A stretch of DNA of 64,000 nucleotides from assembly GCF_009939295.1 (NCBI RefSeq), contig NZ_WVIC01000023.1, forward strand, positions 1 through 64,000, in the 5' to 3' direction. Every line of letters starts with the position of its first letter. Position 1 is the stretch's first letter. This document shows, one piece after another, positions 1 to 64,000 of this stretch. The DNA comes from Petrachloros mirabilis ULC683 (lineage in GTDB: Bacteria > Cyanobacteriota > Cyanobacteriia > Thermosynechococcales > Thermosynechococcaceae). A model generated the notes under the pieces. It had not been told where the DNA came from and did not search any database. It was given only the letters and a program-made list of their open reading frames with translations. A program made the translations under genes and the position numbers.

Positions 1-63
1 GCGGCAAAAATACTTGAGGGGTAGCCCTCTGGAAAAATAGCTCGGTGCCAGGTTTATAAATAA

Positions 64-95
64 CAAAAGCCCCTTCTCTAGACAAGGGGCTTTTG
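64..95. terminator. Bidirectional rho-independent terminator
   Basis: A perfect stem pairs ACAAAAGCCCCTT with AAGGGGCTTTTGT around an 8-nt loop, with a T-run on the + strand and an A-run that becomes a T-run on the - strand. It can serve the minus-strand gene ending at 127 and a plus-strand gene that would end left of the window. Bases 1-63 show no gene. Confidence 0.75.
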
Positions 96-126
96 TGTTT
101 CTGCCTAATGCCCTGACATAAACTTG

Positions 127-462
127 CTATTTTGACTGTGGCTGTTGTCGCGCTTCTAGTAGATGTAGCGGCAGCCCCAAAATACAGCAGAATGTCAGTA
201 AGTAAGTCAGCATCCCAGTCAATTTCAGCGTGACTAGGTAGGTATGAGGGAAATCTCCTCCAAATTTTTGTAAGACGACAGTTGAGCAATAAACAACCCA
301 GTAAATAAAGGCCATTCGTAGCAACGTTTCCTCGGCGGCGTCTGACTCATCGATTTCTTGATGGTCTTCTAATGATTCGCGCTTCAAGAGTAAAATAATT
401 CCCCAAGCTGAAGCCAGTCCTGAGATGGCCAGCAAAATGTCGTGCCACGATAAATTAAACAT
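127..462 (-). CDS. Small hypothetical membrane protein
   Basis: The frame is open from 615, but the first codon there is TTG and the upstream residues are basic and low in hydrophobicity. The ATG at 462 (MFNLSWHDILL) gives a 111-residue protein that opens directly with a membrane segment, so that start is preferred. Three to four hydrophobic segments are visible (about residues 7-24, 46-64, 76-100), with an acidic loop between the first two. No family is recognised. It is divergent from the nuclease gene at 630 and ends just upstream of a strong terminator, so it is probably a single-gene unit. Confidence 0.55.
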   Translation of the reverse strand: MFNLSWHDILLAISGLASAWGIILLLKRESLEDHQEIDESDAAEETLLRMAFIYWVVYCSTVVLQKFGGDFPHTYLVTLKLTGMLTYLLTFCCILGLPLHLLEARQQPQSK

Positions 463-629
463 TCTTGCTTGCAGTCTATACTTTATCAGTTGATCTTGAC
501 CTCTGAGTCTAAAAGAAAAGACTACCAAAACCAAAAAAAGCTTACATTTTTCAATTAAAATTCTGTAACAGTAGGGCGTGAAATCCTGGAAGCTGACACG
601 GTGAAGCCTTTTCAAGAGTACGAAGTTTT

Positions 630-1481
630 ATGGAGTTCTCATCTCAGTTGTTTCATCTCTCTCAGAGTCATTTGACTTTACTAAGGCAGTGTCCACGGAA
701 ATTTCAATATATCTATTTGGATCAACTGACGCTTCCTCCAGTGCCAACTGTGCAAACTGAACGGCAACTGCTGGGAACTCAGTTTCACCAGATGATGCAG
801 CAAAAAGTCTTGGGGTTAGATGTCAATGGTTTGGTGGCTGCTTGTGCTCCTTTGCGGCAATGGGCTGAGGCTTTTAAGCAGTTTCCACCTACCCTGATTG
901 ATGGGGAGCGTCAGACAGAGCATTGGCGATCGCAGGTTTTGGGGGAGTATGTCCTTATTGCCGTCTATGACTTATTGATCCAGGGAGAAAGCCACGCCCA
1001 GATTGTGGATTGGAAGACCTATGCTCGTCCCAGGAGCGTGGAAGTGCTGCATCGGGACTGGCAGACGCGCTTGTACCCCTACCTTTTGGCAGAGACGAGC
1101 ACCTATGCGCCTGAGCAAATCACAATGACTTACTGGTTTGCTGAAGCTGCGGAGGCGGCTGAGGGCACTGGTCATAGTCTTACTTTTGCCTATGACCAGC
1201 ACCAGCATGAAGAAACGGCTGAGATGTTAGTCACTAACCTAGAGCGCCTGACAGATTGGAGAGCAGCTCATGCTCAGGGGGTGCCATTTCCGCAAGTGCC
1301 CTTATCGGCAGGAATGTGTTTCCGTCAGGGGAGGTCTTGTCGATTTGTCGATCGCTGCGAACGACAAGACTTCATCATGGATGCTCAAGAAGAGCCTGAC
1401 TTGGAGGCGCTAGCTTGCATTGATGGGATTGCTGAACAGCCGCTTTTGGCAATGCCATCCAGCAGTCCTGGGAGGAATTGA
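630..1481 (+). CDS. PD-(D/E)XK nuclease family protein with Fe-S cysteine cluster
   Basis: This 283-residue protein looks like a stand-alone RecB/Cas4-type nuclease domain. The N-terminus has LLRQCPRKFQY (Cys about 21), the centre has QIVDWKTYARPR, matching the D-x-K catalytic core, and the C-terminus has CFRQGRSCRFVDRCER. One N-terminal Cys plus three C-terminal Cys is the 'iron staple' [4Fe-4S] layout known from AddB and Cas4. There are no cas genes or helicase domains nearby, so a DNA repair or end-processing role is inferred rather than CRISPR adaptation. It starts with ATG at 630 and is followed by corA on the same strand after about 90 bp. Confidence 0.8.
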   Translation: MEFSSQLFHLSQSHLTLLRQCPRKFQYIYLDQLTLPPVPTVQTERQLLGTQFHQMMQQKVLGLDVNGLVAACAPLRQWAEAFKQFPPTLIDGERQTEHWRSQVLGEYVLIAVYDLLIQGESHAQIVDWKTYARPRSVEVLHRDWQTRLYPYLLAETSTYAPEQITMTYWFAEAAEAAEGTGHSLTFAYDQHQHEETAEMLVTNLERLTDWRAAHAQGVPFPQVPLSAGMCFRQGRSCRFVDRCERQDFIMDAQEEPDLEALACIDGIAEQPLLAMPSSSPGRN

Positions 1482-1573
1482 GGTTGGCATAGCTTGGAGC
1501 TGGTGTGGCAGGTGTTTGGAATTTTAAGGAAAAAACTGCTCTAATGACGGCAGTATCGCCAGGATAGCCGGTG

Positions 1574-2680
1574 ATGGCTAAAAAAAATGTTGTCCAGTCT
1601 TTGAGTGTGGATGACCGACACTACTTTTATGATGCTCCTGGCACTATCCCAGGCCAGCTCAGGATTGATGCGGCTGCACCTCCGACTGAGATGATCTGGA
1701 TTGATTACAATCCTGAAGGCGCTCGTCGGACTGTGCTGAAGCAGCCTGAAGACGTTTTATCTGACTTGAGTTCCGCAGCTTCGGTATCTTGGGTTGATGT
1801 GCGTGGACTGGGGGATGAAAAGTTGCTGGTTCGCCTGGGAGAGGTGTTTCAACTTCACCCGCTGGTGCTGGAGGATATTGTCAATGTGCCCCAACGCCCG
1901 AAGGTTGAAGTCTATGATCGTCATCTGGTGATGATTACTCAAATGGTGATCCCCAAACCGGATGGCCAGGGCTTTTGGCGAGAGCAGGTGAGCTTGATTC
2001 TAGGACAATCTTATCTTCTGACGGTTCAGGAAGAGCCTGAACATGATTGTTTTGATCCGGTGCGCGATCGCATTCGCTATGCTAAGGGCGCTATTCGAAA
2101 TCATGGGGCAGACTATCTGGCTTACGCCCTGCTAGATTCTGTGATTGATGGATTTTTTCCAGTCCTCGAAGAATATGGCGAGCGCATAGAAGCCTTAGAA
2201 GATGAAGTGATGGGGCATCCCACCGCTTCAACCCTAGATCAAATCCATCAAGTTCGTCGGGAACTGCTGCTGCTGCGTCGAGCCATTTGGCCTCAACGAG
2301 AGGCCATCAATATTTTGATTCGAGATGCCAGCCCCTTCATGAGTGATCATGTTCGGATATATCTACGAGACTGTTATGATCACGCGATTCAGGTCTTAGA
2401 TATGGTTGAAACCTATCGAGAGCTGGCTTCGAGCTTGATGGATGTCTATCTTTCGGCTGTCAGCAACCGCATGAATGAAATCATGAAGGTTCTCACCGTT
2501 ATTTCTACTGTATTTATCCCCATTACTTTTATTGTCGGGGTTTACGGGATGAACTTTAAGGTGATGCCTGAGCTGGAGTGGCAATGGGGTTATCTAGGGG
2601 TTTGGATTGTGATGCTCACCATAGTGGTGGGACTGGTGGTTTTTTTCTGGAAGCGCGGTTGGTTCCGCGCTCTGTCCTGA
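1574..2680 (+). CDS. corA: CorA-family magnesium/cobalt transport protein
   Basis: CorA forms homopentameric inner-membrane channels for Mg2+ (also Co2+, Ni2+). The 368-residue protein has the long N-terminal cytoplasmic domain and two C-terminal membrane helices, the first followed by the signature YGMNF (about residues 324-328). The last helix is near the C-terminus, before a short basic tail KRGWFRALS. A GTG immediately precedes the ATG at 1574; the ATG is taken as the start. The last 87 bp overlap the 3' end of the mscS-type gene on the opposite strand, so the final CorA helix is antisense to the tail of that channel. Confidence 0.92.
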   Translation: MAKKNVVQSLSVDDRHYFYDAPGTIPGQLRIDAAAPPTEMIWIDYNPEGARRTVLKQPEDVLSDLSSAASVSWVDVRGLGDEKLLVRLGEVFQLHPLVLEDIVNVPQRPKVEVYDRHLVMITQMVIPKPDGQGFWREQVSLILGQSYLLTVQEEPEHDCFDPVRDRIRYAKGAIRNHGADYLAYALLDSVIDGFFPVLEEYGERIEALEDEVMGHPTASTLDQIHQVRRELLLLRRAIWPQREAINILIRDASPFMSDHVRIYLRDCYDHAIQVLDMVETYRELASSLMDVYLSAVSNRMNEIMKVLTVISTVFIPITFIVGVYGMNFKVMPELEWQWGYLGVWIVMLTIVVGLVVFFWKRGWFRALS

Positions 2681-4489
2681 CCTCACTTTAGGATCCACTT
2701 GAGATGCAGCAAGGTCTTGGATTGTGGGTTGAGTTTGCTGCATTACTAGAGATTGTTGGGGTACGCCCAAGGCGATCTGGGCTTTATCGAAGGCTAGCTT
2801 CAAGCGATGGCGAAATTCACGCCCTACCTCAAACTGTTTTAGCGGTTGGGTTTTGATCCAGATGCGCAGGGTGGCACCACCGACGCCTAAGTCATCAACT
2901 CCTAGCATTTGGGGCGGTTCGAGAATGTTACCCTTCCACAGGGGGTCTTGGCTGAGGGAGTCTGCTACGGCTTTAATCAGATGCAGTGCTTGATCGAGGT
3001 CGGCGCTGAGGGCAATGGGAATGGATAGGTCAACGCGCGCCCACTCTTTGGAGAGGTTTTCGACGATATCAATTTGACCGTTGGGAATGGTAATGAGGTT
3101 GCCTTGGGTATTGCGAAGCTGGGTGATGCGCAGATTCATGTTTTCTACTAAGCCAGCGGCGGTGCCGACAATGACGATATCGCCAACCCCGTATTGGTCT
3201 TCAAGCAGGATTAAAAATCCATTGATCATGTCCTTGAGAACATTCTGAGAGGCTAGGGATAACGCGAGACCGATAATGCCAGCCCCTGCCAGTAGGGGAC
3301 CCAAATCTAAGCCCAGGATTGCTAAGACTGTGAGCAAGCCAATGACGACCCACAAAAGCCCCAAGATATTTTTGGCAACTCTAGAGACGGTTGAAAAGCG
3401 CAAGGTCAGACGCTTGGATCTTAGGCTCACGGGCAAGGTATCTTCTTGGAGGACTAAAAAGAGCCGATCCACCAAGATATTACTGAGACGCACGAGTCCG
3501 TAGACTGCCAAGATCACCCCTAGGGTTTTGAGGGGAACTTGCATCACCTGTAATAGGGTGGGTTGCCAGGGGCGGGTATAGGGAAATAAACCCAACAGCC
3601 AAAAGAGCCCGCCACCCAAAATGGCACCTTGTAAAATTCTGCTGCCCCACTGCTGTAAGGAAATCAGGTTGAGGGCTTGCTGTCGGGCAATTTGTTGGCG
3701 CAGATCAGGGGGCGTGGCCGAGGGAGCCGCTGCCTCGGCGTCAACTTGGGCTTGTAATTGCTGCTTGCGCGATCGCAGTTGTCGCTGCCACAGCACCAGT
3801 CCGGTAATGGCCACTACAACCCCAACGCTAATCAAGAAAGCATCTCGGACTCGTCGCCAAAGATAGTTGGGTTGACGCTCCTGTTCATAGCGCTCAAGCG
3901 CCAGCTCAAGCCGCTCGACCAAATCTTCAGCCCGCAACCGAACATTGGGTAGACCCCGAATTTGGGCATCTCCATCCGTCACCGTCATCAGAAAGGTATT
4001 GTTGACAAAGAGGATGGGCTGGTTACTTTCTGGATCTTCCTCCCAGGCTACAGTCCAGTCCTGGTCAGCTTCAAATCCACGCCGAGCGACTTCGCTCAAA
4101 CGTTGAGCAATTTCATTGGCTCGGGCCCGGGCTGAAACCCCTCCAGCCGTAGCGACTCGAAAAACGGTGCGCCCATCTAGTCGCACTGGGGCTGTTTCCA
4201 GGACGGTGCCGTTGGAGGCCAGGATATTGCGAATTGAGGGCAGTGCAAAGGTCTCATCTGGGGTTTCATTGGCAGGCGCATCGGCAGCCGGAGAGTCTTG
4301 AGCGGGGGGGGTAGGCAGACCGGGGGGCACCTGTGTCAGACCCCCGGTCGCGGGTAAGATTAGCAGAATGCTTAGCGACAGCCCCAACCAGAATAGGGGC
4401 CAGCGGTGCCGATGACGGTTGGGGGATCTCCTGCGTCCTCGTTGTCGGATTTGGTGAAAAGGTTGGCTGAACAGCGATGCTAAAGACAC
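2594..4489 (-). CDS. Mechanosensitive ion channel, MscS family
   Basis: The 631-residue protein belongs to the larger MscS-type channels, which open under membrane tension and release solutes. An N-terminal signal or membrane segment (about 28-50) leads to a soluble, probably periplasmic domain (60-205), then several helices (about 215-235, 285-305, 325-345, 370-405). The pore-lining helix LLAGAGIIGLALSLASQNV and the beta-domain stretch EDQYGVGDIVIVG are typical of the family. The start is a GTG at 4489. The charged tail (SHHYGEHHNPNP) is encoded antisense to corA. It is convergent with corA and divergent from ilvA. Confidence 0.9.
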   Translation of the reverse strand: MSLASLFSQPFHQIRQRGRRRSPNRHRHRWPLFWLGLSLSILLILPATGGLTQVPPGLPTPPAQDSPAADAPANETPDETFALPSIRNILASNGTVLETAPVRLDGRTVFRVATAGGVSARARANEIAQRLSEVARRGFEADQDWTVAWEEDPESNQPILFVNNTFLMTVTDGDAQIRGLPNVRLRAEDLVERLELALERYEQERQPNYLWRRVRDAFLISVGVVVAITGLVLWQRQLRSRKQQLQAQVDAEAAAPSATPPDLRQQIARQQALNLISLQQWGSRILQGAILGGGLFWLLGLFPYTRPWQPTLLQVMQVPLKTLGVILAVYGLVRLSNILVDRLFLVLQEDTLPVSLRSKRLTLRFSTVSRVAKNILGLLWVVIGLLTVLAILGLDLGPLLAGAGIIGLALSLASQNVLKDMINGFLILLEDQYGVGDIVIVGTAAGLVENMNLRITQLRNTQGNLITIPNGQIDIVENLSKEWARVDLSIPIALSADLDQALHLIKAVADSLSQDPLWKGNILEPPQMLGVDDLGVGGATLRIWIKTQPLKQFEVGREFRHRLKLAFDKAQIALGVPQQSLVMQQTQPTIQDLAASQVDPKVRSGQSAEPTALPEKNHQSHHYGEHHNPNP

Positions 4490-4647
4490 AGAGTCCTCCG
4501 AGTTGATTCAACGCTATTTTAGACAGAAGACCGATGAGGTTGGGGTCAGTGCCTTTGCATCTCGGAGCCAATAGGATGCTGGCGCGATTACAGTACAATG
4601 GTTTTCCGGCTGGCTCATGCTGCTGGCTTCTTCTGCTGGATGTGGTC

Positions 4648-6201
4648 ATGCACCCTGATTATCTGGAAAAAATTCTGACTGCGCGGGTCTACGATGTTGC
4701 CCAAGAGTCTCCCTTGGAACCCGCCCCCATTTTGTCGGCTCGGCTCGGCAACTGGGTGCTGTTGAAGCGCGAGGATATGCAATCGGTCTTTTCGTTTAAG
4801 TTGCGGGGAGCCTACAACAAAATGGCTCAGTTGCCCCCGGATGTACTAGCTCAGGGTGTGATTGCGGCCTCTGCTGGCAACCATGCCCAGGGGGTGGCTG
4901 TGGCCGCTCGCCACTTGGGAACCCAGGCGCTGATTGTCATGCCGGTAACCACCCCCCAAGTTAAAATTGAGGCGGTGGCGGCTCGGGGTGCAGAGGTGGT
5001 GCTCTATGGGGATACCTATGATGATGCCTATGCCCAAGCCCGCCGTCTAGGGGCTGATAAGAACCTGACTTTTATTCATCCTTTCGATGATCCGGACGTG
5101 ATCGCGGGTCAGGGCACCATTGGTATGGAGATCTTGCGGCAGTACCAGAAGCCCATCCATGCTATTTTTGTGGCCATTGGGGGGGGTGGGCTCATTTCTG
5201 GCATTGCGGCCTATGTGAAACGCCTGCGACCGGAGATTAAAATGATTGGTGTGGAGCCCATGGATGCAGATGCCATGGCGCAGTCGTTGCAGGCAGGGCA
5301 GCGGGTACGACTGGCGCAGGTGGGTTTATTTGCGGATGGGGTGGCGGTGCGCGAAGTGGGGGTTGAGACCTTTCGCCTTTGCCAACAGTATGTTGATGAG
5401 GTGCTGTTGGTGAGCACCGATGATATTTGCGCTGCGATTAAAGATGTGTTTGAGGATACTCGATCTATTTTGGAGCCTGCTGGGGCTTTGGCGATCGCAG
5501 CCGCCAAACTCTATGTGGAGCGCGAAAACCTCCAAGACCAAACCCTGGTAGCAGTGGCGTGTGGCGCTAATATGAACTTTGATCGGCTCCGCTTTGTGGC
5601 AGAACGGGCTGAGTTGGGTGAACGCCGGGAGGCCATTTTTGCGGTCACCATTCCCGAGGAGCGAGGCAGCTTCCGGCGCTTTTGTGCTTGCATTGGCAGG
5701 CATAATCTGACTGAATTTAACTATCGGATTGCCGATGCCCAAGAGGCACATATTTTTGTGGGGGTTCAGACCCAAAATCGGGCAGATGCGACTGAAATTA
5801 AGACCAATTTTGAATCCCACGGGTTTCGGACCCTGGATTTGAGCGATGATGAACTGGCCAAGCTGCACTTACGCCATATGGTAGGGGGACGATCACCGCT
5901 TGCTCACAATGAATTGCTGTATCGGTTCGAGTTTCCGGAGCGACCGGGGGCGCTGATGCAGTTTCTGGACTCGATGAGTCCCAATTGGAACATCAGTCTG
6001 TTTCACTACCGCAATCACGGGGCAGACCATGGTCGCATTGTGGTGGGGATGCAGGTGCCCCCTAGCGAAATGGACGAGTGGCAAGGGTTTTTAGATACAG
6101 TGGGTTATCGCTACTGGGATGAGAGTCAAAGCCCTGCCTATAAGCTATTTTTAGGCTGTACTAGCGAATGGAGCGCTGCCTGTGTCCCTGACTCCCTCTA
6201 G
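4648..6201 (+). CDS. ilvA: Threonine ammonia-lyase, biosynthetic
   Basis: IlvA converts threonine to 2-oxobutanoate and ammonia, the committed step of isoleucine synthesis, using PLP. The protein starting at ATG 4648 is 517 residues, close to the usual length. PLP Lys is about 51 in SVFSFKLRGAYNK; the phosphate-binding loop is AIGGGGLISGIA; the C-terminal third carries ACT-like regulatory domains (around 340-420 and 430-510) that normally bind isoleucine or valine. The frame is open further upstream to 4534, but those residues do not resemble the family. The stop overlaps the start of the next gene by 20 bp, suggesting translational coupling. Confidence 0.95.
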   Translation: MHPDYLEKILTARVYDVAQESPLEPAPILSARLGNWVLLKREDMQSVFSFKLRGAYNKMAQLPPDVLAQGVIAASAGNHAQGVAVAARHLGTQALIVMPVTTPQVKIEAVAARGAEVVLYGDTYDDAYAQARRLGADKNLTFIHPFDDPDVIAGQGTIGMEILRQYQKPIHAIFVAIGGGGLISGIAAYVKRLRPEIKMIGVEPMDADAMAQSLQAGQRVRLAQVGLFADGVAVREVGVETFRLCQQYVDEVLLVSTDDICAAIKDVFEDTRSILEPAGALAIAAAKLYVERENLQDQTLVAVACGANMNFDRLRFVAERAELGERREAIFAVTIPEERGSFRRFCACIGRHNLTEFNYRIADAQEAHIFVGVQTQNRADATEIKTNFESHGFRTLDLSDDELAKLHLRHMVGGRSPLAHNELLYRFEFPERPGALMQFLDSMSPNWNISLFHYRNHGADHGRIVVGMQVPPSEMDEWQGFLDTVGYRYWDESQSPAYKLFLGCTSEWSAACVPDSL

Positions 6202-6880
6202 ATTACGGTTGTTCTTGGATACTGCTGATGTGGCTCAGTGGCAGCAGTGGTTGCCTACGGGGATTTTCTATGGGGTCACCACCAATCCGCTGTTGTTGGA
6301 GCGATCGCACCTGCTTTGTACGGTGGAGATGCTCAAGACCTTAACGCAGACGGCGCTGGCTTTGGGCGCTCAAGAAGTGCAACTGCAAACCTGGGGGGGC
6401 ACAGTCGCTGACCTGGTTCAGACGGGCAAGGCCCTGGCTAGTTTTGCCCCACAGGTGGTGGTTAAGATTCCGGCGACCCGGATGGGAAGTGAAGCGGCGG
6501 CGCAATTGGTGAAGGCTGAGATTCCGGTGACGCTGACGGCGGTCTTCGCGGTTCAGCAGGTGTTGGCGGCTGAAGCCCTGGGAGCTACTTACGCAGCACC
6601 CTACCTAGGTCGAATGCAAGATCTTGGCATCCGAGGACAAGAAACAATTACCCAAATGCAGCAGGTGCTCACGGGTCTGGGGAGTCCGATGCGACTGCTA
6701 GTGGCCAGTCTGCGTCAGGCAAAAGAGATGGGTCAGTTGGCAGTTGAGGGGGTTGATACGTTTACGCTGTCGCCTGCGATCGCAGCCACGCTCTTTGATG
6801 TACCCACCACCCAAGCTGCCGCCGAGGACTTTGAGCGGGCGGCACGGGGGGTGAAGCCAACATCTAGCAATATAGGGTAG
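6182..6880 (+). CDS. Transaldolase family protein, small (FSA-like) type
   Basis: A 232-residue TIM-barrel aldolase of the transaldolase/fructose-6-phosphate aldolase group. Visible motifs are RLFLDTADV near the N-terminus, GVTTNPLLL, the Schiff-base lysine region [11 protein letters not shown] (Lys about 101) and [10 protein letters not shown]. The size fits the short FSA/TalC class rather than the ~320-residue TalB class. It could act in pentose phosphate interconversion or as an aldolase; the substrate cannot be told. The GTG start at 6182 lies inside the end of ilvA, so the two are probably co-transcribed. The stop overlaps the end of nrdR by 17 bp, tail to tail. Confidence 0.85.
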
Positions 6881-7391
6881 ACTCCCTGGATTCTGTGGGC
6901 TCTGTGCCGCCGTTGATGGGGTCTGGTCGAACTGGGGGCAGGTCATCTTGAAAGTGGGCCAGCTCTTCAACAAAGTCGCGCACGCCCTGAAATTGCCGAT
7001 ACACGGAGGCAAAGCGCACATAGGCCACCTCGCTCAGCCCCTTGAGGCGTTGGAGAACTGTTTCTCCGAGCTCTGAGCTGGCCACCTCCCGCACCGCTCG
7101 TTGCTGGAGTTCAGCTTCAATATCATCTACTAAGGCCTCTAGTTGCAAGGTTGAGATCCCTGTTTTTTCGCAGGCGGTCACCATGCCACGGAGCAGTTTT
7201 GAGCGATCAAAGGATTCCCGCTGACTATCTCGTTTAATCACTGAGATCGGGACAAATTCGATGCGCTCGTAGGTGGTAAACCGGCGCTTGCACTGGAGAC
7301 ATTCTCGGCGGCGTCGAATACTTTGTCCCGATTCTGCTGAGCGAGACTCAAGAACCCGACTATCGGTATGACGACAAAAGGGACACTCCAT
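6864..7391 (-). CDS. nrdR: Transcriptional repressor NrdR
   Basis: NrdR represses ribonucleotide reductase genes in response to bound ATP/dATP. The 175-residue protein begins with the zinc ribbon MECPFC...[13 protein letters not shown] (four Cys, residues 3-34) and continues with the ATP-cone domain starting at [22 protein letters not shown]. The length is normal for the family, with an acidic C-terminal extension of about 20 residues. Its ATG is at 7391. It is followed on the same strand, 109 bp upstream, by rpiA, but no ribonucleotide reductase gene lies in the window, so regulation is in trans. Confidence 0.95.
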
Positions 7392-7500
7392 ACCCGTTCA
7401 CCCACTGGGACACAAGTGCAGCAGTCGCCCAATTGCCTCTCAATGGCCAAGGGCTTGAATGCTTGCACTTGTCTACACCTTACCAGAGTTGCCCCCTAGC

Positions 7501-8211
7501 CTACAGCTCCCGGATAAACGGTTCACCATTCTGAAGCTCGCCAATTAAGATGAGATCCGCAACTCCGACAAAAATGCCGTTCTCTAGAACACCGGGAATA
7601 TTGTTGAGGGTTTTTTCGAGAGCCACTGGGTCTGCGATCGCACCAAATTTTGTATCAATCACCATATTGCCCTGATCCGTAATCACAGGGCCATCTTTTT
7701 TAACCCCCATACGTAACTCGGGTTGTCCCCCCAGGCTTTCTAGGGCTCGCATCACTGGGGTGATGGCCATCGGCAACACCTCCACAGGAACTGGAAAGGT
7801 AGACCCCAGGGTCTCGACCAGTTTGGACTGATCCACAACCACAATAAACTGCTCAGCCAGAGAGTCTACGACCTTTTCGCGGGTGTGGGCGGCACCGCCA
7901 CCCTTGATCAGATTTTTATGGGGGTCAACTTCATCTGCGCCATCAATGGCAATGTGAATGCGATCAACTTCATCGAGGGTGGTCAGCGGAATGCCATGGA
8001 GCTTGGCCAACACCGAAGCCTGAAACGAAGTGGGAATACCTTTGATATTGTTTAAGTCCCCAGACTGGAGCCGTTCCCCTAAATATTGAATTGCAAAGGC
8101 CGTGGTTGACCCTGTGCCCAAACCCACAATGGAATTGGAGTTCACCCGCTGGGCAGCCGCTTTGCCAACTTGCTGCTTCATCAGCTTCACAGGATCTGGT
8201 GCTGCACTCAT
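7501..8211 (-). CDS. rpiA: Ribose-5-phosphate isomerase A
   Basis: RpiA interconverts ribose-5-phosphate and ribulose-5-phosphate, used in the Calvin cycle and the pentose phosphate pathway. The 236-residue length is typical. Motifs seen are [13 protein letters not shown] (substrate phosphate loop), [19 protein letters not shown] with the catalytic acids, and the conserved Lys of the KGGG loop. ATG start at 8211. It lies divergently from the AI-2E transporter gene, with a 178-bp intergenic region that probably holds both promoters. It supplies the pentose phosphates used by prk elsewhere in the window. Confidence 0.95.
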
Positions 8212-8389
8212 AAGTTTATGGCCTCTTCAAGTTACGTTTTCTGGTCTCTAGCATGCCGTAAAATGTCGCCCCTGCCTATGGCCGGGGCTTGAGCGTAGTG
8301 GTCTATCCAGAATGCTATATGCTCTTGGAAAGACCGTTTCATCCACCATCCCACAGAGATTGCCAGCACTTGCAGGAGTATTGTGAGTC

Positions 8390-9448
8390 ATGTCCAGCCA
8401 AAAACCTGCGGTTGTGAGGCAGTTGAGGGGGCAGTTCAATAACAGTCGCTTGTTGCGGTATTTGTTGTTGCTGGCACTGGGTTGGGGAATCGCTCAGATC
8501 TTGGCCTACTTTGAAACGGTCATTATTGTTTTTTCCTTTGCGGCAATTCTGGCTTTTTTGCTCAGTCACCCGGTGCGCTGGATTCAGCGGTATCTGCCCC
8601 ATGGACTGGCGGTAATGTTAGTGTTTCTGGCCTTTATTATTTGTTTGGGGGGGCTGACGTTTGTGGTCGGAGCTGTGTTGCTCTCCCAGGGGCAACAGTT
8701 GCTAGAGCAGCTTCCAGATATTCTCAACTATTTGGCTTCTTTGATTGATGGACTGCAATCGCTGCTGGAGCGCTTTCGCTTTGAGATTGATCTCAGTGGG
8801 CTTGAAGATCAATTGCGAGATCAGGCCATTGCCGGTCTGGGGGTGGGGCTGACCACGGCGCAACGAATTCTGATGGTTTTGGTGGAGCTGATTTTAGTGG
8901 CCGTGGTTGGCTTCTTTATGCTTTTGGATGGGGGGCGACTGTGGCACTTTCTGTTGCAGGTTTTGCCAGGGTCTTTGCGACCGCGATTGACTGAGGCTAT
9001 TCAGCAGAATTTACTGGGCTTTTTTTGGGGGCGATTTCTGCTGTCGCTATTTTTTGGACTGTCTTGCTTAGTGGTGTTTATCCTCCTCGATATTCCTTTT
9101 GCCCTATTGCTGGCTGCGATCGCAGGTGTTTTTGACCTCATTCCTGGCATTGGCGCAACCCTGGGGGTGTGCTTAGTGGCTCTAATTCTCTTGCCCCAGG
9201 GTCTCGGCCTCAGTGCCGCCGTGATCGTCATTTGCGTGTTGCTACAGCAAATTGAAGAAAACCTGCTGATGCCCCGAATCATGCAAGGATCTATCAACAT
9301 GAATCCGGTCGTGATGTTTTTTGCCCTGCTGATGGGTGCCCAAATTGCCGGATTTCTGGGGTTATTTCTCTCCATTCCAGTAGCTGGGGTGATCATTAGT
9401 CTGTTGAATATAGAAGCCATGAAGGGTGGGCAACCCAAACCTGAGTAG
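8390..9448 (+). CDS. AI-2E family transporter (PerM-type permease)
   Basis: A 352-residue integral membrane protein with paired N-terminal helices (about 25-75), a soluble stretch (95-150) and a C-terminal bundle of five or six helices, the architecture of the AI-2 exporter/PerM family. Family hallmarks are IFDLIPGIGA-like (here VFDLIPGIGATLG) and NLLMPRIMQGSINMNPVV. Members have been linked to autoinducer-2 or ion export; substrate is unknown here. ATG start at 8390. It is convergent with the amidotransferase gene, 20 bp apart. Confidence 0.88.
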   Translation: MSSQKPAVVRQLRGQFNNSRLLRYLLLLALGWGIAQILAYFETVIIVFSFAAILAFLLSHPVRWIQRYLPHGLAVMLVFLAFIICLGGLTFVVGAVLLSQGQQLLEQLPDILNYLASLIDGLQSLLERFRFEIDLSGLEDQLRDQAIAGLGVGLTTAQRILMVLVELILVAVVGFFMLLDGGRLWHFLLQVLPGSLRPRLTEAIQQNLLGFFWGRFLLSLFFGLSCLVVFILLDIPFALLLAAIAGVFDLIPGIGATLGVCLVALILLPQGLGLSAAVIVICVLLQQIEENLLMPRIMQGSINMNPVVMFFALLMGAQIAGFLGLFLSIPVAGVIISLLNIEAMKGGQPKPE

Positions 9449-9468
9449 TGGTTCGCCCTGACCATTGC

Positions 9469-10245
9469 TCAGCAGATGGGCATCGGCTGAGGTTCCCCAT
9501 CTTGAAACACCATTAACTGATGGGGGGGAATGGGTGTCCAGTCTTCATTGTCGGTGAGCGGTACGGTGGCAATGATAGCCACTCTGTCTTGGATCTTGGT
9601 TAACTCCTGAAAGTCTACGGTCACATCTTGATCTACCAGGTGTGCCTGGCAAAAGGGAGCCTCGCGCACCACGTAACTCAACAAGGTTGAGCAATGCACA
9701 AAAAAATGCTCTCCGTCTGAGAGTAGATAGTTAAAGACCCCATAGGTTGCCAGTTGGGTCGTAATATCTTGCAAGATCGGGTACAGCGCTGTCAACACAG
9801 GCTTTTCATCGGGAAAGGCTTGGCGGAGCCGCTCTAAAATGGTGCAGAAAGCTTGTTCACTGTCGGTATCCCCCACTGATTGGTAAAAGCCCTGGGTCTT
9901 GGGCAAATCTTTTAGATCCCCATTGTGGGCAAACACCCAGTAGCGACCCCATAATTCGCGCTGGAACGGATGACAATTTTCTAGGGCGACTCGACCTTGG
10001 GTGGCTTTGCGGATATGGGAAATGACATGGGTTGAGTGGATGGGATACTGACGCACCAACTCTGCGACTGGAGAAACCACGGCTGACTTTTCGTCGAGCA
10101 GGAGCCGACACCCTGACCCTTCAAAAAAAGCAATTCCCCAACCATCACAATGATCATCTGTGCGTCCACCGCGAGCGCAAAACCCTGTGAAGGAAAAACA
10201 AATGTCGGTGGGGACGTTACAGTTCATCCCAAGGAGTTGGCACAT
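9469..10245 (-). CDS. Class II glutamine amidotransferase (YafJ-like)
   Basis: The open frame extends to 10266, but starting at ATG 10245 gives MCQLLGMNCNVP, with Cys2 exposed as the N-terminal nucleophile after Met removal, which the family requires. The protein is then 258 residues. It carries RGGRTDDHCDGWGIAFF, SHIRKATQG and the FAHNGDL motif, typical of the glutaminase (Ntn hydrolase) fold of YafJ/EgtC-type proteins without a synthetase domain. It probably hydrolyses a glutamyl amide; the substrate is not evident. Single gene, with a 380-bp gap on its 5' side holding the attC-like repeats. Confidence 0.88.
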   Translation of the reverse strand: MCQLLGMNCNVPTDICFSFTGFCARGGRTDDHCDGWGIAFFEGSGCRLLLDEKSAVVSPVAELVRQYPIHSTHVISHIRKATQGRVALENCHPFQRELWGRYWVFAHNGDLKDLPKTQGFYQSVGDTDSEQAFCTILERLRQAFPDEKPVLTALYPILQDITTQLATYGVFNYLLSDGEHFFVHCSTLLSYVVREAPFCQAHLVDQDVTVDFQELTKIQDRVAIIATVPLTDNEDWTPIPPHQLMVFQDGEPQPMPIC

Positions 10246-10316
10246 TAGCTCAGAGTCGCAAAGCAAGGCTTCTTCTCAGTGTACGGCACCCTTTCTGAAT
10301 TCGATCAGTATCCAAT

Positions 10317-10401
10317 CCATATCGACCAAGCTCACCGGACGCAGATAACCTTTGCAACCTAGCCAATTCGCTTTCGGCCTCCGTGCAGCGACTTGTTAGG
10401 C
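10317..10401 (-). repeat. Degenerate attC-like inverted repeat
   Basis: Read on the minus strand, the left arm is GCCTAACAAGTCGCTGCAC and the right arm is CCGGTGAGCTTGGTCG followed by a decayed terminal box. GCCTAAC on this strand (GTTAGGC at 10395-10401 on +) fits the integron attC R-box consensus GTTRRRY. The arms pair imperfectly with single extrahelical bases, as attC bottom strands do. The outer R' box is not conserved, so this is at best a decayed site. Confidence 0.4.
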
Positions 10402-10472
10402 TGTGTTAACAACCCTAGCCCTTTCCTGGCAACTCCTAATCTATTGTAAATTTCTGCCTGACCCCAGAACTA

Positions 10473-10561
10473 GCGGCATAACGTTGCCCATGCCGCAAAT
10501 AAACTCTGCATCATAACCAATTAACTTTGGGCGGTCGTCGTGCATGGGCGTTGTTATGCGG
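10473..10561 (-). repeat. attC-like inverted repeat downstream of toxin-antitoxin pair
   Basis: The arms (+ strand) are GCGGCATAACGTTGCCCATG and GCATGGGCGTTGTTATGCGG; their reverse complements agree at nearly all positions, with a central spacer of about 50 bp. The ends GCATAAC/GTTATGC resemble the R boxes of some chromosomal integron recombination sites, and the position, just 3' of the minus-strand toxin gene, is where a cassette attC belongs. Together with the neighbouring decayed repeat it suggests a small cassette array without integrase. No integrase gene is visible in the window. The rest of the gap 10246-10625 shows no gene. Confidence 0.45.
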
Positions 10562-10625
10562 TGATCACCATTATGTTTTCTCTATTTGTAAAAATCTTAG
10601 AAAAGTATCCGAAGCCATTAGTACA

Positions 10626-10958
10626 TTATGATAAGGAAAGCAGCGATAAATTCTCATCTTCATAAAATGATCTGATCGCATTAAAATCCCGACGCAATAA
10701 ATTTTCAACTTGTAGTGTTGAACAGTTTCCAAGTCGTAGCCAAATAACTTTTGGTGGATTCCCAAATACTAAACTCAGATCATGCATATCCGCGTCTTTC
10801 GAGACAATCATCAAATCATTGTCTTTTGCATAATCCCAAACTATTGGGTCGATCGTTGCTGTCATGCCTACATCTCGAACGTGAAGCGAATTCAGGAAAA
10901 GATCGCTCAAATGATTCGGCAACTTGGGCGACAAGTTTTCATCGAAAAGCAATTTCAT
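10626..10958 (-). CDS. DUF5615 family PIN-like toxin
   Basis: This 110-residue protein begins MKLLFDENLSPKLPNHL, the DUF5615 opening (a PIN-like fold with an early Asp/Glu pair), and continues with HVRDVGM, IVWDYAKDNDLMIVSKDADM and PPKVIWLRLGN, all family landmarks. Such proteins are predicted RNases and toxin partners of DUF433 proteins. Its ATG overlaps the stop of the upstream DUF433 gene by 4 bp, the usual toxin-antitoxin coupling. Toxicity is inferred from family and context. Confidence 0.85.
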   Translation of the reverse strand: MKLLFDENLSPKLPNHLSDLFLNSLHVRDVGMTATIDPIVWDYAKDNDLMIVSKDADMHDLSLVFGNPPKVIWLRLGNCSTLQVENLLRRDFNAIRSFYEDENLSLLSLS

Positions 10959-11185
10959 GCAGATAATGGAGTGGTCATAAACCGACGCTCACGATCAGCA
11001 GCATAAGCAATGCAGGCTTTTAAATCTTCTCGCGTCAGATCGGGAAAATCATCGAGAATTTCTGCTTCGGTCATCTCGGAAGCCAGGTACTCAAGCACTT
11101 CATAAACCGTAATGCGTAAACCACGGACACAAGGTTTACCACCGCGTTTCTCAGGCTCAATTGTAATGATGTCTCGGTAGTTCAT
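10955..11185 (-). CDS. DUF433 family antitoxin
   Basis: The frame opens at 11275, but the residues before MNYRDIITIEPEKRGGKP do not belong to the family, so the ATG at 11185 is chosen (76 residues). DUF433 hallmarks are seen: RDIITIEPEKRGGKPCVRGLRITVY-type start with GGKPCVRG, a helix-turn-helix-like stretch VYEVLEYLASEMTEAEILDDFPDL, then LKACIAYAADRE. It would neutralise the adjacent DUF5615 toxin and probably autoregulates the pair. The AT-rich 100 bp upstream is a likely promoter region. Confidence 0.85.
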   Translation of the reverse strand: MNYRDIITIEPEKRGGKPCVRGLRITVYEVLEYLASEMTEAEILDDFPDLTREDLKACIAYAADRERRFMTTPLSA

Positions 11186-11287
11186 AAATACTATAAGGAA
11201 AAAATGTCTACCTAACATTATATCGAGAACTTTCGCTGTACGCAGATAGAGAAGACTTCTAGAACTTATCTGCAATCTGGGGTATTC

Positions 11288-11500
11288 TCATATTTCACTC
11301 AAATGCGAAACCGGAACATAATGAGGTGTGTCTCCCTGATATGTAACCATTACCAGCAGAGCCCCGTTACTATTTGCAGCATCAATTGCCTGAGGGCATA
11401 ACATAATACCGGGAGTATGCGGATCCAGCCCAGAAGAAGCCCCAATCTCATCACATACGCGAACTGCAGTACCTTGGTCTGGGAAAGAGGCAATTGCCAC
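11288..11500 (-). CDS. Small hypothetical protein
   Basis: A 70-residue frame with a GTG start at 11500. It is not recognised. Composition is balanced, with a central CPQAIDAANSNGALLVMVTY segment and no membrane helix. It follows the 78-residue frame at 11516 by 15 bp on the same strand and precedes the toxin-antitoxin operon, so the four could be one accessory block. It may instead be a remnant of a longer gene. Confidence 0.35.
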   Translation of the reverse strand: MAIASFPDQGTAVRVCDEIGASSGLDPHTPGIMLCPQAIDAANSNGALLVMVTYQGDTPHYVPVSHLSEI

Positions 11501-11515
11501 GCTCGGCGGCTCGGA

Positions 11516-11752
11516 TCAATCGCGTGACAAGAGAATCCGTCTACTTGTAACTGCTACCCAAATGTTCTTGTCGGCCAGTTCTTCGTGGAGTTGGGCGTGC
11601 GCCGCTTGCAACTCAACCTCGGACGCAGCTTGAATGTGTCTAGCCCATGTCATCATCATGTCAGTAAGGTAATTTGGGCATTCCAGATTTTCTCTCACGG
11701 AATTGACAATTAACCACAGGCATTGAGAATCTCTAAATTCACAACGTCTCAC
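11516..11752 (-). CDS. Small hypothetical protein
   Basis: A 78-residue frame from a GTG at 11752; an internal ATG run (MMMTWARHIQAASEVELQ, from about residue 32) is an alternative start. The second half is helical and polar and ends NIWVAVTSRRILLSRD. No family is recognised. It lies in the accessory region between the toxin-antitoxin pair and a cluster of miniature elements. The 160 bp upstream of it (11753-11911) shows no convincing gene. Confidence 0.35.
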   Translation of the reverse strand: MRRCEFRDSQCLWLIVNSVRENLECPNYLTDMMMTWARHIQAASEVELQAAHAQLHEELADKNIWVAVTSRRILLSRD

Positions 11753-11911
11753 CGTACTCCTCTAAAAAAGCTAACACCGCAGCTAACGCCTGACGATTAA
11801 GCTCGTTGGGCTCTAGCTGGAACCGGATTTGGTTCAGACAACCCACTCCTCAAATCAAAGCTGACCGGCCACTAGTTAAGGGTCTATGAAACAGGAATCT
11901 CACTCTGTACC

Positions 11912-12294
11912 CTGGTTGACTGACAAAACTTCAATTTGGGGGGTTCTGACTATCTCACAGTCCCCCAGAATGGGGGATGTAGGGGGCGAACGCAGGGTGA
12001 AATCGTTTTTCTCAGACTTGTGTTTACACCGTAGCCCAAGGGGCTACGGTGTAAACACATCTCTAGTTCTCCGTGTTCCACGCTGCATTCGCCCCCCCAA
12101 CCCCCCAAAATTGGGGGGAGAAATCCGAAAGTTAGAACTAGTTCCCCCCAGAATTACGCCCTGCGGGCACGCTGCGCGAGGGGGGGCTAGGGGGGCGAAT
12201 GCAAAGATTTTGAATTCAAGACTTGTGTGTACACGGTAGGCCCCTTGGGAGAGGGATTGGGGGTGAGGGCGTACAACTTTTGTCAGTCAATCAG
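11912..12294. mobile_element. 383-bp composite miniature element with 9-bp target duplication
   Basis: The ends are CTGGTTGACTGACAAAA on the left and TTTTGTCAGTCAATCAG on the right, an inverted repeat with one mismatch. Perfect direct repeats CTCTGTACC flank it at 11903-11911 and 12295-12303, so it inserted with a 9-bp duplication. Inside are the right half of one CTACSGTGTACACACA-type element (about 11930-12036), then a nearly full copy (12044-12239) and a G-rich core. No transposase is encoded, so mobilisation would be in trans. Open frames crossing it are not considered genes. Confidence 0.75.
12044..12239. mobile_element. Nested CTACSGTGTACACACA-type miniature element
   Basis: The terminal inverted repeats are CTACGGTGTAAACACA and TGTGTGTACACGGTAG. 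The interior has paired G/C runs of the type CCCCCCAA...TTGGGGGG and an imperfect palindrome around ACGCCCTGCGGGCACGCTGCGCG. It is the same family as the copies at 13879-14079 and 32675-32875, and lies inside the larger 383-bp element. The arms extend outward through CCCAAGGGG and CCCCTTGGG, so the target site is hidden. Confidence 0.65.
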
Positions 12295-12343
12295 CTCTGT
12301 ACCGTAGCTTGCTTCTGCATAGCAGTAAATCAAAGGGAGAGCT

Positions 12344-13735
12344 TCAATGGCGGTCGAGCCAATCGTAAAGGGTTTGAATCAGCCATTGGCACTCAGTCTC
12401 ACTCAAATTGATCCCTAGGGTCGGATGTTTGGAGGGACGGTTTTGCATGGGTGTGGTTAGTTGGGCTTGCAGTTCATGGTGCTTGATGCCGATGGGAACC
12501 AGCATCAGTTGTTTGATGGCGGCAGTGGGGCGTCGCCACTGCCAGTAAGGAATGCCAAACAGTCGATACCGTACCTTAACCTTTTCAGCCGTGACTCGAA
12601 TGTGGCTGGCGGTGAAGTTGCCACGACACAAACTCATGCCTACTGCGCCTAGCAGGGCACCCAACACCCACAGCAGCAGTCCAATTCCTAGGCCACCCAA
12701 GTCAAAACGCGACAGCGCCCCAGCAATCAGGATGCCTCCCAGGGGAAAAATTCCCAGGATGGGAAGCAAGAGGGTGCCTGCGACCAAAAGGGCATCAGTC
12801 CAGCCGCCTTCCCAGCGTTGGGCAATCTCGATGTCGAGCTGCGCTGCGGTTGGCTGCACTTGAATGCGGGGTGCTGGGGGAGCGGCAGTTCCCAGGACTG
12901 GAGAGGCTGACCTTTGGCTGAGTTGCAGGGCTCTTAGAGCCTCACGAGCTGTGGCAAAGCGCTTCTCGGGGCTGGGGTGGGTCATACCCTCCAGCCAAGA
13001 CAAAAATGCTGGATTCAGACTGACGCGATCGCGGAACTGAATCCGAAAATCTTGTTGGGGCAACTCTGCTGGTGGCACCCCCGTCAACACCTGAATCAAG
13101 GTAGCCCCCAGCGCGTAGAGATCCGAAGCGGGGATGGTGCGACCCCCAAATTGTTCGAGGGGGGTGTAACCATAGGTGCCCACCACTGTGAAAGTGCCAC
13201 CATCCCGACTGGCGCGATCCTGAACGCTGCCAAAGTCTACCAGAAAGACTCGCCCCTGAGCCGACACAATCAAATTGCTGGGTTTGATGTCTCGGTGCAG
13301 TACGGGTGGGCTGAGTTCATGCAAGGCGATTAAAATCCGCAATACTTGTGCGGCCAGTTGATAGATAGCCTTGGGGGTAAACCGCTTACCCCGGTGGAGT
13401 AAGTCCTCTAAAGATATTCCCTCAATATAGGTGGCTACTAACCCCCACCAGGTGAGGCCATTTCTCAGGGTAAAGGAGTCTCGGTATTCAGGAATGCGCG
13501 AATGGGACACCTGCTGTAATACACGCGCTTCTCGCTGAAATAGCTTCAGATCTTGCCATTCCACTTCTGGGCTAAACCCCAAGAGCTTGATCACTACCGA
13601 TTCTGTGTCTGCTCTCCCCGCTTCTAAATCTAGCGCCAGCCAAGTCTGACGCCCAGGACGACGACTCAGTAAACGCTGCAATGCATAGCGCTGGTGGAGG
13701 GTTTGACCGGAAGTAAACACGGTGGCAAGTCGCAA
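12344..13735 (-). CDS. Serine/threonine protein kinase with membrane tail
   Basis: A Hanks-type kinase of 463 residues. The kinase domain (about 15-275) has VVIKLLG (ATP lysine), HRDIKPSN (catalytic loop, about 146-153), DFGS, and GTYGYTPLEQ with an APE-like region. The glycine-rich loop is atypical: LLSRRPGRQTWLALD replaces GxGxxG. The C-terminal half has a proline-rich linker, two hydrophobic segments (about 312-335 and 340-362) and a PH/DUF-like beta domain. The TTG start at 13735 is weak; an in-frame GTG at 13720 is an alternative. It is a single gene between element clusters; its signal and substrates are unknown. Confidence 0.88.
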   Translation of the reverse strand: MRLATVFTSGQTLHQRYALQRLLSRRPGRQTWLALDLEAGRADTESVVIKLLGFSPEVEWQDLKLFQREARVLQQVSHSRIPEYRDSFTLRNGLTWWGLVATYIEGISLEDLLHRGKRFTPKAIYQLAAQVLRILIALHELSPPVLHRDIKPSNLIVSAQGRVFLVDFGSVQDRASRDGGTFTVVGTYGYTPLEQFGGRTIPASDLYALGATLIQVLTGVPPAELPQQDFRIQFRDRVSLNPAFLSWLEGMTHPSPEKRFATAREALRALQLSQRSASPVLGTAAPPAPRIQVQPTAAQLDIEIAQRWEGGWTDALLVAGTLLLPILGIFPLGGILIAGALSRFDLGGLGIGLLLWVLGALLGAVGMSLCRGNFTASHIRVTAEKVKVRYRLFGIPYWQWRRPTAAIKQLMLVPIGIKHHELQAQLTTPMQNRPSKHPTLGINLSETECQWLIQTLYDWLDRH

Positions 13736-13804
13736 AGTATGATTCCCGCCACAGAATCGGGAGCAGTAGCCCCATCAGTGGAGCGGCTAGCTTCATTATG
13801 ACGA

Positions 13805-13829
13805 TTGACATCCTCCCCAGCCTAAAGGC
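13805..13829. repeat. Possible IS200/IS605-type end remnant
   Basis: The stretch TTGACATCCTCCCCAGCC followed by TAAAGGC resembles the conserved terminal segment seen at IS200/IS605 family ends, but the closing half of the hairpin is missing. No TnpA or TnpB frame is nearby. The gap 13736-13878 holds nothing else recognisable. Confidence 0.3.
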
Positions 13830-13878
13830 AAAGAGAGAAGCCGCTACGGGTCTACACCCTAGCCCTCTCCCTTAGAAG

Positions 13879-14079
13879 CTACGGTGTACACACAAATCTA
13901 AGAAGATGATTTAAAAGCCTCTAACATCCTTACACTCGCCCCCCTGCCCCCCCTCGCGAAGCGTGCCCGAAGGGCGTAATTTGGGGGGTTCTGAATATCT
14001 CACAGTCCCCCAGAATGGGGGATGTAGGGGGCGAATGCAGGGTGAAATCGTTTTTCTCAGACTTGTGTGTACACGGTAG
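13879..14079. mobile_element. 201-bp CTACSGTGTACACACA-type miniature element
   Basis: The terminal repeats are CTACGGTGTACACACAA and TTGTGTGTACACGGTAG. The length is exactly that of the copy at 32675-32875. The interior has the GCGAAGCGTGCCCGAAGGGC palindrome-like segment and the CCCCCAGAATGGGGG hairpin. No matching target duplication is seen at its flanks, so one flank may have been rearranged. Nothing in it looks protein-coding. Confidence 0.65.
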
Positions 14080-14143
14080 CCCGCTCTGGGAGAAGGGTTG
14101 GGGGTGTAGAGCTTTGCTCTTCTCGCAGAGTGGGTCATAGGCA

Positions 14144-14159
14144 TTTGTCAGTCAATCAG
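14144..14159. repeat. Solitary right end of the TTGACTGACAAA element family
   Basis: TTTGTCAGTCAATCAG matches the right terminus of the 383-bp element at 11912-12294, but no left partner is found close by. The region 14080-14143 carries part of the same G-rich core. It marks a broken or recombined copy just upstream of the HerA-like gene. Confidence 0.5.
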
Positions 14160-14258
14160 GGGTCAGAGTCTTGGAGACCTGGAACAAATGTCTCAAAAGC
14201 TCTGATGGTCTGGGCACAATCGGTTTACCATGAACGCAATGTTTGCGTTGCAGAGGAT

Positions 14259-15947
14259 ATGGGTCAGACACAATTTCCCAACGGCGATCAACAGGTGATT
14301 GGGACGGTCAAAGGGCCAGGGGAAGAAGGCAACCAGTATGTCTTTATTACCGCAGATACCCAACACATCAAGCTCGGCGAGTTTGTCTACTACCAAATTA
14401 CTGAGGTTGAGGGACAGTGCTTGGATATTTTGGGTAAGATCTCTGCCTGCCGATTGGTCGATCACCTACCCGATCGGATTTTTGCTGACACAGAATTAGA
14501 TCCAAGTGCGATCGCAGCCCTAGTGGGATTCAAATATTCCAGCCCCGAAATCTACGAAGTCACTGTAGAGGTAGTGGGGTATTTCCACCCCCAACTGGGC
14601 TTTGTCAACCCCCGCCAACCCCCAGAACCTGGTGCCAAAGTCTACCGCACCGATGATGCCACCCTGCAACGTATTCTGAATAAAAAACAAATAGGCGAAG
14701 TGGGCTCCGCCACCCTTGGCTCCTTGCTTCTGCGCCCCGATGGTGCCGTCCCCATTAACCTGGACGTGAAAGAACTGGTCAGCACCCACCTGGCCATTTT
14801 AGCTGGAACTGGCTCTGGTAAGTCCTATACTGCGGGCGTCCTGATTGAAGAACTCATGCGCCCCCAAAACCGAGCCGCCGTGCTCATTTTTGACCCCCAT
14901 GGCGAATACGACACCCTCGAAGCCCTGCGCGGCCATCCCGCCTTTGCCAGTGACGATGGCTATGCCCCCCAAGTGAAAGTCTTGCACCCCAATCAAATCA
15001 CCATCCGCATGTCTTCGCTGGACTACTACGACATTTTGGCTCTCTTGCCCGAAATGAGTGAGCGCCAGCAATCTATTTTGAATAAAGCATTTCTCGCGCT
15101 CAAAAAGCAAAAGGGCACAGACACCCGCTGGACAGTGAATGACTTAATCCGCCAAGTCGAGCAAGCAGATATTGTCAAAGACGCCGACGGCAATGATCGT
15201 CCTGGCTCTTCCGTCTCGGCTCTGGAATGGAAACTTGATCGCCTGGCAAACTCTCCCTACTTTGATGCATTCAAGCATCTAGCGCCTCGGGATCTGTTGG
15301 AACCTGGGCAGGTCACCATCTTACAAATGAACGACATCAGCCAAGAAGAACAGCAGGTAATTTGTGCTGCGGTGTTACGTCAGGCCAATCAAGCCCGCAT
15401 GAACACTCAAAAAGAAAAGCTGACCCCTGATGACGAAAACTATCTGCCCTACCCGGTGTTCGTTCTGCTCGAAGAAGCCCACCGCTTTGCCCCAGCCCAT
15501 GAACCCTCTCGCTGTAAAGCAGTTCTGCGTACCATTCTCAGCGAAGGTCGCAAGTTTGGCCTGGGGGTAGGGTTGATTACCCAGCGACCGGGCAAGCTTG
15601 ACTCTGATGTGCTGTCTCAGTGCATGAGCCAGTTCCTGATGCGCATCGTCAACCCGGTGGATCAAGACAGCCTTAAGTATGGCGTGGAAGCAGCGGGCCG
15701 CGATCTGCTCAAGGAACTGCCAGCCCTCACCAAAGGCCAGGTGATTGTGGCGGGCATGTGTGTCAATACCCCGGTGTTGTGCAAAGTGCGGCAGCGCCTC
15801 ACCGATCACGGCGGTGAAACCCTCGATGCCCCAGATCTTTGGCAAAAGCACTTTCAATCTCACCATCGACGCCAGCGTGCTGTTGCTAAAGCGTCTTTGG
15901 CTCGACAACAGCCACCGGCTACCGTAGGTGGCATTCCCTTGGAGTAA
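14259..15947 (+). CDS. HerA-like ATPase (DUF87)
   Basis: HerA-type hexameric ATPases translocate DNA and usually work with NurA-like nucleases. From ATG 14259 the protein is 562 residues. An N-terminal beta-barrel-like HAS domain (VIGTVKGP...) precedes the RecA-type core with Walker A AGTGSGKSYTAG (about 182-193), the FDPHGEY motif, Walker B VFVLLEEAHRFAP (about 400-412) and a GLGVGLITQRPGKLD segment. An in-frame ATG at 14205 is an alternative start; the open frame runs further back into repeat sequence, which is rejected. No nurA-like nuclease is adjacent, although a stand-alone PD-(D/E)XK nuclease lies at 630. Confidence 0.88.
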   Translation: MGQTQFPNGDQQVIGTVKGPGEEGNQYVFITADTQHIKLGEFVYYQITEVEGQCLDILGKISACRLVDHLPDRIFADTELDPSAIAALVGFKYSSPEIYEVTVEVVGYFHPQLGFVNPRQPPEPGAKVYRTDDATLQRILNKKQIGEVGSATLGSLLLRPDGAVPINLDVKELVSTHLAILAGTGSGKSYTAGVLIEELMRPQNRAAVLIFDPHGEYDTLEALRGHPAFASDDGYAPQVKVLHPNQITIRMSSLDYYDILALLPEMSERQQSILNKAFLALKKQKGTDTRWTVNDLIRQVEQADIVKDADGNDRPGSSVSALEWKLDRLANSPYFDAFKHLAPRDLLEPGQVTILQMNDISQEEQQVICAAVLRQANQARMNTQKEKLTPDDENYLPYPVFVLLEEAHRFAPAHEPSRCKAVLRTILSEGRKFGLGVGLITQRPGKLDSDVLSQCMSQFLMRIVNPVDQDSLKYGVEAAGRDLLKELPALTKGQVIVAGMCVNTPVLCKVRQRLTDHGGETLDAPDLWQKHFQSHHRRQRAVAKASLARQQPPATVGGIPLE

Positions 15948-16023
15948 ATTCAAGATGGTTAAAATTCTCTGAGAGGTGTTTGTGCCCCTATTTCTGTTCC
16001 CTGGAGTACGTTGATGGGGGATG

Positions 16024-16311
16024 CTAGAGAGAGGCACAAGGGAAGAACGCTAGCTTGGTGAGGGAAACCATTAGGGCAATGAACAGTGCTGCGATCGCAC
16101 CCCACAGTTTCACATCTTGTCCTCTCACCTGAATCCTCAGCTCACTGATTTGATCTTCAACTGCTTTGAGCCGTTCATCGGTTCGGGCTTCCATTCGAGC
16201 CACGGAAATTTTTAGATCTGTCACATCATCTCCAATGCTGTCGAGCCGGGTGACAATTTGCTCGACTGCTGCTTCGATGCGGTCTAACCGGTCGGGAGCT
16301 GTGGGGGTCAT
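16024..16311 (-). CDS. Small coiled-coil protein with C-terminal membrane anchor
   Basis: The 95-residue protein has a long amphipathic heptad stretch (residues 8-66: RLDRIEAAVEQIVTRLDSIG...) and one hydrophobic C-terminal helix (about 69-88). The layout resembles XhlA-type or bacterial t-SNARE-like small proteins, but no specific family can be assigned. ATG start at 16311. It is encoded next to the tRNA-Lys gene on the same strand, convergent with the HerA-like gene. Confidence 0.6.
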   Translation of the reverse strand: MTPTAPDRLDRIEAAVEQIVTRLDSIGDDVTDLKISVARMEARTDERLKAVEDQISELRIQVRGQDVKLWGAIAALFIALMVSLTKLAFFPCASL

Positions 16312-16371
16312 GTGTCACCATCCTTATTAACCAGCTCGCGTTCGGCTGCTTCAGTTTGGACTATTCTATGA

Positions 16372-16443
16372 TGGGTGACCTGGGATTCGAACCCAGAACC
16401 AGCGGATTAAGAGTCCGATGCGCTGCCGTTGCGCCAGTCACCC
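16372..16443 (-). tRNA. trnK: tRNA-Lys (anticodon CTT)
   Basis: On the minus strand the sequence folds as a cloverleaf. The acceptor stem is GGGTGAC/GTCACCC with discriminator A; the D arm is GCGC-AACGGCA-GCGC; the anticodon loop is CTCTTAA, giving anticodon CTT (Lys, codon AAG); the T arm is CTGGG-TTCGAAT-CCCAG. The first pair of the anticodon stem is a T.C mismatch. The 3' CCA is not encoded. Confidence 0.9.
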
Positions 16444-16660
16444 GTAGGGTTCCATCATATCAAAGAAGGTTATCTGGCAAGATTCTGCCTGTATTTCTGA
16501 TCTTAGGTGAGCCCAAAGACAGAATGAACCAGCAAAAAGGAGTCTAGCATCCCCAGAATTTGCAATACTGAGAGGGTGCAACTCATCCACTCAAGACAAA
16601 ACTGGGGCGTAGGGGATGATATCTTCTGCTCGGGGCATCTAATCTAGCCTCTTTCTGAAG

Positions 16661-16688
16661 TTGATTGAGCGCAATTCATTTATATAGG
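16661..16688 (+). promoter_or_regulatory. Possible sigma-70 type promoter of the UPF0367 gene
   Basis: TTGATT at 16661-16666 and TATAGG at 16683-16688 are 16 bp apart and lie 20 bp upstream of the ATG at 16709. The match is fair. The 16444-16660 interval holds no recognisable gene. Confidence 0.35.
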
Positions 16689-16708
16689 AATGGTTCTAGG
16701 TTCAGGAC

Positions 16709-16966
16709 ATGTATACGATTGAAATTACGCTGCGGGGAACGCCCCTCTCACTCTCGGTGCAACGCAAAGAGTCTGAAGACGCCGATGCCCTGTACGCCCA
16801 AGTTGTGTCTGCGCTGGAAACCCAGAGCCCTCGGCTGATGCAGTTGACCTGCGATCGCCAACCCGAAAAAAAGGTTGGCATTCTTGTCAGTGAGATCACA
16901 GCCGTTCAGATATCGGATAAGTCTACAGGATCGACAGCTCGCTCCCCTGGCTTTTTTGGTGTTTAG
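16709..16966 (+). CDS. UPF0367 family protein
   Basis: An 85-residue protein, MYTIEITLRGTPLSLSVQRK at the start, then LTCDRQPEKKVGILVSEITAVQIS and a C-terminal GFF. This is the UPF0367 pattern, a short protein conserved across cyanobacteria with no established function. It lies 12 bp upstream of an ABC ATPase gene on the same strand, so the two are probably co-transcribed. Confidence 0.85.
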   Translation: MYTIEITLRGTPLSLSVQRKESEDADALYAQVVSALETQSPRLMQLTCDRQPEKKVGILVSEITAVQISDKSTGSTARSPGFFGV

Positions 16967-16978
16967 CTTAACCAGTGT

Positions 16979-17659
16979 ATGCCGTCTTCTGCAATTCAAA
17001 TTCAAGATCTCTGCTTTGGGTGGGCATCAAACAAGTCGGTGCTTGATCGCCTCACGCTGGCGGTACCCAAGGGCGAATTTTGGATGCTGTTGGGAACTAA
17101 TGGTAGTGGGAAGTCCACTTTGTTGCGAATTTTGGCGGGACTGATTGAACCGCAGTCGGGCACTTTTGAAACCGCACAGCCTTTGGGGTTTGTGTTTCAA
17201 AACCCCGATCATCAATTGGTGATGCCGACTGTGGGCGCTGACGTGGCCTTTGGGTTGGTGTCGGAGCAGCTTACCTTACAGCAAGTGCGCGATCGCGTCG
17301 ATGAAGCCCTAGACGCAGTTAATCTCCTGGATCTGCGCCGCCGTCCGATCTATGCCTTGAGCGGGGGTCAAAAACAACGAATTGCGATCGCAGGTGCCAT
17401 TGCCCGCCATTGCGAGGTCTTGCTACTCGACGAACCCACTGCCCTGCTTGACCCCGACAGCCAGCGCGATCTGGTGATTCAGGTGCAGCGCCTTGTCAAA
17501 GAACGGGGGCTAACGGCACTCTGGGTCACCCATCGGCTTGAGGAAGTAGACTATTGCGACGGTGCTTTTTTGCTAGAAGCTGGCCAAGTCCTCAATCAAG
17601 GAGAACCCGCTCAAATCCGAGCCCAGTTGCTAGCTAGATGGCAAGCCACTGCCAGTTAG
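16979..17659 (+). CDS. Energy-coupling-factor-type ABC transporter ATPase
   Basis: A 226-residue stand-alone ATPase. Walker A is GTNGSGKST (about 39-47), the Q-loop is QNPDHQLVMPTVGADVAFGL, which is characteristic of CbiO/EcfA-type subunits, the signature is LSGGQKQRI (about 127-135), Walker B is LLLDEPT and the switch His is in WVTHRLEE. Such ATPases drive uptake of vitamins or metals together with a T subunit and S component, which are not in the window. The stop overlaps the end of the DUF928 gene by 4 bp, tail to tail. Confidence 0.9.
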   Translation: MPSSAIQIQDLCFGWASNKSVLDRLTLAVPKGEFWMLLGTNGSGKSTLLRILAGLIEPQSGTFETAQPLGFVFQNPDHQLVMPTVGADVAFGLVSEQLTLQQVRDRVDEALDAVNLLDLRRRPIYALSGGQKQRIAIAGAIARHCEVLLLDEPTALLDPDSQRDLVIQVQRLVKERGLTALWVTHRLEEVDYCDGAFLLEAGQVLNQGEPAQIRAQLLARWQATAS

Positions 17660-18378
17660 GGTCGTGCAATCTGCTGGTCTGAAACAGTCTCAAGCCTGAC
17701 ATTTTCATTTTTGAGCAGATCTTGCCAAGCCCGAGACAAGGTATCATTCGTGGGATTTGACTCACGCAAAATTGCTAATTCCCGCAGGGCATCATACCAG
17801 TATCCCGCTTGAGCATAGACTTCATGGCGTTGTTCTGGCCGTGCAGATTCTACTTGAGCCATCAGGCTAGGACTTGCCCGCACATACTGAAGCCAGCCAT
17901 CCGCAACTTGGTTGCCCGAGGGTTCATTCGGGTCACAGACCAGTTCCACCATCCAGCGATAGTCCTTGCCTGTTTCGAGTGGGGGCAAGGTCGCGTGAGC
18001 CGGTAGTGTCAATCGTGAGATACCTGCTTTACCCGTGATGCGAAAGCTGGTGCTGTAAAGAGCAACTTCTTCAGTCGGAGAAATGGCCTGAGCCAAGGTA
18101 AAGCGTAGGTAGTTGAACGTATTTTCTGGGGTAAACCAATAAACCGTTGGATATTCCGCCGCCGTCCAACCTGCGTGATTCACAGGCACTAATGTAGTGA
18201 GGGGGGGGCTCATATCGGCTTGACAGCGTCCGGTTCGGGTTGCCGCCCCCTCTCGATTACCAGCCTTACCACTTAGTTGGGGTGGGGGGGTGTAGCTTGC
18301 CCACATAGGGAAAAACGCACTGAGAGCACCGACTACCAGAGTTGAGGTTAATACCGGAGCCAGAATTCGAGTGTTCAT
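17656..18378 (-). CDS. DUF928 domain secreted protein
   Basis: The protein starting at ATG 18378 (MNTRILAPVLTSTLVVG) is 240 residues, with a signal peptide to about residue 25. The body has the DUF928 pattern: LTTLVPVNHAG...YPTVYWFTPE near residue 80, GKDYRWMVELVCDP with one Cys of a probable disulfide, and a helical C-terminal part WYDALRELAILRES. The family is common in cyanobacteria, often beside CHASE2 or caspase-like genes, which are absent here. Function is unknown; a periplasmic location is inferred. An in-frame earlier start at 18393 is less likely. Confidence 0.8.
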   Translation of the reverse strand: MNTRILAPVLTSTLVVGALSAFFPMWASYTPPPQLSGKAGNREGAATRTGRCQADMSPPLTTLVPVNHAGWTAAEYPTVYWFTPENTFNYLRFTLAQAISPTEEVALYSTSFRITGKAGISRLTLPAHATLPPLETGKDYRWMVELVCDPNEPSGNQVADGWLQYVRASPSLMAQVESARPEQRHEVYAQAGYWYDALRELAILRESNPTNDTLSRAWQDLLKNENVRLETVSDQQIARP

Positions 18379-18603
18379 GGGTTTTACCGACATAGAACGT
18401 TCACTTCAGGACTGGAGTGGACAAAGTAGAGTTTAAACTCATTGGCCAGCCCAGGAAAAGATGCTTCTAGCCTTATTAGCCTTAGCACTGGCCTAAGCTC
18501 AACACCGCAAATCCACAAGGTTTCTGCTCTGCAAGCTTTATGAAAGCTAGGGTGTCCAAAAGGTTCCCAACGGGAATCGCTTGGCCAAACAAAGTCCCTG
18601 AGT

Positions 18604-18757
18604 TGATTGACTGACAAAACTCGAACTGCCCTCACCCCAACCCCTCTCCCAGAGCAGGAGAGGGGCTTCAAGCCTAGTTCCTAACTCCGGCTCCCCTTCT
18701 CCCCTTTTGGGAGAAGGGGTTGGGGGATGAGGGAAAAAGATTTGGCAGTCAACCAGA
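18604..18757. mobile_element. 154-bp TTGACTGACAAA-type miniature element with 9-bp target duplication
   Basis: The left end is TGATTGACTGACAAAA and the right end is TTTGGCAGTCAACCAGA. Perfect direct repeats TCCCTGAGT flank it at 18595-18603 and 18758-18766. The interior core (CCCTCACCCCAACCCCTCTC and its mirror) is shared with the ACGTGAGTTCGAC family at 40394, although the termini differ. It lies in the 730-bp gap 18379-19108. Confidence 0.75.
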
Positions 18758-18831
18758 TCCCTGAGTACAGGTCACCCTCATTCCAACTTATTACGCATGG
18801 GCTGTAGATGCTGTGATGAGTCCAGTCTAGG

Positions 18832-19019
18832 TCAGTGAGCTGGGTCATTGCCAGATGCCAACTTGACCCTTGAGAGGTTTGAGGTTGTGGCTGAGAAGTT
18901 TTGGTCAATAAAGTAAAGAATCGGGCGATGAATCAATTGACCACTTGTTGGATCAGAGAGATACATCTGAAGGACTGGCTGGCAATTCGCAATCTTTCCA
19001 GGCAGAGTGTCAATCTCTT
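18832..19019 (-). other. Possible gene remnant interrupted by an element
   Basis: A minus-strand open frame enters from the truncated TATAGCGGTT element and then reads IDTLPGKIANCQPVLQMYL followed by SDPTSGQLIHRPILYFIDQN, which has protein-like composition, ending at 18832. It has no start of its own outside the repeat. It could be the 3' part of a decayed gene, or chance. No family is recognised. Confidence 0.22.
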
Positions 19020-19021
19020 TA

Positions 19022-19085
19022 TAGCGGTTCTCACCTGAGTGAGGTATGGGGTGTGGGGGTGGAACCCCCACGCAGGGGGCACTGC
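19022..19085. mobile_element. Truncated TATAGCGGTT-type miniature element
   Basis: The sequence from TAGCGGTTCTCACC to GCAGGGGGCACTGC matches the left 60% of the copies at 38168 and 60557, then diverges. The second arm of its internal hairpin and the right terminus are missing. It sits just downstream of ccmK4. Confidence 0.65.
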
Positions 19086-19108
19086 AGTGCGATGGTTACC
19101 CCGTAGCG

Positions 19109-19456
19109 TTACCGGGCCGGAGGCAAGGGTGCGTTCAAGCCTTCAACGGCACGACGAAATTCCTCGACAGACTCATGATATTCAATGTCCATGACTGCCT
19201 CGACATTTTCGTGGGGTCGGGGAATGACAACCCAGGTTTCAAGTACACCACCTGGGGTTTTTTGAGCCGCTTCTACCCCAGCTTCCATGGCCATCTTGAC
19301 TTCTTGAACATCACCGCGAATATTGATCACAAAGCGGGCACTGCCAGCTCGAATATAGTTCACCAGCGTCACCCGTCCCGCCTTTACCATGGCATCAGCA
19401 GCGGCTAATACGGGTGGAAATCCTTTGGTTTCAAGCGACCCAACTGCCTGTGGCAT
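19109..19456 (-). CDS. ccmK4: Carboxysome shell protein CcmK4
   Basis: A single BMC domain of 115 residues beginning MPQAVGSLETKGFPPVLAAA, with VTLVNYIRAGSARFVINIRG (pore-side strands) and WVVIPRPHENVEAV. CcmK hexamers tile the carboxysome shell. The KxxGSARF pattern and the upstream ccmK3 match the satellite ccmK3-ccmK4 locus of beta-cyanobacteria. A GAGGAG ribosome site lies 7 nt before the ATG at 19456; a TTG two codons earlier is rejected. It follows ccmK3 by about 120 bp on the same strand. Confidence 0.9.
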   Translation of the reverse strand: MPQAVGSLETKGFPPVLAAADAMVKAGRVTLVNYIRAGSARFVINIRGDVQEVKMAMEAGVEAAQKTPGGVLETWVVIPRPHENVEAVMDIEYHESVEEFRRAVEGLNAPLPPAR

Positions 19457-19577
19457 TCCCAATCTCCTCGATCATGATGGAATTGTGTGATTCTCTGTCA
19501 GGGGAAAATGCCCCTCAGCCCTCTCATTTTAGAGTGCTGGTGCGCTCAAATTTTCTAAATCTTATGGGCCCAGGTTC

Positions 19578-19889
19578 CTAGGTTCGGTAGGGTTCAGATC
19601 TTTCCGTAAAGTCAATGGGCAGAACTGCCTCCAGGTTTTCGGTCGGATTGGGCACAATGTAATGTGCTGTGACCTCAGCTGATCCGGGTAGGGTTTCGAC
19701 CATACTGATGCCAGCATCCATGGCTCGCCGCACTTCTGCAACAGCACCCCGAATCGAGACGATATAGTGACCACTGGTGCAGCTTTCATACTTTACGAGC
19801 GTGACGTTACCTGCTTTGAGCATGGCATCCGCCGCTGCCAATACCGCCGGGAATCCGTAGGTTTCAATCATGCCAACGGCAATGGGCAT
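19578..19889 (-). CDS. ccmK3: Carboxysome shell protein CcmK3
   Basis: A 103-residue BMC protein, MPIAVGMIETYGFPAVLAAA at the start, then VTLVKYESCTSGHYIVSIRG and HYIVPNPTENLEAVLPIDF. The bulky pore-region residues in place of the GSARF loop and the HYIVPNP ending are those of CcmK3, which is known to form mixed hexamers with CcmK4. The gene order ccmK3-ccmK4 agrees. It modulates shell properties rather than forming the bulk shell (family knowledge). The main ccm cluster is not in the window. Confidence 0.88.
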   Translation of the reverse strand: MPIAVGMIETYGFPAVLAAADAMLKAGNVTLVKYESCTSGHYIVSIRGAVAEVRRAMDAGISMVETLPGSAEVTAHYIVPNPTENLEAVLPIDFTERSEPYRT

Positions 19890-19999
19890 AAAGACTCTCG
19901 GAAAATGACTGTAACTTTAATTCTTCAAACTATACCCTGATTGCTGTCCGTTCGGCGGGATTCTTTGTTTCTCAGACTGATTTTCTAGGTGGGTCTGAG

Positions 20000-20566
20000 T
20001 CAGTCATAACCATATAGACGAGCCTTTGCGAAGACTTCTGCGCCCCGAGGAGATGCCAGAACCTTCTCCCAGGTGAGGGGGGCGTGACGGCGATGATTAT
20101 AGGTGTGCTGGATGGCGGCTGCGGCTGGGGTCCATTGGGCTTGTCCGCCACACAACTGATGGAGTTGAGGCCACTCGGTTGGTAGATCTTCGACTCGATA
20201 ACAATAGTGGGCTTGGCGATCGCAGATGGCCATCCACTCTAAATAAAAAGTAATGCGCCGGGCTAAGTCCCCCTTGGGCAACTCTAGATGGCGAGCGATA
20301 AACGTCCAATCTGGTCGGCGCAACACCTGCATTGAAGCCAGGACTGCCAGTGGATCGCGCACCTGGTGCAGAATCACAGTAAAGTCGTAGCGATCTCGAC
20401 GTTCATCGGTTTGATGCCAGGGATAATGTTTGTCGATCACTGCGAACTGCCAAGAACTCACCCCATCGACACCCATGCATTCATGACCAATGGCTAAGCC
20501 CTGAGCCTGAAACACTTGAGCTGCATATCCCGTCCCCGAACGAGGACAGCCGGTTAGCAAGAGCAA
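20000..20566 (-). CDS. Sulfotransferase-like P-loop protein
   Basis: The 188-residue protein opens LLLTGCPRSGTGYAAQVF, the 5'-phosphosulfate (PAPS) binding loop of sulfotransferases, followed by a second motif HQVRDPLAVLASMQVL equivalent to the 3'-phosphate loop (RxPxxxxxS). It is short for the family, and only TTG initiation at 20566 is available near the motif. It follows the secreted-protein gene by 12 bp, so translation may be coupled. The acceptor could be a glycan or lipid; this is not evident. Confidence 0.72.
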   Translation of the reverse strand: MLLLTGCPRSGTGYAAQVFQAQGLAIGHECMGVDGVSSWQFAVIDKHYPWHQTDERRDRYDFTVILHQVRDPLAVLASMQVLRRPDWTFIARHLELPKGDLARRITFYLEWMAICDRQAHYCYRVEDLPTEWPQLHQLCGGQAQWTPAAAAIQHTYNHRRHAPLTWEKVLASPRGAEVFAKARLYGYD

Positions 20567-20578
20567 ACCCTAAGTCCG

Positions 20579-21028
20579 CTAAGAAAGCCAGCCCCAGGCA
20601 GGGTGGTTGCTGCTCAACAGTGTCGAGGTGGGTAGCCGCAGTTGAGCTTGGGGGGTCAATGAGCCAGTCTGCAAATCGTAGAGCAGATCAATTAAGGCAT
20701 CGGCGTTTGGGGCGGCTAGCACCCGTTGAGCCAAGATATCCATGCCGTCATCAACAATGTCTTGGGCTTGGGCAATATCGGTAATGCCTTCAAGATTGGC
20801 ATGAATGGAAGTGAGTTCTTCGTGAACTATCTCGGCGTCTGGTGCTTGTGAGGCTGCCACAATCATTTGGGCAATTGCCGCACGAAAGCGAGGGACGCTA
20901 TCCATCGATTGGGTCTGGGTGATTTTAGCAGCCGGGGCATTGAGGACAGGAACATTAGAAGGCTGGGGCGCATCTGCCACTGGAATTAACAGGGTAAAGG
21001 CAGATAGGGTGACGCAACCGAAGCACAT
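20579..21028 (-). CDS. Hypothetical secreted protein
   Basis: A 149-residue protein with a signal-like N-terminus (MCFGCVTLSAFTLLIPVADA) and a helical, acidic body (residues 40-120) such as ADAEIVHEELTSIHANLEGI-like heptads. No family is recognised. It is the first gene of a minus-strand run continuing with the sulfotransferase-like gene, ccmK3 and ccmK4. An ATG at 21028 is preceded by a plausible AGGAGA box. Confidence 0.55.
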   Translation of the reverse strand: MCFGCVTLSAFTLLIPVADAPQPSNVPVLNAPAAKITQTQSMDSVPRFRAAIAQMIVAASQAPDAEIVHEELTSIHANLEGITDIAQAQDIVDDGMDILAQRVLAAPNADALIDLLYDLQTGSLTPQAQLRLPTSTLLSSNHPAWGWLS

Positions 21029-21291
21029 GATTCTGTCTCCTTAGATTTTTTGAATGCCAGATCCCGATGTCTCGGCACTTGCCAGGAGAGGATTCGGGAG
21101 GTGGGACTGACGAGGACAAACCTTTGGCTCTAGTGTACCCATCCAAGTTGCACTGGAGATCACCAGGCTCTAATCAGGGAGTTTAATGATATGAAATGTC
21201 GTTGACGCAAGCCCAAGACCTTCTATAATTCTGCTGAGTCCCCAGCCGAATTGAAGCCGTTTTCAGCTTTCAACCCAGTCAGGAGTTGATC

Positions 21292-22029
21292 ATGCTTGCT
21301 GCCGATCTGCTTTACGAAGGTAAAGCTAAAAAAATTTATCGAACCGATGTCCCCTCGGTTTTGCTGGCTGTCTACAAAGATGATGCCACGGCCTTCAATG
21401 CTCAAAAGCGGGGCGAAATTGTGGGCAAGGGCAAAATGAATTGCGCGATCGCAGCCCATTTGTTCCGACAACTCGGGGCTGTAGGCATCCCCACTCACTT
21501 TATTGATCAACCTGCCCCAGATCAGATGCGGGTCAAAGCCGTCACGATTATTCCCCTAGAGGTGGTCGTCAGGAACATTGCAGCCGGAAGTCTCTGTCAA
21601 CAAACTGGACTCAAATTGGGGACGGTCTTGAAACAACCTCTGGTGGACTTCTATTACAAAGACGATGCCCTTGGAGATCCGCTGCTAACCCGCGATCGCA
21701 TCGCCCTGCTTGAACTGGCCACTGAAGCCGAAGTGGCACAACTCCAACACATGGCACTCAAAATTAACACCATTCTCAGCGACTTTTTTCAGCAGTGCGA
21801 GATTACCCTAGTTGACTTCAAACTAGAGTTTGGCTGGGATACTCACCATCAGCTCCTACTAGCCGACGAAATTAGTCCCGATACCTGTCGGCTCTGGAAT
21901 CAAGCCGAAGCCGACCCCGACCGTCGCATTCTCGACAAAGATCGGTTCCGTCACGATCTCGGGGATGTTGAAGCTGGCTATGCCCAGGTGATGGCTCGCG
22001 TACTGGCACAGGCTCGATCGCATCCCTAA
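21292..22029 (+). CDS. purC: Phosphoribosylaminoimidazole-succinocarboxamide synthase
   Basis: PurC joins CAIR and aspartate with ATP in purine synthesis. The 245-residue protein opens MLAADLLYEGKAKKIYRT, and has KRGEIVGKGKMNCAIA, VRNIAAGSL, DEISPDTCRLW and the C-terminal helix, all typical of the short bacterial class. An AGGAG box lies 6 nt before the ATG at 21292; a TTG two codons earlier is rejected. The other purine genes seen (purL, purF) are 30 kb away. The omp85 gene follows after about 90 bp. Confidence 0.96.
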   Translation: MLAADLLYEGKAKKIYRTDVPSVLLAVYKDDATAFNAQKRGEIVGKGKMNCAIAAHLFRQLGAVGIPTHFIDQPAPDQMRVKAVTIIPLEVVVRNIAAGSLCQQTGLKLGTVLKQPLVDFYYKDDALGDPLLTRDRIALLELATEAEVAQLQHMALKINTILSDFFQQCEITLVDFKLEFGWDTHHQLLLADEISPDTCRLWNQAEADPDRRILDKDRFRHDLGDVEAGYAQVMARVLAQARSHP

Positions 22030-22122
22030 ACACTCTGCGCTAGAATACTGCCTGCTCATGTCAACCGCTAACAACAGTCCAGTCTCCGTGTTTTTCAGAT
22101 CCTCATTTTTGTGGTGTGTGAA

Positions 22123-24462
22123 GTGACTCAAGCCAAACAACAATCCCTCCTAAAACAACCCTTGGTGCTTAGCTTGACCCTGAGTGCCCTGACCACACTA
22201 ACGGCAGCACTCCCTGTCAAAGGAGAAACCACCGTGCCCCTCCGCACGGTGGCACAGATCGATGCGGAGGTGTCTCGCAACGGGTCTGAGTCACTCGCCT
22301 CGGCACAGACTGAGCGGCTGGCACAGACCTTTGATTTTGAACCCAGTCCTGAGCCAGCCCCTGTATTTCCGCTGCCCGGTACCCAACCTCCCCCAACGGC
22401 TCCGCCCACCTTGGACTTTGAGCCACCCCCTCCTACAGAGCCAGAACCCGAGGAGTCTGAAGACGCAGATGCCGACTCGGATGCCCCCGCCCCCGCTCTA
22501 GAGGACGACGATCTAGAAGTTACGCCCCCCTCAGAGTCTCCTAGCGATTTACAACTGCCCGAAGAGACCGAGCCAGGGGTGCCCCCCGAAATACCCCCCA
22601 CCGCGCCGCCCCCTGCAACGCCCCCCCCAGCCCCAGAAGCCGAGACTCAGGTGCTCGTTTCTGAGGTTTTAGTGGAAGGAGCCACCGGTGAGCTAGAGCA
22701 AATCGTCTACGAGGCTATTTCTACCCGTCCCGGCCAAACCACAACTCGAACCAGGCTCCAATCTGACATCAACGCCATTTTTGCCACTGGATTTTTCCGA
22801 GGGGTGCGGGCTGACCCCTCAGATACCCCCCTGGGGGTACGGGTCACCTTTAGCGTACAACCCAACCCCGACCTGCGTGCCGTACAAATTGCCGGTAACG
22901 AAGTGTTGACCCAAGCCACGGTAGACGAAATTTTCTCGCCCCAGTATGGCCGGATCTTAAACCTCCGCGAACTGCAAGAGGGCATTCAACGCATCAATGA
23001 GTTTTACCAAGAAGAAGGCTTTATTCTCGGACAAGTGGTGGGGTCTCCCCAGGTAGACACCGATGGAACCGTTACCCTTCAAGTTGCCGAAGGGGTGATT
23101 GAAGACATTGAAGTACGGTTTCAAACGGACGAGGGAGAGCCAGCGCGCGGTCGCACCCGCCCCTTCATCCTCACCCGCGAGATGGTCACCCAGCCTGGGG
23201 ATGTCCTCAACCAAAACCGACTCCAAACCGATTTGCAGCGGGTTTTTGCCCTGGGACTCTTTGAAGATGTTCAAGTGGGCTTAGAACCCGGCCAAGATCC
23301 ACGCAAAGTGGTGATTAGCCTCAATGTGCAAGAGCGTCGGACGGGCAGCTTTTCGGCGGGGGCAGGATTTAGCTCCAACAGCGGCTTCTTTGGCACCGGT
23401 TCATTTACGCAGAATAATGTGGGGGGTAATAACCAGCGCCTCAATACCCAGGTTCAGGTGGGTACCCGAGAGCTTTTATTTGATGTTAGCTTTACCGATC
23501 CTTGGATTGGTGGCGATCCCTTTGGGACGTCCTATACGGTGAACCTGTTTAACCGCTTGACCTTGCCCCTTGTGTTTGATGGTGGCACCGGTAATTGTGC
23601 CGAGGTTGGCGTGCCCTGCGAAGTCCGACTGCCGCCCCGCGATCCGATCAATGACCCCGCAAACAAAGATCGCCCCCGAGTGAATCGTCTCGGAGGGGGT
23701 GTGGTCTTCAGTCGGCCTTTGACTCGGGATATTGAGCAGCGCCCCCGTGCCTGGACTGTCTCTGTGGGGGCTCAATATCAACGCATCTCCATTCGGGATG
23801 CCAATTTCCGATTGAGTCCCCAAGATGAGCTAGGGAATGATCTGAGCTTCAGTGGCACTGGAAATGACGATTTGTTTACGGTGCAGGTTGGTGTGGGGCG
23901 TGATTTGCGCAATGACCCCCTCAGACCGACTCGGGGCTCGGCACTGCGCTTGGGCATAGAGCAGTCGGCTCCCATCGGTCAGGGCAGTATTGCCATGACT
24001 CGGGTGCGGGGCAGCTACAGCCATTTCATTCCCGTAAATTTGATTCGGTTGACAGAAGGGCCTCAGACTTTGGCCTTTAATGTCCAAGCTGGCACGGTTC
24101 TGGGTGATTTGCCTCCCTATGAAGCCTTCAGCTTGGGCGGCAGCAACTCGATTCGGGGTTACGGGGAAGGGGATGTCGGTAGTGGTCGCAGCTTTGTCCA
24201 AGCGACGGTTGAATACCGCTTCCCCATCTTTCAGTTCCTCGGTGGCATTGGCGGCGTCTTGTTTGTAGATGCGGGCTCGACCCTGGGAACCCAAGATAAT
24301 GTTCCTGGCAGTCCTGGCATTCTGCGGGGTAAGCCCGGAGCGGGAATTGGATATGGCGTTGGGCTGCGGGTCAATACCCCCATTGGCCCGGTGCGAATCG
24401 ACTATGCTCTCAATGATGAAGGAGATAACCGGTTCCATTTTGGGTTCGGAGAGCGGTTCTAA
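22123..24462 (+). CDS. Omp85/BamA-type outer membrane assembly protein
   Basis: A homologue of the BamA/Toc75 family that inserts beta-barrel proteins into the outer membrane. From the GTG at 22123 it has a signal peptide (to about 35), a long Pro/Glu-rich linker (70-170), three POTRA domains (about 175-400) and a 16-strand-like C-terminal barrel ending in FGFGERF with a terminal Phe. [20 protein letters not shown] contains the conserved RGY motif of the barrel loop. A GTG at 22111 is an alternative start. It heads the lpxC-fabZ-lpxA-lpxB cluster, overlapping lpxC by 1 bp, so barrel assembly and lipid A synthesis appear co-expressed. Confidence 0.92.
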
Positions 24463-25388
24463 TGCCCGATGCCCCTGGGGCTATAGTCTCTACCGATCAG
24501 CATACGCTTGCAGCCATCTTTGAGCGGTCTGGGGTTGGGTTACACACGGGGCAACAGACACGAGTACGGGTACACCCAGCCCCCGCTGGACGGGGACGGT
24601 ATTTTGTGCGCTCGGATGTGATGGATCTAGCAGAGGTCTCAGGGGCAGAAATTCCTGCTAGTGTTGATTCGGTCTCTCAGACCGAGTCGTCTACGGAGTT
24701 AGCGAAGGGCGCACTTCGAGTTCGCACCGTAGAGCATCTGCTGGCGGCTTTGATGGGTATGGGCATTGATAATGCCCGTATTGAAATTGATGGCTCGGAA
24801 GTTCCGATTCTAGATGGTTCGGCCCAAGGGTGGGTGGGTGCGATCGCAGCCACTGGATCGGTTAATCAGGGTGTCCCGCGCCGCCTTTGCCAGCTTTCTG
24901 CGCCAGTGTTTGTGCAAAAAGAAGATGCCTTTGTCATTGCCCTGCCTGCGCCCGCCCTGCGACTTAGCTACGCCATTGACTTTTGCCAGCCCATCATTGG
25001 CCAGCAGTGGTGGAGTGGCACCCTTTCAGACTTTTTTACTCAGATTGCACCTGCTCGCACCTTTGGGTTTGTCGAGCAAATTGAGTTACTTCAGGCGAGG
25101 GGGTTAATCAAAGGTGGTAGCCTAGAGAATGCTTTAGTGTGTAGCCCCCAAGCTTGGCTCAATCCGCCGCTAAGATTTGCCAATGAGCCGGTGCGGCACA
25201 AGATCTTAGATCTGATGGGAGACCTCAGTCTGGTGGGAGCGTTGCCACAGGCGCATGTGCTGGCCTATAAAGCCAGCCATCATCTGCATGTCCAACTGGC
25301 TCGGTGTCTTACCCAAACAGAAACAAGAGATCCTCTCAAGTCCGTGTCTTTGAGAAACCCTTCAGTGCCTTTGACGACATTTTGTTGA
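24462..25388 (+). CDS. lpxC: UDP-3-O-acyl-N-acetylglucosamine deacetylase
   Basis: LpxC is the zinc-dependent committed step of lipid A synthesis. The 308-residue protein has the GVGLHTG opening, [18 protein letters not shown] with a zinc ligand His, the DGSA segment and [15 protein letters not shown] with the other His/Asp zinc ligands. The C-terminal tail after [10 protein letters not shown] is unremarkable. The ATG overlaps the omp85 stop by one base (TAATG). Confidence 0.95.
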
Positions 25389-25397
25389 ACCTTTGCC

Positions 25398-25895
25398 ATG
25401 CCGACCTTAACCAACTCCACTCCGATTTCTGCTGAACTTCAGGTGACAGAGGCTCCACTGCCCTCAATGCTTACGATTGAGGACATTCAAAAGCTACTTC
25501 CCCATCGCTATCCGTTTTTGCTCATTGATCGCATTGTTGAAAATGTGCCCGGAGAGCGAGCCGTTGGCATTAAAAACGTGACGTTTAATGAACCTTTCTT
25601 CCAGGGACATTTTCCGGGACGTCCCATTATGCCGGGGGTCTTAATTGTAGAGGCACTGGCGCAGGTGGGCGGCGTGATGCTTTTGCAGCTAGACGATATG
25701 CGCGACAAGCTCACCCTATTTGCGGGGATTGATAAAGTTCGGTTTCGGCGACCCGTTGTCCCTGGGGATCAGCTGATTTTGCGGGTTGAATTGCTGTGTA
25801 TCAAACAGCGTCGGTTCGGTAAAATGCATGGCCGAGCTGAAGTTGATGGTCAACTGGTGTCTGAGGGAGAACTGATGTTTTCCCTGGTCGATTAG
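25398..25895 (+). CDS. fabZ: 3-hydroxyacyl-ACP dehydratase FabZ
   Basis: FabZ dehydrates 3-hydroxyacyl-ACP in fatty acid elongation. The 165-residue hot-dog protein has a 25-residue N-terminal extension, then [17 protein letters not shown] and [19 protein letters not shown], carrying the catalytic His and Glu. It sits 9 bp after lpxC and 10 bp before lpxA; it competes with LpxA for 3-hydroxyacyl-ACP, which explains its place in the operon. Confidence 0.96.
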
Positions 25896-25905
25896 CCCAG
25901 TTCTG

Positions 25906-26724
25906 GTGGCCAAAACGGTTCAGATTCATCCCACTGCGGTGATTCACCCAGGGGCAGTGTTGGCAGAGTCAGTCGTGGTGGCACCCTACGCCATCATTGG
26001 CGAACAGGTCATCATTGGTGAGCGCACTCATGTGGGAGCCTATGTGGTTATTGAGGGTCACACTGAACTGGGTGCCGATAATCAAATTTTTCCAGGGGCT
26101 ACCATTGGACTTGCGCCCCAGGATCGTCGCTACCAAGGCGAACCGAGCGGCGTCTCCATTGGCGATCGCAACCAGATTCGAGAGCATGTCACCATTCACC
26201 GCGCGGTTGCTCGGGGTGGGCTGACCCGCATTGGCAGTGATAATGTTTTGATGACTCAGGTGCATATTGCCCATGACTGCTGCCTCCAAGATCAAGTTGT
26301 GATTGCCAGCGGCACAGGACTGGCGGGCGGGGTGCAGGTGGCCTCTCAGGTGGTCATCGGCGGCCTCGCTGGCATTCATCAAGGGGTGCAGATTGGCCGC
26401 CTGTCGATGGTGGGAGCCCAGAGTGCCATTCGCCATGATGTGCCGCCTTTTATGCTGGTGGCTGGCCACCCAGCCCGGGTTCGCGTCTTAAACCAAGTGG
26501 GTTTGCGCCGAGCTGGCACGGATTCAGAGTCCTTGCAGGCACTCAAACAGGTCTTTCGCCTGCTGTATCGCTCTGGCCAGCCCTTTGCTGAAACTCTGAG
26601 TCAACTTAGTCAGGGGTCTGATCCGTTGGTTCAGGAACTGCATCAGTTTTTAGAGCGCTCAAAACAAGCCGGTCGTCGGGGACTGACCCCTGGACGGCTT
26701 TTGACGGTGCCCTCCCCCCGATGA
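25906..26724 (+). CDS. lpxA: UDP-N-acetylglucosamine O-acyltransferase
   Basis: LpxA transfers a 3-hydroxyacyl chain to UDP-GlcNAc, the first lipid A step. The 272-residue protein is a left-handed beta-helix made of hexapeptide repeats (IHPTAVIHPGAV onward, to about 190), with the catalytic His region NQIREHVTIHRA and a C-terminal helical part. It starts with GTG at 25906 and its stop overlaps the lpxB ATG (ATGA). Confidence 0.95.
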   Translation: MAKTVQIHPTAVIHPGAVLAESVVVAPYAIIGEQVIIGERTHVGAYVVIEGHTELGADNQIFPGATIGLAPQDRRYQGEPSGVSIGDRNQIREHVTIHRAVARGGLTRIGSDNVLMTQVHIAHDCCLQDQVVIASGTGLAGGVQVASQVVIGGLAGIHQGVQIGRLSMVGAQSAIRHDVPPFMLVAGHPARVRVLNQVGLRRAGTDSESLQALKQVFRLLYRSGQPFAETLSQLSQGSDPLVQELHQFLERSKQAGRRGLTPGRLLTVPSPR

Positions 26725-27899
26725 GCCGCCCTTTACGGCTGTTGATCAGTGCCGGGGAGGTCTCTGGTGATCTCCAAGGAAGCTTGTTAATCCAAGCATT
26801 GGTTAGGCAGGCGGCTCACCAACATCTCGATCTAGAGATTTGGGCTTTAGGGGGTGAGCGCATGGCCGCTGCAGGGGCACGGTTAATTGTGGATACCCGT
26901 GCCCTGGGAGCCATTGGCTGGCTGGAGTCCCTGCGGTTTGGAGTGCCGGTTTTGCAACAAGTCGGACGGATCCGGCGCACCTTGGCAGCGTTCCCACCGG
27001 ATGGGGTGGTGTTGATTGATTATGTGGGGGTCAATTTGGGGCTGGGTCGCTATCTGAAGCGCCGGTTTCAGGTGCCCATTGTCTATTACATTGCCCCCCA
27101 GGAGTGGGTTTGGTCACGGGGGATGGGCACCACGCGTCAAATTGTCTCCCTAGCCGACGCCATTCTGGCCATTTTTCCAGAGGAGGCTCGCTACTATGCA
27201 CAGCAGGGGGCGCGGGTGACCTGGGTGGGGCATCCACTCCTGGATGCGCTGGAGGCTGTGCCTCCCCGGGCAATAGCTCGGCAGCAGTTGGGAATTGCGG
27301 CTGAAGAGGTTGCGATCGCACTCCTACCCGCCTCTCGCCACCAAGAACTGCGCCATGTACTCCCCCCCATTTGGAGTGCAGCCCAGCAGATTCAGCGTCA
27401 GGTGCCCAAAGCCCACTTCTGGATCCCTGTCGCCCAGCCCCAGTATGCAGCCCTTTTGTCCCAAGCCATTGCCGCCTACGGACTCCATGCCACCCTGACC
27501 GAAGACCCCAGCCTGACGCTGGCGGCGGCAGATCTAGCCCTCTCTAAATCGGGTACCGCCAATCTCGAAGCAGCGCTGCTTGGAGTGCCGCAGGTTGTGA
27601 TCTATCGCTTCAGCCCAATCAGCGCTTGGCTCTACCGCCGCATCTTGCAGATGCATGTTCCGTTTATCTGCCCAGTAAACTTAGTAACCTTTGAGGCCAT
27701 CGTTCCCGAACTCTTACAGGAGCAAGCCACCCCTGAGCGAATCGCCCACCTGGCGCTCACCCTCCTGCAAAACCCCACGGCTCGCCAAACCCTCTTGAGA
27801 GGCTATGCCCGGATGCGTGCCGCCCTAGGAGAACCAGGTGCTATAGATCGCGCCGCCGCCCTCATCTGTCAAATTGTGCAACAACGGTCTGCTTGCTAG
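26721..27899 (+). CDS. lpxB: Lipid-A-disaccharide synthase
   Basis: LpxB condenses two UDP-sugar acyl intermediates to the lipid A disaccharide. The 392-residue GT19 protein shows ISAGEVSGDLQGSLL, YYIAPQEWVWSRG, WVGHPLLD and SKSGTANLEAALLGVPQVV. It ends the envelope operon. The last 38 bp overlap, on the other strand, the 3' end of the 1199-residue signalling gene. Confidence 0.95.
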   Translation: MSRPLRLLISAGEVSGDLQGSLLIQALVRQAAHQHLDLEIWALGGERMAAAGARLIVDTRALGAIGWLESLRFGVPVLQQVGRIRRTLAAFPPDGVVLIDYVGVNLGLGRYLKRRFQVPIVYYIAPQEWVWSRGMGTTRQIVSLADAILAIFPEEARYYAQQGARVTWVGHPLLDALEAVPPRAIARQQLGIAAEEVAIALLPASRHQELRHVLPPIWSAAQQIQRQVPKAHFWIPVAQPQYAALLSQAIAAYGLHATLTEDPSLTLAAADLALSKSGTANLEAALLGVPQVVIYRFSPISAWLYRRILQMHVPFICPVNLVTFEAIVPELLQEQATPERIAHLALTLLQNPTARQTLLRGYARMRAALGEPGAIDRAAALICQIVQQRSAC

Positions 27900-30800
27900 C
27901 CTGGTTTTGCAGCGTCATCAGGGCTTCAGACAAGCGATCCTGCTGAATCACCTGTAAGTTAAGTGCCTTAAAGACCAGACGCATTCGTCCAATCACCTCA
28001 ATGATGCTGGCAAACATGCCATGCTCTGGGAAGGCAGGAATCAGGTCGGTTGATCCTTGATGAATTGCCCATTGGCGCTCAGAAGGCGGCACACTGGTGC
28101 GATTACCACTGGTTAAAATCACTTTTAGCCCTGGATAGGTTTGCTGACACCAGCGACAGAAGCTGTAGGGGTTGGGCTTCACCACCGTCATATCAACCAA
28201 TAGCAAATTTGGGAGTCCCTGGCCTGCCGCCATCATCTGGGCTAGAGCTTGTGGTAAGTCCGTCTCAGCACTGAGCCAAGTCAGGGCAATTCCTTGAGAG
28301 GTCAAGATCTCACGCCAGATCTCTCCCTGGTGTCGTGAGTTCTGAAGCATCAGCACTTGTTTGGCAATGGGCTTGACCGACCCTTGGGACAGCGGACCCT
28401 CTCCATGGTGGAACTTGAGCTTAGAGCGGCCAATGGTCACGATGTCACCATCGTTGAGCGCCACAGGCACCGTGACCCGTTCACCGTTAACGAAGGAGCC
28501 ATTGCCGCTGCCTAAATCAATGAAAAAATATTCCCCAGTGTCAACCTGTCGAATCTGCGCGTGGTTTCGAGAAGCCCAGCGGTCGGGCAACACAATGGAA
28601 TTGTCTGGGCTGCGGCCAATGCTCCATAGCGGTTGACCAGACAGAGACAGTTGAGTCTGGCTAGTGGGGGTACGCAGAATTAAAGTCGCTATGGGCAAAG
28701 AAGTTGTCATGCTGGCTCGATCAGAAAAGGATCGCAGAATCAGAGTGTCAAGGTTACAGGCTTGAATGGCAGGGGAAAAATACTCACCTTGCCCATATTC
28801 ACAGTCGAGAGCTTGCACCTGGGCCAATTGGGCAGTGGTTTCGATCCCAGCAGCAAGCACCTTGAGCTGATGTCGGTGCACTGTGGTCACCCAATCATGA
28901 AGAGCTTTCAACTGCTGGTCTACCTCTAGAGTACCCAGGAAATGGGGTGAAATCTGCACCCAATCTAGGGGAAATTGAGCCAATCGCGGAATCATCTGGA
29001 CTTGATCTATCCCTAATCGGACACTCAACACCACGCCCAAATCGTGCAATCGACTCAGGGTTGCTAGGGTAGGCGGTAAGGTCAGGAGTGCCTGGGCATC
29101 AAAAATTAGCCGCAGACAGTCGAGATCAATGTGCTGCTCTGTGAGGAGTGCCTCTACTTGATCTGCGAAACTAGCACTGTGCAAAACAGGGCTAGAGAGC
29201 GCCAAGGCGACCTGGAGAGGGCCAGTTTTACCCCACTGCGTCTGCCAGTGTGACAACTGTTGGCAGACCTCGCGCAACATCCATGCTTCGATCGTGGGGA
29301 CTAACCCTGTAGATTCCGCCGTAGCCCAGAAAGCACTGGGGGGAAGCATCCCCTGGGTGGGATGTTGCCACCGCAGGACAGCTTCTACCCCCCTTAAGGT
29401 GAGTGACGCTAGGTTGAGAACGGGGTGAAAGTACAGTTCCCAGGTTTGATGGGTGACGGCTTCTTGCAAGTCACTTTCCAATTGCAGTTGGGAAATGGTT
29501 TGTGACGAAATAAAGGGTTGGAAAACCTCGTAACGGTTTTTCCCCGCTGCTTTGGCTCGATAGAGCGCCATATCGGCTTCCTGAAGCAGCTCCTCTGCGG
29601 TTTCTTGGTGAGGGTCAGAAAAGGCAATGCCGATGCTCGCAGTGATGAACAGTTCCCGATTCTCTAGGAAAAAAGGAGCTTGCAAGATATTGAGAATGCG
29701 CTCGCTAATTTGAGTGACTTCGCTGACGGTCTGAATGTTCGCAATCAAGAGTGTAAATTCATCGCCCCCTAGACGTGCCACTGTATCCCCAGGACGAAGG
29801 CAGGCTTTCAGACGTTGACTCACGGCCACTAGGAGTTGATCGCCGGCTCGGTGTCCCAGGCTGTCGTTAAGGGTCTTGAAATGGTCAAGATCCAGAAACA
29901 ATGCCGCGAAGCTTTCCTGGCGATCGCGTCGGTATTTACGAAACATCTGCTCCAGACGGTTCATAAATAGGGTGCGATTTGGCAATGCGGTCAGATGATC
30001 ATGATAGGCATTGTGAATCAGTTCCAATTCCGTTTGTTTGCGCTCTGCGATATCCGTGAGGATGCCAACGGTTCCTAGGCAGCATTGGTCAGCCGTTAGC
30101 CAGGGTTGGAGGTGCACTTGCATCCATCGATAACTGCCATCTCCCAGTCGAAAGCGAGCGTCATAGCGGCCTTCAGGGGTGCTGGTTGCCATGAGATGTG
30201 AAAATTCAGCTTGCGCCAAGGGTTGATCTTCAGGATGAATAAAATTAAATTGGCTTTGCCCTAGGGTTTCAGCAATGCTGAAGCGGGTGAGATGAGTCCA
30301 TGCTTGGTTGAGAAAAGTCCAGATGCCATGACTATCGGTTTGAAACAACACAGCAGGAATATTGTTCACCAATTGTCGATAGCTATGGATTTGATGTCTG
30401 GATGCGGCGTCTATGCGCTTTTGAGCTGAGACATTCAGAATGGTGCCTACAACGGCAAGGGGTGAACCTTGCGGACTGCGAATGATTAAGCCGCGATCGC
30501 GCAGGGACAAATATTGGCGGTTTTGATGCTGGAAGCGGTAGTTTAGCGTGAACTGATCGCGGGTCGTAAAAGTTCCCTGGAGCAGCGGTTCAAATTGAAT
30601 CACATCTTCTGGATGGATGTGATTTACCCACCAATCCATCGTTGCTTGAACTTCAGTAGGGTCATAGCCGATGAGGGACTGGAGATGAGGGAAACGCTCC
30701 ACCTGATGCGTGACCAAATCCCAGCAATAGATGAGTCCATCTAGGGTACGCGCTGCCAAAGTGAGAGACTGCTGACTTTGGGTCATCAACTGCTGTAGCC

Positions 30801-31461
30801 GCTGCTTGTGCATTAAGATGCCGAGATGATCGGCCAAGATTTTGCTCCAGGCCAAGATCTGATCTGGGGCTTTACTGGGTTGAGGGTGTCCTAGGAGCAG
30901 CACCGCTGTCAGGGTGTGCTGGGTCAAAATAGGGATGTAGATTAGAGTTTGGAGGTGGAGTCGTGCTCCCAGAAAAGCGGTAAAGTCCTCGAAGGTGAGG
31001 TCTGGGGTAGCCGCAATCGGTGAGGGAAAAGACGCCAGTGCATCCAGGGTCAGGACTTTGGCGGGTAGGGGGGGTTTGGCGCTCAGCCAGGAGTAGCGAA
31101 TTTGGCTTAACTCCCCTAGAACTGACTCGGAAATGCCCGCGATCCCCTGGGGCTGAAGGCGCTGGTGAGCTGCGTCATAGTGAGCCAGAATGCCGACTGG
31201 GCAGCCAGTCTTTTGAGTGAGATGCTCAACAGCCACTTGCTCCAAGACCGTAGCCGCAGCCGTTGACCAGGGCAGTTGGCCGAGCACCATAATCATTTCT
31301 GCGACTTGCGGCAATTGCACCTGATCGGGACAGGGCAAGACTGGAGCCTGGGATTTCTGCCGATCAGGAAGCCAGACCTTGTGAATTAAAGACTTGGCAG
31401 CGTTAGTGATTTGAGGCCAGACAGGCTTCACGGGGTTGGGCAATCCATGAGAGGGGGGCAA
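27862..31461 (-). CDS. GAF-PAS-PAS-GGDEF-EAL(degenerate)-FHA-receiver signalling protein
   Basis: The protein is 1199 residues. Order: GAF-like region (about 60-220), PAS (230-350), PAS (360-475), GGDEF (485-650), EAL-like (665-905), FHA (925-1015), receiver-like (1045-1165). The diguanylate cyclase motif RLGGDEFTLL (about 563-572) is intact. The EAL domain keeps RGVEAVLRWQHP but has lost catalytic landmarks: VNIS is VALALS, the DDFGTG loop is SVRLGID, and AEGVE is AAGIE. FHA shows SIGRSPDNSIVL and RWASRNHA. The receiver keeps LLLVDMT but has no phospho-site lysine. Likely a c-di-GMP synthase with an EAL sensor. TTG start at 31461; GTG 31431 is an alternative. Confidence 0.9.
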   Translation of the reverse strand: MPPSHGLPNPVKPVWPQITNAAKSLIHKVWLPDRQKSQAPVLPCPDQVQLPQVAEMIMVLGQLPWSTAAATVLEQVAVEHLTQKTGCPVGILAHYDAAHQRLQPQGIAGISESVLGELSQIRYSWLSAKPPLPAKVLTLDALASFPSPIAATPDLTFEDFTAFLGARLHLQTLIYIPILTQHTLTAVLLLGHPQPSKAPDQILAWSKILADHLGILMHKQRLQQLMTQSQQSLTLAARTLDGLIYCWDLVTHQVERFPHLQSLIGYDPTEVQATMDWWVNHIHPEDVIQFEPLLQGTFTTRDQFTLNYRFQHQNRQYLSLRDRGLIIRSPQGSPLAVVGTILNVSAQKRIDAASRHQIHSYRQLVNNIPAVLFQTDSHGIWTFLNQAWTHLTRFSIAETLGQSQFNFIHPEDQPLAQAEFSHLMATSTPEGRYDARFRLGDGSYRWMQVHLQPWLTADQCCLGTVGILTDIAERKQTELELIHNAYHDHLTALPNRTLFMNRLEQMFRKYRRDRQESFAALFLDLDHFKTLNDSLGHRAGDQLLVAVSQRLKACLRPGDTVARLGGDEFTLLIANIQTVSEVTQISERILNILQAPFFLENRELFITASIGIAFSDPHQETAEELLQEADMALYRAKAAGKNRYEVFQPFISSQTISQLQLESDLQEAVTHQTWELYFHPVLNLASLTLRGVEAVLRWQHPTQGMLPPSAFWATAESTGLVPTIEAWMLREVCQQLSHWQTQWGKTGPLQVALALSSPVLHSASFADQVEALLTEQHIDLDCLRLIFDAQALLTLPPTLATLSRLHDLGVVLSVRLGIDQVQMIPRLAQFPLDWVQISPHFLGTLEVDQQLKALHDWVTTVHRHQLKVLAAGIETTAQLAQVQALDCEYGQGEYFSPAIQACNLDTLILRSFSDRASMTTSLPIATLILRTPTSQTQLSLSGQPLWSIGRSPDNSIVLPDRWASRNHAQIRQVDTGEYFFIDLGSGNGSFVNGERVTVPVALNDGDIVTIGRSKLKFHHGEGPLSQGSVKPIAKQVLMLQNSRHQGEIWREILTSQGIALTWLSAETDLPQALAQMMAAGQGLPNLLLVDMTVVKPNPYSFCRWCQQTYPGLKVILTSGNRTSVPPSERQWAIHQGSTDLIPAFPEHGMFASIIEVIGRMRLVFKALNLQVIQQDRLSEALMTLQNQASKQTVVAQFDR

Positions 31462-31686
31462 GCAGGCTGATTGCTACTGATCATAAGCATAAAACCAAAT
31501 TTTGTTTAAGAGATAAAATTCTGGATGCGACTTGGAAAAAATGGAGGTTGTGATCGGTGTTGGAGATTGAACGAGCCTGACTCTCTTGGGCAGATGAGGT
31601 TTGGGGAGATGTCTGCCATGGAGGTATTTTCTGTCTTTTAAACTGGATTTGAACCGATTGGAAATCACTTCTCTCTACGCCAGACG

Positions 31687-32637
31687 ATGACCTTACATCA
31701 CTATCAAGTTAGCGAATTGCCAGATCGCAAACAGCGTCTCGATCTTTGGTTGGTACAGCAGATGCCGCAGGTTTCGCGATCGCAGCTCCAGCGTTGGATT
31801 GAGCAAGGTCAGGTTAGGGTCAACGATCAGGGTTGCACGGCCAAAAAATACGAGATTCAAGAGGGAGACGTGATTCAGGTGCTAGTTCCTGAGCCCAAGG
31901 CATTGGATCTGCAACCCGAGGCAATTGCCCTAGATATTCTCTACGAAGACGACCAGATGCTCATTGTCAATAAGCCAGTAGGGATGGTGGTACACCCCTC
32001 CCCAGGTCATGACCATGGCACCTTGGTTCATGCCCTGCTGGCCCACTGCACCGAGGCAGGCACCCCGTCTCTCTCGGGCATTGGTGGGGTGCAGCGACCG
32101 GGTATTGTCCATCGCCTCGATAAAGACACCAGCGGCGCTATTGTGGTGGCCAAAACAGACATAGCCCATCAGCACCTTCAGGCTCAAATTGCGGCTAAGA
32201 CTGCCCGGCGAGAATACCTAGCGATTGTTTACGGCAAGCCTCCAACCCCCTCGGGAACCATTGATCAGCCGATTGGACGTCATCCCCGCGATCGCAAGCG
32301 CATGGCCATTGTGCCCGAAACAGCAGGTGGACGACGTGCCATCACCCATTGGCAAATCCGAGAGCGTCTGGGAAACTATACCCTGATGCATTTTCAGCTC
32401 GAAACTGGTCGCACCCACCAAATTCGGGTTCATGCCGCCGATCAAGGTTGGCCCATTGTCGGCGATCCGCTCTATAGCCGAGGTCGATCTGTGGGGGTGA
32501 ACATAAAGGGGCAAGCCCTCCATGCCTGGCGCTTGCAGGTACAGCATCCCCAAACCCAAGACTGGATCAAGGTCGAAGCCCCTCTGCCCCAGAGGTTTAT
32601 GCGACTCCTTCAAGTCCTTCAGCAGCGCCCAGGATAA
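31687..32637 (+). CDS. RluA-family 23S rRNA pseudouridine synthase (RluD-like)
   Basis: The 316-residue protein has an N-terminal S4 RNA-binding domain (about 15-75: QRLDLWLVQQMPQVSRSQLQ) and a pseudouridine synthase domain with the catalytic Asp in GIVHRLDKDTSGAIVVAKT, plus TGRTHQIRVH. The S4 domain and LVHALLAHC pattern point to RluD rather than RluA, but the target base cannot be proven. The ATG is at 31687. A miniature element follows at 32675, before pyrC. Confidence 0.92.
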   Translation: MTLHHYQVSELPDRKQRLDLWLVQQMPQVSRSQLQRWIEQGQVRVNDQGCTAKKYEIQEGDVIQVLVPEPKALDLQPEAIALDILYEDDQMLIVNKPVGMVVHPSPGHDHGTLVHALLAHCTEAGTPSLSGIGGVQRPGIVHRLDKDTSGAIVVAKTDIAHQHLQAQIAAKTARREYLAIVYGKPPTPSGTIDQPIGRHPRDRKRMAIVPETAGGRRAITHWQIRERLGNYTLMHFQLETGRTHQIRVHAADQGWPIVGDPLYSRGRSVGVNIKGQALHAWRLQVQHPQTQDWIKVEAPLPQRFMRLLQVLQQRPG

Positions 32638-32674
32638 TGGACTGGCCTCCCGAGTCTGAGGAATGTGTTGTCTG

Positions 32675-32875
32675 CTACGGTGTACACACATCTCTGGACA
32701 AACCCATTCCACCCTGCATTAGCCCCCCCGACTCCCCCTCGCGCAGCGTGCCCGCAGGGCGTAATTCTGGGGGGAGATCAACAAAAACTGGGACTATTTC
32801 CCCCCCAGAATTGGGGGGCTAGGGGGGCGAGCGCAAAGATTTTGAATCTTTTCAAGACTTGTGTGTATACGGTAG
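32675..32875. mobile_element. 201-bp CTACSGTGTACACACA-type miniature element with imperfect target duplication
   Basis: The ends are CTACGGTGTACACACA and TGTGTGTATACGGTAG. Flanks GTGTTGTCTG (32665-32674) and GTGTTGCCTG (32876-32885) form a 10-bp direct repeat with one mismatch. Inside are CGCGCAGCGTGCCCGCAGGG and the paired C/G runs of this family. It separates the pseudouridine synthase gene from pyrC and explains why the pyrC frame appears open upstream of its real start. Confidence 0.7.
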
Positions 32876-32946
32876 GTGTTGCCTGGGAGTCAGCACCGTA
32901 CAATAAAGCCATCTCGGTATCTGAGCTAGAGAATGCCCCGTCGCCT

Positions 32947-34269
32947 ATGTCACTCTTAATCCGCCAAGCCCGCGTGTTACTTCCAGATGGACAATTTCAG
33001 ATTGCCCATGTCCTGATCGAAGGGGGCACCATTGCCCAGATCACGCCGGATCTTGCCCCAGGGGCTGATCAGATCGCCGATCACATCCTGGAGGCTGAGG
33101 GCTTAACCCTCTTGCCGGGGGTGATTGACCCCCAAGTTCATTTTCGAGATCCAGGGCTTGAACATAAGGAAGATCTGACCACAGCCACCCGAGCCTGCGC
33201 TCGGGGTGGGGTGACCTCTTTCCTAGAAATGCCCAACACCCGACCCCTCACCACCACCCAGGCCATTCTAGACGACAAGCTGGCCATTGCCGCGCGCAAG
33301 TGCTTGGTGAACTATGGCTTTTTTATTGGAGCCACCCCAGAAAATCTGCCGGATCTGCACACCGCATCGCCGACCCCCGGCATCAAAATTTTTATGGGAT
33401 CCTCCCACAGTCCCCTGATGGTCGATCGCGATCAAGACCTAGAGCCTATTTTTGCGGCAGGCAAGCGGCTGATTGCGGTTCATGCTGAAGATCAGTCTCG
33501 AATTCTGGCGCGCCGTGAACAGTTCGCGGGTGTGAGCGATCCGGCCATTCATTCCCAGATTCAAGATAGCCAGGCCGCGTTACTGGCAACCCAGCGAGCC
33601 ATGGCACTGTCGCGCAAATATCAACGCCGCCTGCACATTTTGCATCTGTCCACCGCCGAGGAAGCCGACTTACTCCGCCAAGATAAACCCAGTTGGGTCA
33701 CTGCTGAGGTGACCCCCCAACACCTGCTGCTGAATACCGATGCCTATGCCAAGATTGGCACCCTGGCACAAATGAATCCGCCGCTGCGATCGCACCATGA
33801 CAATGCCGTCCTCTGGCAAGCCCTTCTCGATGGCGTCATTGACTTTATCGCCACCGATCACGCCCCCCACACCCTAGAAGAAAAAGCCAAGGGCTATCCC
33901 CACAGCCCCTCGGGAATGCCCGGCGTTGAAACCGCGCTGCCCCTGATGCTAACTCAAGCCATGGCTGGGCGTTGCACCCTGCCCCAAGTCAGCCGCTGGA
34001 TGTCTAGCGCCGTAGCCCAAGCCTATGGCATCCCCCGCAAAGGGGCGATTGCCCCTGGATACGACGCCGACCTAGTGCTCGTCGATCTAAAGACCTACCA
34101 CCCCGTGCAGCGTGAAGACCTCCAAACCAAATGTGGTTGGAGTCCCTTTGAAGGTTGGCAGTTAACCGGTTGGCCCGTGGCCACAGTTGTCGGCGGCCAG
34201 ATTGTCTTTGACCATGGCAGGATCAATTCTCAGGTGCGCGGTCAGGTTCTTAGCTTTGTAGCCCCTTAA
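32947..34269 (+). CDS. pyrC: Dihydroorotase
   Basis: Dihydroorotase closes carbamoyl aspartate to dihydroorotate in pyrimidine synthesis. The protein from ATG 32947 (MSLLIRQARVLLPDGQ) is 440 residues. Class I motifs: GVIDPQVHFRDPG with the metal His pair (here QVH), GGVTSFLEMPNTRP, the DH metal site DFIATDHAPH and GMPGVETALPL. Note DPQVHFRDPG in place of the usual DxHxHxRDPG. The frame is open to 32665 through the upstream element, which is not coding. The end overlaps the signalling gene at 34250 by 20 bp. Confidence 0.92.
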   Translation: MSLLIRQARVLLPDGQFQIAHVLIEGGTIAQITPDLAPGADQIADHILEAEGLTLLPGVIDPQVHFRDPGLEHKEDLTTATRACARGGVTSFLEMPNTRPLTTTQAILDDKLAIAARKCLVNYGFFIGATPENLPDLHTASPTPGIKIFMGSSHSPLMVDRDQDLEPIFAAGKRLIAVHAEDQSRILARREQFAGVSDPAIHSQIQDSQAALLATQRAMALSRKYQRRLHILHLSTAEEADLLRQDKPSWVTAEVTPQHLLLNTDAYAKIGTLAQMNPPLRSHHDNAVLWQALLDGVIDFIATDHAPHTLEEKAKGYPHSPSGMPGVETALPLMLTQAMAGRCTLPQVSRWMSSAVAQAYGIPRKGAIAPGYDADLVLVDLKTYHPVQREDLQTKCGWSPFEGWQLTGWPVATVVGGQIVFDHGRINSQVRGQVLSFVAP

Positions 34270-36895
34270 TTTGAGCCAAGATTTCAAGGGCTTGGGGCCA
34301 TATCATCGGTTGGGCGCGGTCTTCCTGGGCAAGATAGGCAAGCAATTGCTGAGCATTCCTAGACTTGAGGGGCTTAGAAAATAAATATCCCTGAGCATAA
34401 TCACAGTTCATTGCCAGCAGCCGAGCCATTTGCTCCTCCGTTTCAACTCCCTCCGCCACCACCCCCATGCGCAAATTGTGGGCGAGATTCACAATCGTCT
34501 TGACGATTTCCAGACTTTCGTTTTGACCCATCTTGCGCACAAAGGAGCGATCGATCTTGAGCATGTCCACTGGAAATTGATTTAAATAGTTCAACGAAGA
34601 ATAGCCCGTACCAAAATCATCAATGCCTAAGCTGATCCCTAGAGCCTTGATGGCCATCAGCTTCTCGGCAACCGAATCTGCATGCTCCATGATCACCCCT
34701 TCGGTAATCTCCAGCTTTAAGGTGCCTGGGATCAGCCCAACGGATTCAACGAGCACCTGAAGGCGATCGACAAAATCATCTTGGGCAAACTGTCGGCTAG
34801 AAATGTTCACACTGATGGTCAGGGGTTGCTCTAGGGAATACTGCTCATGCCAACGGCACAGTTGCTCACAGGCCGTCCGTAAAACCCACCACCCCAAAGG
34901 CACAATTAAGCCAGTTTCTTCTGCGAGATGCACAAACTCGCCCGGTGGCACCACCCCTCGTTCGGGCTGATGCCAGCGCACTAACGCTTCAAAACCAATG
35001 AACTGCTGGGTTCCCAAGGCAATGATTGGCTGATAGTAAAGCTGAAACTCTTGGCGCTCAATGGCATGGCGCAAGTCATTTTCCAGTTTTAGTGCGGCCA
35101 GCGCCTCACTGTGCATACCGGGATGGAAAACTTCGTAGCGATCCTTGCCTGACTGCTTAGCCTGGTACATGGCCGTATCTGCATCTCGCAAGAGATCTTC
35201 ATGCTCTTCGTAGTGAGCCTGGCTGAGGGCAATGCCAATGCTGGTGCTGGTAAAAATTTCGTGCCCCTGAAGGTAAAACCCCCGCTTAATCTGTTTGAGA
35301 ATGCGGTTGGCCGTCTCGATGGCTTCTGCTTCATTCGCGAGGGATTCCAACAAAATCACAAATTCGTCGCCGCCTAAACGTGCCACGGTGTCTTCATCGC
35401 GGACACACTGCTGCAACCGTCGTGACACCTCAATCAGGAGTTCATCGCCAATCATGTGGCCCAGGCTATCGTTGATCAGCTTAAAGCGGTCGAGATCCAG
35501 AAACAAAACGGCACAACGTTGATCGGGATGACGCTTACTTTTTTTGAGGGCTTGACCCAAGCGATCCATGAGCAAGAGCCGGTTCGGTAGCCGGGTCATG
35601 CCGTCATGCAAAGCATCATGGAGGAGCTGATCACGCGCTAGACGATATTCCGTAATATCGGTTTGCGAACCCGCAATGCGATAGGGTTCGTGCTGGTGGT
35701 CTACAACCACCAGCCCCCGACTCCGAAACCAGCGATAGGTGCCATCTTGGTGTTGCATGCGATACTCACTTTCAAAGTGAGGTGTCCCCCCCGCTAGATG
35801 CAGAGATAGGGCATGTTCTACCTGTCCACGGTCATCCGGGTGAATGCGACTAAACCACTCTTCTACTTTGTTGTTGAGCGGAGCCTGTTCATGGCCAATC
35901 ATGGCCTGCCAGCGCGGAGAATAGTAGATTTGATTGGTTTTAATATTCCAATCCCAGAGGCCGTCATTGGCACCCCGAGCGGCAGCGGCATAGCGATCTT
36001 CGCTTTCTCTCAACACAGCCTCAGCCCGTTTACGCTGGGTGATCTCGATCAGGTAACTGCGGATTAACTTGCTGGCTGGGAGGCAATGAATAAATTGTTC
36101 GTAAATGCGACTATCGACCTGCACTTCTCGCACAAAGTGGGTTTGGGCATTGTGCTGCGAGAGCTGGAGTAAGTCTTGCAACAGAGGATGATGGGGATCT
36201 TGGTCAATCTCTGCAAACTGGCTCATGGCCGAGGGATTAAGGTATGTAATTTTACCGGTTAGATCAACCTCAATAATGGGGTGGGGAGTTAACTCCGGAA
36301 AAGAGGAGAGTCGCACCAGTGCAGCATCGCTGAGATTTCGCAGCTCAGTATCGCTCGGAAAGCGGGGTTGACCTGCATCGGCGGCGGCATCTGCTGCTGA
36401 AGGCGAGCTAGAAGTGACATCAGTGGCCCGAGGTGGCTCGGTTGGGGTTGAACTCAAGTGGTAGGTTCCTTGAACTTCGGCACCAAACTGAATCGAGTCT
36501 TGGTCTTTGAGATCGTGAGAAAAGCAACGTTTCCCATTGATCCAGAGTCCATTGTGGCTGCGTTTTCCTTGAAAGTTACCATCGACAATCCGAAAAAAAT
36601 AGTTTCCAGTGGCCGTGTCTGAAATCCTCAGAAGAAGTGCATGTTGCCGGGAGACGGTTTTGGCATTCAGCACGATGGAGTTGGCTGAATGGCGGCCAAT
36701 GGAATAGGTGGTGGCTTCTAGGTAGATGCGTTCTTCCCCCTGTTGGGTTTGAATCACCAGCATGTGTTGGGCTTGGGGGTGAGGTTTGGGAGTGCGATTG
36801 TGGCGAAGGCCAGCGCTGGCAGGATTGTCTTGGGTGGGGGTGTAGACCAGCGGAACCGTAAGGTCGCTCAGTATTTGATTGTCAACCTGCGCCAT
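34250..36895 (-). CDS. FHA-PAS-PAS-GGDEF-EAL c-di-GMP signalling protein
   Basis: From ATG 36895 (MAQVDNQILSDL) the protein is 881 residues. An N-terminal FHA domain (about 45-150, SIGRHSANSIVL and VSRQHALL) is followed by two PAS modules (about 190-280, 295-420), GGDEF (425-585) with RLGGDEFVILLE, and EAL (600-855). The EAL domain is complete: FIGFEALVRW, SVNISSRQ, LEITEGVI, GIDDFGTGYSSL, VDMLKIDRSFV and VAEGVETEEQ. It should therefore both make and break c-di-GMP, or switch between them. Earlier in-frame starts (36916, 36994) are less likely. It shares many domains with the protein at 27862 but with FHA at the opposite end. Confidence 0.92.
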   Translation of the reverse strand: MAQVDNQILSDLTVPLVYTPTQDNPASAGLRHNRTPKPHPQAQHMLVIQTQQGEERIYLEATTYSIGRHSANSIVLNAKTVSRQHALLLRISDTATGNYFFRIVDGNFQGKRSHNGLWINGKRCFSHDLKDQDSIQFGAEVQGTYHLSSTPTEPPRATDVTSSSPSAADAAADAGQPRFPSDTELRNLSDAALVRLSSFPELTPHPIIEVDLTGKITYLNPSAMSQFAEIDQDPHHPLLQDLLQLSQHNAQTHFVREVQVDSRIYEQFIHCLPASKLIRSYLIEITQRKRAEAVLRESEDRYAAAARGANDGLWDWNIKTNQIYYSPRWQAMIGHEQAPLNNKVEEWFSRIHPDDRGQVEHALSLHLAGGTPHFESEYRMQHQDGTYRWFRSRGLVVVDHQHEPYRIAGSQTDITEYRLARDQLLHDALHDGMTRLPNRLLLMDRLGQALKKSKRHPDQRCAVLFLDLDRFKLINDSLGHMIGDELLIEVSRRLQQCVRDEDTVARLGGDEFVILLESLANEAEAIETANRILKQIKRGFYLQGHEIFTSTSIGIALSQAHYEEHEDLLRDADTAMYQAKQSGKDRYEVFHPGMHSEALAALKLENDLRHAIERQEFQLYYQPIIALGTQQFIGFEALVRWHQPERGVVPPGEFVHLAEETGLIVPLGWWVLRTACEQLCRWHEQYSLEQPLTISVNISSRQFAQDDFVDRLQVLVESVGLIPGTLKLEITEGVIMEHADSVAEKLMAIKALGISLGIDDFGTGYSSLNYLNQFPVDMLKIDRSFVRKMGQNESLEIVKTIVNLAHNLRMGVVAEGVETEEQMARLLAMNCDYAQGYLFSKPLKSRNAQQLLAYLAQEDRAQPMIWPQALEILAQIKGLQS

Positions 36896-37089
36896 AACTT
36901 TTCCAACGATAACCATTGCTCTTATATTTGAGGATGCCCAAAGTGCAAGGGGGTTGTCGCAGAATTGGCTTGGGGGGGGACTGGCGAAGTCCATAGAAAG
37001 GCCGCTAATACTGAGGAGAAAATGGTTGGCAAAAATGGGGAGGATAACAATATCTGGCTTCTAGGGTCGTCGTCCAAGTCAAGGCTTAG

Positions 37090-37190
37090 TGTTCCGTCAG
37101 GAAAATTTTGAGGGTCTGCGACCCCTCAAAATTTAACCCCCATCAACTTCCGGGTACTCAGCTATCCTTCAAGACAAAGTTGACAGACTA
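37090..37190. mobile_element. 101-bp TGTTCCGTCAGG-type miniature element
   Basis: It runs from TGTTCCGTCAGG to TGACAGACTA and is flanked by CTTAG at 37085-37089 and 37191-37195. Internal AAATTTTGAGGGTC pairs with GACCCCTCAAAATTT to form a long hairpin with one bulge. A second copy is at 59254-59353. The whole gap 36896-37201 holds nothing else recognised. Confidence 0.65.
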
Positions 37191-37201
37191 CTTAGGGTAG
37201 A

Positions 37202-37456
37202 ATGAGGGACACCTTGATTGCTGCAAATGCTATGCCTTCACGTCGATCGCTTCGCCTTGCCCGTCAGCATCGCACCCGCTCTGCTCAAACCAGAAGCTTG
37301 ACCCGCAGTCGTCTGCCCCATTGTGTCGTTTGCGAGGAGCGTCTTGAGTTTCTGCTGCTGAGTGTTCGCCATGGTCGAGGGCGAGCGCACCCGCTGTGTG
37401 CGATGTGCGATCGCGTGGGTCTGCGCGGCTTAGTGAGAACCTCCGGGCGAGTCTAG
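37202..37456 (+). CDS. Possible small basic zinc-ribbon protein
   Basis: The 84-residue frame (ATG 37202, or ATG 37232) is rich in Arg (SRRSLRLARQHRTRSAQ) and has two paired cysteines, CVVC and CAMC, 24 residues apart, as in a zinc ribbon. It ends 10 bp before the DUF1995 gene on the same strand. No family is recognised. Arg-rich frames arise easily by chance, so its reality is uncertain. Confidence 0.4.
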   Translation: MRDTLIAANAMPSRRSLRLARQHRTRSAQTRSLTRSRLPHCVVCEERLEFLLLSVRHGRGRAHPLCAMCDRVGLRGLVRTSGRV

Positions 37457-37466
37457 CGAGGTATAG

Positions 37467-38165
37467 ATGCAGCTTCCCGATACCCTTGAAGCGGCGGTCT
37501 TGCAATCCATTGAGGCCACTCAAGCTGCCTTGGCCGATGGGCATAACCGTCTTCAGCTTGAGTTTTTGCTGCCCGAGCTCAAGCCCATGGTTGTGGCACA
37601 GCAATTTCTGACGCAGTTTCCAAACTTGGGGAACTCGGTCAAGGTTTTTTTTGCGGATGCGGGAGCCGCAGCGCTGGCTCGCCGCGATTGGGGAGAGGTG
37701 CCCTATGTGATTCGAGGGGTCAATGAATTATTGGAGCCAATTCAACCAGAAGACGACGCCTTTGTCCTGGTAGCACCCACCCCGGTTGAAGTCAATACCA
37801 TTGAGGCCATGTGTCAGCAGGCTGGCGATCGTCCCTTCATTTTGCTGAACCCCAATTTACAAGACGTAGCGGTGGTTGGCATTGGCTATGCAGGCCGACA
37901 ATTACGGGAACGGTTTTTAAGTACCCTCGAACCTTGCTACTATTTGCGCCCCTTGGCTGGGGGAGCCATTCTGCGCGCCTATCCCTCCCCTTGGCTGGTG
38001 TGGCAAGAAACCGAAGTGGGACAATATGATTGCCTTAGCGAAGAAGCTGAGCGACCGACCCCCGAGCGCCTAGAGCAACTTTTTAATCCTCGCACGGCGA
38101 CCCGTCCCCAACCTGGGGGCTGGCTTAGACAAATGCAACAGTTTTTGCGAGCCTTGAGTCAGTAA
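37467..38165 (+). CDS. DUF1995 domain protein (LPA3-like)
   Basis: The 232-residue protein begins MQLPDTLEAAVLQSIEATQA and has the family's LQLEFLLPELKPM, VKVFFADAGAAALARRDW, FVLVAPTPVEVN and PFILLNPNLQDVAVVGIGYA segments. DUF1995 proteins are found in cyanobacteria and plastids; a plant member is linked to photosystem II accumulation, but the role here is unproven. No membrane helix is seen. The TAA stop (38163-38165) directly abuts the TA target of a miniature element. Confidence 0.85.
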   Translation: MQLPDTLEAAVLQSIEATQAALADGHNRLQLEFLLPELKPMVVAQQFLTQFPNLGNSVKVFFADAGAAALARRDWGEVPYVIRGVNELLEPIQPEDDAFVLVAPTPVEVNTIEAMCQQAGDRPFILLNPNLQDVAVVGIGYAGRQLRERFLSTLEPCYYLRPLAGGAILRAYPSPWLVWQETEVGQYDCLSEEAERPTPERLEQLFNPRTATRPQPGGWLRQMQQFLRALSQ

Positions 38166-38167
38166 TA

Positions 38168-38271
38168 TAGCGGTTCTCACCTGAGTGAGGTACGGGGTGT
38201 GGGGGTGGAACCCCCACGCAGGGGGCACTGCCCCCTGCACCCCATGTACTCCATTGATCTGTAAACCGCTA
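38168..38271. mobile_element. 104-bp TAGCGGTT miniature element flanked by TA
   Basis: The inverted ends are TAGCGGTT and AACCGCTA, bounded by TA on both sides, as expected for a TA-targeting (IS630/mariner-like) element. Two internal hairpins, GTGGGGGTGGAACCCCCAC and GCAGGGGGCACTGCCCCCTGC, fill the interior. Copies lie at 60557-60659 and, truncated, at 19022-19085. The element begins 2 bp after the stop of the DUF1995 gene. Confidence 0.7.
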
Positions 38272-38382
38272 TAACGGGTCTACTGCGGGCAATGCCCTCT
38301 TTCCCCAATTGATAAACGATCCGGATAGAATATTGGCAGTCTTAGCGACTGATGCCATCTCTGCTTCTGCTGAGGAAAGCCC

Positions 38383-39663
38383 GTGAGCCCAGATACCCTT
38401 TTATCGCCCCCTTTGTCTGCATCGACTCAGGTTTTTGATGCGCCGCTCTTTGACGAGCATGTTATGCCAACCTATGGTCGGTTTCCGTTAGCGTTGGTGC
38501 GCGGAGAAGGATGCCGGGTTTGGGATGCCGAAGGCCGAGAGTATCTGGACTTTGTGGCCGGAATTGCCACTTGTACCCTGGGACATGCCCACCCCAAGCT
38601 GATTCAGACCGTGACTCAGCAAATCCAAACCCTGCATCACGTCTCTAATCTGTACTACATTCCGGCTCAGGGGCAACTCGCCCAGTGGTTGACACAGCAC
38701 TCTTGTGCCGATCAAGTCTTTTTTTGTAATTCTGGCGCGGAGGCCAATGAGGGAGCCATTAAGCTGGCTCGCAAGTATGCCCATACCGTGCGTCAAATCC
38801 AAAATCCCATCATCGTGACGGCTCAAGCTAGCTTCCATGGCCGGACTTTGGCTACCGTGACCGCTACGGGGCAACCCAAGTATCAACGCCATTTTGACCC
38901 CTTGGTTCCTGGGTTCCACTACGTCCCTTTTAATGACTTTGAAGGGCTTGAAGCTGCGATCGCACACCTCAACCATCCCGACCCCCAAGTTGCTGCCATT
39001 CTCCTAGAGCCCTTACAGGGCGAAGGCGGGGTCAAACCCGGCGATTCCACCTACTTCCAAAAGGTGCGCGCCCTGTGCGATCGCCTAGGTATATTGTTGA
39101 TTCTCGACGAAGTTCAGGTCGGCGTAGGTCGCACCGGCACCCTGTGGGGATATGAGCAACTGGGCATCGAACCCGATATTTTCACCTCTGCCAAAGGGTT
39201 GGCCGGCGGCATCCCCATTGGTGCAGTCCTCAGCAAAGCCTTTTGTAGCATCTTTCAACCCGGCGACCATGCCAGCACCTTTGGGGGAAATCCCCTCGCC
39301 TGTGCGGCGGCCTTAACGGTATGCCAAACCCTCGAAACCGAGAACCTCATTTTCCAAGCCCAGCAACGGGGTCATCAACTGCGCTCGGGCTTACAGAACC
39401 TCCAGCAAAAATATCCCGATCTGATTGCTGATGTACGGGGGTGGGGGCTGATCAATGGCCTAGAGTTAAAGGCTAACTGCTCACTCACAGCCATAGATAT
39501 TGTTAAAGGTGCCATGGAAGTCGGACTCTTGTTAGTTCCAGCGGGCTCTAAAGTAGTGAGATTAGTGCCTCCCCTAGTCGTCACAGCTTCAGACATCGAC
39601 TGGGCACTGCAACGCCTCGCCCAGACCTTCACCCAACTTGTCGGCGAAACCTGCGCATCGTGA
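38383..39663 (+). CDS. argD: Acetylornithine aminotransferase
   Basis: ArgD is a PLP enzyme of arginine synthesis (also able to act on succinyldiaminopimelate in some species). The 426-residue class III aminotransferase has CRVWDAEGREYLDFVAGIA, FFCNSGAEANEGAIKLAR, ILLEPLQGEGG, LILDEVQVGVGRTG and the PLP lysine in FTSAKGLAGGIPIG. The GTG start at 38383 is preceded by GAGGAAAG. The C-terminal part is normal. The next gene starts 17 bp downstream. Confidence 0.93.
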   Translation: MSPDTLLSPPLSASTQVFDAPLFDEHVMPTYGRFPLALVRGEGCRVWDAEGREYLDFVAGIATCTLGHAHPKLIQTVTQQIQTLHHVSNLYYIPAQGQLAQWLTQHSCADQVFFCNSGAEANEGAIKLARKYAHTVRQIQNPIIVTAQASFHGRTLATVTATGQPKYQRHFDPLVPGFHYVPFNDFEGLEAAIAHLNHPDPQVAAILLEPLQGEGGVKPGDSTYFQKVRALCDRLGILLILDEVQVGVGRTGTLWGYEQLGIEPDIFTSAKGLAGGIPIGAVLSKAFCSIFQPGDHASTFGGNPLACAAALTVCQTLETENLIFQAQQRGHQLRSGLQNLQQKYPDLIADVRGWGLINGLELKANCSLTAIDIVKGAMEVGLLLVPAGSKVVRLVPPLVVTASDIDWALQRLAQTFTQLVGETCAS

Positions 39664-39680
39664 TTTCGGCCTCCTAATGA

Positions 39681-40235
39681 ATGTCTCAGCGAATGACCCT
39701 TCTCAGTAGACCTAGGCTCCAGAGTAGATGGCGAGCTCCTGGCAACCGTGCTCATCTCACCCGGGGATTGTCCTTAGGAATTTTAAGTTGCCTGGTGACT
39801 GGACCTGCGGCTGCCAGTTGCCTGCTGACCCTCAATGGCAAACCCTACGTGCAACTACCCCATAATCTGTGCATAGGCTACACCGATGCCCTGATTGGTC
39901 AACCCAGCAGCCCGGAATATGGCACAGTCATTTGTGACCGACCCGAGAACACCTACCTATTTCTGCAAAAGCTGGTGGGTTATACCCACGAAAGACAAGC
40001 CATTTGGAAAATCGTAGCGATTCAATCCATCGGTCAACTCAGTGATGATTTGATTGCCCTGAGCGCAGGATGCACCTATAAAAGTGGAAAAACCGCCCCT
40101 TTAGTTGCATTGGTTCAGGATCACTCGGCGAATTACACCACCCATGCAGCCTGGGAAGTGAACTTAGTCCAACAGTCTTTTGACCCCATTGATCCCAGTA
40201 CCGTGATCTGCCAAGATCCGTTTTCATTTCCATAA
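39681..40235 (+). CDS. Hypothetical secreted protein
   Basis: A 184-residue protein with a basic N-terminus and a hydrophobic segment (about 28-45, LSLGILSCLVTGPAAA) followed by a Cys, suggesting export. The mature part has four or five Cys and ends in CQDPFSFP. It reads SCLLTLNGKPYVQLPHNLCI in its first mature part. No family is recognised. It lies 17 bp after argD, possibly co-transcribed by proximity only. Confidence 0.6.
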   Translation: MSQRMTLLSRPRLQSRWRAPGNRAHLTRGLSLGILSCLVTGPAAASCLLTLNGKPYVQLPHNLCIGYTDALIGQPSSPEYGTVICDRPENTYLFLQKLVGYTHERQAIWKIVAIQSIGQLSDDLIALSAGCTYKSGKTAPLVALVQDHSANYTTHAAWEVNLVQQSFDPIDPSTVICQDPFSFP

Positions 40236-40274
40236 CCCTTGTCCTCAGAGCTTGTTTGGGAAGTTGCTTAGATC

Positions 40275-40393
40275 TTGCACTTGCCCCCTAGACCCCCAAT
40301 TCTGGGGGGAAATGAGTAGAGTTTTTAGCTTTCTTCCCCCAAAATTACGCCCTGCGGGCATACTGCGCGAGGGGGGCGGGGGGGCTAATCCAG
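40275..40393. repeat. G/C-run dispersed repeat
   Basis: Starting at TTGCACTTGCCCCCTAGACC, it contains CCCCCAATTCTGGGGG and the ACGCCCTGCGGGCATACTGC segment common to the CTACSGTGTACACACA elements, but its outer ends are not clearly inverted. It continues beyond the inserted 154-bp element at 40394 with AATCCAGGGATG. It is the same type as the repeat at 59090. It and the inserted element fill the gap 40236-40622. Confidence 0.5.
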
Positions 40394-40547
40394 ACGTGAG
40401 TTCGACAGCTCTCGTCTGCCCTCACCCCAACCCCTCTCCCAATCCTGGGAGAGGGGCTAAAACGTTGAATTTCTGCTCTGTTCCCCCTCTCCCAATGTTG
40501 GGAGAGGGGGCTAGGGGGTGAGGGCGGATAAGTCGTCGAACTCACGT
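40394..40547. mobile_element. 154-bp ACGTGAGTTCGAC miniature element, 7-bp target duplication
   Basis: Perfect 13-bp ends ACGTGAGTTCGAC/GTCGAACTCACGT bound 154 bp. AATCCAG is duplicated at 40387-40393 and 40548-40554. The core holds two hairpins (CTCTCCCAATCCTGGGAGAG and CTCTCCCAATGTTGGGAGAG). It has the same length as the copies at 49105 and 51918. It inserted inside an older G-run repeat. Confidence 0.8.
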
Positions 40548-40622
40548 AATCCAGGGATGAATGAGGCTTTTTAGACAGCCTTTAGCCACCAATGTCTACT
40601 TTTGGGAAAGCGAAGGAAGCAC

Positions 40623-40655
40623 AAAAAATGAGGCGGGATTATTCCCGCCTCATTT
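40623..40655 (-). terminator. Rho-independent terminator of the PEP-CTERM gene
   Basis: On the minus strand AAATGAGGCGGGA pairs with TCCCGCCTCATTT, followed by further T residues. It lies 12 bp beyond the stop of the minus-strand gene at 40667. Confidence 0.75.
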
Positions 40656-40666
40656 CAATATCGTGG

Positions 40667-41491
40667 CTAATCCTCTGAGTTGCTATCCTGTGCAGCTTTT
40701 TGCTTACGCCGCTTCCAATAGCGACCAAAGAAGGCAGCTCCAACCGCTAAACCTACCGCAGTAGATGGCTCTGGAATCGGCTCCGGAGGAGGGGGCGGTG
40801 GGGGTGGCGGTGGTGGGGGTGGCGGCGGTGGGGGCGGCGGTGGAGTAGGCGGTGGCGGAGTAGGCGGCGGTGGAGTAGGCGGTGGTGGAGTAGGTGGTGG
40901 TGGAGTAGGCGGCGGTGGAGTGGGTGGCTCTGGGGGTGCAGTGGGCGGTTCTGGTGGCGGAGCGGGTTCGTCTCCACCCCCCCCTAAAAAGGCTAAGGGC
41001 ACAGCTCCAAGACCAGCTAAGGGCCACAGTGGCAAGCCTGCCGCAGGGACAGGTCCACCCACGGGAGGAGCTCCTCCAATGGCACACATGCCTACGCCAC
41101 CCATTTCACAACAGAAGTCATCGAGCCCCCCGTCCAAGGCCAGAAATTCAGAAGTGCCAGGATCTGAGAAGCCAGGTGCTAGGTTTGGGGTAATACTTTG
41201 AGCCAGAAGGTTAGAGCCTCCTGCGCTGGCAATCAGGTTTGAATAGGAGCGGGAGCTTGGAAGCACCCCGCTTTCCTGGTAAGGCTCAAGATATACATCT
41301 GTTGGCGTTAGGGGGGGATCACTACAAAGCTCGTCGGCAAGAGTCAACGGGTCAGACGCTGGAGAAGATGACGTCCCCTCACCAGAAAGTAGACTGAGTT
41401 GCACGGCTTGAACCAGCCGAGCTCTTGTGATCCCAGAGGTGAGTATTAACAGAAATAGGGCTGCGGGTGAAACTTTTTTAGACCAAGTCAT
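40667..41491 (-). CDS. PEP-CTERM sorting domain protein with proline-rich repeat
   Basis: The 274-residue protein has a signal peptide (MTWSKKVSPAALFLLILTSG), a Ser-rich N-terminal domain with two Cys pairs, a long Pro/Thr tract (about 175-235, PPPPT repeats passing into pure proline) and a C-terminal PEPSTAVGLAVGAAFFGRYW followed by KRRKQK. That tail is the PEP-CTERM signal recognised by exosortase, so the protein is predicted to be processed and exported to the cell surface or matrix. The 14 residues after the basic cluster are longer than usual. No exosortase gene is in the window. The function of the mature part is unknown. Confidence 0.78.
   Translation of the reverse strand: MTWSKKVSPAALFLLILTSGITRARLVQAVQLSLLSGEGTSSSPASDPLTLADELCSDPPLTPTDVYLEPYQESGVLPSSRSYSNLIASAGGSNLLAQSITPNLAPGFSDPGTSEFLALDGGLDDFCCEMGGVGMCAIGGAPPVGGPVPAAGLPLWPLAGLGAVPLAFLGGGGDEPAPPPEPPTAPPEPPTPPPPTPPPPTPPPPTPPPPTPPPPTPPPPPPPPPPPPPPPPPPPPEPIPEPSTAVGLAVGAAFFGRYWKRRKQKAAQDSNSED
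40786..40925. repeat. Tandem 15-bp repeats encoding PPPPT units
   Basis: Units of the form GGCGGTGGAGTAGGC and variants, read on the minus strand as Pro-rich codons, are repeated in tandem and grade into GGTGGGGGTGGCGG tracts. The array probably varies in length by slippage. Frames on other strands here are artefacts of the composition. Confidence 0.8.
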
Positions 41492-41751
41492 CTACATCTC
41501 GACCTCGTTGCAAATAGCTGTACTGGGGGAGTGAGTCATGTGAGGGTTCTAGGGCTATATCCAGGCTGGGTCATCGAGAAGTGGAAGATTGACAGATACA
41601 ACCCGCAATATGGATAAGCACCAATCAAAAGGTTATTTTTGGCTGGTGATCCTATGTATCAAATGCATTCCTTAGTCTGGGTGCTATCCCAACTATACTC
41701 AGGAAGATTCTTCCCGACCTGCCTGATATAGTCAACAGGAGAATTCCTGAT

Positions 41752-42360
41752 CTACCACAAAGCCGGAATAGGCTGGCTGACAGGTGGAGGGAGTTCAGGA
41801 CCGCCAATCGGGGCTGGCGGGATGACAGGGATTTCAACTACAGGGGGAGTATGAGGTGAGCAAATTTTAGTTGCCCAAGTTCCTTGGTACTCAGTGATAA
41901 TCAGCTCCTTGCCAGGCACAATCCCTTTGCGAGCAATGGTGCTGGGCATCACGGTGGTTGTCAAGATTTCACCGCTGTCGGACACTAGCGTAACTTGGTC
42001 ATCCTCAATACTGGTGACTCTGCCTTCAAAAGCTTGGCTAACAGTGGGAGGCTCAAGGCGAGAAACAGCGCCACTCTCGTCAAGGTCAAACCCAACTAAA
42101 TCGCCCCTAGCCGTTCCCATAACTGCGCTGGGATCCACAGTGCTAGCTAATGGATAGTTTGAGGTGGTTCCATCTAGAAGCTGAACTTGAATCGAATTGC
42201 TGCTGATCGAACGAACCAAACCATAGTTGGCGGGCAATGCACCGTTACCAGGCTGAGTTGTAGGGGTAATCTCTTGGGCTTGAGCGACCGTTGCGGGGAT
42301 GACTGCAACGATGCTTGCACACATCAAAGACAGTCCGGTACCAATCCATAACCTATTCAT
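41752..42360 (-). CDS. Hypothetical secreted protein with beta-rich repeats
   Basis: A 202-residue protein with a clear signal peptide (MNRLWIGTGLSLMCASIVAV, cleavage near AQAQ). The mature part has two similar beta-rich segments, NYGLVRSISSNSIQVQLLDG and FEGRVTSIEDDQVTLVSDSG, which look like small-barrel repeats. A Pro-rich tail (EIPVIPPAPIGGPELPPPV) ends it. No named family is recognised. A single gene, divergent from the autokinase gene at 43027. Confidence 0.6.
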   Translation of the reverse strand: MNRLWIGTGLSLMCASIVAVIPATVAQAQEITPTTQPGNGALPANYGLVRSISSNSIQVQLLDGTTSNYPLASTVDPSAVMGTARGDLVGFDLDESGAVSRLEPPTVSQAFEGRVTSIEDDQVTLVSDSGEILTTTVMPSTIARKGIVPGKELIITEYQGTWATKICSPHTPPVVEIPVIPPAPIGGPELPPPVSQPIPALW

Positions 42361-43026
42361 TAGTCTTCCCTTCGCAATTTTTAGATATTAAGTTTGGTTA
42401 CCCCCCGTTGCAGCACTCCGTAGGAACACTGCCAAGTCTATTTTAGTATCATCCTACCGAACCGCGCTCATTGACATGACTCTTTTTAAAGATGCTTTAA
42501 GACCTTCAAGAAGGGTCACTCCAATAAAGCCTTGCCAAGCACTAACTCAAAAGTGACGATTGCTGAGCAGAAGTGGCGATAGTATTGAGACTGACACATC
42601 GTAGCTCACGAGCTCATCAATCTGCAAGAGTTGGATTATGTTTGCTCAGATCCCTCGGAGGGTTTTTGCCTAGAAGGCGCTATGCCACATGCCCGTGATC
42701 AGCCTCGAACAAAGACTTTTGTGCTTAGACAATAGAGCCGCTTGGATCAAAAAAATTATCTCTTGCCATAGACATGGGTTATCTCGCCTTTGACCTCGGG
42801 GTAAAGGCGAGCCTTCTAACTTAGCAAGTCAGCCCGATCACATCTTGGAAGTCGATGTTAGCCTAGACACAGTCCTTCTATAAACCTGTTGTGGCGAATC
42901 GAAGGGTTGTGTTGAAGCAGAGAGCGATGCCATGTATTAGGAACCAGCAAACTGTTAAGGTTTGGGGGGCATGTCAGTCGGTCTCAAGTCTTGTCCTGTT
43001 GCGTTCTTAACTTGTTAGAGGTCACG
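42361..43026. other. Long divergent intergenic region
   Basis: The 666-bp region between the divergent genes at 41752 and 43027 holds no credible gene. A hairpin CTCGCCTTT/AAAGGCGAG lies at 42783-42811 without a T-run. It likely contains promoters and 5' leaders for both genes; an upstream regulatory RNA cannot be excluded. Confidence 0.45.
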
Positions 43027-45354
43027 ATGAGAGCGGAAGAAGAGATTCAAGCTTTGTCTAGCCGGAAGTCATCGTTAGAGTTGCCCGAGTTTTTTGAGTA
43101 TGAACCGACTCAGGGTGATAGCTTTAGCCAACGGCGGGGTCTAAAGCTGGGGTCAGCTTGGCGATTTGTCCGTCGCAACATTTTTTTGATCGGGGGGATT
43201 ACTGCCCTGGTTTCAGGAATCATTGCTTATGCGGTGTTGAGCCAACCCTTACTGTATGCTGGGGAGTTTCAACTGCTGGTAGAACCCATGACATCTCAGG
43301 GACGCCGTACCGATCCAACGGTGCTATCTGGCAGCGAAACCTCGAGCACCGTGGAAGGGCTAGACTACCCAACGCTGCTGCGGGTGCTTAAAAGTCCTAG
43401 TGTGATGGCAGGCATCCTGCAGCAGATTCAAACGCGCTATCCCGATTTGTATTATGACGAGTTGATGAAGCATCTAGATGTCAACCGAGTTGGAGATGAC
43501 AGAAATCTCTTGGATCGCACCCGACTCCTGAGCATTACCTATGAGGACAATGATTTCCAGAAAATTATGTTTGTCTTGCAAGAGGTTTCTAAGGGTTATC
43601 TTCAGTTTGGGTTGGATGACCGTCGGACTCGAATTGGCGGTGGCGTGGCCTTTATTGAGGAGCAGTTGCCGGAGCTGCGTCAGCGCGTCAATGCCTTAGA
43701 AGGACAGATTCAAGAACTTAAGCAAGAGTATCGCATCAGTGATCCTGAGGTGGCTGGAGCCGCGCTGACGACTCAGGCACAACAGCTTGAGAATCAACGC
43801 ATGGAAACCCAAAAAGAGCTTCAGGCTCAAAGAGCGCTGTATGGCAATCTGCAAAATCAATTGGGTCTGTCTCCCCAAGATGCCCTTGCCGCCACCTCTC
43901 TTACGGAAAATCCACGTTATCAGGCATTACTGACCCAACTGAAGCAAATCGAAACCCAAATTGCCTCTGAGTCAGCCCAATTTACCGATGAGAACCCTGT
44001 AATTCAGACGTTGCGAGATCAGCAACGCAATTTGACTGCCCTGCTCAATCAAGAAACTCAGCGATTGGTGGGGTCGAGAGTAGAGGCTGCGGCTAGCGCT
44101 GCGGGAGGAGGAGACGCGTTTCAAAACTCTATTCAGCGATCTCTGAGCCAGCAAATGGTTGAGGCGCTCAATAATGTCCAGGTTTTAGAAGTGCGCAATC
44201 AAGCTGCGGCTCAGGCTGCTGCCAATGTCGATCGTCAACTCCAGCAGTTTCCTGAAATTCAGCGTCGTTACAACGACCTATCGCGCCAACTTGAGATTGC
44301 CACCACCACCCTTAACCAACTGTTGCTTCGTCGTGAAACGCTTCAAGTAGAATCTGCCCAGCGAGAAGTGCCCTGGCAAGTTGTTTCACAGCCCGGCATC
44401 CTCAGGGATGCAGATGGCAATCCAATTTTGCCTAAGCAAGATCGACGACGAAAACTGGCGCTGGGATTACTGGGTGGCTTTTTGCTCGGGTTGGGTGCTG
44501 CTCTCATGAAGGAGAAGCAACAAGATCGCTTTGCCAGCATCGAGGATGTGTTGGATGCCACAGCGGTTCCCCTTCTGGGGACGCTGCCGTTCAATGATGC
44601 CCTGAATGTGCTGGACACTTTGCCAACCCAAGAAACTGGGCTATCCTCACTCTCTGTCTGCGAGAGCCAACAAACTTTTTTCCGCTCAACAGAGGATCTG
44701 TATACGAAGCTGCGGTTTGTGGGTCAAGGTGCCTCAATTCGTTCTTTGGTGGTGGGTTCTGCGGTTGCCCGGGATGGAAAAACCACTATCTCGCTCTACT
44801 TGGCACGGGCGGCTGCCAGTATGGGACAGCGGGTGCTCATTGTGGATGCTGATATGACTTTGCCTCAACTCCATGTCCGACTGGGCATTCCGAACTTTGA
44901 GGGGCTGCGGGAGGTGTTAACCGAGAATTTAGACCCCAATCAACTGATTCAACGGTCGCCCTACGATGCCAATTTGTTTGTGTTGACGGCGGGGCAGGTG
45001 GCCTCCAATAGCCACAAGTTATTGGCATCTAATCAAATGCAGTATTTGATGGAGCAACTCCAAAGCACCTTTGACCTGGTGATTTATGATACGACTCATC
45101 TCCAAGGCCATACGGATGCCCAATTCTTATCTCTCCATGCCGATGGCCTGTTGCTGGTTGTGGGTATTGGCAAAACACGGCGTTCTGTATTCCTGAAGCG
45201 AATTGAGGAACTTCAGCGCAATGGCTTGCCCGTTCTGGGATTCGTGGCCAATTTTGCTGGGGCTTCTAGCAATCTGGCTCAACAGGATTTGTTTGAAGGC
45301 GCTATGGCGGATGAGATGGAGGATGACCTGGAAATGTTTAAGGTGACTTCCTGA
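43027..45354 (+). CDS. Wzc-like polysaccharide co-polymerase/tyrosine autokinase
   Basis: From ATG 43027 (MRAEEEIQALSSRKSSL) the protein is 775 residues. A Wzz domain spans two membrane helices (about 50-72 and 473-492) around a periplasmic coiled coil (200-450). The cytoplasmic kinase has Walker A VARDGKTTISLYLA (about 579-592), Walker A' VLIVDADMTLPQLH and Walker B FDLVIYDTTH. The Walker A is unusual, with RDGKTT in place of GEGKTT, and the C-terminus (DEMEDDLEMFKVTS) lacks the usual tyrosine cluster. It should control chain length or export of an exopolysaccharide. No wza or wzy gene is adjacent. Confidence 0.88.
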   Translation: MRAEEEIQALSSRKSSLELPEFFEYEPTQGDSFSQRRGLKLGSAWRFVRRNIFLIGGITALVSGIIAYAVLSQPLLYAGEFQLLVEPMTSQGRRTDPTVLSGSETSSTVEGLDYPTLLRVLKSPSVMAGILQQIQTRYPDLYYDELMKHLDVNRVGDDRNLLDRTRLLSITYEDNDFQKIMFVLQEVSKGYLQFGLDDRRTRIGGGVAFIEEQLPELRQRVNALEGQIQELKQEYRISDPEVAGAALTTQAQQLENQRMETQKELQAQRALYGNLQNQLGLSPQDALAATSLTENPRYQALLTQLKQIETQIASESAQFTDENPVIQTLRDQQRNLTALLNQETQRLVGSRVEAAASAAGGGDAFQNSIQRSLSQQMVEALNNVQVLEVRNQAAAQAAANVDRQLQQFPEIQRRYNDLSRQLEIATTTLNQLLLRRETLQVESAQREVPWQVVSQPGILRDADGNPILPKQDRRRKLALGLLGGFLLGLGAALMKEKQQDRFASIEDVLDATAVPLLGTLPFNDALNVLDTLPTQETGLSSLSVCESQQTFFRSTEDLYTKLRFVGQGASIRSLVVGSAVARDGKTTISLYLARAAASMGQRVLIVDADMTLPQLHVRLGIPNFEGLREVLTENLDPNQLIQRSPYDANLFVLTAGQVASNSHKLLASNQMQYLMEQLQSTFDLVIYDTTHLQGHTDAQFLSLHADGLLLVVGIGKTRRSVFLKRIEELQRNGLPVLGFVANFAGASSNLAQQDLFEGAMADEMEDDLEMFKVTS

Positions 45355-45420
45355 CTTCAGGGGCGTGGCTGTTAAACAGACTGGGTTGGGCAGAGGGGCT
45401 AAGAGGGCATCAGAGAAGGG

Positions 45421-48400
45421 TTAGGGTTTGGCTGTTGTGGGGCGCAACTGTAAGCCAATGACTTGGGTGTGGGTTCCCCGAGCTTGGGTGACGCCGATGG
45501 TGCGATCGGAGGCTTCAATCATGGGGCGACGCAGGCTGACGACCATAAACTGGGCTTGTTGCGCCTGTTTTTGAATCATTTGAGACAGGCGTTCAACGTT
45601 GGCTCCATCTAGGAACATATCCACTTCGTCAAAGGCGTAGAAGGGGGAGGGACGATACCGCTGCAGGGCAAAGATGAAGCTGAGGGCGGTGAGAGATTTT
45701 TCGCCGCCGGACATGGAGGCTAGGCGCTGGACGGGCTTGCCTTTGGGATGGGCAACTAGGTTTAATCCACCCTGAAAGGGGTCTTCAGGGTTTTCGAGCT
45801 GAAGATAGCCGTCGCCATCGGAGAGTTCGGCAAAGATGGTTTGGAAATTGGTGTTCACAGCGTCAAAGGCTTCGCGGAAGGCTTGCAGCCGCAGGGTGGT
45901 AAAGTTCTCAATTCGTAGCAGCAGTTCGGTGCGCTCTTGCTCTAGGGTGGTTAATTTCTGAGTCAGTTCGTCTAGGCGGGCTTGGGTGCGGTCATATTCT
46001 TCGATGGCCAGCATGTTGACGGGTTCTAGGGCTTGCATGCGTTTTTGCAGCGATCGCAGGGTCTGTTGCAGGGCCTCTAGGGTCAGATCGGTGGGCACCT
46101 CTGGCAGGGGTTGGGGCAGATCGGCGGCTTGAGCCTGGGCATCGCCCTGGAGTTGGCTGAGCTGGGCTTGCAGATGCTGTTGGCTTTCTTGCAGCTTTTG
46201 CTGTTGCCATACCTGTTCCTGGTGGGTGGTTTGGGCGGTGCGGAGCTGCTGCTCGACGCGATCGCGGGCTTGTTTTTCAGCCCCCAGGGTTTCTTCCAGA
46301 GCCGCCAAATCGGTACGGAGTTGCTCTAGGGCGGTTTGCAGGGTGTGCTGTTGGGTGGTGAGCTGAGTTTGTTGCTGTTGTCCTTGACAGTGTTGAGCTT
46401 CGCCAGATTCGAGTTCGGCTTGTCCTTGCTGGATGCGTTCTTCCAGAGTTTGCTGTTCTCGTTCTAGGACTTGAATGTGCTGCTGCACGGCGCGCAGGGC
46501 GTCCTGCTGCTGCTGCACGATGGCTTCCTGCTGCTGGATTTGGCTCTGGAGCTGTTGCCACTCCCCATGGGTCTGGGATTGCTCCAGTTCGGCGAGTTGC
46601 TGCCGCAGGTGGGCGAGTTGAGTTTCTTGGTGGGGCAATTCAGTTTGCAGAGTGTGCAGTCGTGCTTGGGCGGTGGTGACTTCCTGGTGGGTGGTTTGGT
46701 GCTGCTGCTGGGCGCGATCGCACTGCCCCGCCAAGCTGGCTACTTCGCGCTGGAGTTGTTCGGCGCTGAGCTGGGTTTCGCGGTGCTGTTGCCGACTGGT
46801 GGTGAGTGCCTGGGTTTGCTGCTTGAGGTTGGCTTCGGCGTCGCTGAGACGTTGCTCTAGTTGCCCGAGCAGGGTGTCAATATCCTGGAGACGGGACTTG
46901 AGGGCTTTGACCTCGGTGGATTCCCCAGCCGTGGCCGTGCCAAAGTGGAGCGTAGTTTGAGTGCTGCGACTGCCCCCGGTCATGGCTCCGGTGGATTCTA
47001 GCAGGTCGCCCTCTAGGGTGACCATGCGGTAGCGCCCTAGATGCTGACGGGCGGCTTGCAGGCTGCCAAAGACCACGGTGCTGCCAAAGACGTAGGCGAA
47101 AATATCCCGATAGCGAGGTTCAAACTCAATCAACGCCAGGGCATAATCAATGGCTCCCTCGGCGTGCAGGGGCGGCAAACTACGGGGGGGCTGGATTTTA
47201 TTCAGGGGTAAAAAGGTGGCTCGCCCAGCTCGTTCGCGCTTCAGCAGCTCAATACCAGCAGCGGCTACCTGATCGTCTTCTACCACCAGGTGCCCGAGCC
47301 GCGCACCGGCAGCAATTTCTAGGGCAGTTTGATACTCGGGGGCGACTTGCCCCAGCTCTGCCACCAAGCCACAGACACCCGCAAGCTTGGCTTTGAGGAT
47401 GACGCGGGTGGCATAGGTGCCCTGGGCTTCTTGTTGAGCCTGTTGTTGGGCTTCTAGTTTATCCAACTGGCGTTGTTGATCTCGTTGCTCCCGCAGCACA
47501 CGAGCCTGGGTTTCTTGCAGGGTTTTGAAGTTTTGCTCAGCAGTGGTGACGGCGGTGGCCAGGGCTTGTACTTGGGTTTGTTGCGTCTGCACCTGGGTCT
47601 GTATTTGGTTGAGTTGAGCCTCTTTGGCGGCCAAGTCTTGGTTGAGTTGCTGCTGATCGCTCTGATAACTTTGAGCCTGACGCTGCAACTGCTGCACCCG
47701 CTCTTGCAGTTGAGCCTGTTCGGCTCGCTGGGGTTCTAGGGTTTGCAAGAGGCTATTGAGGGCTTGGGTGAGCTGGGTCTGCTGTTGCACCCAGGCATTG
47801 GCGGTGGCTGCGATCGCGCCTGCCTGGGTACGGATGTCTTCTAAGGTCTGCTGGGCTTGCTGACACTGGGCTTGAGCTTGCTGCAAATCCTGGGTTTCTA
47901 GGGTGTGCTGCTGTTGAGCCAGGGTTGTCAGTTGGGCGCGATCGCGACCCATTTGCGCCTGAAGCTGCTGGATGCGTTCGGCTTGAGCCTGCTGGGCTTG
48001 TGCTAGAGCCGCTTGTTGCTGCTGACACTGACGCAGCTCCGTTTCATGGCGCACCATCTGTGCCTGAACCGCCAGATGTTCCTCTTCGCCCAGGGCTTTG
48101 ACCTTGGCATTGAGTTCCGCCAGGGTTGCACTGATCTGGGCGATTTCGTTGACTGAAACTTGAATTTGGGTGTGAAGTTCCGCCTCACGGGTCGCCTCAG
48201 ATGCCAATTGCTGCTGCTGCTGCTGAATCTGCTGATGCAGAGCCCGCAGAGCCAGAACGGCCTCCCAGGTGCTTTTGGCCTGGTACTCACTGCGCAGGGC
48301 TTGATATTTTTCAGCTTGGATGCGATCACGCGCCAGGCGATCGCGCTGCTCCAGCAGCTCTTGCTCCACAATCCGAAATCGATCTTCTTGATCCTTGACC

Positions 48401-49002
48401 GCATCTAGCTTGTCCCGAGCCTGGACGATTTTGCGGTCAAAGGCAGCCACTCCGGCCAATTCATCAATAATTTCCCGGCGCTGACGGGCATTCATAGAAA
48501 TGATGCTGGTGACATCCCCTTGCAGCACCACGTTATAGCCCTCTGGGTAGACCCGCAGTCGATTGAGCTGCTCATGGAGCTGCGTCAGGGTGCAGGGTTC
48601 ACCATTCATGGCGTAGGTGGAGGTGTAGGTGCCCTGCTTGGTCACCCGCAATCGTCGCGTTACCTGAAACTCTCGATCCGCAGGGACATCCTCCCCGTCG
48701 GCCAAGGTTTGATCGGCCTCCGGATCGGTGGCAAACTCCTCCAAATCAAAGGTGACGGTTACGCGGGTTTCTGCGATCGCATGTCCGCGTTTAATCTGGC
48801 TGTGATTGACCAGATCGGGCAGCCGATCTGCCCGCATCCCCTTGGAACCCGACAGCCCCAGGGCAAACAACAGGGCATCTAAAAGATTCGACTTTCCGGA
48901 ACCATTCGGCCCCGAAATGACAGTAAACCCTGGCAGCAATGGAATCGTCGTGGTGCTGCCAAAAGACTTAAAGTGCGCTAGCTCCAGTTGCTTAACGTAC
49001 AC
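45421..49002 (-). CDS. smc: Chromosome segregation protein SMC
   Basis: SMC dimers form condensin rings that compact and segregate DNA. With GTG at 49002 (VYVKQLELAHFKSFG) it is 1193 residues, typical. Walker A is SGPNGSGKSNLLDA (near 37-45), followed by a coiled coil rich in Gln, a hinge (about 510-680) with GAMTGGSRS, a second coiled coil, the signature SMSGGEKSLTAL and Walker B FYAFDEVDMFLDG. A TTG six codons earlier is an alternative start. The Gln-rich coils give many long antisense frames, which are not genes. Confidence 0.96.
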   Translation of the reverse strand: MYVKQLELAHFKSFGSTTTIPLLPGFTVISGPNGSGKSNLLDALLFALGLSGSKGMRADRLPDLVNHSQIKRGHAIAETRVTVTFDLEEFATDPEADQTLADGEDVPADREFQVTRRLRVTKQGTYTSTYAMNGEPCTLTQLHEQLNRLRVYPEGYNVVLQGDVTSIISMNARQRREIIDELAGVAAFDRKIVQARDKLDAVKDQEDRFRIVEQELLEQRDRLARDRIQAEKYQALRSEYQAKSTWEAVLALRALHQQIQQQQQQLASEATREAELHTQIQVSVNEIAQISATLAELNAKVKALGEEEHLAVQAQMVRHETELRQCQQQQAALAQAQQAQAERIQQLQAQMGRDRAQLTTLAQQQHTLETQDLQQAQAQCQQAQQTLEDIRTQAGAIAATANAWVQQQTQLTQALNSLLQTLEPQRAEQAQLQERVQQLQRQAQSYQSDQQQLNQDLAAKEAQLNQIQTQVQTQQTQVQALATAVTTAEQNFKTLQETQARVLREQRDQQRQLDKLEAQQQAQQEAQGTYATRVILKAKLAGVCGLVAELGQVAPEYQTALEIAAGARLGHLVVEDDQVAAAGIELLKRERAGRATFLPLNKIQPPRSLPPLHAEGAIDYALALIEFEPRYRDIFAYVFGSTVVFGSLQAARQHLGRYRMVTLEGDLLESTGAMTGGSRSTQTTLHFGTATAGESTEVKALKSRLQDIDTLLGQLEQRLSDAEANLKQQTQALTTSRQQHRETQLSAEQLQREVASLAGQCDRAQQQHQTTHQEVTTAQARLHTLQTELPHQETQLAHLRQQLAELEQSQTHGEWQQLQSQIQQQEAIVQQQQDALRAVQQHIQVLEREQQTLEERIQQGQAELESGEAQHCQGQQQQTQLTTQQHTLQTALEQLRTDLAALEETLGAEKQARDRVEQQLRTAQTTHQEQVWQQQKLQESQQHLQAQLSQLQGDAQAQAADLPQPLPEVPTDLTLEALQQTLRSLQKRMQALEPVNMLAIEEYDRTQARLDELTQKLTTLEQERTELLLRIENFTTLRLQAFREAFDAVNTNFQTIFAELSDGDGYLQLENPEDPFQGGLNLVAHPKGKPVQRLASMSGGEKSLTALSFIFALQRYRPSPFYAFDEVDMFLDGANVERLSQMIQKQAQQAQFMVVSLRRPMIEASDRTIGVTQARGTHTQVIGLQLRPTTAKP

Positions 49003-49079
49003 AAACGTTTCAGCCTGCAATTTAAGGGGTGGAATTCTCCACAGAGTAGCACGGACGTTTCAGTTTGCGGCAGCCTTTG

Positions 49080-49470
49080 TCAAGGTTCCGAACAATCTTG
49101 ATCAACGTGAGTTCGACAGCTCTCGTCTGCCCTCACCCCAACCCCTCTCCCAATCCTGGGAGAGGGGCTAAAACGTTGAATTTCTGCTCTGTTCCCCCTC
49201 TCCCAATGTTGGGAGAGGGGGCTAGGGGGTGAGGGCGGATAAGTCGTCGAACTCACGTTTGATCAGGTGTCTGAGGGTGCGATGGTCTACGACCGGGCTT
49301 TGCCCATCGCAGCAATTCCCAAATCGCAATCTCACAATCCGGAAACGCTGAGGGCGCGAGGATGTCTTGCTCCGAGAGCGTTTGCTGCACCCTATAGCCC
49401 GCCGGCTCCGGCTCCCGAAACACATGCAGGCATCGCTCCTGCACATCCAAAACCCAATGGTTATGCGGAG
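49080..49470 (-). pseudogene. 3' fragment of a Uma2-family gene, split by an element
   Basis: The frame HWVLDVQERCLHVFREPEPA and on to GRRPSHPQTPDQT matches the C-terminal third of the Uma2 gene at 51217, including downstream non-coding sequence (TAGCACGGACGTTTCAGTT). The first two thirds are absent. The 154-bp element at 49105-49258 splits the last codons. It is a decayed partial duplicate. Confidence 0.8.
49105..49258. mobile_element. 154-bp ACGTGAGTTCGAC miniature element, TTGATCA duplication
   Basis: Same ends and length as the copy at 40394. TTGATCA is present at 49098-49104 and 49259-49265. The paralogous sequence at 51234-51240 has a single TTGATCA with no element, so insertion into this copy is directly visible. 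Its core carries CTCTCCCAATCCTGGGAGAG and CTCTCCCAATGTTGGGAGAG. Confidence 0.88.
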
Positions 49471-49594
49471 TGTCTTTGTTCATAACTGATTTAGGATTGC
49501 TCTAGCAGCTGCGTGAGCCGCGCTATTTGACTCAATGCTAACCCTGCCAAAATCAAGGGTGCAGCAGACACGGGAGACAACACACTTGGGTCAA

Positions 49595-50986
49595 TTAACT
49601 CAGCTGATTTTTATAAATCACCCCATCTTTCATGATCACCAAAAAATTTCTTGCAGGGTCTTCAATCAACCGAATATTGGCCAGCGGGTCGCCGTTTACC
49701 AACAGCAAATCCGCAAGCGCTTCTGCTTGAACAACCCCCAACTTTCCGGGGTAAGGGTTGCGGGAGCCAGACAATGCCAGCAGTTCGGCATTCGTGCTGG
49801 TGGCCATTTTTAGCACCTCTGCTGGCGTGTACCAACGCACCAGCTTAGCCAGTTTTGCCCCCTGACGAGTGGCTCCTCGGGGGTTAAAAAGGTTGTCGCT
49901 GCCCCAGGCCGTTTTGATGTTGTACTGTTTCGCCAAATTGTACGCGTTGTCAGTGCCTGCGGACACCATCAACTGCTTAGCCCGGTTCTCAGACCCCTCT
50001 GGATAGGGGTTAGCATCCTCATCATCGAGAAATGGCTGCATACTCAACCAGACATCATTTTCAGCGATCATCCGAGCTGTTGCGTCATCGAGCAACTGGC
50101 CATGCTCAATGCTCTTCACCCCCGCCCGAATCGACTTTTGAATAGAGCGGGGAGTATAGGCATGAACCGCCACATAGGTGTTCCAGTCCTCGGCGGCGTC
50201 TACCGCTGCCTTCAGTTCTGCTTCGGTGTACTGGCTAACATCAAGGGGGTCATTGTCAGAGGCGACCCCACCCCCTGCGGCCAGCTTGATTTGGCTGGCG
50301 CCCATCATCAGTTGCTCGCGGGTGCGGCGCAGAACTTCGTCTACTCCATCGGCGATCGCCCCCACCCCAAACCTTTCCGCCAGACTTAGCTCTGAGGTCG
50401 GTGTGCGGGGCAAATCACTCATCTCCCGAAAGTCACCGTGGCCACTGGTCTGGGAAATCATCGCCCCCGAAGGCCAAATCCGTGGCCCCACGACGGTGCC
50501 TCGATCGATAGCCCGCTTTAGCTCAAATACTGGGCCCGCCAGATCTCGAACACTGGTAAACCCCCGCATCAGCATACCGGTGGCATTTTCCTGAGCCCGC
50601 TGAAACAGACGCTCCGGCGCAGTGGCAGCCGCGATCAGATCCTCCTGGGTACTCGTCTCCATGAAGAGGTGAGTGTGGACATCAATCAGACCTGGCATCA
50701 ACACCCGTCCTGCCCCGTTGAGCCGAGTGACGCTAATATCCGCTGGTATCGGCAACGGTCGGGTATCAATCGCCTGAATTTTGTTGCCAATCACCAGTAC
50801 GTTAGAAGGCGCACTCAGGGTGTTAGAGACACCATCAAAGATGCGCACATCCTCGAAGAGGACAGCCCCAGATTGAGAATTGCGATCAGGGGCAGGGTTC
50901 TGGGCAAAACTCACCTGGGTTATGAGGCCAAATAGCCCTAGCAGCAACGCTCCTAGGGCAAACAAATAGCGTGATCTTGTAGACAT
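49595..50986 (-). CDS. Secreted amidohydrolase family protein
   Basis: The 463-residue protein has a signal peptide (MSTRSRYLFALGALLLGLFG) and a metal-dependent TIM-barrel hydrolase domain: GRVLMPGLIDVHTHLF (HxH metal ligands near residue 102), TSVRDLAG, ISQTSGHGDF, SIEHGQLL and GSDNLFN. It resembles imidazolonepropionase-like or Xaa-Pro dipeptidase-like amidohydrolases (periplasmic). Substrate unknown. It lies between two direct copies of the Uma2 3' end, hinting at acquisition or duplication of the segment. Confidence 0.88.
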   Translation of the reverse strand: MSTRSRYLFALGALLLGLFGLITQVSFAQNPAPDRNSQSGAVLFEDVRIFDGVSNTLSAPSNVLVIGNKIQAIDTRPLPIPADISVTRLNGAGRVLMPGLIDVHTHLFMETSTQEDLIAAATAPERLFQRAQENATGMLMRGFTSVRDLAGPVFELKRAIDRGTVVGPRIWPSGAMISQTSGHGDFREMSDLPRTPTSELSLAERFGVGAIADGVDEVLRRTREQLMMGASQIKLAAGGGVASDNDPLDVSQYTEAELKAAVDAAEDWNTYVAVHAYTPRSIQKSIRAGVKSIEHGQLLDDATARMIAENDVWLSMQPFLDDEDANPYPEGSENRAKQLMVSAGTDNAYNLAKQYNIKTAWGSDNLFNPRGATRQGAKLAKLVRWYTPAEVLKMATSTNAELLALSGSRNPYPGKLGVVQAEALADLLLVNGDPLANIRLIEDPARNFLVIMKDGVIYKNQLS

Positions 50987-51216
50987 AAAGGATTTAGCGA
51001 TAATTCAGTGCAGATGGCTGCGACAGCCGGGGTTATGCTGAGTGTTTTTATTCACAACAATGTCATGGATTGTCCGAGTGGTCAATTCACCAAATCTCCT
51101 GAATCGTTCCGAGCTAAAGACTTATGGAGGTTGTCAAACATTTTGTCAACCTATCGGCGCATGAGGTTGAATTTTCCACGGAGTAGCACGGACGTTTCAG
51201 TTGGCGGCAGCCCTTG

Positions 51217-51849
51217 TCAATGTTCGACACAATCTTGATCAGGTTTCTGAGGGTGCGATGGTCTACGACCGGGCTTTGCCCATCGCAGAAACTCCCAAAT
51301 CGCAATCTCACAATCCGGAAACGCTAGGGGCGCGAGGGTGTCTTGCTCTGAGAGCGTTTGTTGCACCCCATAGCCCGTTTGCCCTGGCTCCCGAAAAACA
51401 TGCAGACATCGCTCCTGCACATCCAAAATCCAATACTCCCGAATGCCAGAGCGCCCGTAAACCGGCATCTTCAGATCCCGATCTCGCCGTAGGGTACTGT
51501 CTGCCACCTCAATCAGCCAAAAAATTTCCCCCGGTGTTGGATGGTGATCCTCATAGTCCAATGGGTCAATCTTTACCACCGCTACATCCGGTTCCGGTTC
51601 CGAAATATCGCTCAACTGCACCGGATCTTGAAACCGCAGCAGCGCCCGTCCCATCAGCAGCCGGGACAAAACCCGATCAATGCGGGTCACTGCCGCACTG
51701 TGTGCCGTCCCCTTCGCTGCCATGGTGTAGAGCTGTCCCTCAATCAATTCCACCCGCTCATCTGCCGCCAAAATTCCTGCATCTACCATGCGGTGATACT
51801 CTTTCACGCTGAGCGATCTCAGTTCTGCGGCGATCGTCATCGTCCCCAT
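51217..51849 (-). CDS. Uma2 family endonuclease (DUF820)
   Basis: The 210-residue protein has the DUF820 pattern: LSVKEYHRMVDAGILAADER, VELIEGQLYTMAAKG, the PD-(D/E)XK core SEPEPDVAVV and FWLIEVADSTLRRDRDLKMP, and IREYWILDVQERCLHVFREP. Such genes are multicopy in cyanobacteria; they are predicted nucleases of unclear role. A partial copy of its 3' end lies at 49080. An ATG at 51849 is used; a second Met follows at codon 4. Confidence 0.88.
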   Translation of the reverse strand: MGTMTIAAELRSLSVKEYHRMVDAGILAADERVELIEGQLYTMAAKGTAHSAAVTRIDRVLSRLLMGRALLRFQDPVQLSDISEPEPDVAVVKIDPLDYEDHHPTPGEIFWLIEVADSTLRRDRDLKMPVYGRSGIREYWILDVQERCLHVFREPGQTGYGVQQTLSEQDTLAPLAFPDCEIAIWEFLRWAKPGRRPSHPQKPDQDCVEH

Positions 51850-51917
51850 TCCCTCAGCCCTCGTTTCACTCTCCAGACAAGCAACCTTGCTCCAGAGATA
51901 TAAGTGTTCTTTATTCT

Positions 51918-52071
51918 ACGTGAGTTCGACAGCTCTCGTCTGCCCTCACCCCAACCCCTCTCCCAATGTTGGGAGAGGGGCTAAAACCTTGAATTTGTGC
52001 TCTGTTCCCCCTCTCCCAATGTTGGGAGAGGGGGCTAGGGGGTGAGGGCGGATAAGTCGTCGAACTCACGT
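51918..52071. mobile_element. 154-bp ACGTGAGTTCGAC miniature element without matching flanks
   Basis: Ends and length equal those of the copies at 40394 and 49105, but both hairpins here use the CAATGTTG loop. The 7-bp flanks TTATTCT and AATTGAA do not match. The element contributes the last codons of the minus-strand gene ending at 52035. Confidence 0.8.
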
Positions 52072-52748
52072 AATTGAAGCAACTCACGGGTAGAAACGTC
52101 GATATCAGTAATCAAAGCTCGGCCATCAGCCAGATCTGCGCCAGCGGGTTGAATGGTTCTGACCCAATTGATTTGGTAAGGATAACCAGGAACTTGATAG
52201 GTGTCTTGGTGGAAGAATGAATCTGTGGGCAGGTCTAGTCCTGGCGGGGCAAGGGGGACAGTATTTAGATAATGGGAGGGCTGTTCGTTATTTTCTAGGG
52301 AGATACGAGCGATGTAGCGAACCCCTAATCGCTGGATGGTAGTTGGTTCAGCTAGCTCTAGGAAAATAGTCCAGAAGCGGATGGCTTCAGTTTGGAAGCT
52401 GTTCCATCCTGCATAGGGACTCAAACGACTGAAGACCACTCCTGTCGGGGTAAACTGTGCTACATGGTGGTTTTGTTCATCTTGGAGGCGGAAGCCGTTC
52501 CATTGGGTGCGGTGGAACAGTGCGGAAGACCCATCGGCTGCTCCGGTAGCCGCGATTTCCATACCATGCAGAGAGTGGAGGATGGGATAGTCAGGCAACC
52601 GTTGAGTTAGCTCTGCTCGGAGGGCTTCGGATTCCAGCGTTTTGCCAGCATGAGCTTGCCAATGAATCACAGCCTCGATGATGGGTGCGTCCTTCAAGGT
52701 TGGAAACGGCTCGGTGAGATCGATGCTGAGCTTAGGCAACGGACTCAT
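52035..52748 (-). CDS. TIGR04255 family protein, C-terminally altered
   Basis: The 237-residue frame has TIGR04255 features: KDAPIIEAVIHW near the start, VVFSRLSPYAGWNSFQTEAI, TIQRLGVRYIARISL and ALITDIDVS. After STRELLQL the frame runs into the 154-bp element, which encodes REFDDLSALTP and the stop. Family members usually continue with another helical segment of some 30-40 residues, so the gene appears truncated by the insertion. Function of the family is unknown; many are encoded near mobile or defence genes. Confidence 0.75.
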   Translation of the reverse strand: MSPLPKLSIDLTEPFPTLKDAPIIEAVIHWQAHAGKTLESEALRAELTQRLPDYPILHSLHGMEIAATGAADGSSALFHRTQWNGFRLQDEQNHHVAQFTPTGVVFSRLSPYAGWNSFQTEAIRFWTIFLELAEPTTIQRLGVRYIARISLENNEQPSHYLNTVPLAPPGLDLPTDSFFHQDTYQVPGYPYQINWVRTIQPAGADLADGRALITDIDVSTRELLQLREFDDLSALTP

Positions 52749-52901
52749 ACCTGCTGGCTACCGTTCTGACATGGATTGATTATATCGGTCAACCTGATCC
52801 CTGGACAGCTCCTACCAGTGGGGGTTATCCAGAGCAAAATTAACGCTGCCAAAGCTGAGCCAGCCTGTAGAATTGAAGCCTGTGCTGTTCAATCGATGTG
52901 C

Positions 52902-55262
52902 ATGGCTAACCCATCTTCCCCTCCGTTTACCCCTGACGAAATCGCCTCCGAAGGTCTCAAACCCGGCGAGTACGAAGAGATTGTGCAGCGCCTAGGCCGC
53001 CACCCCAACCGAGCTGAGTTGGGCATGTTTGGCGTCATGTGGTCAGAGCATTGCTGCTACAAAAACTCCCGTCCCCTGCTGAAGCAGTTTCCCACCCAGG
53101 GGGAACGGATCTTGGTTGGCCCAGGCGAAAATGCAGGCGTGGTCGATCTCGGAGACGGACTCCGACTCGCCTTCAAAATTGAGTCTCACAATCACCCCTC
53201 AGCGGTGGAACCCTTTCAGGGTGCAGCCACCGGCGTGGGGGGAATTCTTCGTGACATTTTTACCATGGGGGCGCGACCCATCGCCCTCTTGAACTCGCTG
53301 CGATTCGGTAGTCTCAGCGATGCCCGTACCCGTCGTCTCTGTCAGGGGGTGGTGGCTGGCATTTCTCACTACGGCAACTGTGTGGGTGTACCCACAGTGG
53401 GGGGTGAGGTGTATTTTGACCCGGCCTACACGGGCAATCCCCTAGTCAATGTCATGGCCTTGGGGCTGATGGAAACCTCTGAAATTGTTAAATCGGGGGC
53501 TGCCGGTATCGGCAATCCAGTGTTATACGTCGGCTCCACCACCGGGCGAGATGGCATGGGTGGCGCTAGCTTTGCCAGTGCTGAACTGGATGCTGACTCT
53601 GAAGTTGAAGATCGTCCCGCTGTTCAAGTGGGCGATCCCTTCCTGGAAAAATCCTTGATTGAAGCCTGCCTGGAAGCCTTCAAGACCGGGGCTGTGGTCG
53701 CGGCTCAGGATATGGGAGCCGCCGGGATTACCTGCTCTACGGCGGAAATGGCAGCCAAGGGGGGCGTCGGCATTGATTTGGACTTAGATCTGATTCCGGT
53801 GCGGGAGCGAGGCATGGTGCCCTACGAGTACCTGTTGTCTGAGTCCCAAGAGCGGATGTTATTTGTAGCTCAGAAAGGGCGGGAAGCTGAGCTGATTGAG
53901 ATTTTTCATCGCTGGGGACTGCAAGCGGTTGTTGCTGGAACTGTGATTGCTGAACCTATTGTTCGCATTCGGTTTCAGGGAGAAGTTGCCGCCGAGATTC
54001 CGGCCACGGCCTTGGCTGACAATACGCCTATCTATGAACGGGAATTGCTGCCAGACCCACCGGCCTATGCCCAAGCTGCTTGGAACTGGCGCAGTGATAG
54101 TCTGCCGCCTTGCACGGCTGAGGGCATTGAGCAAGGGGGAAAACAGACCAGTTGGACGCAGGTGTTGCGATCGCTCCTGCAAGTACCGACTCTTGCCTCC
54201 AAGCAGTGGATCTACCGCCAGTACGATCACCAGGTGCAAAACAATACCGTGCTATTTCCAGGTGGAGCCGATGCCGCCGTGGTGCGTCTGCGCCCGGTTG
54301 ATCCACCCCTACCCTTAGATCAAGCCACCCGAGGGGTGGCCGCCACGGTAGATTGTAATGCCCGCTACGTTTATCTAGATCCCTATGAGGGGGCTAAAGC
54401 GACCGTGGCTGAGGCGGCTCGCAATCTCAGTTGTGTGGGGGCTGAACCCATTGCGGTTACCGATAACCTCAACTTTGGCAGCCCGGAGAAGCCCATTGGC
54501 TATTGGCAGTTGGCCCATGCCTGTCGGGGGCTGGCAGAAGCTTGTGCGGCACTCCATACCCCGGTGACTGGGGGCAATGTCTCGCTCTATAACGAGACCA
54601 TGAGTGCGGCGAATACGCTCCAACCGATCTATCCCACCCCGGTCGTGGGCATGGTGGGATTAATTCCCGATCTTCAGTTTGTGTGTGGTCAGGGATGGCG
54701 ACAGGTCGGAGATCTTGTCTATTTGTTGGGCGCACCTACGGATACCTCAGACGCTCAAGCAGTCACCCTTGGGGGTTCAGAATACTTGGCGACCTGCTAT
54801 GGTCTAGTGGCGGGTCGCCCCCCTCAAGTCGATCTAAGCCAAGAGCAGCAGGTGCAGTCAACCTGTCGTCACGGTATTCGTCAGGGGTGGGTGCAGTCGG
54901 CTCATGACTGTGCGGAAGGGGGCATTGCGGTGGCTTTGGCAGAGGCATGTATCAGTGGACAGCAGGGCGCCGAGATTACCCTCAAGCCAAATCTTGCTCA
55001 GCGTTGGGATGAGCTGTTGTTTGGGGAGGGAGGAGGCAGAATTCTGGTCTCCGTTTCACCCAGTGCCCAAGCGGAGTGGGAAACCTATCTACAAGGCTAT
55101 TTACCACAGCAGTGGCAGCAAATTGGTCAGGTCATCGCTGAGGACGGTGGCTTACAGGTGATCACCGCCAATAACCTTGGCTTAATCAAAGCTAGGATTG
55201 AGGAGATCACCCAGGACTGGTCTGAGGCGATCTCGACTCAGCTTGATTCCGCAACAGCTTGA
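52902..55262 (+). CDS. purL: Phosphoribosylformylglycinamidine synthase subunit PurL
   Basis: PurL is the synthetase subunit that makes FGAM with ammonia from the PurQ glutaminase. The protein from ATG 52902 is 786 residues, the small-PurL size. Motifs: [63 protein letters not shown] and [16 protein letters not shown]. The open frame extends 42 codons further upstream without family resemblance. purF follows after 86 bp; purQ and purS are not in the window. Confidence 0.95.
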
Positions 55263-55348
55263 TTGTCCGCCGACGAGGCTCTGAGTGAATCTGTTATGGT
55301 CATAATATTTTCCAGCCTGCCCACGCCTATCAGGAGTCAAGCGTCCGC

Positions 55349-56860
55349 ATGAATGTTATCCCCCCTGGCCAGTCGCCTGAACTTTTAGCCGCTGTTGAGA
55401 ATTGGGGTTTTGACGACTCATCTGCTGATAAACCGGAAGAGGCATGTGGTGTTTTTGGGGTGTGTGCGCCTGGGGTTGAGGCGGCTAAACTTGCTTATTT
55501 TGGCCTTTATGCACTCCAGCACCGGGGTCAAGAATCGGCTGGGATTGCTACCTTCAAAGATGATCAGATCTCTGCCTATAAAGATATGGGGCTTGTGTCC
55601 CAGGTTTTCGATGAAGATCGGCTGCAACACCTGCCGGGCTCCATTGCTGTCGGACACACACGCTACTCGACGACGGGATCGAGTCGGGTAGCCAATGCTC
55701 AGCCTGTAACCCTCTCAACTCGGTTGGGGGATCTGGCGTTGGCACACAATGGCAATTTAGTGAATACCCTGTACCTGCGCGATCAGTTGATTGCCCAAAA
55801 CTGCTCACTGGAAACGACCACTGACTCAGAAGTCATTGCCCACATGATTGCCAATGAGGTTGCGGTCGGCAAGGACTGGTTAGAAGGTGCGATCGCAGCC
55901 TTTCAGCGCTGTCAGGGTGCCTTTAGCCTCGTGATTGGCACTGCCAGAGGCATCATGGGTGTTCGAGATCCCCATGGCATCCGCCCCCTGGTCATTGGCA
56001 CGCTGCCCAGCAGCCAGAGTCATGAGCGGCCCAACTATGTACTGGCCTCCGAAACCTGCGGACTAGACATCATTGGAGCCGAATACCTCCGTGACGTAGA
56101 GCCAGGAGAGCTAGTGTGGATTACCGAAGAAGGCTTAGCCTCCTTCCACTGGGCACCGCGACCCGAGCGAAAGCTATGCATTTTTGAAATGATTTATTTC
56201 GCTCGACCCGATAGTCAAATGCATGGCGAAAGTCTTTATAGTTACCGGATGCGTCTTGGCGAAGTGTTGGCTCAAGAAGCCCCAGTTGAGGCGGACGTCA
56301 TCATTGCCGTTCCCGACTCTGGCATCCCAGCCGCCATTGGCTTTTCCCAGGCATCGGGCATTCCCTATGCCGAGGGACTGATCAAAAATCGCTATGTGGG
56401 GCGCACCTTTATTCAGCCCACCCAAACCATGCGCGAGCTGGGGATTCGCATGAAGCTCAACCCCTTGCGGGATGTTTTAGAAGGGCAACGCATTGTGATT
56501 GTGGATGACTCCATCGTCCGGGGCACCACTAGCCGCCAAATTGTCAAAGCCCTACGCGATGCCGGAGCCACCGAAGTGCATATGCGAGTCTCTTCGCCAC
56601 CTGTAACCCATCCTTGCTTTTACGGTATAGATACCGACAATCAAAAGCAACTGGTAGCAGCCACCAAGTCTGTTGCCGAAATTGAGTCGCAAATTGGGGT
56701 TGATTCTCTAGCCTTCTTAAGTTGGACTGGCATGTTAGAAGCAACCCGAGAAAATACCGATCACTTCTGCTCCGCCTGCTTTACCGGCAATTATCCCACC
56801 GCCATTCCTGAACCGCTGAAGCGCTCCAAGCTGATGCTAGAGGAGCCTGTCAAGGCTTGA
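55349..56860 (+). CDS. purF: Amidophosphoribosyltransferase
   Basis: PurF makes phosphoribosylamine from PRPP and glutamine, the first step of purine synthesis. The 503-residue protein has a 32-residue propeptide before the nucleophile Cys33 (EEACGVFGVCAPG), the Ntn glutaminase domain (to about 260) and a phosphoribosyltransferase domain with the PRPP loop VIVDDSIVRGTTS. Cysteines near the C-terminus (HFCSACFTGNYP) and earlier fit the Fe-S cluster of Bacillus-type PurF. The pair purL-purF is likely one operon. Confidence 0.96.
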   Translation: MNVIPPGQSPELLAAVENWGFDDSSADKPEEACGVFGVCAPGVEAAKLAYFGLYALQHRGQESAGIATFKDDQISAYKDMGLVSQVFDEDRLQHLPGSIAVGHTRYSTTGSSRVANAQPVTLSTRLGDLALAHNGNLVNTLYLRDQLIAQNCSLETTTDSEVIAHMIANEVAVGKDWLEGAIAAFQRCQGAFSLVIGTARGIMGVRDPHGIRPLVIGTLPSSQSHERPNYVLASETCGLDIIGAEYLRDVEPGELVWITEEGLASFHWAPRPERKLCIFEMIYFARPDSQMHGESLYSYRMRLGEVLAQEAPVEADVIIAVPDSGIPAAIGFSQASGIPYAEGLIKNRYVGRTFIQPTQTMRELGIRMKLNPLRDVLEGQRIVIVDDSIVRGTTSRQIVKALRDAGATEVHMRVSSPPVTHPCFYGIDTDNQKQLVAATKSVAEIESQIGVDSLAFLSWTGMLEATRENTDHFCSACFTGNYPTAIPEPLKRSKLMLEEPVKA

Positions 56861-56895
56861 CCCATCACTCCCACGGTGACCATGCCTGGCAACCC

Positions 56896-57585
56896 CTAGA
56901 GACGTCGCAAAATACTTGAGCCGTGGGTATCGGTACCACAGGTTTTAAGCAAACTGTACCTTTGCCCCAGCGTCAGCATGTCCTGGGTCTGCGTCGCACT
57001 GGGCTGCCAGGGATCCTGATTGGCGTAGCAATAGTAGGTTTCCAGGCCATCAATGCCCAGGGTCACTGCGGCGGCCACCAGATCTGAAGCTGGGTGGCGA
57101 TAGCGGGCTGGGTGCGCCAGAATGGCAATTCCGCCAGCGCCCTGGATGGCGGCAATCACCTGCTCCGCTTCATAGGACTTGCCCAGGGCAGTTGTGCCTT
57201 GGGTGTAGGGGTATAACACCGGATGGTTGCAGTCAAACCCATACCCCAGAATATGTACCTCTACCCCAGTCAGATTGGCATTAATTTCAATGCCAGACCA
57301 AAGCTGGGGTAGGGGCTCAGCCTGGGCTGAGCGGCTGCGAAGCGACTCCAGCCATAGATGGGCAGCCCGATACCCCGCAACCGTGTGATGATCTGTGATG
57401 GCAAGCCCTTCTAGGCCATGGGCAACAGCTTGCTGCATCAATCGATCTGGGTGCAACTGGCCATCTGAAAACACCGTATGGAGGTGAAAATTGTAGAGAT
57501 ATGGACAGCTATCAGCCTGGAGATCTTGAAAGACTGTTTTTAAGGTGGCGGTGGTGCCTCGGCGCTCAGTGCTGACCAATGTCAT
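56896..57585 (-). CDS. PHP domain metal-dependent phosphoesterase
   Basis: From ATG 57585 (MTLVSTERRGTT) the protein is 229 residues. PHP motifs are FHLHTVFSDGQ (HxH), LAITDHHTVAGY, GIEINAN, AILAHPARYRH and TCGTDTHGS. It resembles YciV/RNase AM-type 3',5'-nucleotide phosphatases acting on small nucleotides, but substrate cannot be fixed. The frame upstream to 57696 is open but unlike the family. It is convergent with purF. Confidence 0.85.
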   Translation of the reverse strand: MTLVSTERRGTTATLKTVFQDLQADSCPYLYNFHLHTVFSDGQLHPDRLMQQAVAHGLEGLAITDHHTVAGYRAAHLWLESLRSRSAQAEPLPQLWSGIEINANLTGVEVHILGYGFDCNHPVLYPYTQGTTALGKSYEAEQVIAAIQGAGGIAILAHPARYRHPASDLVAAAVTLGIDGLETYYCYANQDPWQPSATQTQDMLTLGQRYSLLKTCGTDTHGSSILRRL

Positions 57586-57797
57586 GATTGCCTCGTGACT
57601 TATCAGATTTGTGCTTTTAATATATCTCAATATTTTTGAGACACCCACCCTGTCAATGTGGGCATGAGGCCGATGGCTGGGTCTTAATCCACTCAACTGC
57701 GCAGCCTAAAATAGAGACAGAGATCACCTCAGCCCGATTCTGGGCTGTGCATAGACCGGGGTGATCTGTGCTGAATGCTCATTGTTAACGTCCTGTG

Positions 57798-58451
57798 ATG
57801 AATGCTTCTACCCTTGATTTAGCCAGTCTCCGACAGGACTATCGCCAGCATGAACTGCTTGAAGCCAATGTGAAGGCCGATCCGCTGCAACAGTTCCAGG
57901 TGTGGTTCGCAGAGGCAATTGATGCCCAGGTGCCAGAACCCAATGCCATGACCCTGGCAACGGTTAGCACTGAGGGCAAGCCCGTGGCTCGGATGGTGTT
58001 GCTGAAAGAGGCAACTGAGCAAGGGTTTGTCTTTTACACCAATTTTGACAGCCGCAAGGGGCAAAACCTAGCCCATTTTCCCTGGGCAGCATTGGTCTTT
58101 TGGTGGGCAGAACTTGAACGGCAGGTGCGGGTAGAAGGCCAGATTACCCAAGTGGTTGGCGATGAGGCCGATGCCTATTTCCGCAGCCGCCCGCGAGGCA
58201 GTCAACTGGGTGCCTGGGTGTCGCCTCAAAGTCAGGTGATCTGCGATCGCACCTTCCTGACCAAACGGCTGCAAGCCCTTGAAACCCAGTACGCTGGGCA
58301 GGTTATTCCTCGTCCCCCTCACTGGGGCGGTTATCGGCTACAACCTAGCCAGATTGAGTTTTGGCAGGGTCGTCCCAATCGCCTCCACGATCGTTTGTGC
58401 TATCGTTTAGGCGAGTCAAAAACGTGGCAAATCAAGCGCCTTGCCCCCTAA
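57798..58451 (+). CDS. pdxH: Pyridoxamine 5'-phosphate oxidase
   Basis: PdxH oxidises pyridoxine/pyridoxamine phosphate to PLP with FMN. The 217-residue protein has LRQDYRQHELLEANVKADPL, EPNAMTLATVSTEGKPVARM, GFVFYTNFDSRKGQNL, SRPRGSQLGAWVSPQSQ and the C-terminal WQGRPNRLHDR...RLAP with its FMN/PLP contacts. A GTG directly precedes the ATG at 57798, which is used. Confidence 0.95.
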   Translation: MNASTLDLASLRQDYRQHELLEANVKADPLQQFQVWFAEAIDAQVPEPNAMTLATVSTEGKPVARMVLLKEATEQGFVFYTNFDSRKGQNLAHFPWAALVFWWAELERQVRVEGQITQVVGDEADAYFRSRPRGSQLGAWVSPQSQVICDRTFLTKRLQALETQYAGQVIPRPPHWGGYRLQPSQIEFWQGRPNRLHDRLCYRLGESKTWQIKRLAP

Positions 58452-58609
58452 TTTGGCCTCCAGCAAAGCCACAGCAAATGCAGGTTCACTAGTTTCAGCG
58501 AACCACACTCTGGCAACATAACAGTCAGGGTTCGGGCTTTTCGCCATACAGGGTGGGCACACTAAGGGCATAAGATGTCACAATAAACCCACAGCTATCG
58601 AGAGTAATT

Positions 58610-58963
58610 ATGGCTTTTGACCCCGAAAACGCCAACTTTCTGATGAACGACGCGGAAGATGCACAGGCTAATCTCCTGATTAAGTACTTGCAGAACCAGC
58701 CGCCAGAGGTGTTAGCGCGGGTCGCCAAGGCTGTCAGCCCTGACATTAAGCAAATTATTTCTCATAATGTGCAGGGACTGGTGGGCGTACTGCCTAACGA
58801 AGCCTTTAATGTTCAAATTGTCACCGATCGCGATAACTTGGCAGGTCTGTTGGCCTCAGCGATGATGACTGGCTATTTCCTACGCAAGATGGAGCAGCGC
58901 ATGGAATTAGATACCAGTGTGTGTGGTGATTTCAACTTTTCTAAGTCAGAGGATCATCACTGA
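58610..58963 (+). CDS. DUF760 domain protein
   Basis: A 117-residue protein, MAFDPENANFLMNDAEDA at the start, then LLIKYLQNQPPEVLARVAKA and GYFLRKMEQRMELD. This is the DUF760 family of cyanobacteria and plastids, of unknown biochemical role. It is helical and soluble. Single gene, followed by a repeat-rich 390-bp gap. Confidence 0.85.
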   Translation: MAFDPENANFLMNDAEDAQANLLIKYLQNQPPEVLARVAKAVSPDIKQIISHNVQGLVGVLPNEAFNVQIVTDRDNLAGLLASAMMTGYFLRKMEQRMELDTSVCGDFNFSKSEDHH

Positions 58964-59089
58964 GAACCAGTTTGAAAAGATTCAAACGTCGTAAGCGTCC
59001 CTACGACTATGCTGGTTGAGCGAAGTCGAAGCCAAAACCTACCGAAGATGGCTCCTACGACTCCGCTCAGGGGACAGTTACCTAACGCC

Positions 59090-59180
59090 TTGCACCCGCC
59101 CCCTAAATCCCCCATTCTGGGGGACTTAAGAGTAGACCAAAGCCCCGCAGAATGGGGGTTTGGGGGGCGAATGTAGAGCA
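59090..59180. repeat. G/C-run dispersed repeat
   Basis: From TTGCACCCGCCCCCTAAATC to GGGGGGCGAATGTAGAGCAA, with CCCCCATTCTGGGGG as a hairpin. It shares its core with the repeats at 40275 and 62419. No clear target duplication is found. Part of the 58964-59353 gap. Confidence 0.5.
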
Positions 59181-59253
59181 AGACGTTTAAAACAGTCTCT
59201 GAGTCGGCGGCTCCAAAAAACCACTTCCCTATCCTAAAGCGTTCATTCCCTAG

Positions 59254-59353
59254 TGTTCCGTCAGGAAAATTTTGAGGGTCGCAGACCCTCAAAATTTAAC
59301 CCCCATCAACTTCTGGGCACTCATCGATCCTTCAAAACAAAGTTCACAGACTA
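59254..59353. mobile_element. 100-bp TGTTCCGTCAGG-type miniature element at the prenyl synthase stop
   Basis: Second copy of the element at 37090. It is flanked by CTAG at 59250-59253 and 59354-59357; the stop codon (TAG, minus strand) of the prenyl synthase gene lies in the second CTAG. Its hairpin AAATTTTGAGGGTC/GACCCTCAAAATTT (59267-59297) is a perfect 14-bp stem and may act as a terminator. Confidence 0.7.
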
Positions 59354-60325
59354 CTAGAACAAGCGCTTTAGAATATAGCCTGTCAAATCTAACAGGGCTT
59401 GGTGGGCTTCAGACGGCGGCAGGTATTCCAGGGATGTGGTGGCTTTCTGAGCAAAGTTGGCTGCAAGCTGGCGCGATCGCGTAATCCCCTGACTGTTGTT
59501 GACCAAAGTGATGGCTTCTTGCAAGTCCCCGGGTTCTTGCAACTGCCGCTCAATCAACACTCGCAGATAGGGGGTTTCTTCCATGGCGAATAGGACTGGT
59601 GCGGTTAAATTACCGCTGCGCAAATCAGACCCAGCAGGCTTGCCCAACGTGTCTGCCGAACTGGTAAAGTCCAAAATGTCATCTACAATTTGAAACGCGA
59701 GACCCACACTCCGGCCAAAATCATAAAGCTGCTCATTCACCAAGGACAACTCGTCGCTGAGAACACCCGCAGCCTTAGCGCTATTGGCAATTAACGAAGC
59801 TGTTTTGTAATAAGACTTTTCTAGGTAGTTTTCTAGGGTGATGTCCACGTCAAAAGAACATATGCCCTGCTGAATTTCGCCCTCAGCAAAGTCTTTGATC
59901 ACCTCAGAAAGCAGCTTAACCACCTCTAAGTTATCTAAATTAGCCAGATACCAAGACGCTTGGGCGAACAAAAAGTCCCCGGCTTGAATGGCAACCCGAT
60001 TGCCAAATAGGCTATGCACCGCCGGAACTCCCCGACGCAGATCAGAGTCATCTACCACGTCATCATGGAGCAGGCTGGCCGTGTGGATCATTTCAGTGAT
60101 TTCCGCCAGTCGTCGATGGCGAGGGGTGAGGTCTTGATCTCCCAGTAAAGCCCTGGACACCAGCAAGACAATTGCGGGTCGCATCCGTTTGCCTCCTGCT
60201 CGAAACAGATGCTCTGCTGCGGCATATAGAACCGGATGATGGGCACCGACGAGCGCCTTCAAATTCTGCACCAAGATGGCCAGATCAGCCTCGACTGGGG
60301 CGAACAGAGATGCAACTGAGGTCAT
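59354..60325 (-). CDS. sds: Solanesyl/polyprenyl diphosphate synthase
   Basis: A long-chain prenyl transferase that supplies the side chain of plastoquinone. From ATG 60325 (MTSVASLFAPVEAD) the protein is 323 residues. It has AGGKRMRPAIVLLVSRA, the first Asp-rich motif LLHDDVVDDSD, the second LAFQIVDDILDFT and the C-terminal YILKRLF. Small residues before the first motif would allow a long product, but chain length is not proven. An open frame 11 codons longer is rejected. Confidence 0.92.
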   Translation of the reverse strand: MTSVASLFAPVEADLAILVQNLKALVGAHHPVLYAAAEHLFRAGGKRMRPAIVLLVSRALLGDQDLTPRHRRLAEITEMIHTASLLHDDVVDDSDLRRGVPAVHSLFGNRVAIQAGDFLFAQASWYLANLDNLEVVKLLSEVIKDFAEGEIQQGICSFDVDITLENYLEKSYYKTASLIANSAKAAGVLSDELSLVNEQLYDFGRSVGLAFQIVDDILDFTSSADTLGKPAGSDLRSGNLTAPVLFAMEETPYLRVLIERQLQEPGDLQEAITLVNNSQGITRSRQLAANFAQKATTSLEYLPPSEAHQALLDLTGYILKRLF

Positions 60326-60556
60326 GGATGAATCACGCTCTCGGGAATATCTGAACAAAGATTACAAAATTTTACATATTCTTATCACATTCTAAGCGAA
60401 CCACCCCCATTCCAACAGGTTGTCTGGCACTTTAGCAGATTTGCCCTGCCATTCAACGGATGACGGTTGCCTTGAGCAGGGCAGGCCAGACCCCTACCCC
60501 TTAACGATGGGTAACCAGCCTGTCACAATGGGATCAACGCTTCTTGTTCCTCGATA

Positions 60557-60659
60557 CAGCGGTTCTCACCTGAGTGAGGTAGGGGGTGTGGGGGTTCCAC
60601 CCCCACGCAGGGGGCACTGCCCCCTGCACCCATGTACTCCATTGATCTGTAAACCGCTA
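60557..60659. mobile_element. 103-bp TAGCGGTT-type miniature element flanked by TA
   Basis: Same family as the copy at 38168: CAGCGGTTCTCACCTGAGTG at the left, AACCGCTA at the right, bounded by TA. It lies 25 bp before the ATG of the DUF3082 gene and could affect its transcription. It takes up much of the 60326-60684 gap, whose other part shows no gene. Confidence 0.7.
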
Positions 60660-60684
60660 TATATTGATTAGCTAGGTACTTGCG

Positions 60685-60999
60685 ATGGCCGATCCCCACT
60701 CTGAGCAGCCCACTCCTCTAGCCGCCCCGGTAACCCCTCTGCGAGCCTTAAGCGGTGCCTTTCTCTCTGGAACCCTAGGACTCTTGCTCTATCGGCTTAC
60801 CGAGTCCATTGCCCAATCTTTTGCCGCCCATCCGTTTCAGTCCAGCAATCAAATTGCCCTAAACCTCTCTATTGCGATTCGCACCTTAGTGGTGGGGCTG
60901 AGTACCCTGGCAACGGGGATTTTTGCGATCGCAGCTTTGGGCCTAGTCGCTTTGGCCGCTCAAATGCTGCTCAGGCGTTTGCATCCACCTCAGTCCTAG
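60685..60999 (+). CDS. DUF3082 domain membrane protein
   Basis: A 104-residue protein with two hydrophobic helices (about 22-42 and 62-92) in the pattern LRALSGAFLSGTLGLLLYRL and GLSTLATGIFAIAALGLVAL. DUF3082 proteins are found in cyanobacteria and plastids, role unknown. ATG start at 60685. It precedes prk by about 290 bp on the same strand; that interval holds no recognised gene. Confidence 0.82.
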   Translation: MADPHSEQPTPLAAPVTPLRALSGAFLSGTLGLLLYRLTESIAQSFAAHPFQSSNQIALNLSIAIRTLVVGLSTLATGIFAIAALGLVALAAQMLLRRLHPPQS

Positions 61000-61292
61000 C
61001 TTTATCGAACGGAATTCAGTGGCCTTCGGCCAAAGCCGGTTCTCGGTCGAGAATGCCCCATGGCTCACCCATCAATCAAAGCAAGATTTCGTCAGAATCT
61101 CGCCCCACAATGTCAAGATATACAGCGACACAACCGAATTCCTATGGGAAGTTGCTATCCACAGAGGACAATCCCCTTGTAATATCAGAAAGGGACAAAG
61201 GAACATCATGCTGTCGGCAGCAGGCAGGCTTCAGGCTTGCCTAGAATCCACACCCGTTTGAAGACTCAATCGTTATAGGGGAAACCATTGCT

Positions 61293-62297
61293 ATGACCAG
61301 TAAGCCAGACCGTGTGGTTTTAATCGGTGTTGCCGGAGATTCTGGATGCGGTAAATCCACCTTCCTACGCCGACTGGCAGATCTGTTCGGGGAACAGTTC
61401 ATGACGGTCATTTGCCTGGACGACTATCATAGCCTTGACCGATATCAGCGCAAAGAGACTGGCATTACTGCCCTCGATCCTAGGGCCAACAACTTTGACC
61501 TTATGTATGAGCAGATTAAGACGCTCAAGGAAGGTCAGCCCATTGACAAACCGATCTATAACCACGAAACGGGTCTGATTGACCCCCCGGAACGAGTAGA
61601 TCCCAATCATGTGATTGTGATTGAAGGGCTACATCCACTTCACGACGAGCGCGTTCGTGAGCTGCTAGACTTCAGCGTCTACCTAGATATTAGCGACGAA
61701 GTTAAAATCGCCTGGAAGATCCAGCGTGATATGGCAGAGCGAGGTCACACCTATGATGATGTGATTGCTTCTATCAATGCTCGTCGTCCTGACTTTGAAG
61801 CCTTTATCGATCCCCAAAAGCAGTACGCAGACATCGTGATTCAGATTCTGCCGACACAACTGGTGAAAGAAGAAAAAGTTGGCTCAATTTTGCGTGTACG
61901 TCTGATTCAAAAAGATGGGGTAGAAGGGTTTGATCCCGTTTACCTATTTGACGAAGGCTCAACCATTAATTGGACTCCCTGTGGTCGTAAGCTCACCTGC
62001 TCTTATCCCGGTATTCGCCTGTTCTATGGCCCTGATGAATACTACGGTCACAGTGCTTCTGTTCTGGAAGTGGATGGGCAGTTTGACCGCCTAGATGAGG
62101 TGATCTATATTGAAACCCACCTCAGCAACACCGCCACGAAGCACTATGGCGAGATGACCGAGTTGCTATTGAAACACCGCGATTATCCTGGTTCTAACAA
62201 TGGCTCGGGGTTATTCCAGGTGCTAGCGGGGCTGAAGATGCGCGCTACTTACGAACGCCTTATTGCCAATGCTGCTCAGCAAACCGCGAAGGTTTAG
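61293..62297 (+). CDS. prk: Phosphoribulokinase
   Basis: PRK makes ribulose-1,5-bisphosphate for Rubisco, a hallmark of oxygenic autotrophs. The 334-residue protein has the P-loop GVAGDSGCGKSTF, with Cys19, and a second Cys at 41 (TVICLDDYH), the same positions as the regulatory pair in Synechococcus enzymes. A C-terminal Cys pair (WTPCGRKLTCSY) fits the site that binds the GAPDH-CP12 complex. Catalytic acids are in LDDYHSLDR, and VIEGLHPL is conserved. The upstream 290 bp presumably holds its promoter. Confidence 0.97.
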   Translation: MTSKPDRVVLIGVAGDSGCGKSTFLRRLADLFGEQFMTVICLDDYHSLDRYQRKETGITALDPRANNFDLMYEQIKTLKEGQPIDKPIYNHETGLIDPPERVDPNHVIVIEGLHPLHDERVRELLDFSVYLDISDEVKIAWKIQRDMAERGHTYDDVIASINARRPDFEAFIDPQKQYADIVIQILPTQLVKEEKVGSILRVRLIQKDGVEGFDPVYLFDEGSTINWTPCGRKLTCSYPGIRLFYGPDEYYGHSASVLEVDGQFDRLDEVIYIETHLSNTATKHYGEMTELLLKHRDYPGSNNGSGLFQVLAGLKMRATYERLIANAAQQTAKV

Positions 62298-62418
62298 GTT
62301 AAGGTTTAAGTCAGAGTTAGGGTGCGATCGCACCCCATTAACCTCTACCAAATCCCCAACCCCATCAGAGCTTGGGAGATTTTTTGGCTCAAGTTAAGCA
62401 CCCTGAGGAAGACGTTGT

Positions 62419-62563
62419 CCCAATACTGTTCGGATAAGAGGAATAGACATTGCACTCGCCCCCTAAATCCCCCATTCTGGGAGACTTTGAGTTCAGAACC
62501 CCCCAATTTGGGGGGCTGGGGGGCGAATGCAAGGATGCTGAGACTTAACCGAACAGTATTGGG
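62419..62563. mobile_element. 145-bp CCCAATACTGTTCGG miniature element
   Basis: Ends CCCAATACTGTTCGG and CCGAACAGTATTGGG are a perfect 15-bp inverted repeat. Inner arms TTGCACTCGCCCCCTAAATC and GGGGGGCGAATGCAA extend the symmetry, with a CCCCCCAATTTGGGGGG hairpin. The right arm supplies the last codons of the ABC exporter gene (HPILFG and TAA). No target duplication is evident. Confidence 0.7.
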
Positions 62564-64000
62564 TGCTGTCCGGTTTGCACGGCCCACAGTTGGGCGTAAA
62601 TGCCGCCCTGGATCAGCAGATCTTCGTGCTGCCCTTGCTCCACAATCTGCCCCTGCTCCATGACGTAAATGCAGTTGGCGTGGCGAATCGTCGAAAGACG
62701 ATGGGCGATCGCAATTGTAGTTCGATTCGCCGTGATGTGATCCAATGACCGCTGAATGGCAGCTTCGGTTTCATTGTCCACCGCAGAGGTGGCCTCATCC
62801 AGAATCAGGATGGGTGGATCTTTGAGGAGTGCCCGCGCGATCGCCAATCGCTGGCGCTGCCCCCCAGAGAGCTTTTGACCGCGCTCTCCCACGATGGTGT
62901 CATAGCCCTGGGGCAAGCGCTGAATAAAGTCGTGTGCCTCGGCATTTTTAGCGGCATAGACTACTTCTTCTAGGGTGGCCTCTAGGCGGCCATAGGCAAT
63001 GTTGTCGCGCACTGTGCCGTGAAAGAGAAAAATATCTTGGCTCACCAAGCCAATACAGCGGCGCAGATCTCGCAAGTGATAGCGCTGTAAATCTACACCA
63101 TCTAGGGTAATGTGCCCCTCCTGAATTTCATAGAAGCGCAGCAGTAGCTTCACCAGAGTACTTTTGCCAGATCCGGTGGAGCCGACAATGGCAATGGTTT
63201 GTCCCGCTGGAATTTCTAAAGTCACCGAGCGAATCACGGGGTGACCTGGGTCGTAGGCAAAACTGACTTTATTCAGTTGCAAGTGGCCTTTGACCTGAGG
63301 CAGAGGTAGAGGCAAGTCGCCGGGATGGATGGTGAAGGGGGTATCCAGCAGGTGCATTACCCGTTGGGTGGAAGCCATAGCTCGTTGATACTGATCTAGG
63401 GTTTCGCCTAGGCGTGTGAGGGGCCACAGCAACCGCTGGGTGAGAAATACCAAGACGCTATAGGTGCCAACGGTGAGGTTTTCGGCAATGACTTCCATGC
63501 CCCCGTAAAGCAGGGTGGCCAGAAAGCCAAACAGGATAAAAATCCGAATTAGAGGAATAAAAGCAGCACTCAAGGCAATGGCCCGACGGTTGCTGTGGCG
63601 ATAGGCATCACTGTCTAGGCTGACTTGTTCGACTTCATAGTCTTCGGTGGTGAAGCTTTTGATGGTGGTGATGCCGCTGAGGTTATTTGACAAGCGGCTA
63701 TTTAAGATCCCGACGCGCTCGCGGACTTCGGCGTAGCGGGGGGCGAGTAACTTTTGAAATGCGATCGCACCCCAAATAATGAATGGCATCGGCAACATTG
63801 CCAGCCAAGCCACACTAGGAGCCAGCACCCAAAATGCACCCCCGATAATCACCACCGTGGTGGCCACCTGGAGTAAATCATTGGCTCCCCCGTCCAGGAA
63901 CCGCTCCAGTTGATTAACGTCGTCATTGAGAATTGAGAGCAATCGCCCCGTCGCCCGCTGCTCAAAATAGGCCAGGTCTAGCCTCTGAAGATGAGCATAG
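62545..64000 (-). CDS. ABC exporter, fused membrane and ATPase domains (partial)
   Basis: The 5' part lies beyond the window edge; the frame is open to 64000 and reads [19 protein letters not shown] at the edge, which matches the first intracellular loop of MsbA/heterodimeric-type exporters. Membrane helices are seen in the N-terminal part. The ATPase has Walker [17 protein letters not shown]-loop LVSQDIFLF, signature [14 protein letters not shown], Walker [13 protein letters not shown] and the switch His IAHRLST. Substrate unknown (lipid, peptide or drug). The C-terminus HPILFG is encoded by a miniature element. Confidence 0.9.

Follow-up and report, generated by a model that had tools for sequence, protein, structure and literature searches.

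The window analysed here, a stretch of 64,000 nucleotides from the cyanobacterium Petrachloros mirabilis ULC683 (contig NZ_WVIC01000023.1), holds a 154-bp element that is probably a non-autonomous miniature transposon (MITE), in which ends of a family that we call B surround a pair of inverted boxC/PIT/TM triplex motifs. Homologous triplex interiors stand between at least three further, unrelated sets of ends. Taken as a whole, we favour with fair confidence an old capture of the triplex module, after which the resulting end-core pairs were amplified.

A B-ended element with a triplex core

An earlier note, made from the letters of the window alone, had described a 154-bp element at 18604-18757 with a 9-bp duplication. 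The two copies of TCCCTGAGT that border it, at 18595-18603 and 18758-18766, indeed match exactly. The element and its parts are:

18604..18757 (+): B-family MITE of 154 bp that holds a triplex core; 18603-18756 in the family register
18595..18603 (+): 9-bp target duplication, left copy (TCCCTGAGT)
18604..18620 (+): inverted repeat of the left end, CTGRTTGACTGACAAAA in the family form
18629..18638 (+): left arm, putative third strand CCCTCACCCC
18641..18665 (+): hairpin of the left arm, CCCCTCTCCC-AGAGCA-GGAGAGGGG, on the C-rich strand of the triplex motif
18693..18719 (+): hairpin of the right arm, CCCCTTCTCCC-CTTTT-GGGAGAAGGGG
18722..18733 (+): right arm, putative third strand GGGGGATGAGGG
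18740..18757 (-): inverted repeat of the right end, CTGGTTGACTGACAAA in the family form
18758..18766 (+): 9-bp target duplication, right copy (TCCCTGAGT)

In the register of the family, whose ends read CTG...CAG, the element would span 18603-18756, with 8 of 9 bases duplicated. Its left purine stem is one G short. The element combines small size, inverted ends, a target duplication and several copies, the features by which MITEs are recognized, and lies between a DUF928 gene on one side and two genes for BMC-domain (carboxysome-shell-like) proteins on the other. The intact, exact 154-bp form occurs only twice in the genome (C37:18603 and C14:42402), and the remaining B copies are chimeric, nested or partial. 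Apart from one tRNA, no Rfam family was found in the window. Another repeat, whose ends read TATAGCGGTT..AACCGCTATA and whose interior is a G-rich hairpin, is present at 38165-38273 and 60554-60661 and in part at 19019-19096, and a repeat search returned 13 overlapping copies of glycine-codon-like GGN repeats at 40760-40969.

The core is shared by four sets of ends

The window also carries three elements of a second family, A, with ACGTGAG ends:

40394..40547 (+): A-family MITE, 154 bp, 7-bp duplication AATCCAG, core as in B
49105..49258 (+): A-family MITE, 154 bp, 7-bp duplication TTGATCA, core as in B
51918..52071 (+): A-family MITE, 154 bp, no duplication visible, core as in B

More than 20 identical interior bases had been claimed for the two kinds of element; the longest identical stretch is 26 bases, CTGCCCTCACCCCAACCCCTCTCCCA, found at 18626, 40416, 49127 and 51940, and lies within a homologous interior of ~105 bp. 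The right arm of the B element (CCCCTTCTCCC..GGGAGAAGGGG followed by GGGGGATGAGGG) is the counterpart of the A right arm, the sequences not being identical. A 16-mer of the core, with up to two mismatches, has four sites in the window against 0.06 expected. The whole assembly (4.12 Mb, 79 contigs) has 69 exact copies of the 22-base core and 82 sites when up to two mismatches are allowed; 39 of the 82 lie inside listed A elements and 43 outside. The reversed-pattern control of this mismatch search (69 hits) is uninformative because the motif is nearly its own mirror image; exact matching of a general motif pattern gave 71 sites in the genome and none for the reversed pattern.

The 43 core sites outside A, together with three further searches of the genome, yielded four end sets around the triplex core, A, B, C and E, alongside a fifth element, G, with an all-C core of its own, that is frequently found inside the others. 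Target duplications were counted over all end pairs at most 420 bp apart in 407 kb of sequence from this genome; the fractions are lower bounds, because the pairs include some chance or nested ones.

A: ends ACGTGAGTTCGA; exact duplications of 7 bp in 28/62 and 8 bp in 9/62
B: ends CTGRTTGACTGACAAA; 9 bp exact in 8/24, with at most one mismatch in 13/24
C: ends GGTGCGACCTCTATTTG / GGTGCGACTTCAACC; 10 bp exact in 1/7 (weak)
E: ends GGGTGCATCCCA; exact duplications of 8 bp in 3/11 and 9 bp in 1/11
G: ends CTACGGTGTACACACA; exact duplications of 11 bp in 11/65, 10 bp in 6/65 and 12 bp in 1/65

Mispaired-flank controls for the five gave 0.00-0.35. The duplication of the C family is probably 10 bp. 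As the duplication lengths differ between the end sets, these are presumably served by different transposases.

The core corresponds to the boxC/PIT/TM motif

Judging from its sequence, the core is the intrastrand-triplex motif boxC/PIT/TM. According to Holder et al. (2015; PMC4666352), this motif is abundant in cyanobacteria, and that of E. coli forms a triplex in vitro, while footprinting in vivo detected no stable triplex. The same authors proposed horizontal transfer and found no mobility genes or transposons near the E. coli motifs. The likeness to the motif as portrayed there extends to a hairpin CCCTCTCCC-loop-GGGAGAGGG, a mirrored third strand GGGTGAGGG, a short second loop and the arrangement in inverted pairs; unlike there, the motif pair forms the interior of MITEs with several end types and target duplications. 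A literature search, mostly of titles and abstract openings, returned no report of the motif inside MITEs. A role of the core in transcription termination, which the earlier note had raised, is spoken against by earlier tests, relayed in PMC4666352, in which the motif had neither promoter nor terminator activity.

The genome has 106 arms in which a short-looped, G/C-rich hairpin is accompanied by a mirrored third strand. Stem and third strand agree throughout: CAC goes with CTCT in 100 arms and CAT with TTCT in 6, with no off-diagonal combination (0/106), and the run lengths are equal in 99 arms (4/4 in 54, 5/5 in 44, 3/3 in one) and unequal in 7. Among loci of other genomes, a mixed stem and third strand was seen in 1/74 and unequal run lengths were common, so these arms lend limited support to a triplex. 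Fold prediction, with a tool that has no triplex model, gave a strong cruciform-like fold (z of -7.35 and -11.81) in which the two third strands were paired together.

The earlier note had allowed that the similarity might be limited to the copies at hand. This does not hold: besides the 69 exact 22-mers, the general pattern is present in 75 of 292 genomes of the phylum, and its reversed control gave zero hits except for a single one in one genome. Not all of these motifs are in MITEs. Two cyanobacterial genomes (G090 and G290, with single hairpins) and an E. coli locus (L211) carry the motif without visible MITE ends, the E. coli motif pair showing no inverted ends by eye, and MITEs are therefore not its sole context. 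At five loci of G090 (L252, L255, L258, L270 and L279), single triplex hairpins were noted immediately upstream of what looks by eye like the start of a type IV pilin-like sequence (FTLAEVLITLGIIG), with no MITE ends seen.

Nesting, chimeras and inverted interiors

Element G measures about 174-201 bp between CTACGGTGTACACACA ends and has a 10-12-bp duplication (examples are C28:66046-66221, C15:781-956 and C24:49008-49180). Its core has a triplex-like layout of all-C sequence, CCCCCC-TAG-CCCCCC-AAACTT-GGGGGG. The insertions of G show the hairpin loop of the triplex motif to be a preferred place, or hotspot: triplex stem sequence flanks 34 of 58 copies, and CCC-N5-GGG 23 of 58. IS231, a member of the IS4 family, has a target preference for GGG-N5-CCC. 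G is like IS231 in duplications of 10-11 bp, often at CCC-N5-GGG, and its duplication length falls in the 10-12 bp of the IS231 subgroup; it is unlike it in its ends, CTAC as against CAT in IS231 in the table of PMC2266710. The window holds the following G-related features:

11912..12294 (+): B-ended composite with exact 9-bp duplication CTCTGTACC and G remnants between the ends
12044..12239 (+): G element nested in this composite
13879..14079 (+): G element adjoining a lone B end at 14143-14155 on the minus strand
32675..32875 (+): G element that is not in a triplex core, with one mismatch in its 10-bp duplication

Eight B/G chimeras of 176-177 bp consist of B ends, the left triplex arm and half a G element. 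Four of the eight have an exact 9-bp duplication, from which it follows that the chimera was amplified. In the A family the interior is inverted relative to the ends in four copies (C17:102089, C34:55391, C47:41053 and C77:1128), as compared to 39 canonical ones, and in two A-ended elements (C26:79507 and C44:25085) there is just one palindromic motif. In another genome (G286, locus L263), an E-ended copy with an 8-bp duplication is nested in a B-ended copy.

Elements that are half A and half B, C or E were not seen among the facing arm pairs, as typed in a table whose null came from element-rich stretches; its threshold was too high and left true A, B and E ends labelled unknown in many cases, and its type counts were set aside. 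The single A/B pair listed (C53) is an A copy nested in a G copy that is itself nested in a B copy. The rearrangements of interiors relative to ends that were seen are inversion within A, nesting of G and the B/G chimeras. The earlier note had suggested that one core was captured by more than one set of transposase-recognized termini, and that cores might recombine among them. Its first part is well supported: in this genome one core lies within A, B and E ends and probably within C, and elsewhere within B ends, E ends and one further end type (L182). Swapping as an active or frequent process is not supported: half-A/half-B copies were not seen, and interiors group by end family across genomes.

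Homologous interiors between unrelated ends

The grouping of interiors is clearest in the E family. The E interior of L263 in G286 has 83-89% identity to E interiors of the present genome, in which E and B interiors share ~77-78%, so E ends and their core travel together. At L182 an unrelated end set surrounds an interior that is 86-87% like two E copies of our genome. B interiors fall into two types, one in our genome and at L181, L192 and L260, the other at L288, L351 and L352. The sharing of a core across unrelated ends is real. Since no hybrids were seen and interiors group by ends across genomes, the end-core pairings look old and few rather than continually remade.

These data bear directly on the idea that the families have similar cores owing to ongoing gene conversion inside a single genome. 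The hairpin loops and spacers of A copies, which occur in several combinations and orientations, and the four inverted A interiors would fit such exchange. We nevertheless regard it as unlikely, because interiors group by end family across genomes and not by genome, and half-and-half elements were not seen. We think it improbable, too, that what spreads is the triplex core on its own, moved or copied independently with ends acquired or coincidental. Its wide occurrence in the phylum and in E. coli, and the single hairpins without visible ends, agree with this proposal; on the other side, the cores of our genome mostly sit symmetrically within ended elements, the duplications lie outside the ends and not at the core border, and interiors keep to their own ends across genomes.

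Independent evolution of one useful triplex-forming layout in each family, with cores of no common ancestry, would account for the layout of G, built from a different all-C sequence, and for the agreement of stem and third strand within arms. This agreement may reflect few independent events, since arm variants may be related by descent. Moreover, A and B share the 26 identical bases, and parts of the spacer text are common to B and E (CTTCAA..TCCGGCTCCCC) and to A and C (GGGGCTAA.AC and GTTCCCC), which favours common descent and makes convergence a doubtful explanation.

To compare interiors and ends, one element per family was aligned in all six pairs of A, B, C and E against 500 dinucleotide shuffles. 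The interiors scored 67-104, compared to a shuffle maximum of 34 (0/500 in each pair) and 23-34 for the reversed interior. For A and B, the pair of the original observation, the score was 78; the shuffles reached at most 34, and reversing the interior, by which its C-rich composition is preserved, gave 34. Left and right ends were at or near chance in the six pairs, the closest being the B/C left end (10/500 shuffles), and the ends of the A and B elements are unrelated, as had been proposed. Chance similarity, for which the C- and G-rich sequence of the element might speak, and a single MITE family with drifted ends can accordingly be dismissed, given these scores and the differing duplication lengths.

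The interior homology begins at the third strand CCCTCACC and stops at its counterpart, GATGAGGG or GGTGAGGG. That all four families have this border exactly at their third strand suggests selection for the complete triplex motif.

B ends in other genomes and a related insertion sequence

A scan of genome contigs with the B end CTGGTTGACTGACAAAA alone gave at least 108 matching stretches, of which 80 loci were listed, mostly from cyanobacteria, with some from Chloroflexi and a few others. Among the matches listed are 84 exact B ends. The triplex motif lies just inside 12 of these; 37 of the 84 have a partner at most 420 bp away, including 11 of the 12 with the motif. Linkers of 5-8 bases separate B ends and motif in other genomes. 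Inverted ends with a duplication enclose 6 of 18 triplex pairs there (four with B ends, one with E ends and one of the L182 type), compared to none in 20 mispairings.

B ends enclose other interiors as well. At L283, L325 and L340 (by eye also at L344 and L359) they surround a different repeat, which starts GTAGGTTGGGT; B ends thus hold repeat interiors of several kinds. Four Chloroflexi contigs (L289, L303, L339 and L361) carry B-ended MITE-like elements with a common interior, from CTTAT and with a GCGGAG stretch, that is unrelated to the triplex core.

B ends bound an insertion sequence of 1323 bp with an exact 9-bp duplication, GCTTGATAC, in Nodosilinea nodulosa PCC 7104 (L295); a second B-ended insertion sequence, of 1322 bp (L298), has no exact duplication visible. 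The products of both, 400 aa in L295, match Pfam DDE_Tnp_1 above the cut-off; with the NCBIfam IS4 model they reach 112 and 127 bits, short of its cut-off of 152. By eye, the IS4 signature Y(2)R(3)E(6)K is represented by Y-GL-R-FDI-E, with Q where K is expected. With ends starting CT, a 9-bp duplication and a length within 1200-1350 bp, the L295 element has the properties of IS10-like members in the table of PMC2266710. B elements accordingly resemble MITEs of the IS4 family (IS10-like; same table) in ends that start CT, a 9-bp duplication, a related insertion sequence of ~1320 bp and a DDE transposase, and differ in that their interior is a triplex module found in other end families too, and not a deleted transposase gene.

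In our own assembly, where DDE_Tnp_1 was the one transposase family searched (2 matches), none of the A, B, C, E and G ends turned up on an autonomous insertion sequence. The nearest relative of the B transposase there is 34% identical and lies within an element of other ends, and open reading frames adjoining solitary A and B ends gave no transposase by eye. The ends of many contigs, among them C2, C10, C16, C22, C31, C36, C52 and C67, fall within or next to these elements, and autonomous copies may therefore be missing from the assembly.

Discussion

In the explanation that we favour, the B family would consist of a pair of triplex motifs enclosed by the two short ends from an IS4-like insertion sequence, and homologous triplex-spacer-triplex interiors would lie between the ends of at least three further sets (A, E and probably C), presumably those of other transposases. 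Each transposase would act in trans on its own ends, in this genome presumably as well, and the interior would be cargo. Long ago, the triplex module may have been enclosed by the ends of several insertion sequences. The path to this probably led through nested insertion and then internal deletion, as in the present-day B/G chimeras; a direct instance in A, B, C or E was not seen. Afterwards, each end-core pair would have been amplified and moved between genomes as a unit.

It is conceivable, and we put this forward tentatively, that the triplex pair is a working module, taken up repeatedly, whose fold-back joins the ends or shields the element, and that MITEs carried boxC/TM to many bacteria. 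The sharp third-strand border in four families, the 5-8-base linkers of B elements elsewhere and the two B interior types are compatible with such a module but no proof of it.

REPINs, BIMEs and other palindromic repeats of bacteria are likewise paired inverted palindromes spread in intergenic DNA. The elements described here share this arrangement and differ from REPINs and BIMEs by their classical inverted ends, their target duplications and the variety of end types around a single core.

For decades the boxC/PIT/TM motif has been on record with no account of how it spreads. What is new is its link to several MITE families with unrelated ends. MITEs in a cyanobacterium offer one route for the spread of the triplex motif, and as the motif lies inside mobile elements with several unrelated end sets, this spread becomes testable. 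The finding also raises the question why different transposons carry one structure.

Follow-up and report, generated by a model that had tools for sequence, protein, structure and literature searches.

A 154-bp MITE of Petrachloros mirabilis ULC683, most likely moved by an IS982-family transposase, carries an inverted pair of triplex-type motifs

A gene-free sequence of 154 bp breaks the 3' end of a truncated Uma2 paralogue in a 64,000-nucleotide stretch of the cyanobacterium Petrachloros mirabilis ULC683 (contig NZ_WVIC01000023.1, positions 1 to 64,000; hereafter the window), which raises the questions of whether it arrived there by transposition and, if so, which enzyme moved it. The element is bounded by perfect 13-bp terminal inverted repeats (13/13), contains no transposase open reading frame, and has TTGATCA on both sides, as an initial annotation made from the window alone had described (Table 1). 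That annotation had also pointed to a paralogous Uma2 3' end with one TTGATCA and no element; this empty site exists, although it lies one base to the right of the place given for it (51234-51240). With the element and one TTGATCA deleted, the 77 bp on its left (49028-49104) joined to the 193 bp on its right (49266-49458) are identical to 51165-51434 at 244 of 270 positions (90%), with no gap across the insertion point, which demonstrates that the two Uma2 3' ends are homologous; the intact paralogue is the open reading frame at 51217-51849, a Uma2 gene (PF05685, E = 1.9e-35). The observation is confirmed, and its reading as an insertion with a 7-bp duplication holds at this site but not as a fixed length for the family, in which duplications range from 5 to 9 bp with a mode of 7. 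The original interpretation is supported with corrections on the empty site, the duplication length, the copy at 51918, and the enzyme.

Table 1. Coordinates in the window of the focal element, its insertion site and empty counterpart, its further copies, and the two motifs of its body
Feature	Position	Strand	Remark
Focal 154-bp element	49105..49258	+	Identical to 16 other genomic copies
Left terminal inverted repeat, ACGTGAGTTCGAC	49105..49117	+	
Right terminal inverted repeat, reverse complement of the left	49246..49258	-	
Left target-site duplication, TTGATCA	49098..49104	+	
Right target-site duplication, TTGATCA	49259..49265	+	
Occupied paralogue, truncated Uma2 3' end broken by the element	49028..49458	+	
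Unoccupied paralogous sequence, Uma2 3' end and downstream bases	51165..51434	+	90% identical, gapless
Unoccupied TTGATCA target in the Uma2 3' end of the paralogue	51235..51241	+	
Second copy, 100% identical	40394..40547	+	AATCCAG at 40387-40393 and 40548-40554 (7 bp)
Third copy, 97% identical	51918..52071	+	No target-site duplication
First intrastrand-triplex-type motif	49129..49167	-	Hairpin 49142-49167 and outer third strand 49129-49139; motif definition from PMC4666352
Second intrastrand-triplex-type motif	49194..49236	+	Hairpin 49194-49221 and outer third strand GGGGTGAGGGC

The 154-bp family is a MITE. The exact 13-bp end, for which a genome-wide search had been proposed, has 81 matches in the genome compared to 0 for a reversed control pattern; a whole-genome search with the element scored 40 places, and at least 46 distinct full copies were recovered from the fetched stretches. 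Exact target duplications of 5 to 9 bp border 39 of these 46 copies (7 bp in 26, 8 bp in 8, 6 bp in 3, and 5 and 9 bp in 1 each), 3 more have a duplication with one mismatch, and 4, including the 51918 copy of the window, have none. The 26 exact 7-bp duplications provide the recurrence elsewhere in the genome on which the original interpretation depended, and they compare with 0.57 exact 7-mer matches expected in all when right flanks are reassigned among copies, a value about as large as the chance restoration of true pairs would produce. Seventeen copies show no difference across the full 154 bp, and a second subfamily has 11 identical members; amplification is therefore recent, in agreement with the suspicion, raised from the copies of equal length in the window, that the family was recently active.

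A further copy, additional to the 46 and with a mutated right end, lies within a spacer of a CRISPR array of 16 repeats (locus L100, G000:C77; element at 1128-1281, array at 69-1428) and has TGAAATA (7 bp) on both sides. The repeat-to-repeat spacing at this insertion is 237 bp, or 76 + 154 + 7, and the other spacings are 73 to 87 bp; without the element and one duplication the spacing is therefore a normal 76 bp, which provides a second, independent empty-site argument.

The two additional copies reported for the window are both real, but the one at 51918 is flanked by the dissimilar sequences TTATTCT and AATTGAA. The last codons and the stop of the open reading frame at 52035-52748 (minus strand) come from the right end of this copy (52035-52071), and the insertion probably replaced the 3' end of that frame.

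Ends that start with AC, together with duplications that vary around 7 bp, pointed to the IS982 family, in which the repeats start with AC and the direct repeats are of variable length (PMC7335449). Compared to the published IS982 consensus AC(N)6T(N)5TT (PMC7335449), the element has the AC and the T at position 9, with GC or AC rather than TT at positions 15-16, and its spread of duplication lengths is in keeping with the variable target duplications of that family. A pattern scan of GTDB species genomes recovered the same paired ends, 134 to 166 bp apart, in at least 112 stretches, with hosts among the cyanobacteria (Nostoc, Amazonocrinis, Tolypothrix, Cyanothece SIO2G6, and a Thermosynechococcaceae MAG) and outside them (Bacteroidales, Calditrichaeota, Acidobacteria, and Phycisphaerales); duplications at these elements are again mostly 7 bp. 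Following unpaired ends led to Hormoscilla sp. GUM202, where a 1,358-bp IS982-family insertion sequence is bounded by the same ends (ACGTGAGTTCGAY). Its termini, ACGTGAGTTCGAC and ACGTCAGTTCGAC, match those of the element at 13 of 13 and 12 of 13 positions, its three copies (L395, L396, and L368) have the duplications GGCTTCA, CTATTAC, and TGGGCA, and its product scores 177 bits against the NF033520 model of the IS982 transposase (cut-off of 130), with the transposase frame interrupted in all three copies seen. Full-length IS982 genes are also present in the GTDB family to which P. mirabilis belongs, with ends ACCTGAGTTCGACA (L403, a 12/13 match to the element ends), ACGTGAGTTCTGGATA (L408 and L421), or similar. 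Hormoscilla sp. GUM202 additionally has a 1,086-bp element (L397, 301-1386) with the same kind of ends, a 6-bp duplication (GGATCG), and no transposase; it holds an open reading frame that, read by eye, is nucleotidyltransferase-like and may represent cargo carried between ends of IS982 type.

The mover had been described as unknown. Judging by the ends found elsewhere it is most likely an IS982-family transposase, and the question is thereby largely answered, although the gene was not found in this draft genome. As had been noted, no transposase with matching ends lies within the window; beyond it, the draft genome (G000; 99.96% complete, 79 contigs) has no NF033520 match, and a search for transposase genes flanked by the element ends recovered neither IS982 nor DDE_Tnp_1 genes so bounded. 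An autonomous partner in the same genome is usual for MITEs and is not required; that none with the same ends was found lowers our confidence in an IS982 derivation. The element shares with the insertion sequence only the terminal 12 to 13 bp, and nothing from the interior of the insertion sequence was recognised. Taken as a whole, the material is very probably best explained by a MITE with 13-bp ends ACGTGAGTTCGAC that is moved in trans by an IS982-family transposase. A DDE enzyme of this family would cut and join the 13-bp ends, and transposition would yield target duplications of 5 to 9 bp, mostly 7. From the shared termini we infer that such an enzyme may have mobilised the copies seen here and that the source of the enzyme may since have been lost, may lie in an assembly gap, or may only have been visiting. 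The locus thus offers a clean, self-contained case of MITE insertion in which the likely transposase family can be named, the enzyme itself not having been found though many copies are identical.

Comparable pairs of MITE and insertion sequence have been described. In P. gingivalis, MITE239 and ISPg3 carry ends ACGTGAGTTCGA and ACGTCAGTTCGA (PMC4596501). Like MITE239 (left end ACGTGAGTTCGATATAAAGGAA) and MITE700, of which there are about 10 to 20 copies, our element is noncoding and has ends in common with an insertion sequence (there ISPg3, ends ACGTCAGTTCGA), but it differs from them in phylum and in body, and ISPg3 is placed in IS5 by the same source (PMC4596501). IS195 is an IS982 member with 12-bp inverted repeats (PMC7335449), and ISPg3 and IS195 may be the same element. 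MITECca01 of Cardinium (PMC9769881) is likewise an IS982-family MITE of similar size (∼240 bp) that has spread in one genome, but its parent ISCca4 is intact in the Cardinium genome and some internal sequence of the parent is kept, whereas for the present element no parent turned up and the match is confined to the ends. IS982-type MITEs are therefore already known, and the less expected part of the present family is its triplex-motif body.

The body consists of an inverted pair of a predicted intrastrand-triplex motif (CCCTCTCCC-loop-GGGAGAGGG-loop-GGGGTGAGGG), and the pyrimidine-purine hairpin with its adjacent purine-rich third strand is present in all three window copies. Because this motif resembles one measured by Holder et al. 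in 2015 (PMC4666352), the body may physically form a triplex. The motif of that study, TM/PIT, is common in cyanobacteria and tied to instability, and in E. coli it showed no association with mobile elements (PMC4666352). The motif is the same here, in two copies of inverted orientation; pairs in E. coli mostly face the opposite way, whereas the pair described here is the payload of a transposon. We considered E. coli triplex-motif pairs as possible fellow MITEs and rejected them, since neither terminal repeats nor duplications surrounded the five that were examined. As a single strand, the element has a fold of very high stability (z = -11.8); the hits in Rfam were confined to microRNA models and scored well under the gathering thresholds, and phage records had no match to the element. 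Plasmid matches were to the body only, four of five being on Pseudanabaena plasmids.

Several comparisons demonstrate that body and ends behave as separable modules. Repeats matching element positions ∼25-132 occur in 108 of the 194 genomes of relatives, while exact ends in a pair are seldom found (4 of 291). Among elements with ACGTGAGTTCGA ends, which are not independent because several come from one genome, a triplex-type fold is found in 65 of 84 from cyanobacteria and in 0 of 30 from other phyla; it occurs in none of 2,280 shuffled bodies of such elements. Conversely, in 5 of 18 body matches examined (leaving out one mis-set window, L161) the body is enclosed by terminal repeats of an unrelated kind that have duplications of their own, compared to 0 of 104 control positions: inside GTAACTACTCAG ends with 8-bp duplications (L130 and L132) and inside three other terminal repeats with 9-bp duplications (L140, L145, and L147). 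A literature search on these other repeats found nothing relevant. In Cyanothece SIO2G6, a body-bearing element is nested in another of the same kind. Tentatively, and at somewhat less than even chances, we suggest that the inverted triplex pair could be an exchangeable payload of several unrelated cyanobacterial transposase systems (ACGTGAGTTCGA with 7 bp, GTAACTACTCAG with 8 bp, the GGGTGCATCCCA type with 9 bp, and others), that repeated capture by MITEs could spread the motif, and that the motif may in turn help the elements, for instance if extruded hairpins draw the ends close to one another. The present family ties to transposition in cyanobacteria a repeat that occurs in hundreds of bacterial genomes and was not found to be mobile in E. 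coli; its means of spread was not known before, and swapping ends and bodies makes the route testable. The separable triplex-motif body is the part worth following.

Two other accounts of the copies have to be set against transposition by an IS982-family enzyme. A transposase of another family that recognises similar ends, such as one of IS5 or IS4 type, might be the mover, given that ISPg3, with nearly the same 12-bp ends, is filed as IS5 (PMC4596501) and that P. mirabilis itself has two DDE_Tnp_1 genes, one of them an intact frame of 385 aa. We rejected these two genes as candidates, since the intact one (L211) is bordered by the unrelated inverted repeat CTTAGTGGTGCAGAAAA and neither locus has matching ends; moreover, those matching-ended elements found here that have a transposase of their own encode IS982 products. 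The transposase genes of other kinds between matching ends are read as belonging to insertions nested in MITEs. One, in a genome of the same family (G003:C128, L213), had appeared to be an autonomous partner from its ends, 7-bp duplication (AAACAGA), and DDE_Tnp_1 gene, but it is an IS5-type element with GGCTATCCATTG ends (703-2002) inside a MITE of the 154-bp family; the other (G083, L193) has ends 1.8 kb apart, outer flanks that do not match, and a gene that we take to be IS1182-like. A mover from outside IS982 is accordingly improbable. Less credible again is the view that recombination has dispersed a static palindromic repeat (REP/BIME-like) and that the flanking 7-mers are due to chance: the body is indeed a widespread triplex/hairpin repeat among relatives and four copies are without duplications, but exact duplications accompany 39 of the 46 copies, the Uma2 paralogue and the CRISPR spacer are two clean empty-site comparisons, and the ends, which are exact, are found again in other phyla, there too with duplications.

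The copies also vary internally. Four of the 46 have a body that is inverted with respect to the ends or symmetrised, single hairpins are flipped in several, and there are length variants of 104, 146, 150, and 179 bp. The genome also has three solitary 22-bp units, ACGTGAGTTCGACAGCTCTCGT, that correspond to the left end of the element (L093 at ∼2114, L094 at ∼2241, and L101 at ∼2178; the first base is changed in one) and are flanked by the 7-bp duplications CCCGTCC, TAATGTG, and, with one change, CCATAAA/CGATAAA. The segment missing from them runs from CTCTCGT (element bases 16-22) to the terminal CTCACGT (148-154), two near-repeats in direct orientation that mark the base of the palindrome, and slipped-strand deletion is the simplest account because the lost segment lies between these near-repeats. 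The palindromes of the body would readily lose or flip DNA in replication, an instability that could underlie inverted bodies and hairpins as well as internal deletions and the 22-bp units, the last being in that case nearly precise excision scars. We consider it unlikely, if less so than the accounts above, that these units are instead a minimal mobile element: each has its 7-bp duplication and its own ends are near-inverted (ACGTGAG/CTCTCGT), but only three are present beside about 50 full elements, the junction falls exactly where CTCTCGT repeats CTCACGT, as slipped-strand deletion of a palindrome predicts, and none was found among 20 unpaired ends of the relatives G003 and G031.

In size, the 22-bp scars are comparable to the small dispersed repeats (SDR) of cyanobacteria, which Elhai et al. 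in 2008 reportedly described as 21 to 27 bp long, mobile-looking, and sometimes inside minitransposons; unlike those repeats, they are accounted for here as what is left of a complete MITE. A 28-bp repeat of the window, TTACGCCCTGCGGGCACGCTGCGCGAGG, is of comparable size and resembles cyanobacterial small dispersed repeats; it occurs four times (12154-12181, 13952-13979, 32737-32764, and 40345-40372) whereas shuffling predicts 0, and the 179-bp copy of the element has a related insert of 25 bp in one of its hairpin loops (L098, ∼2490).
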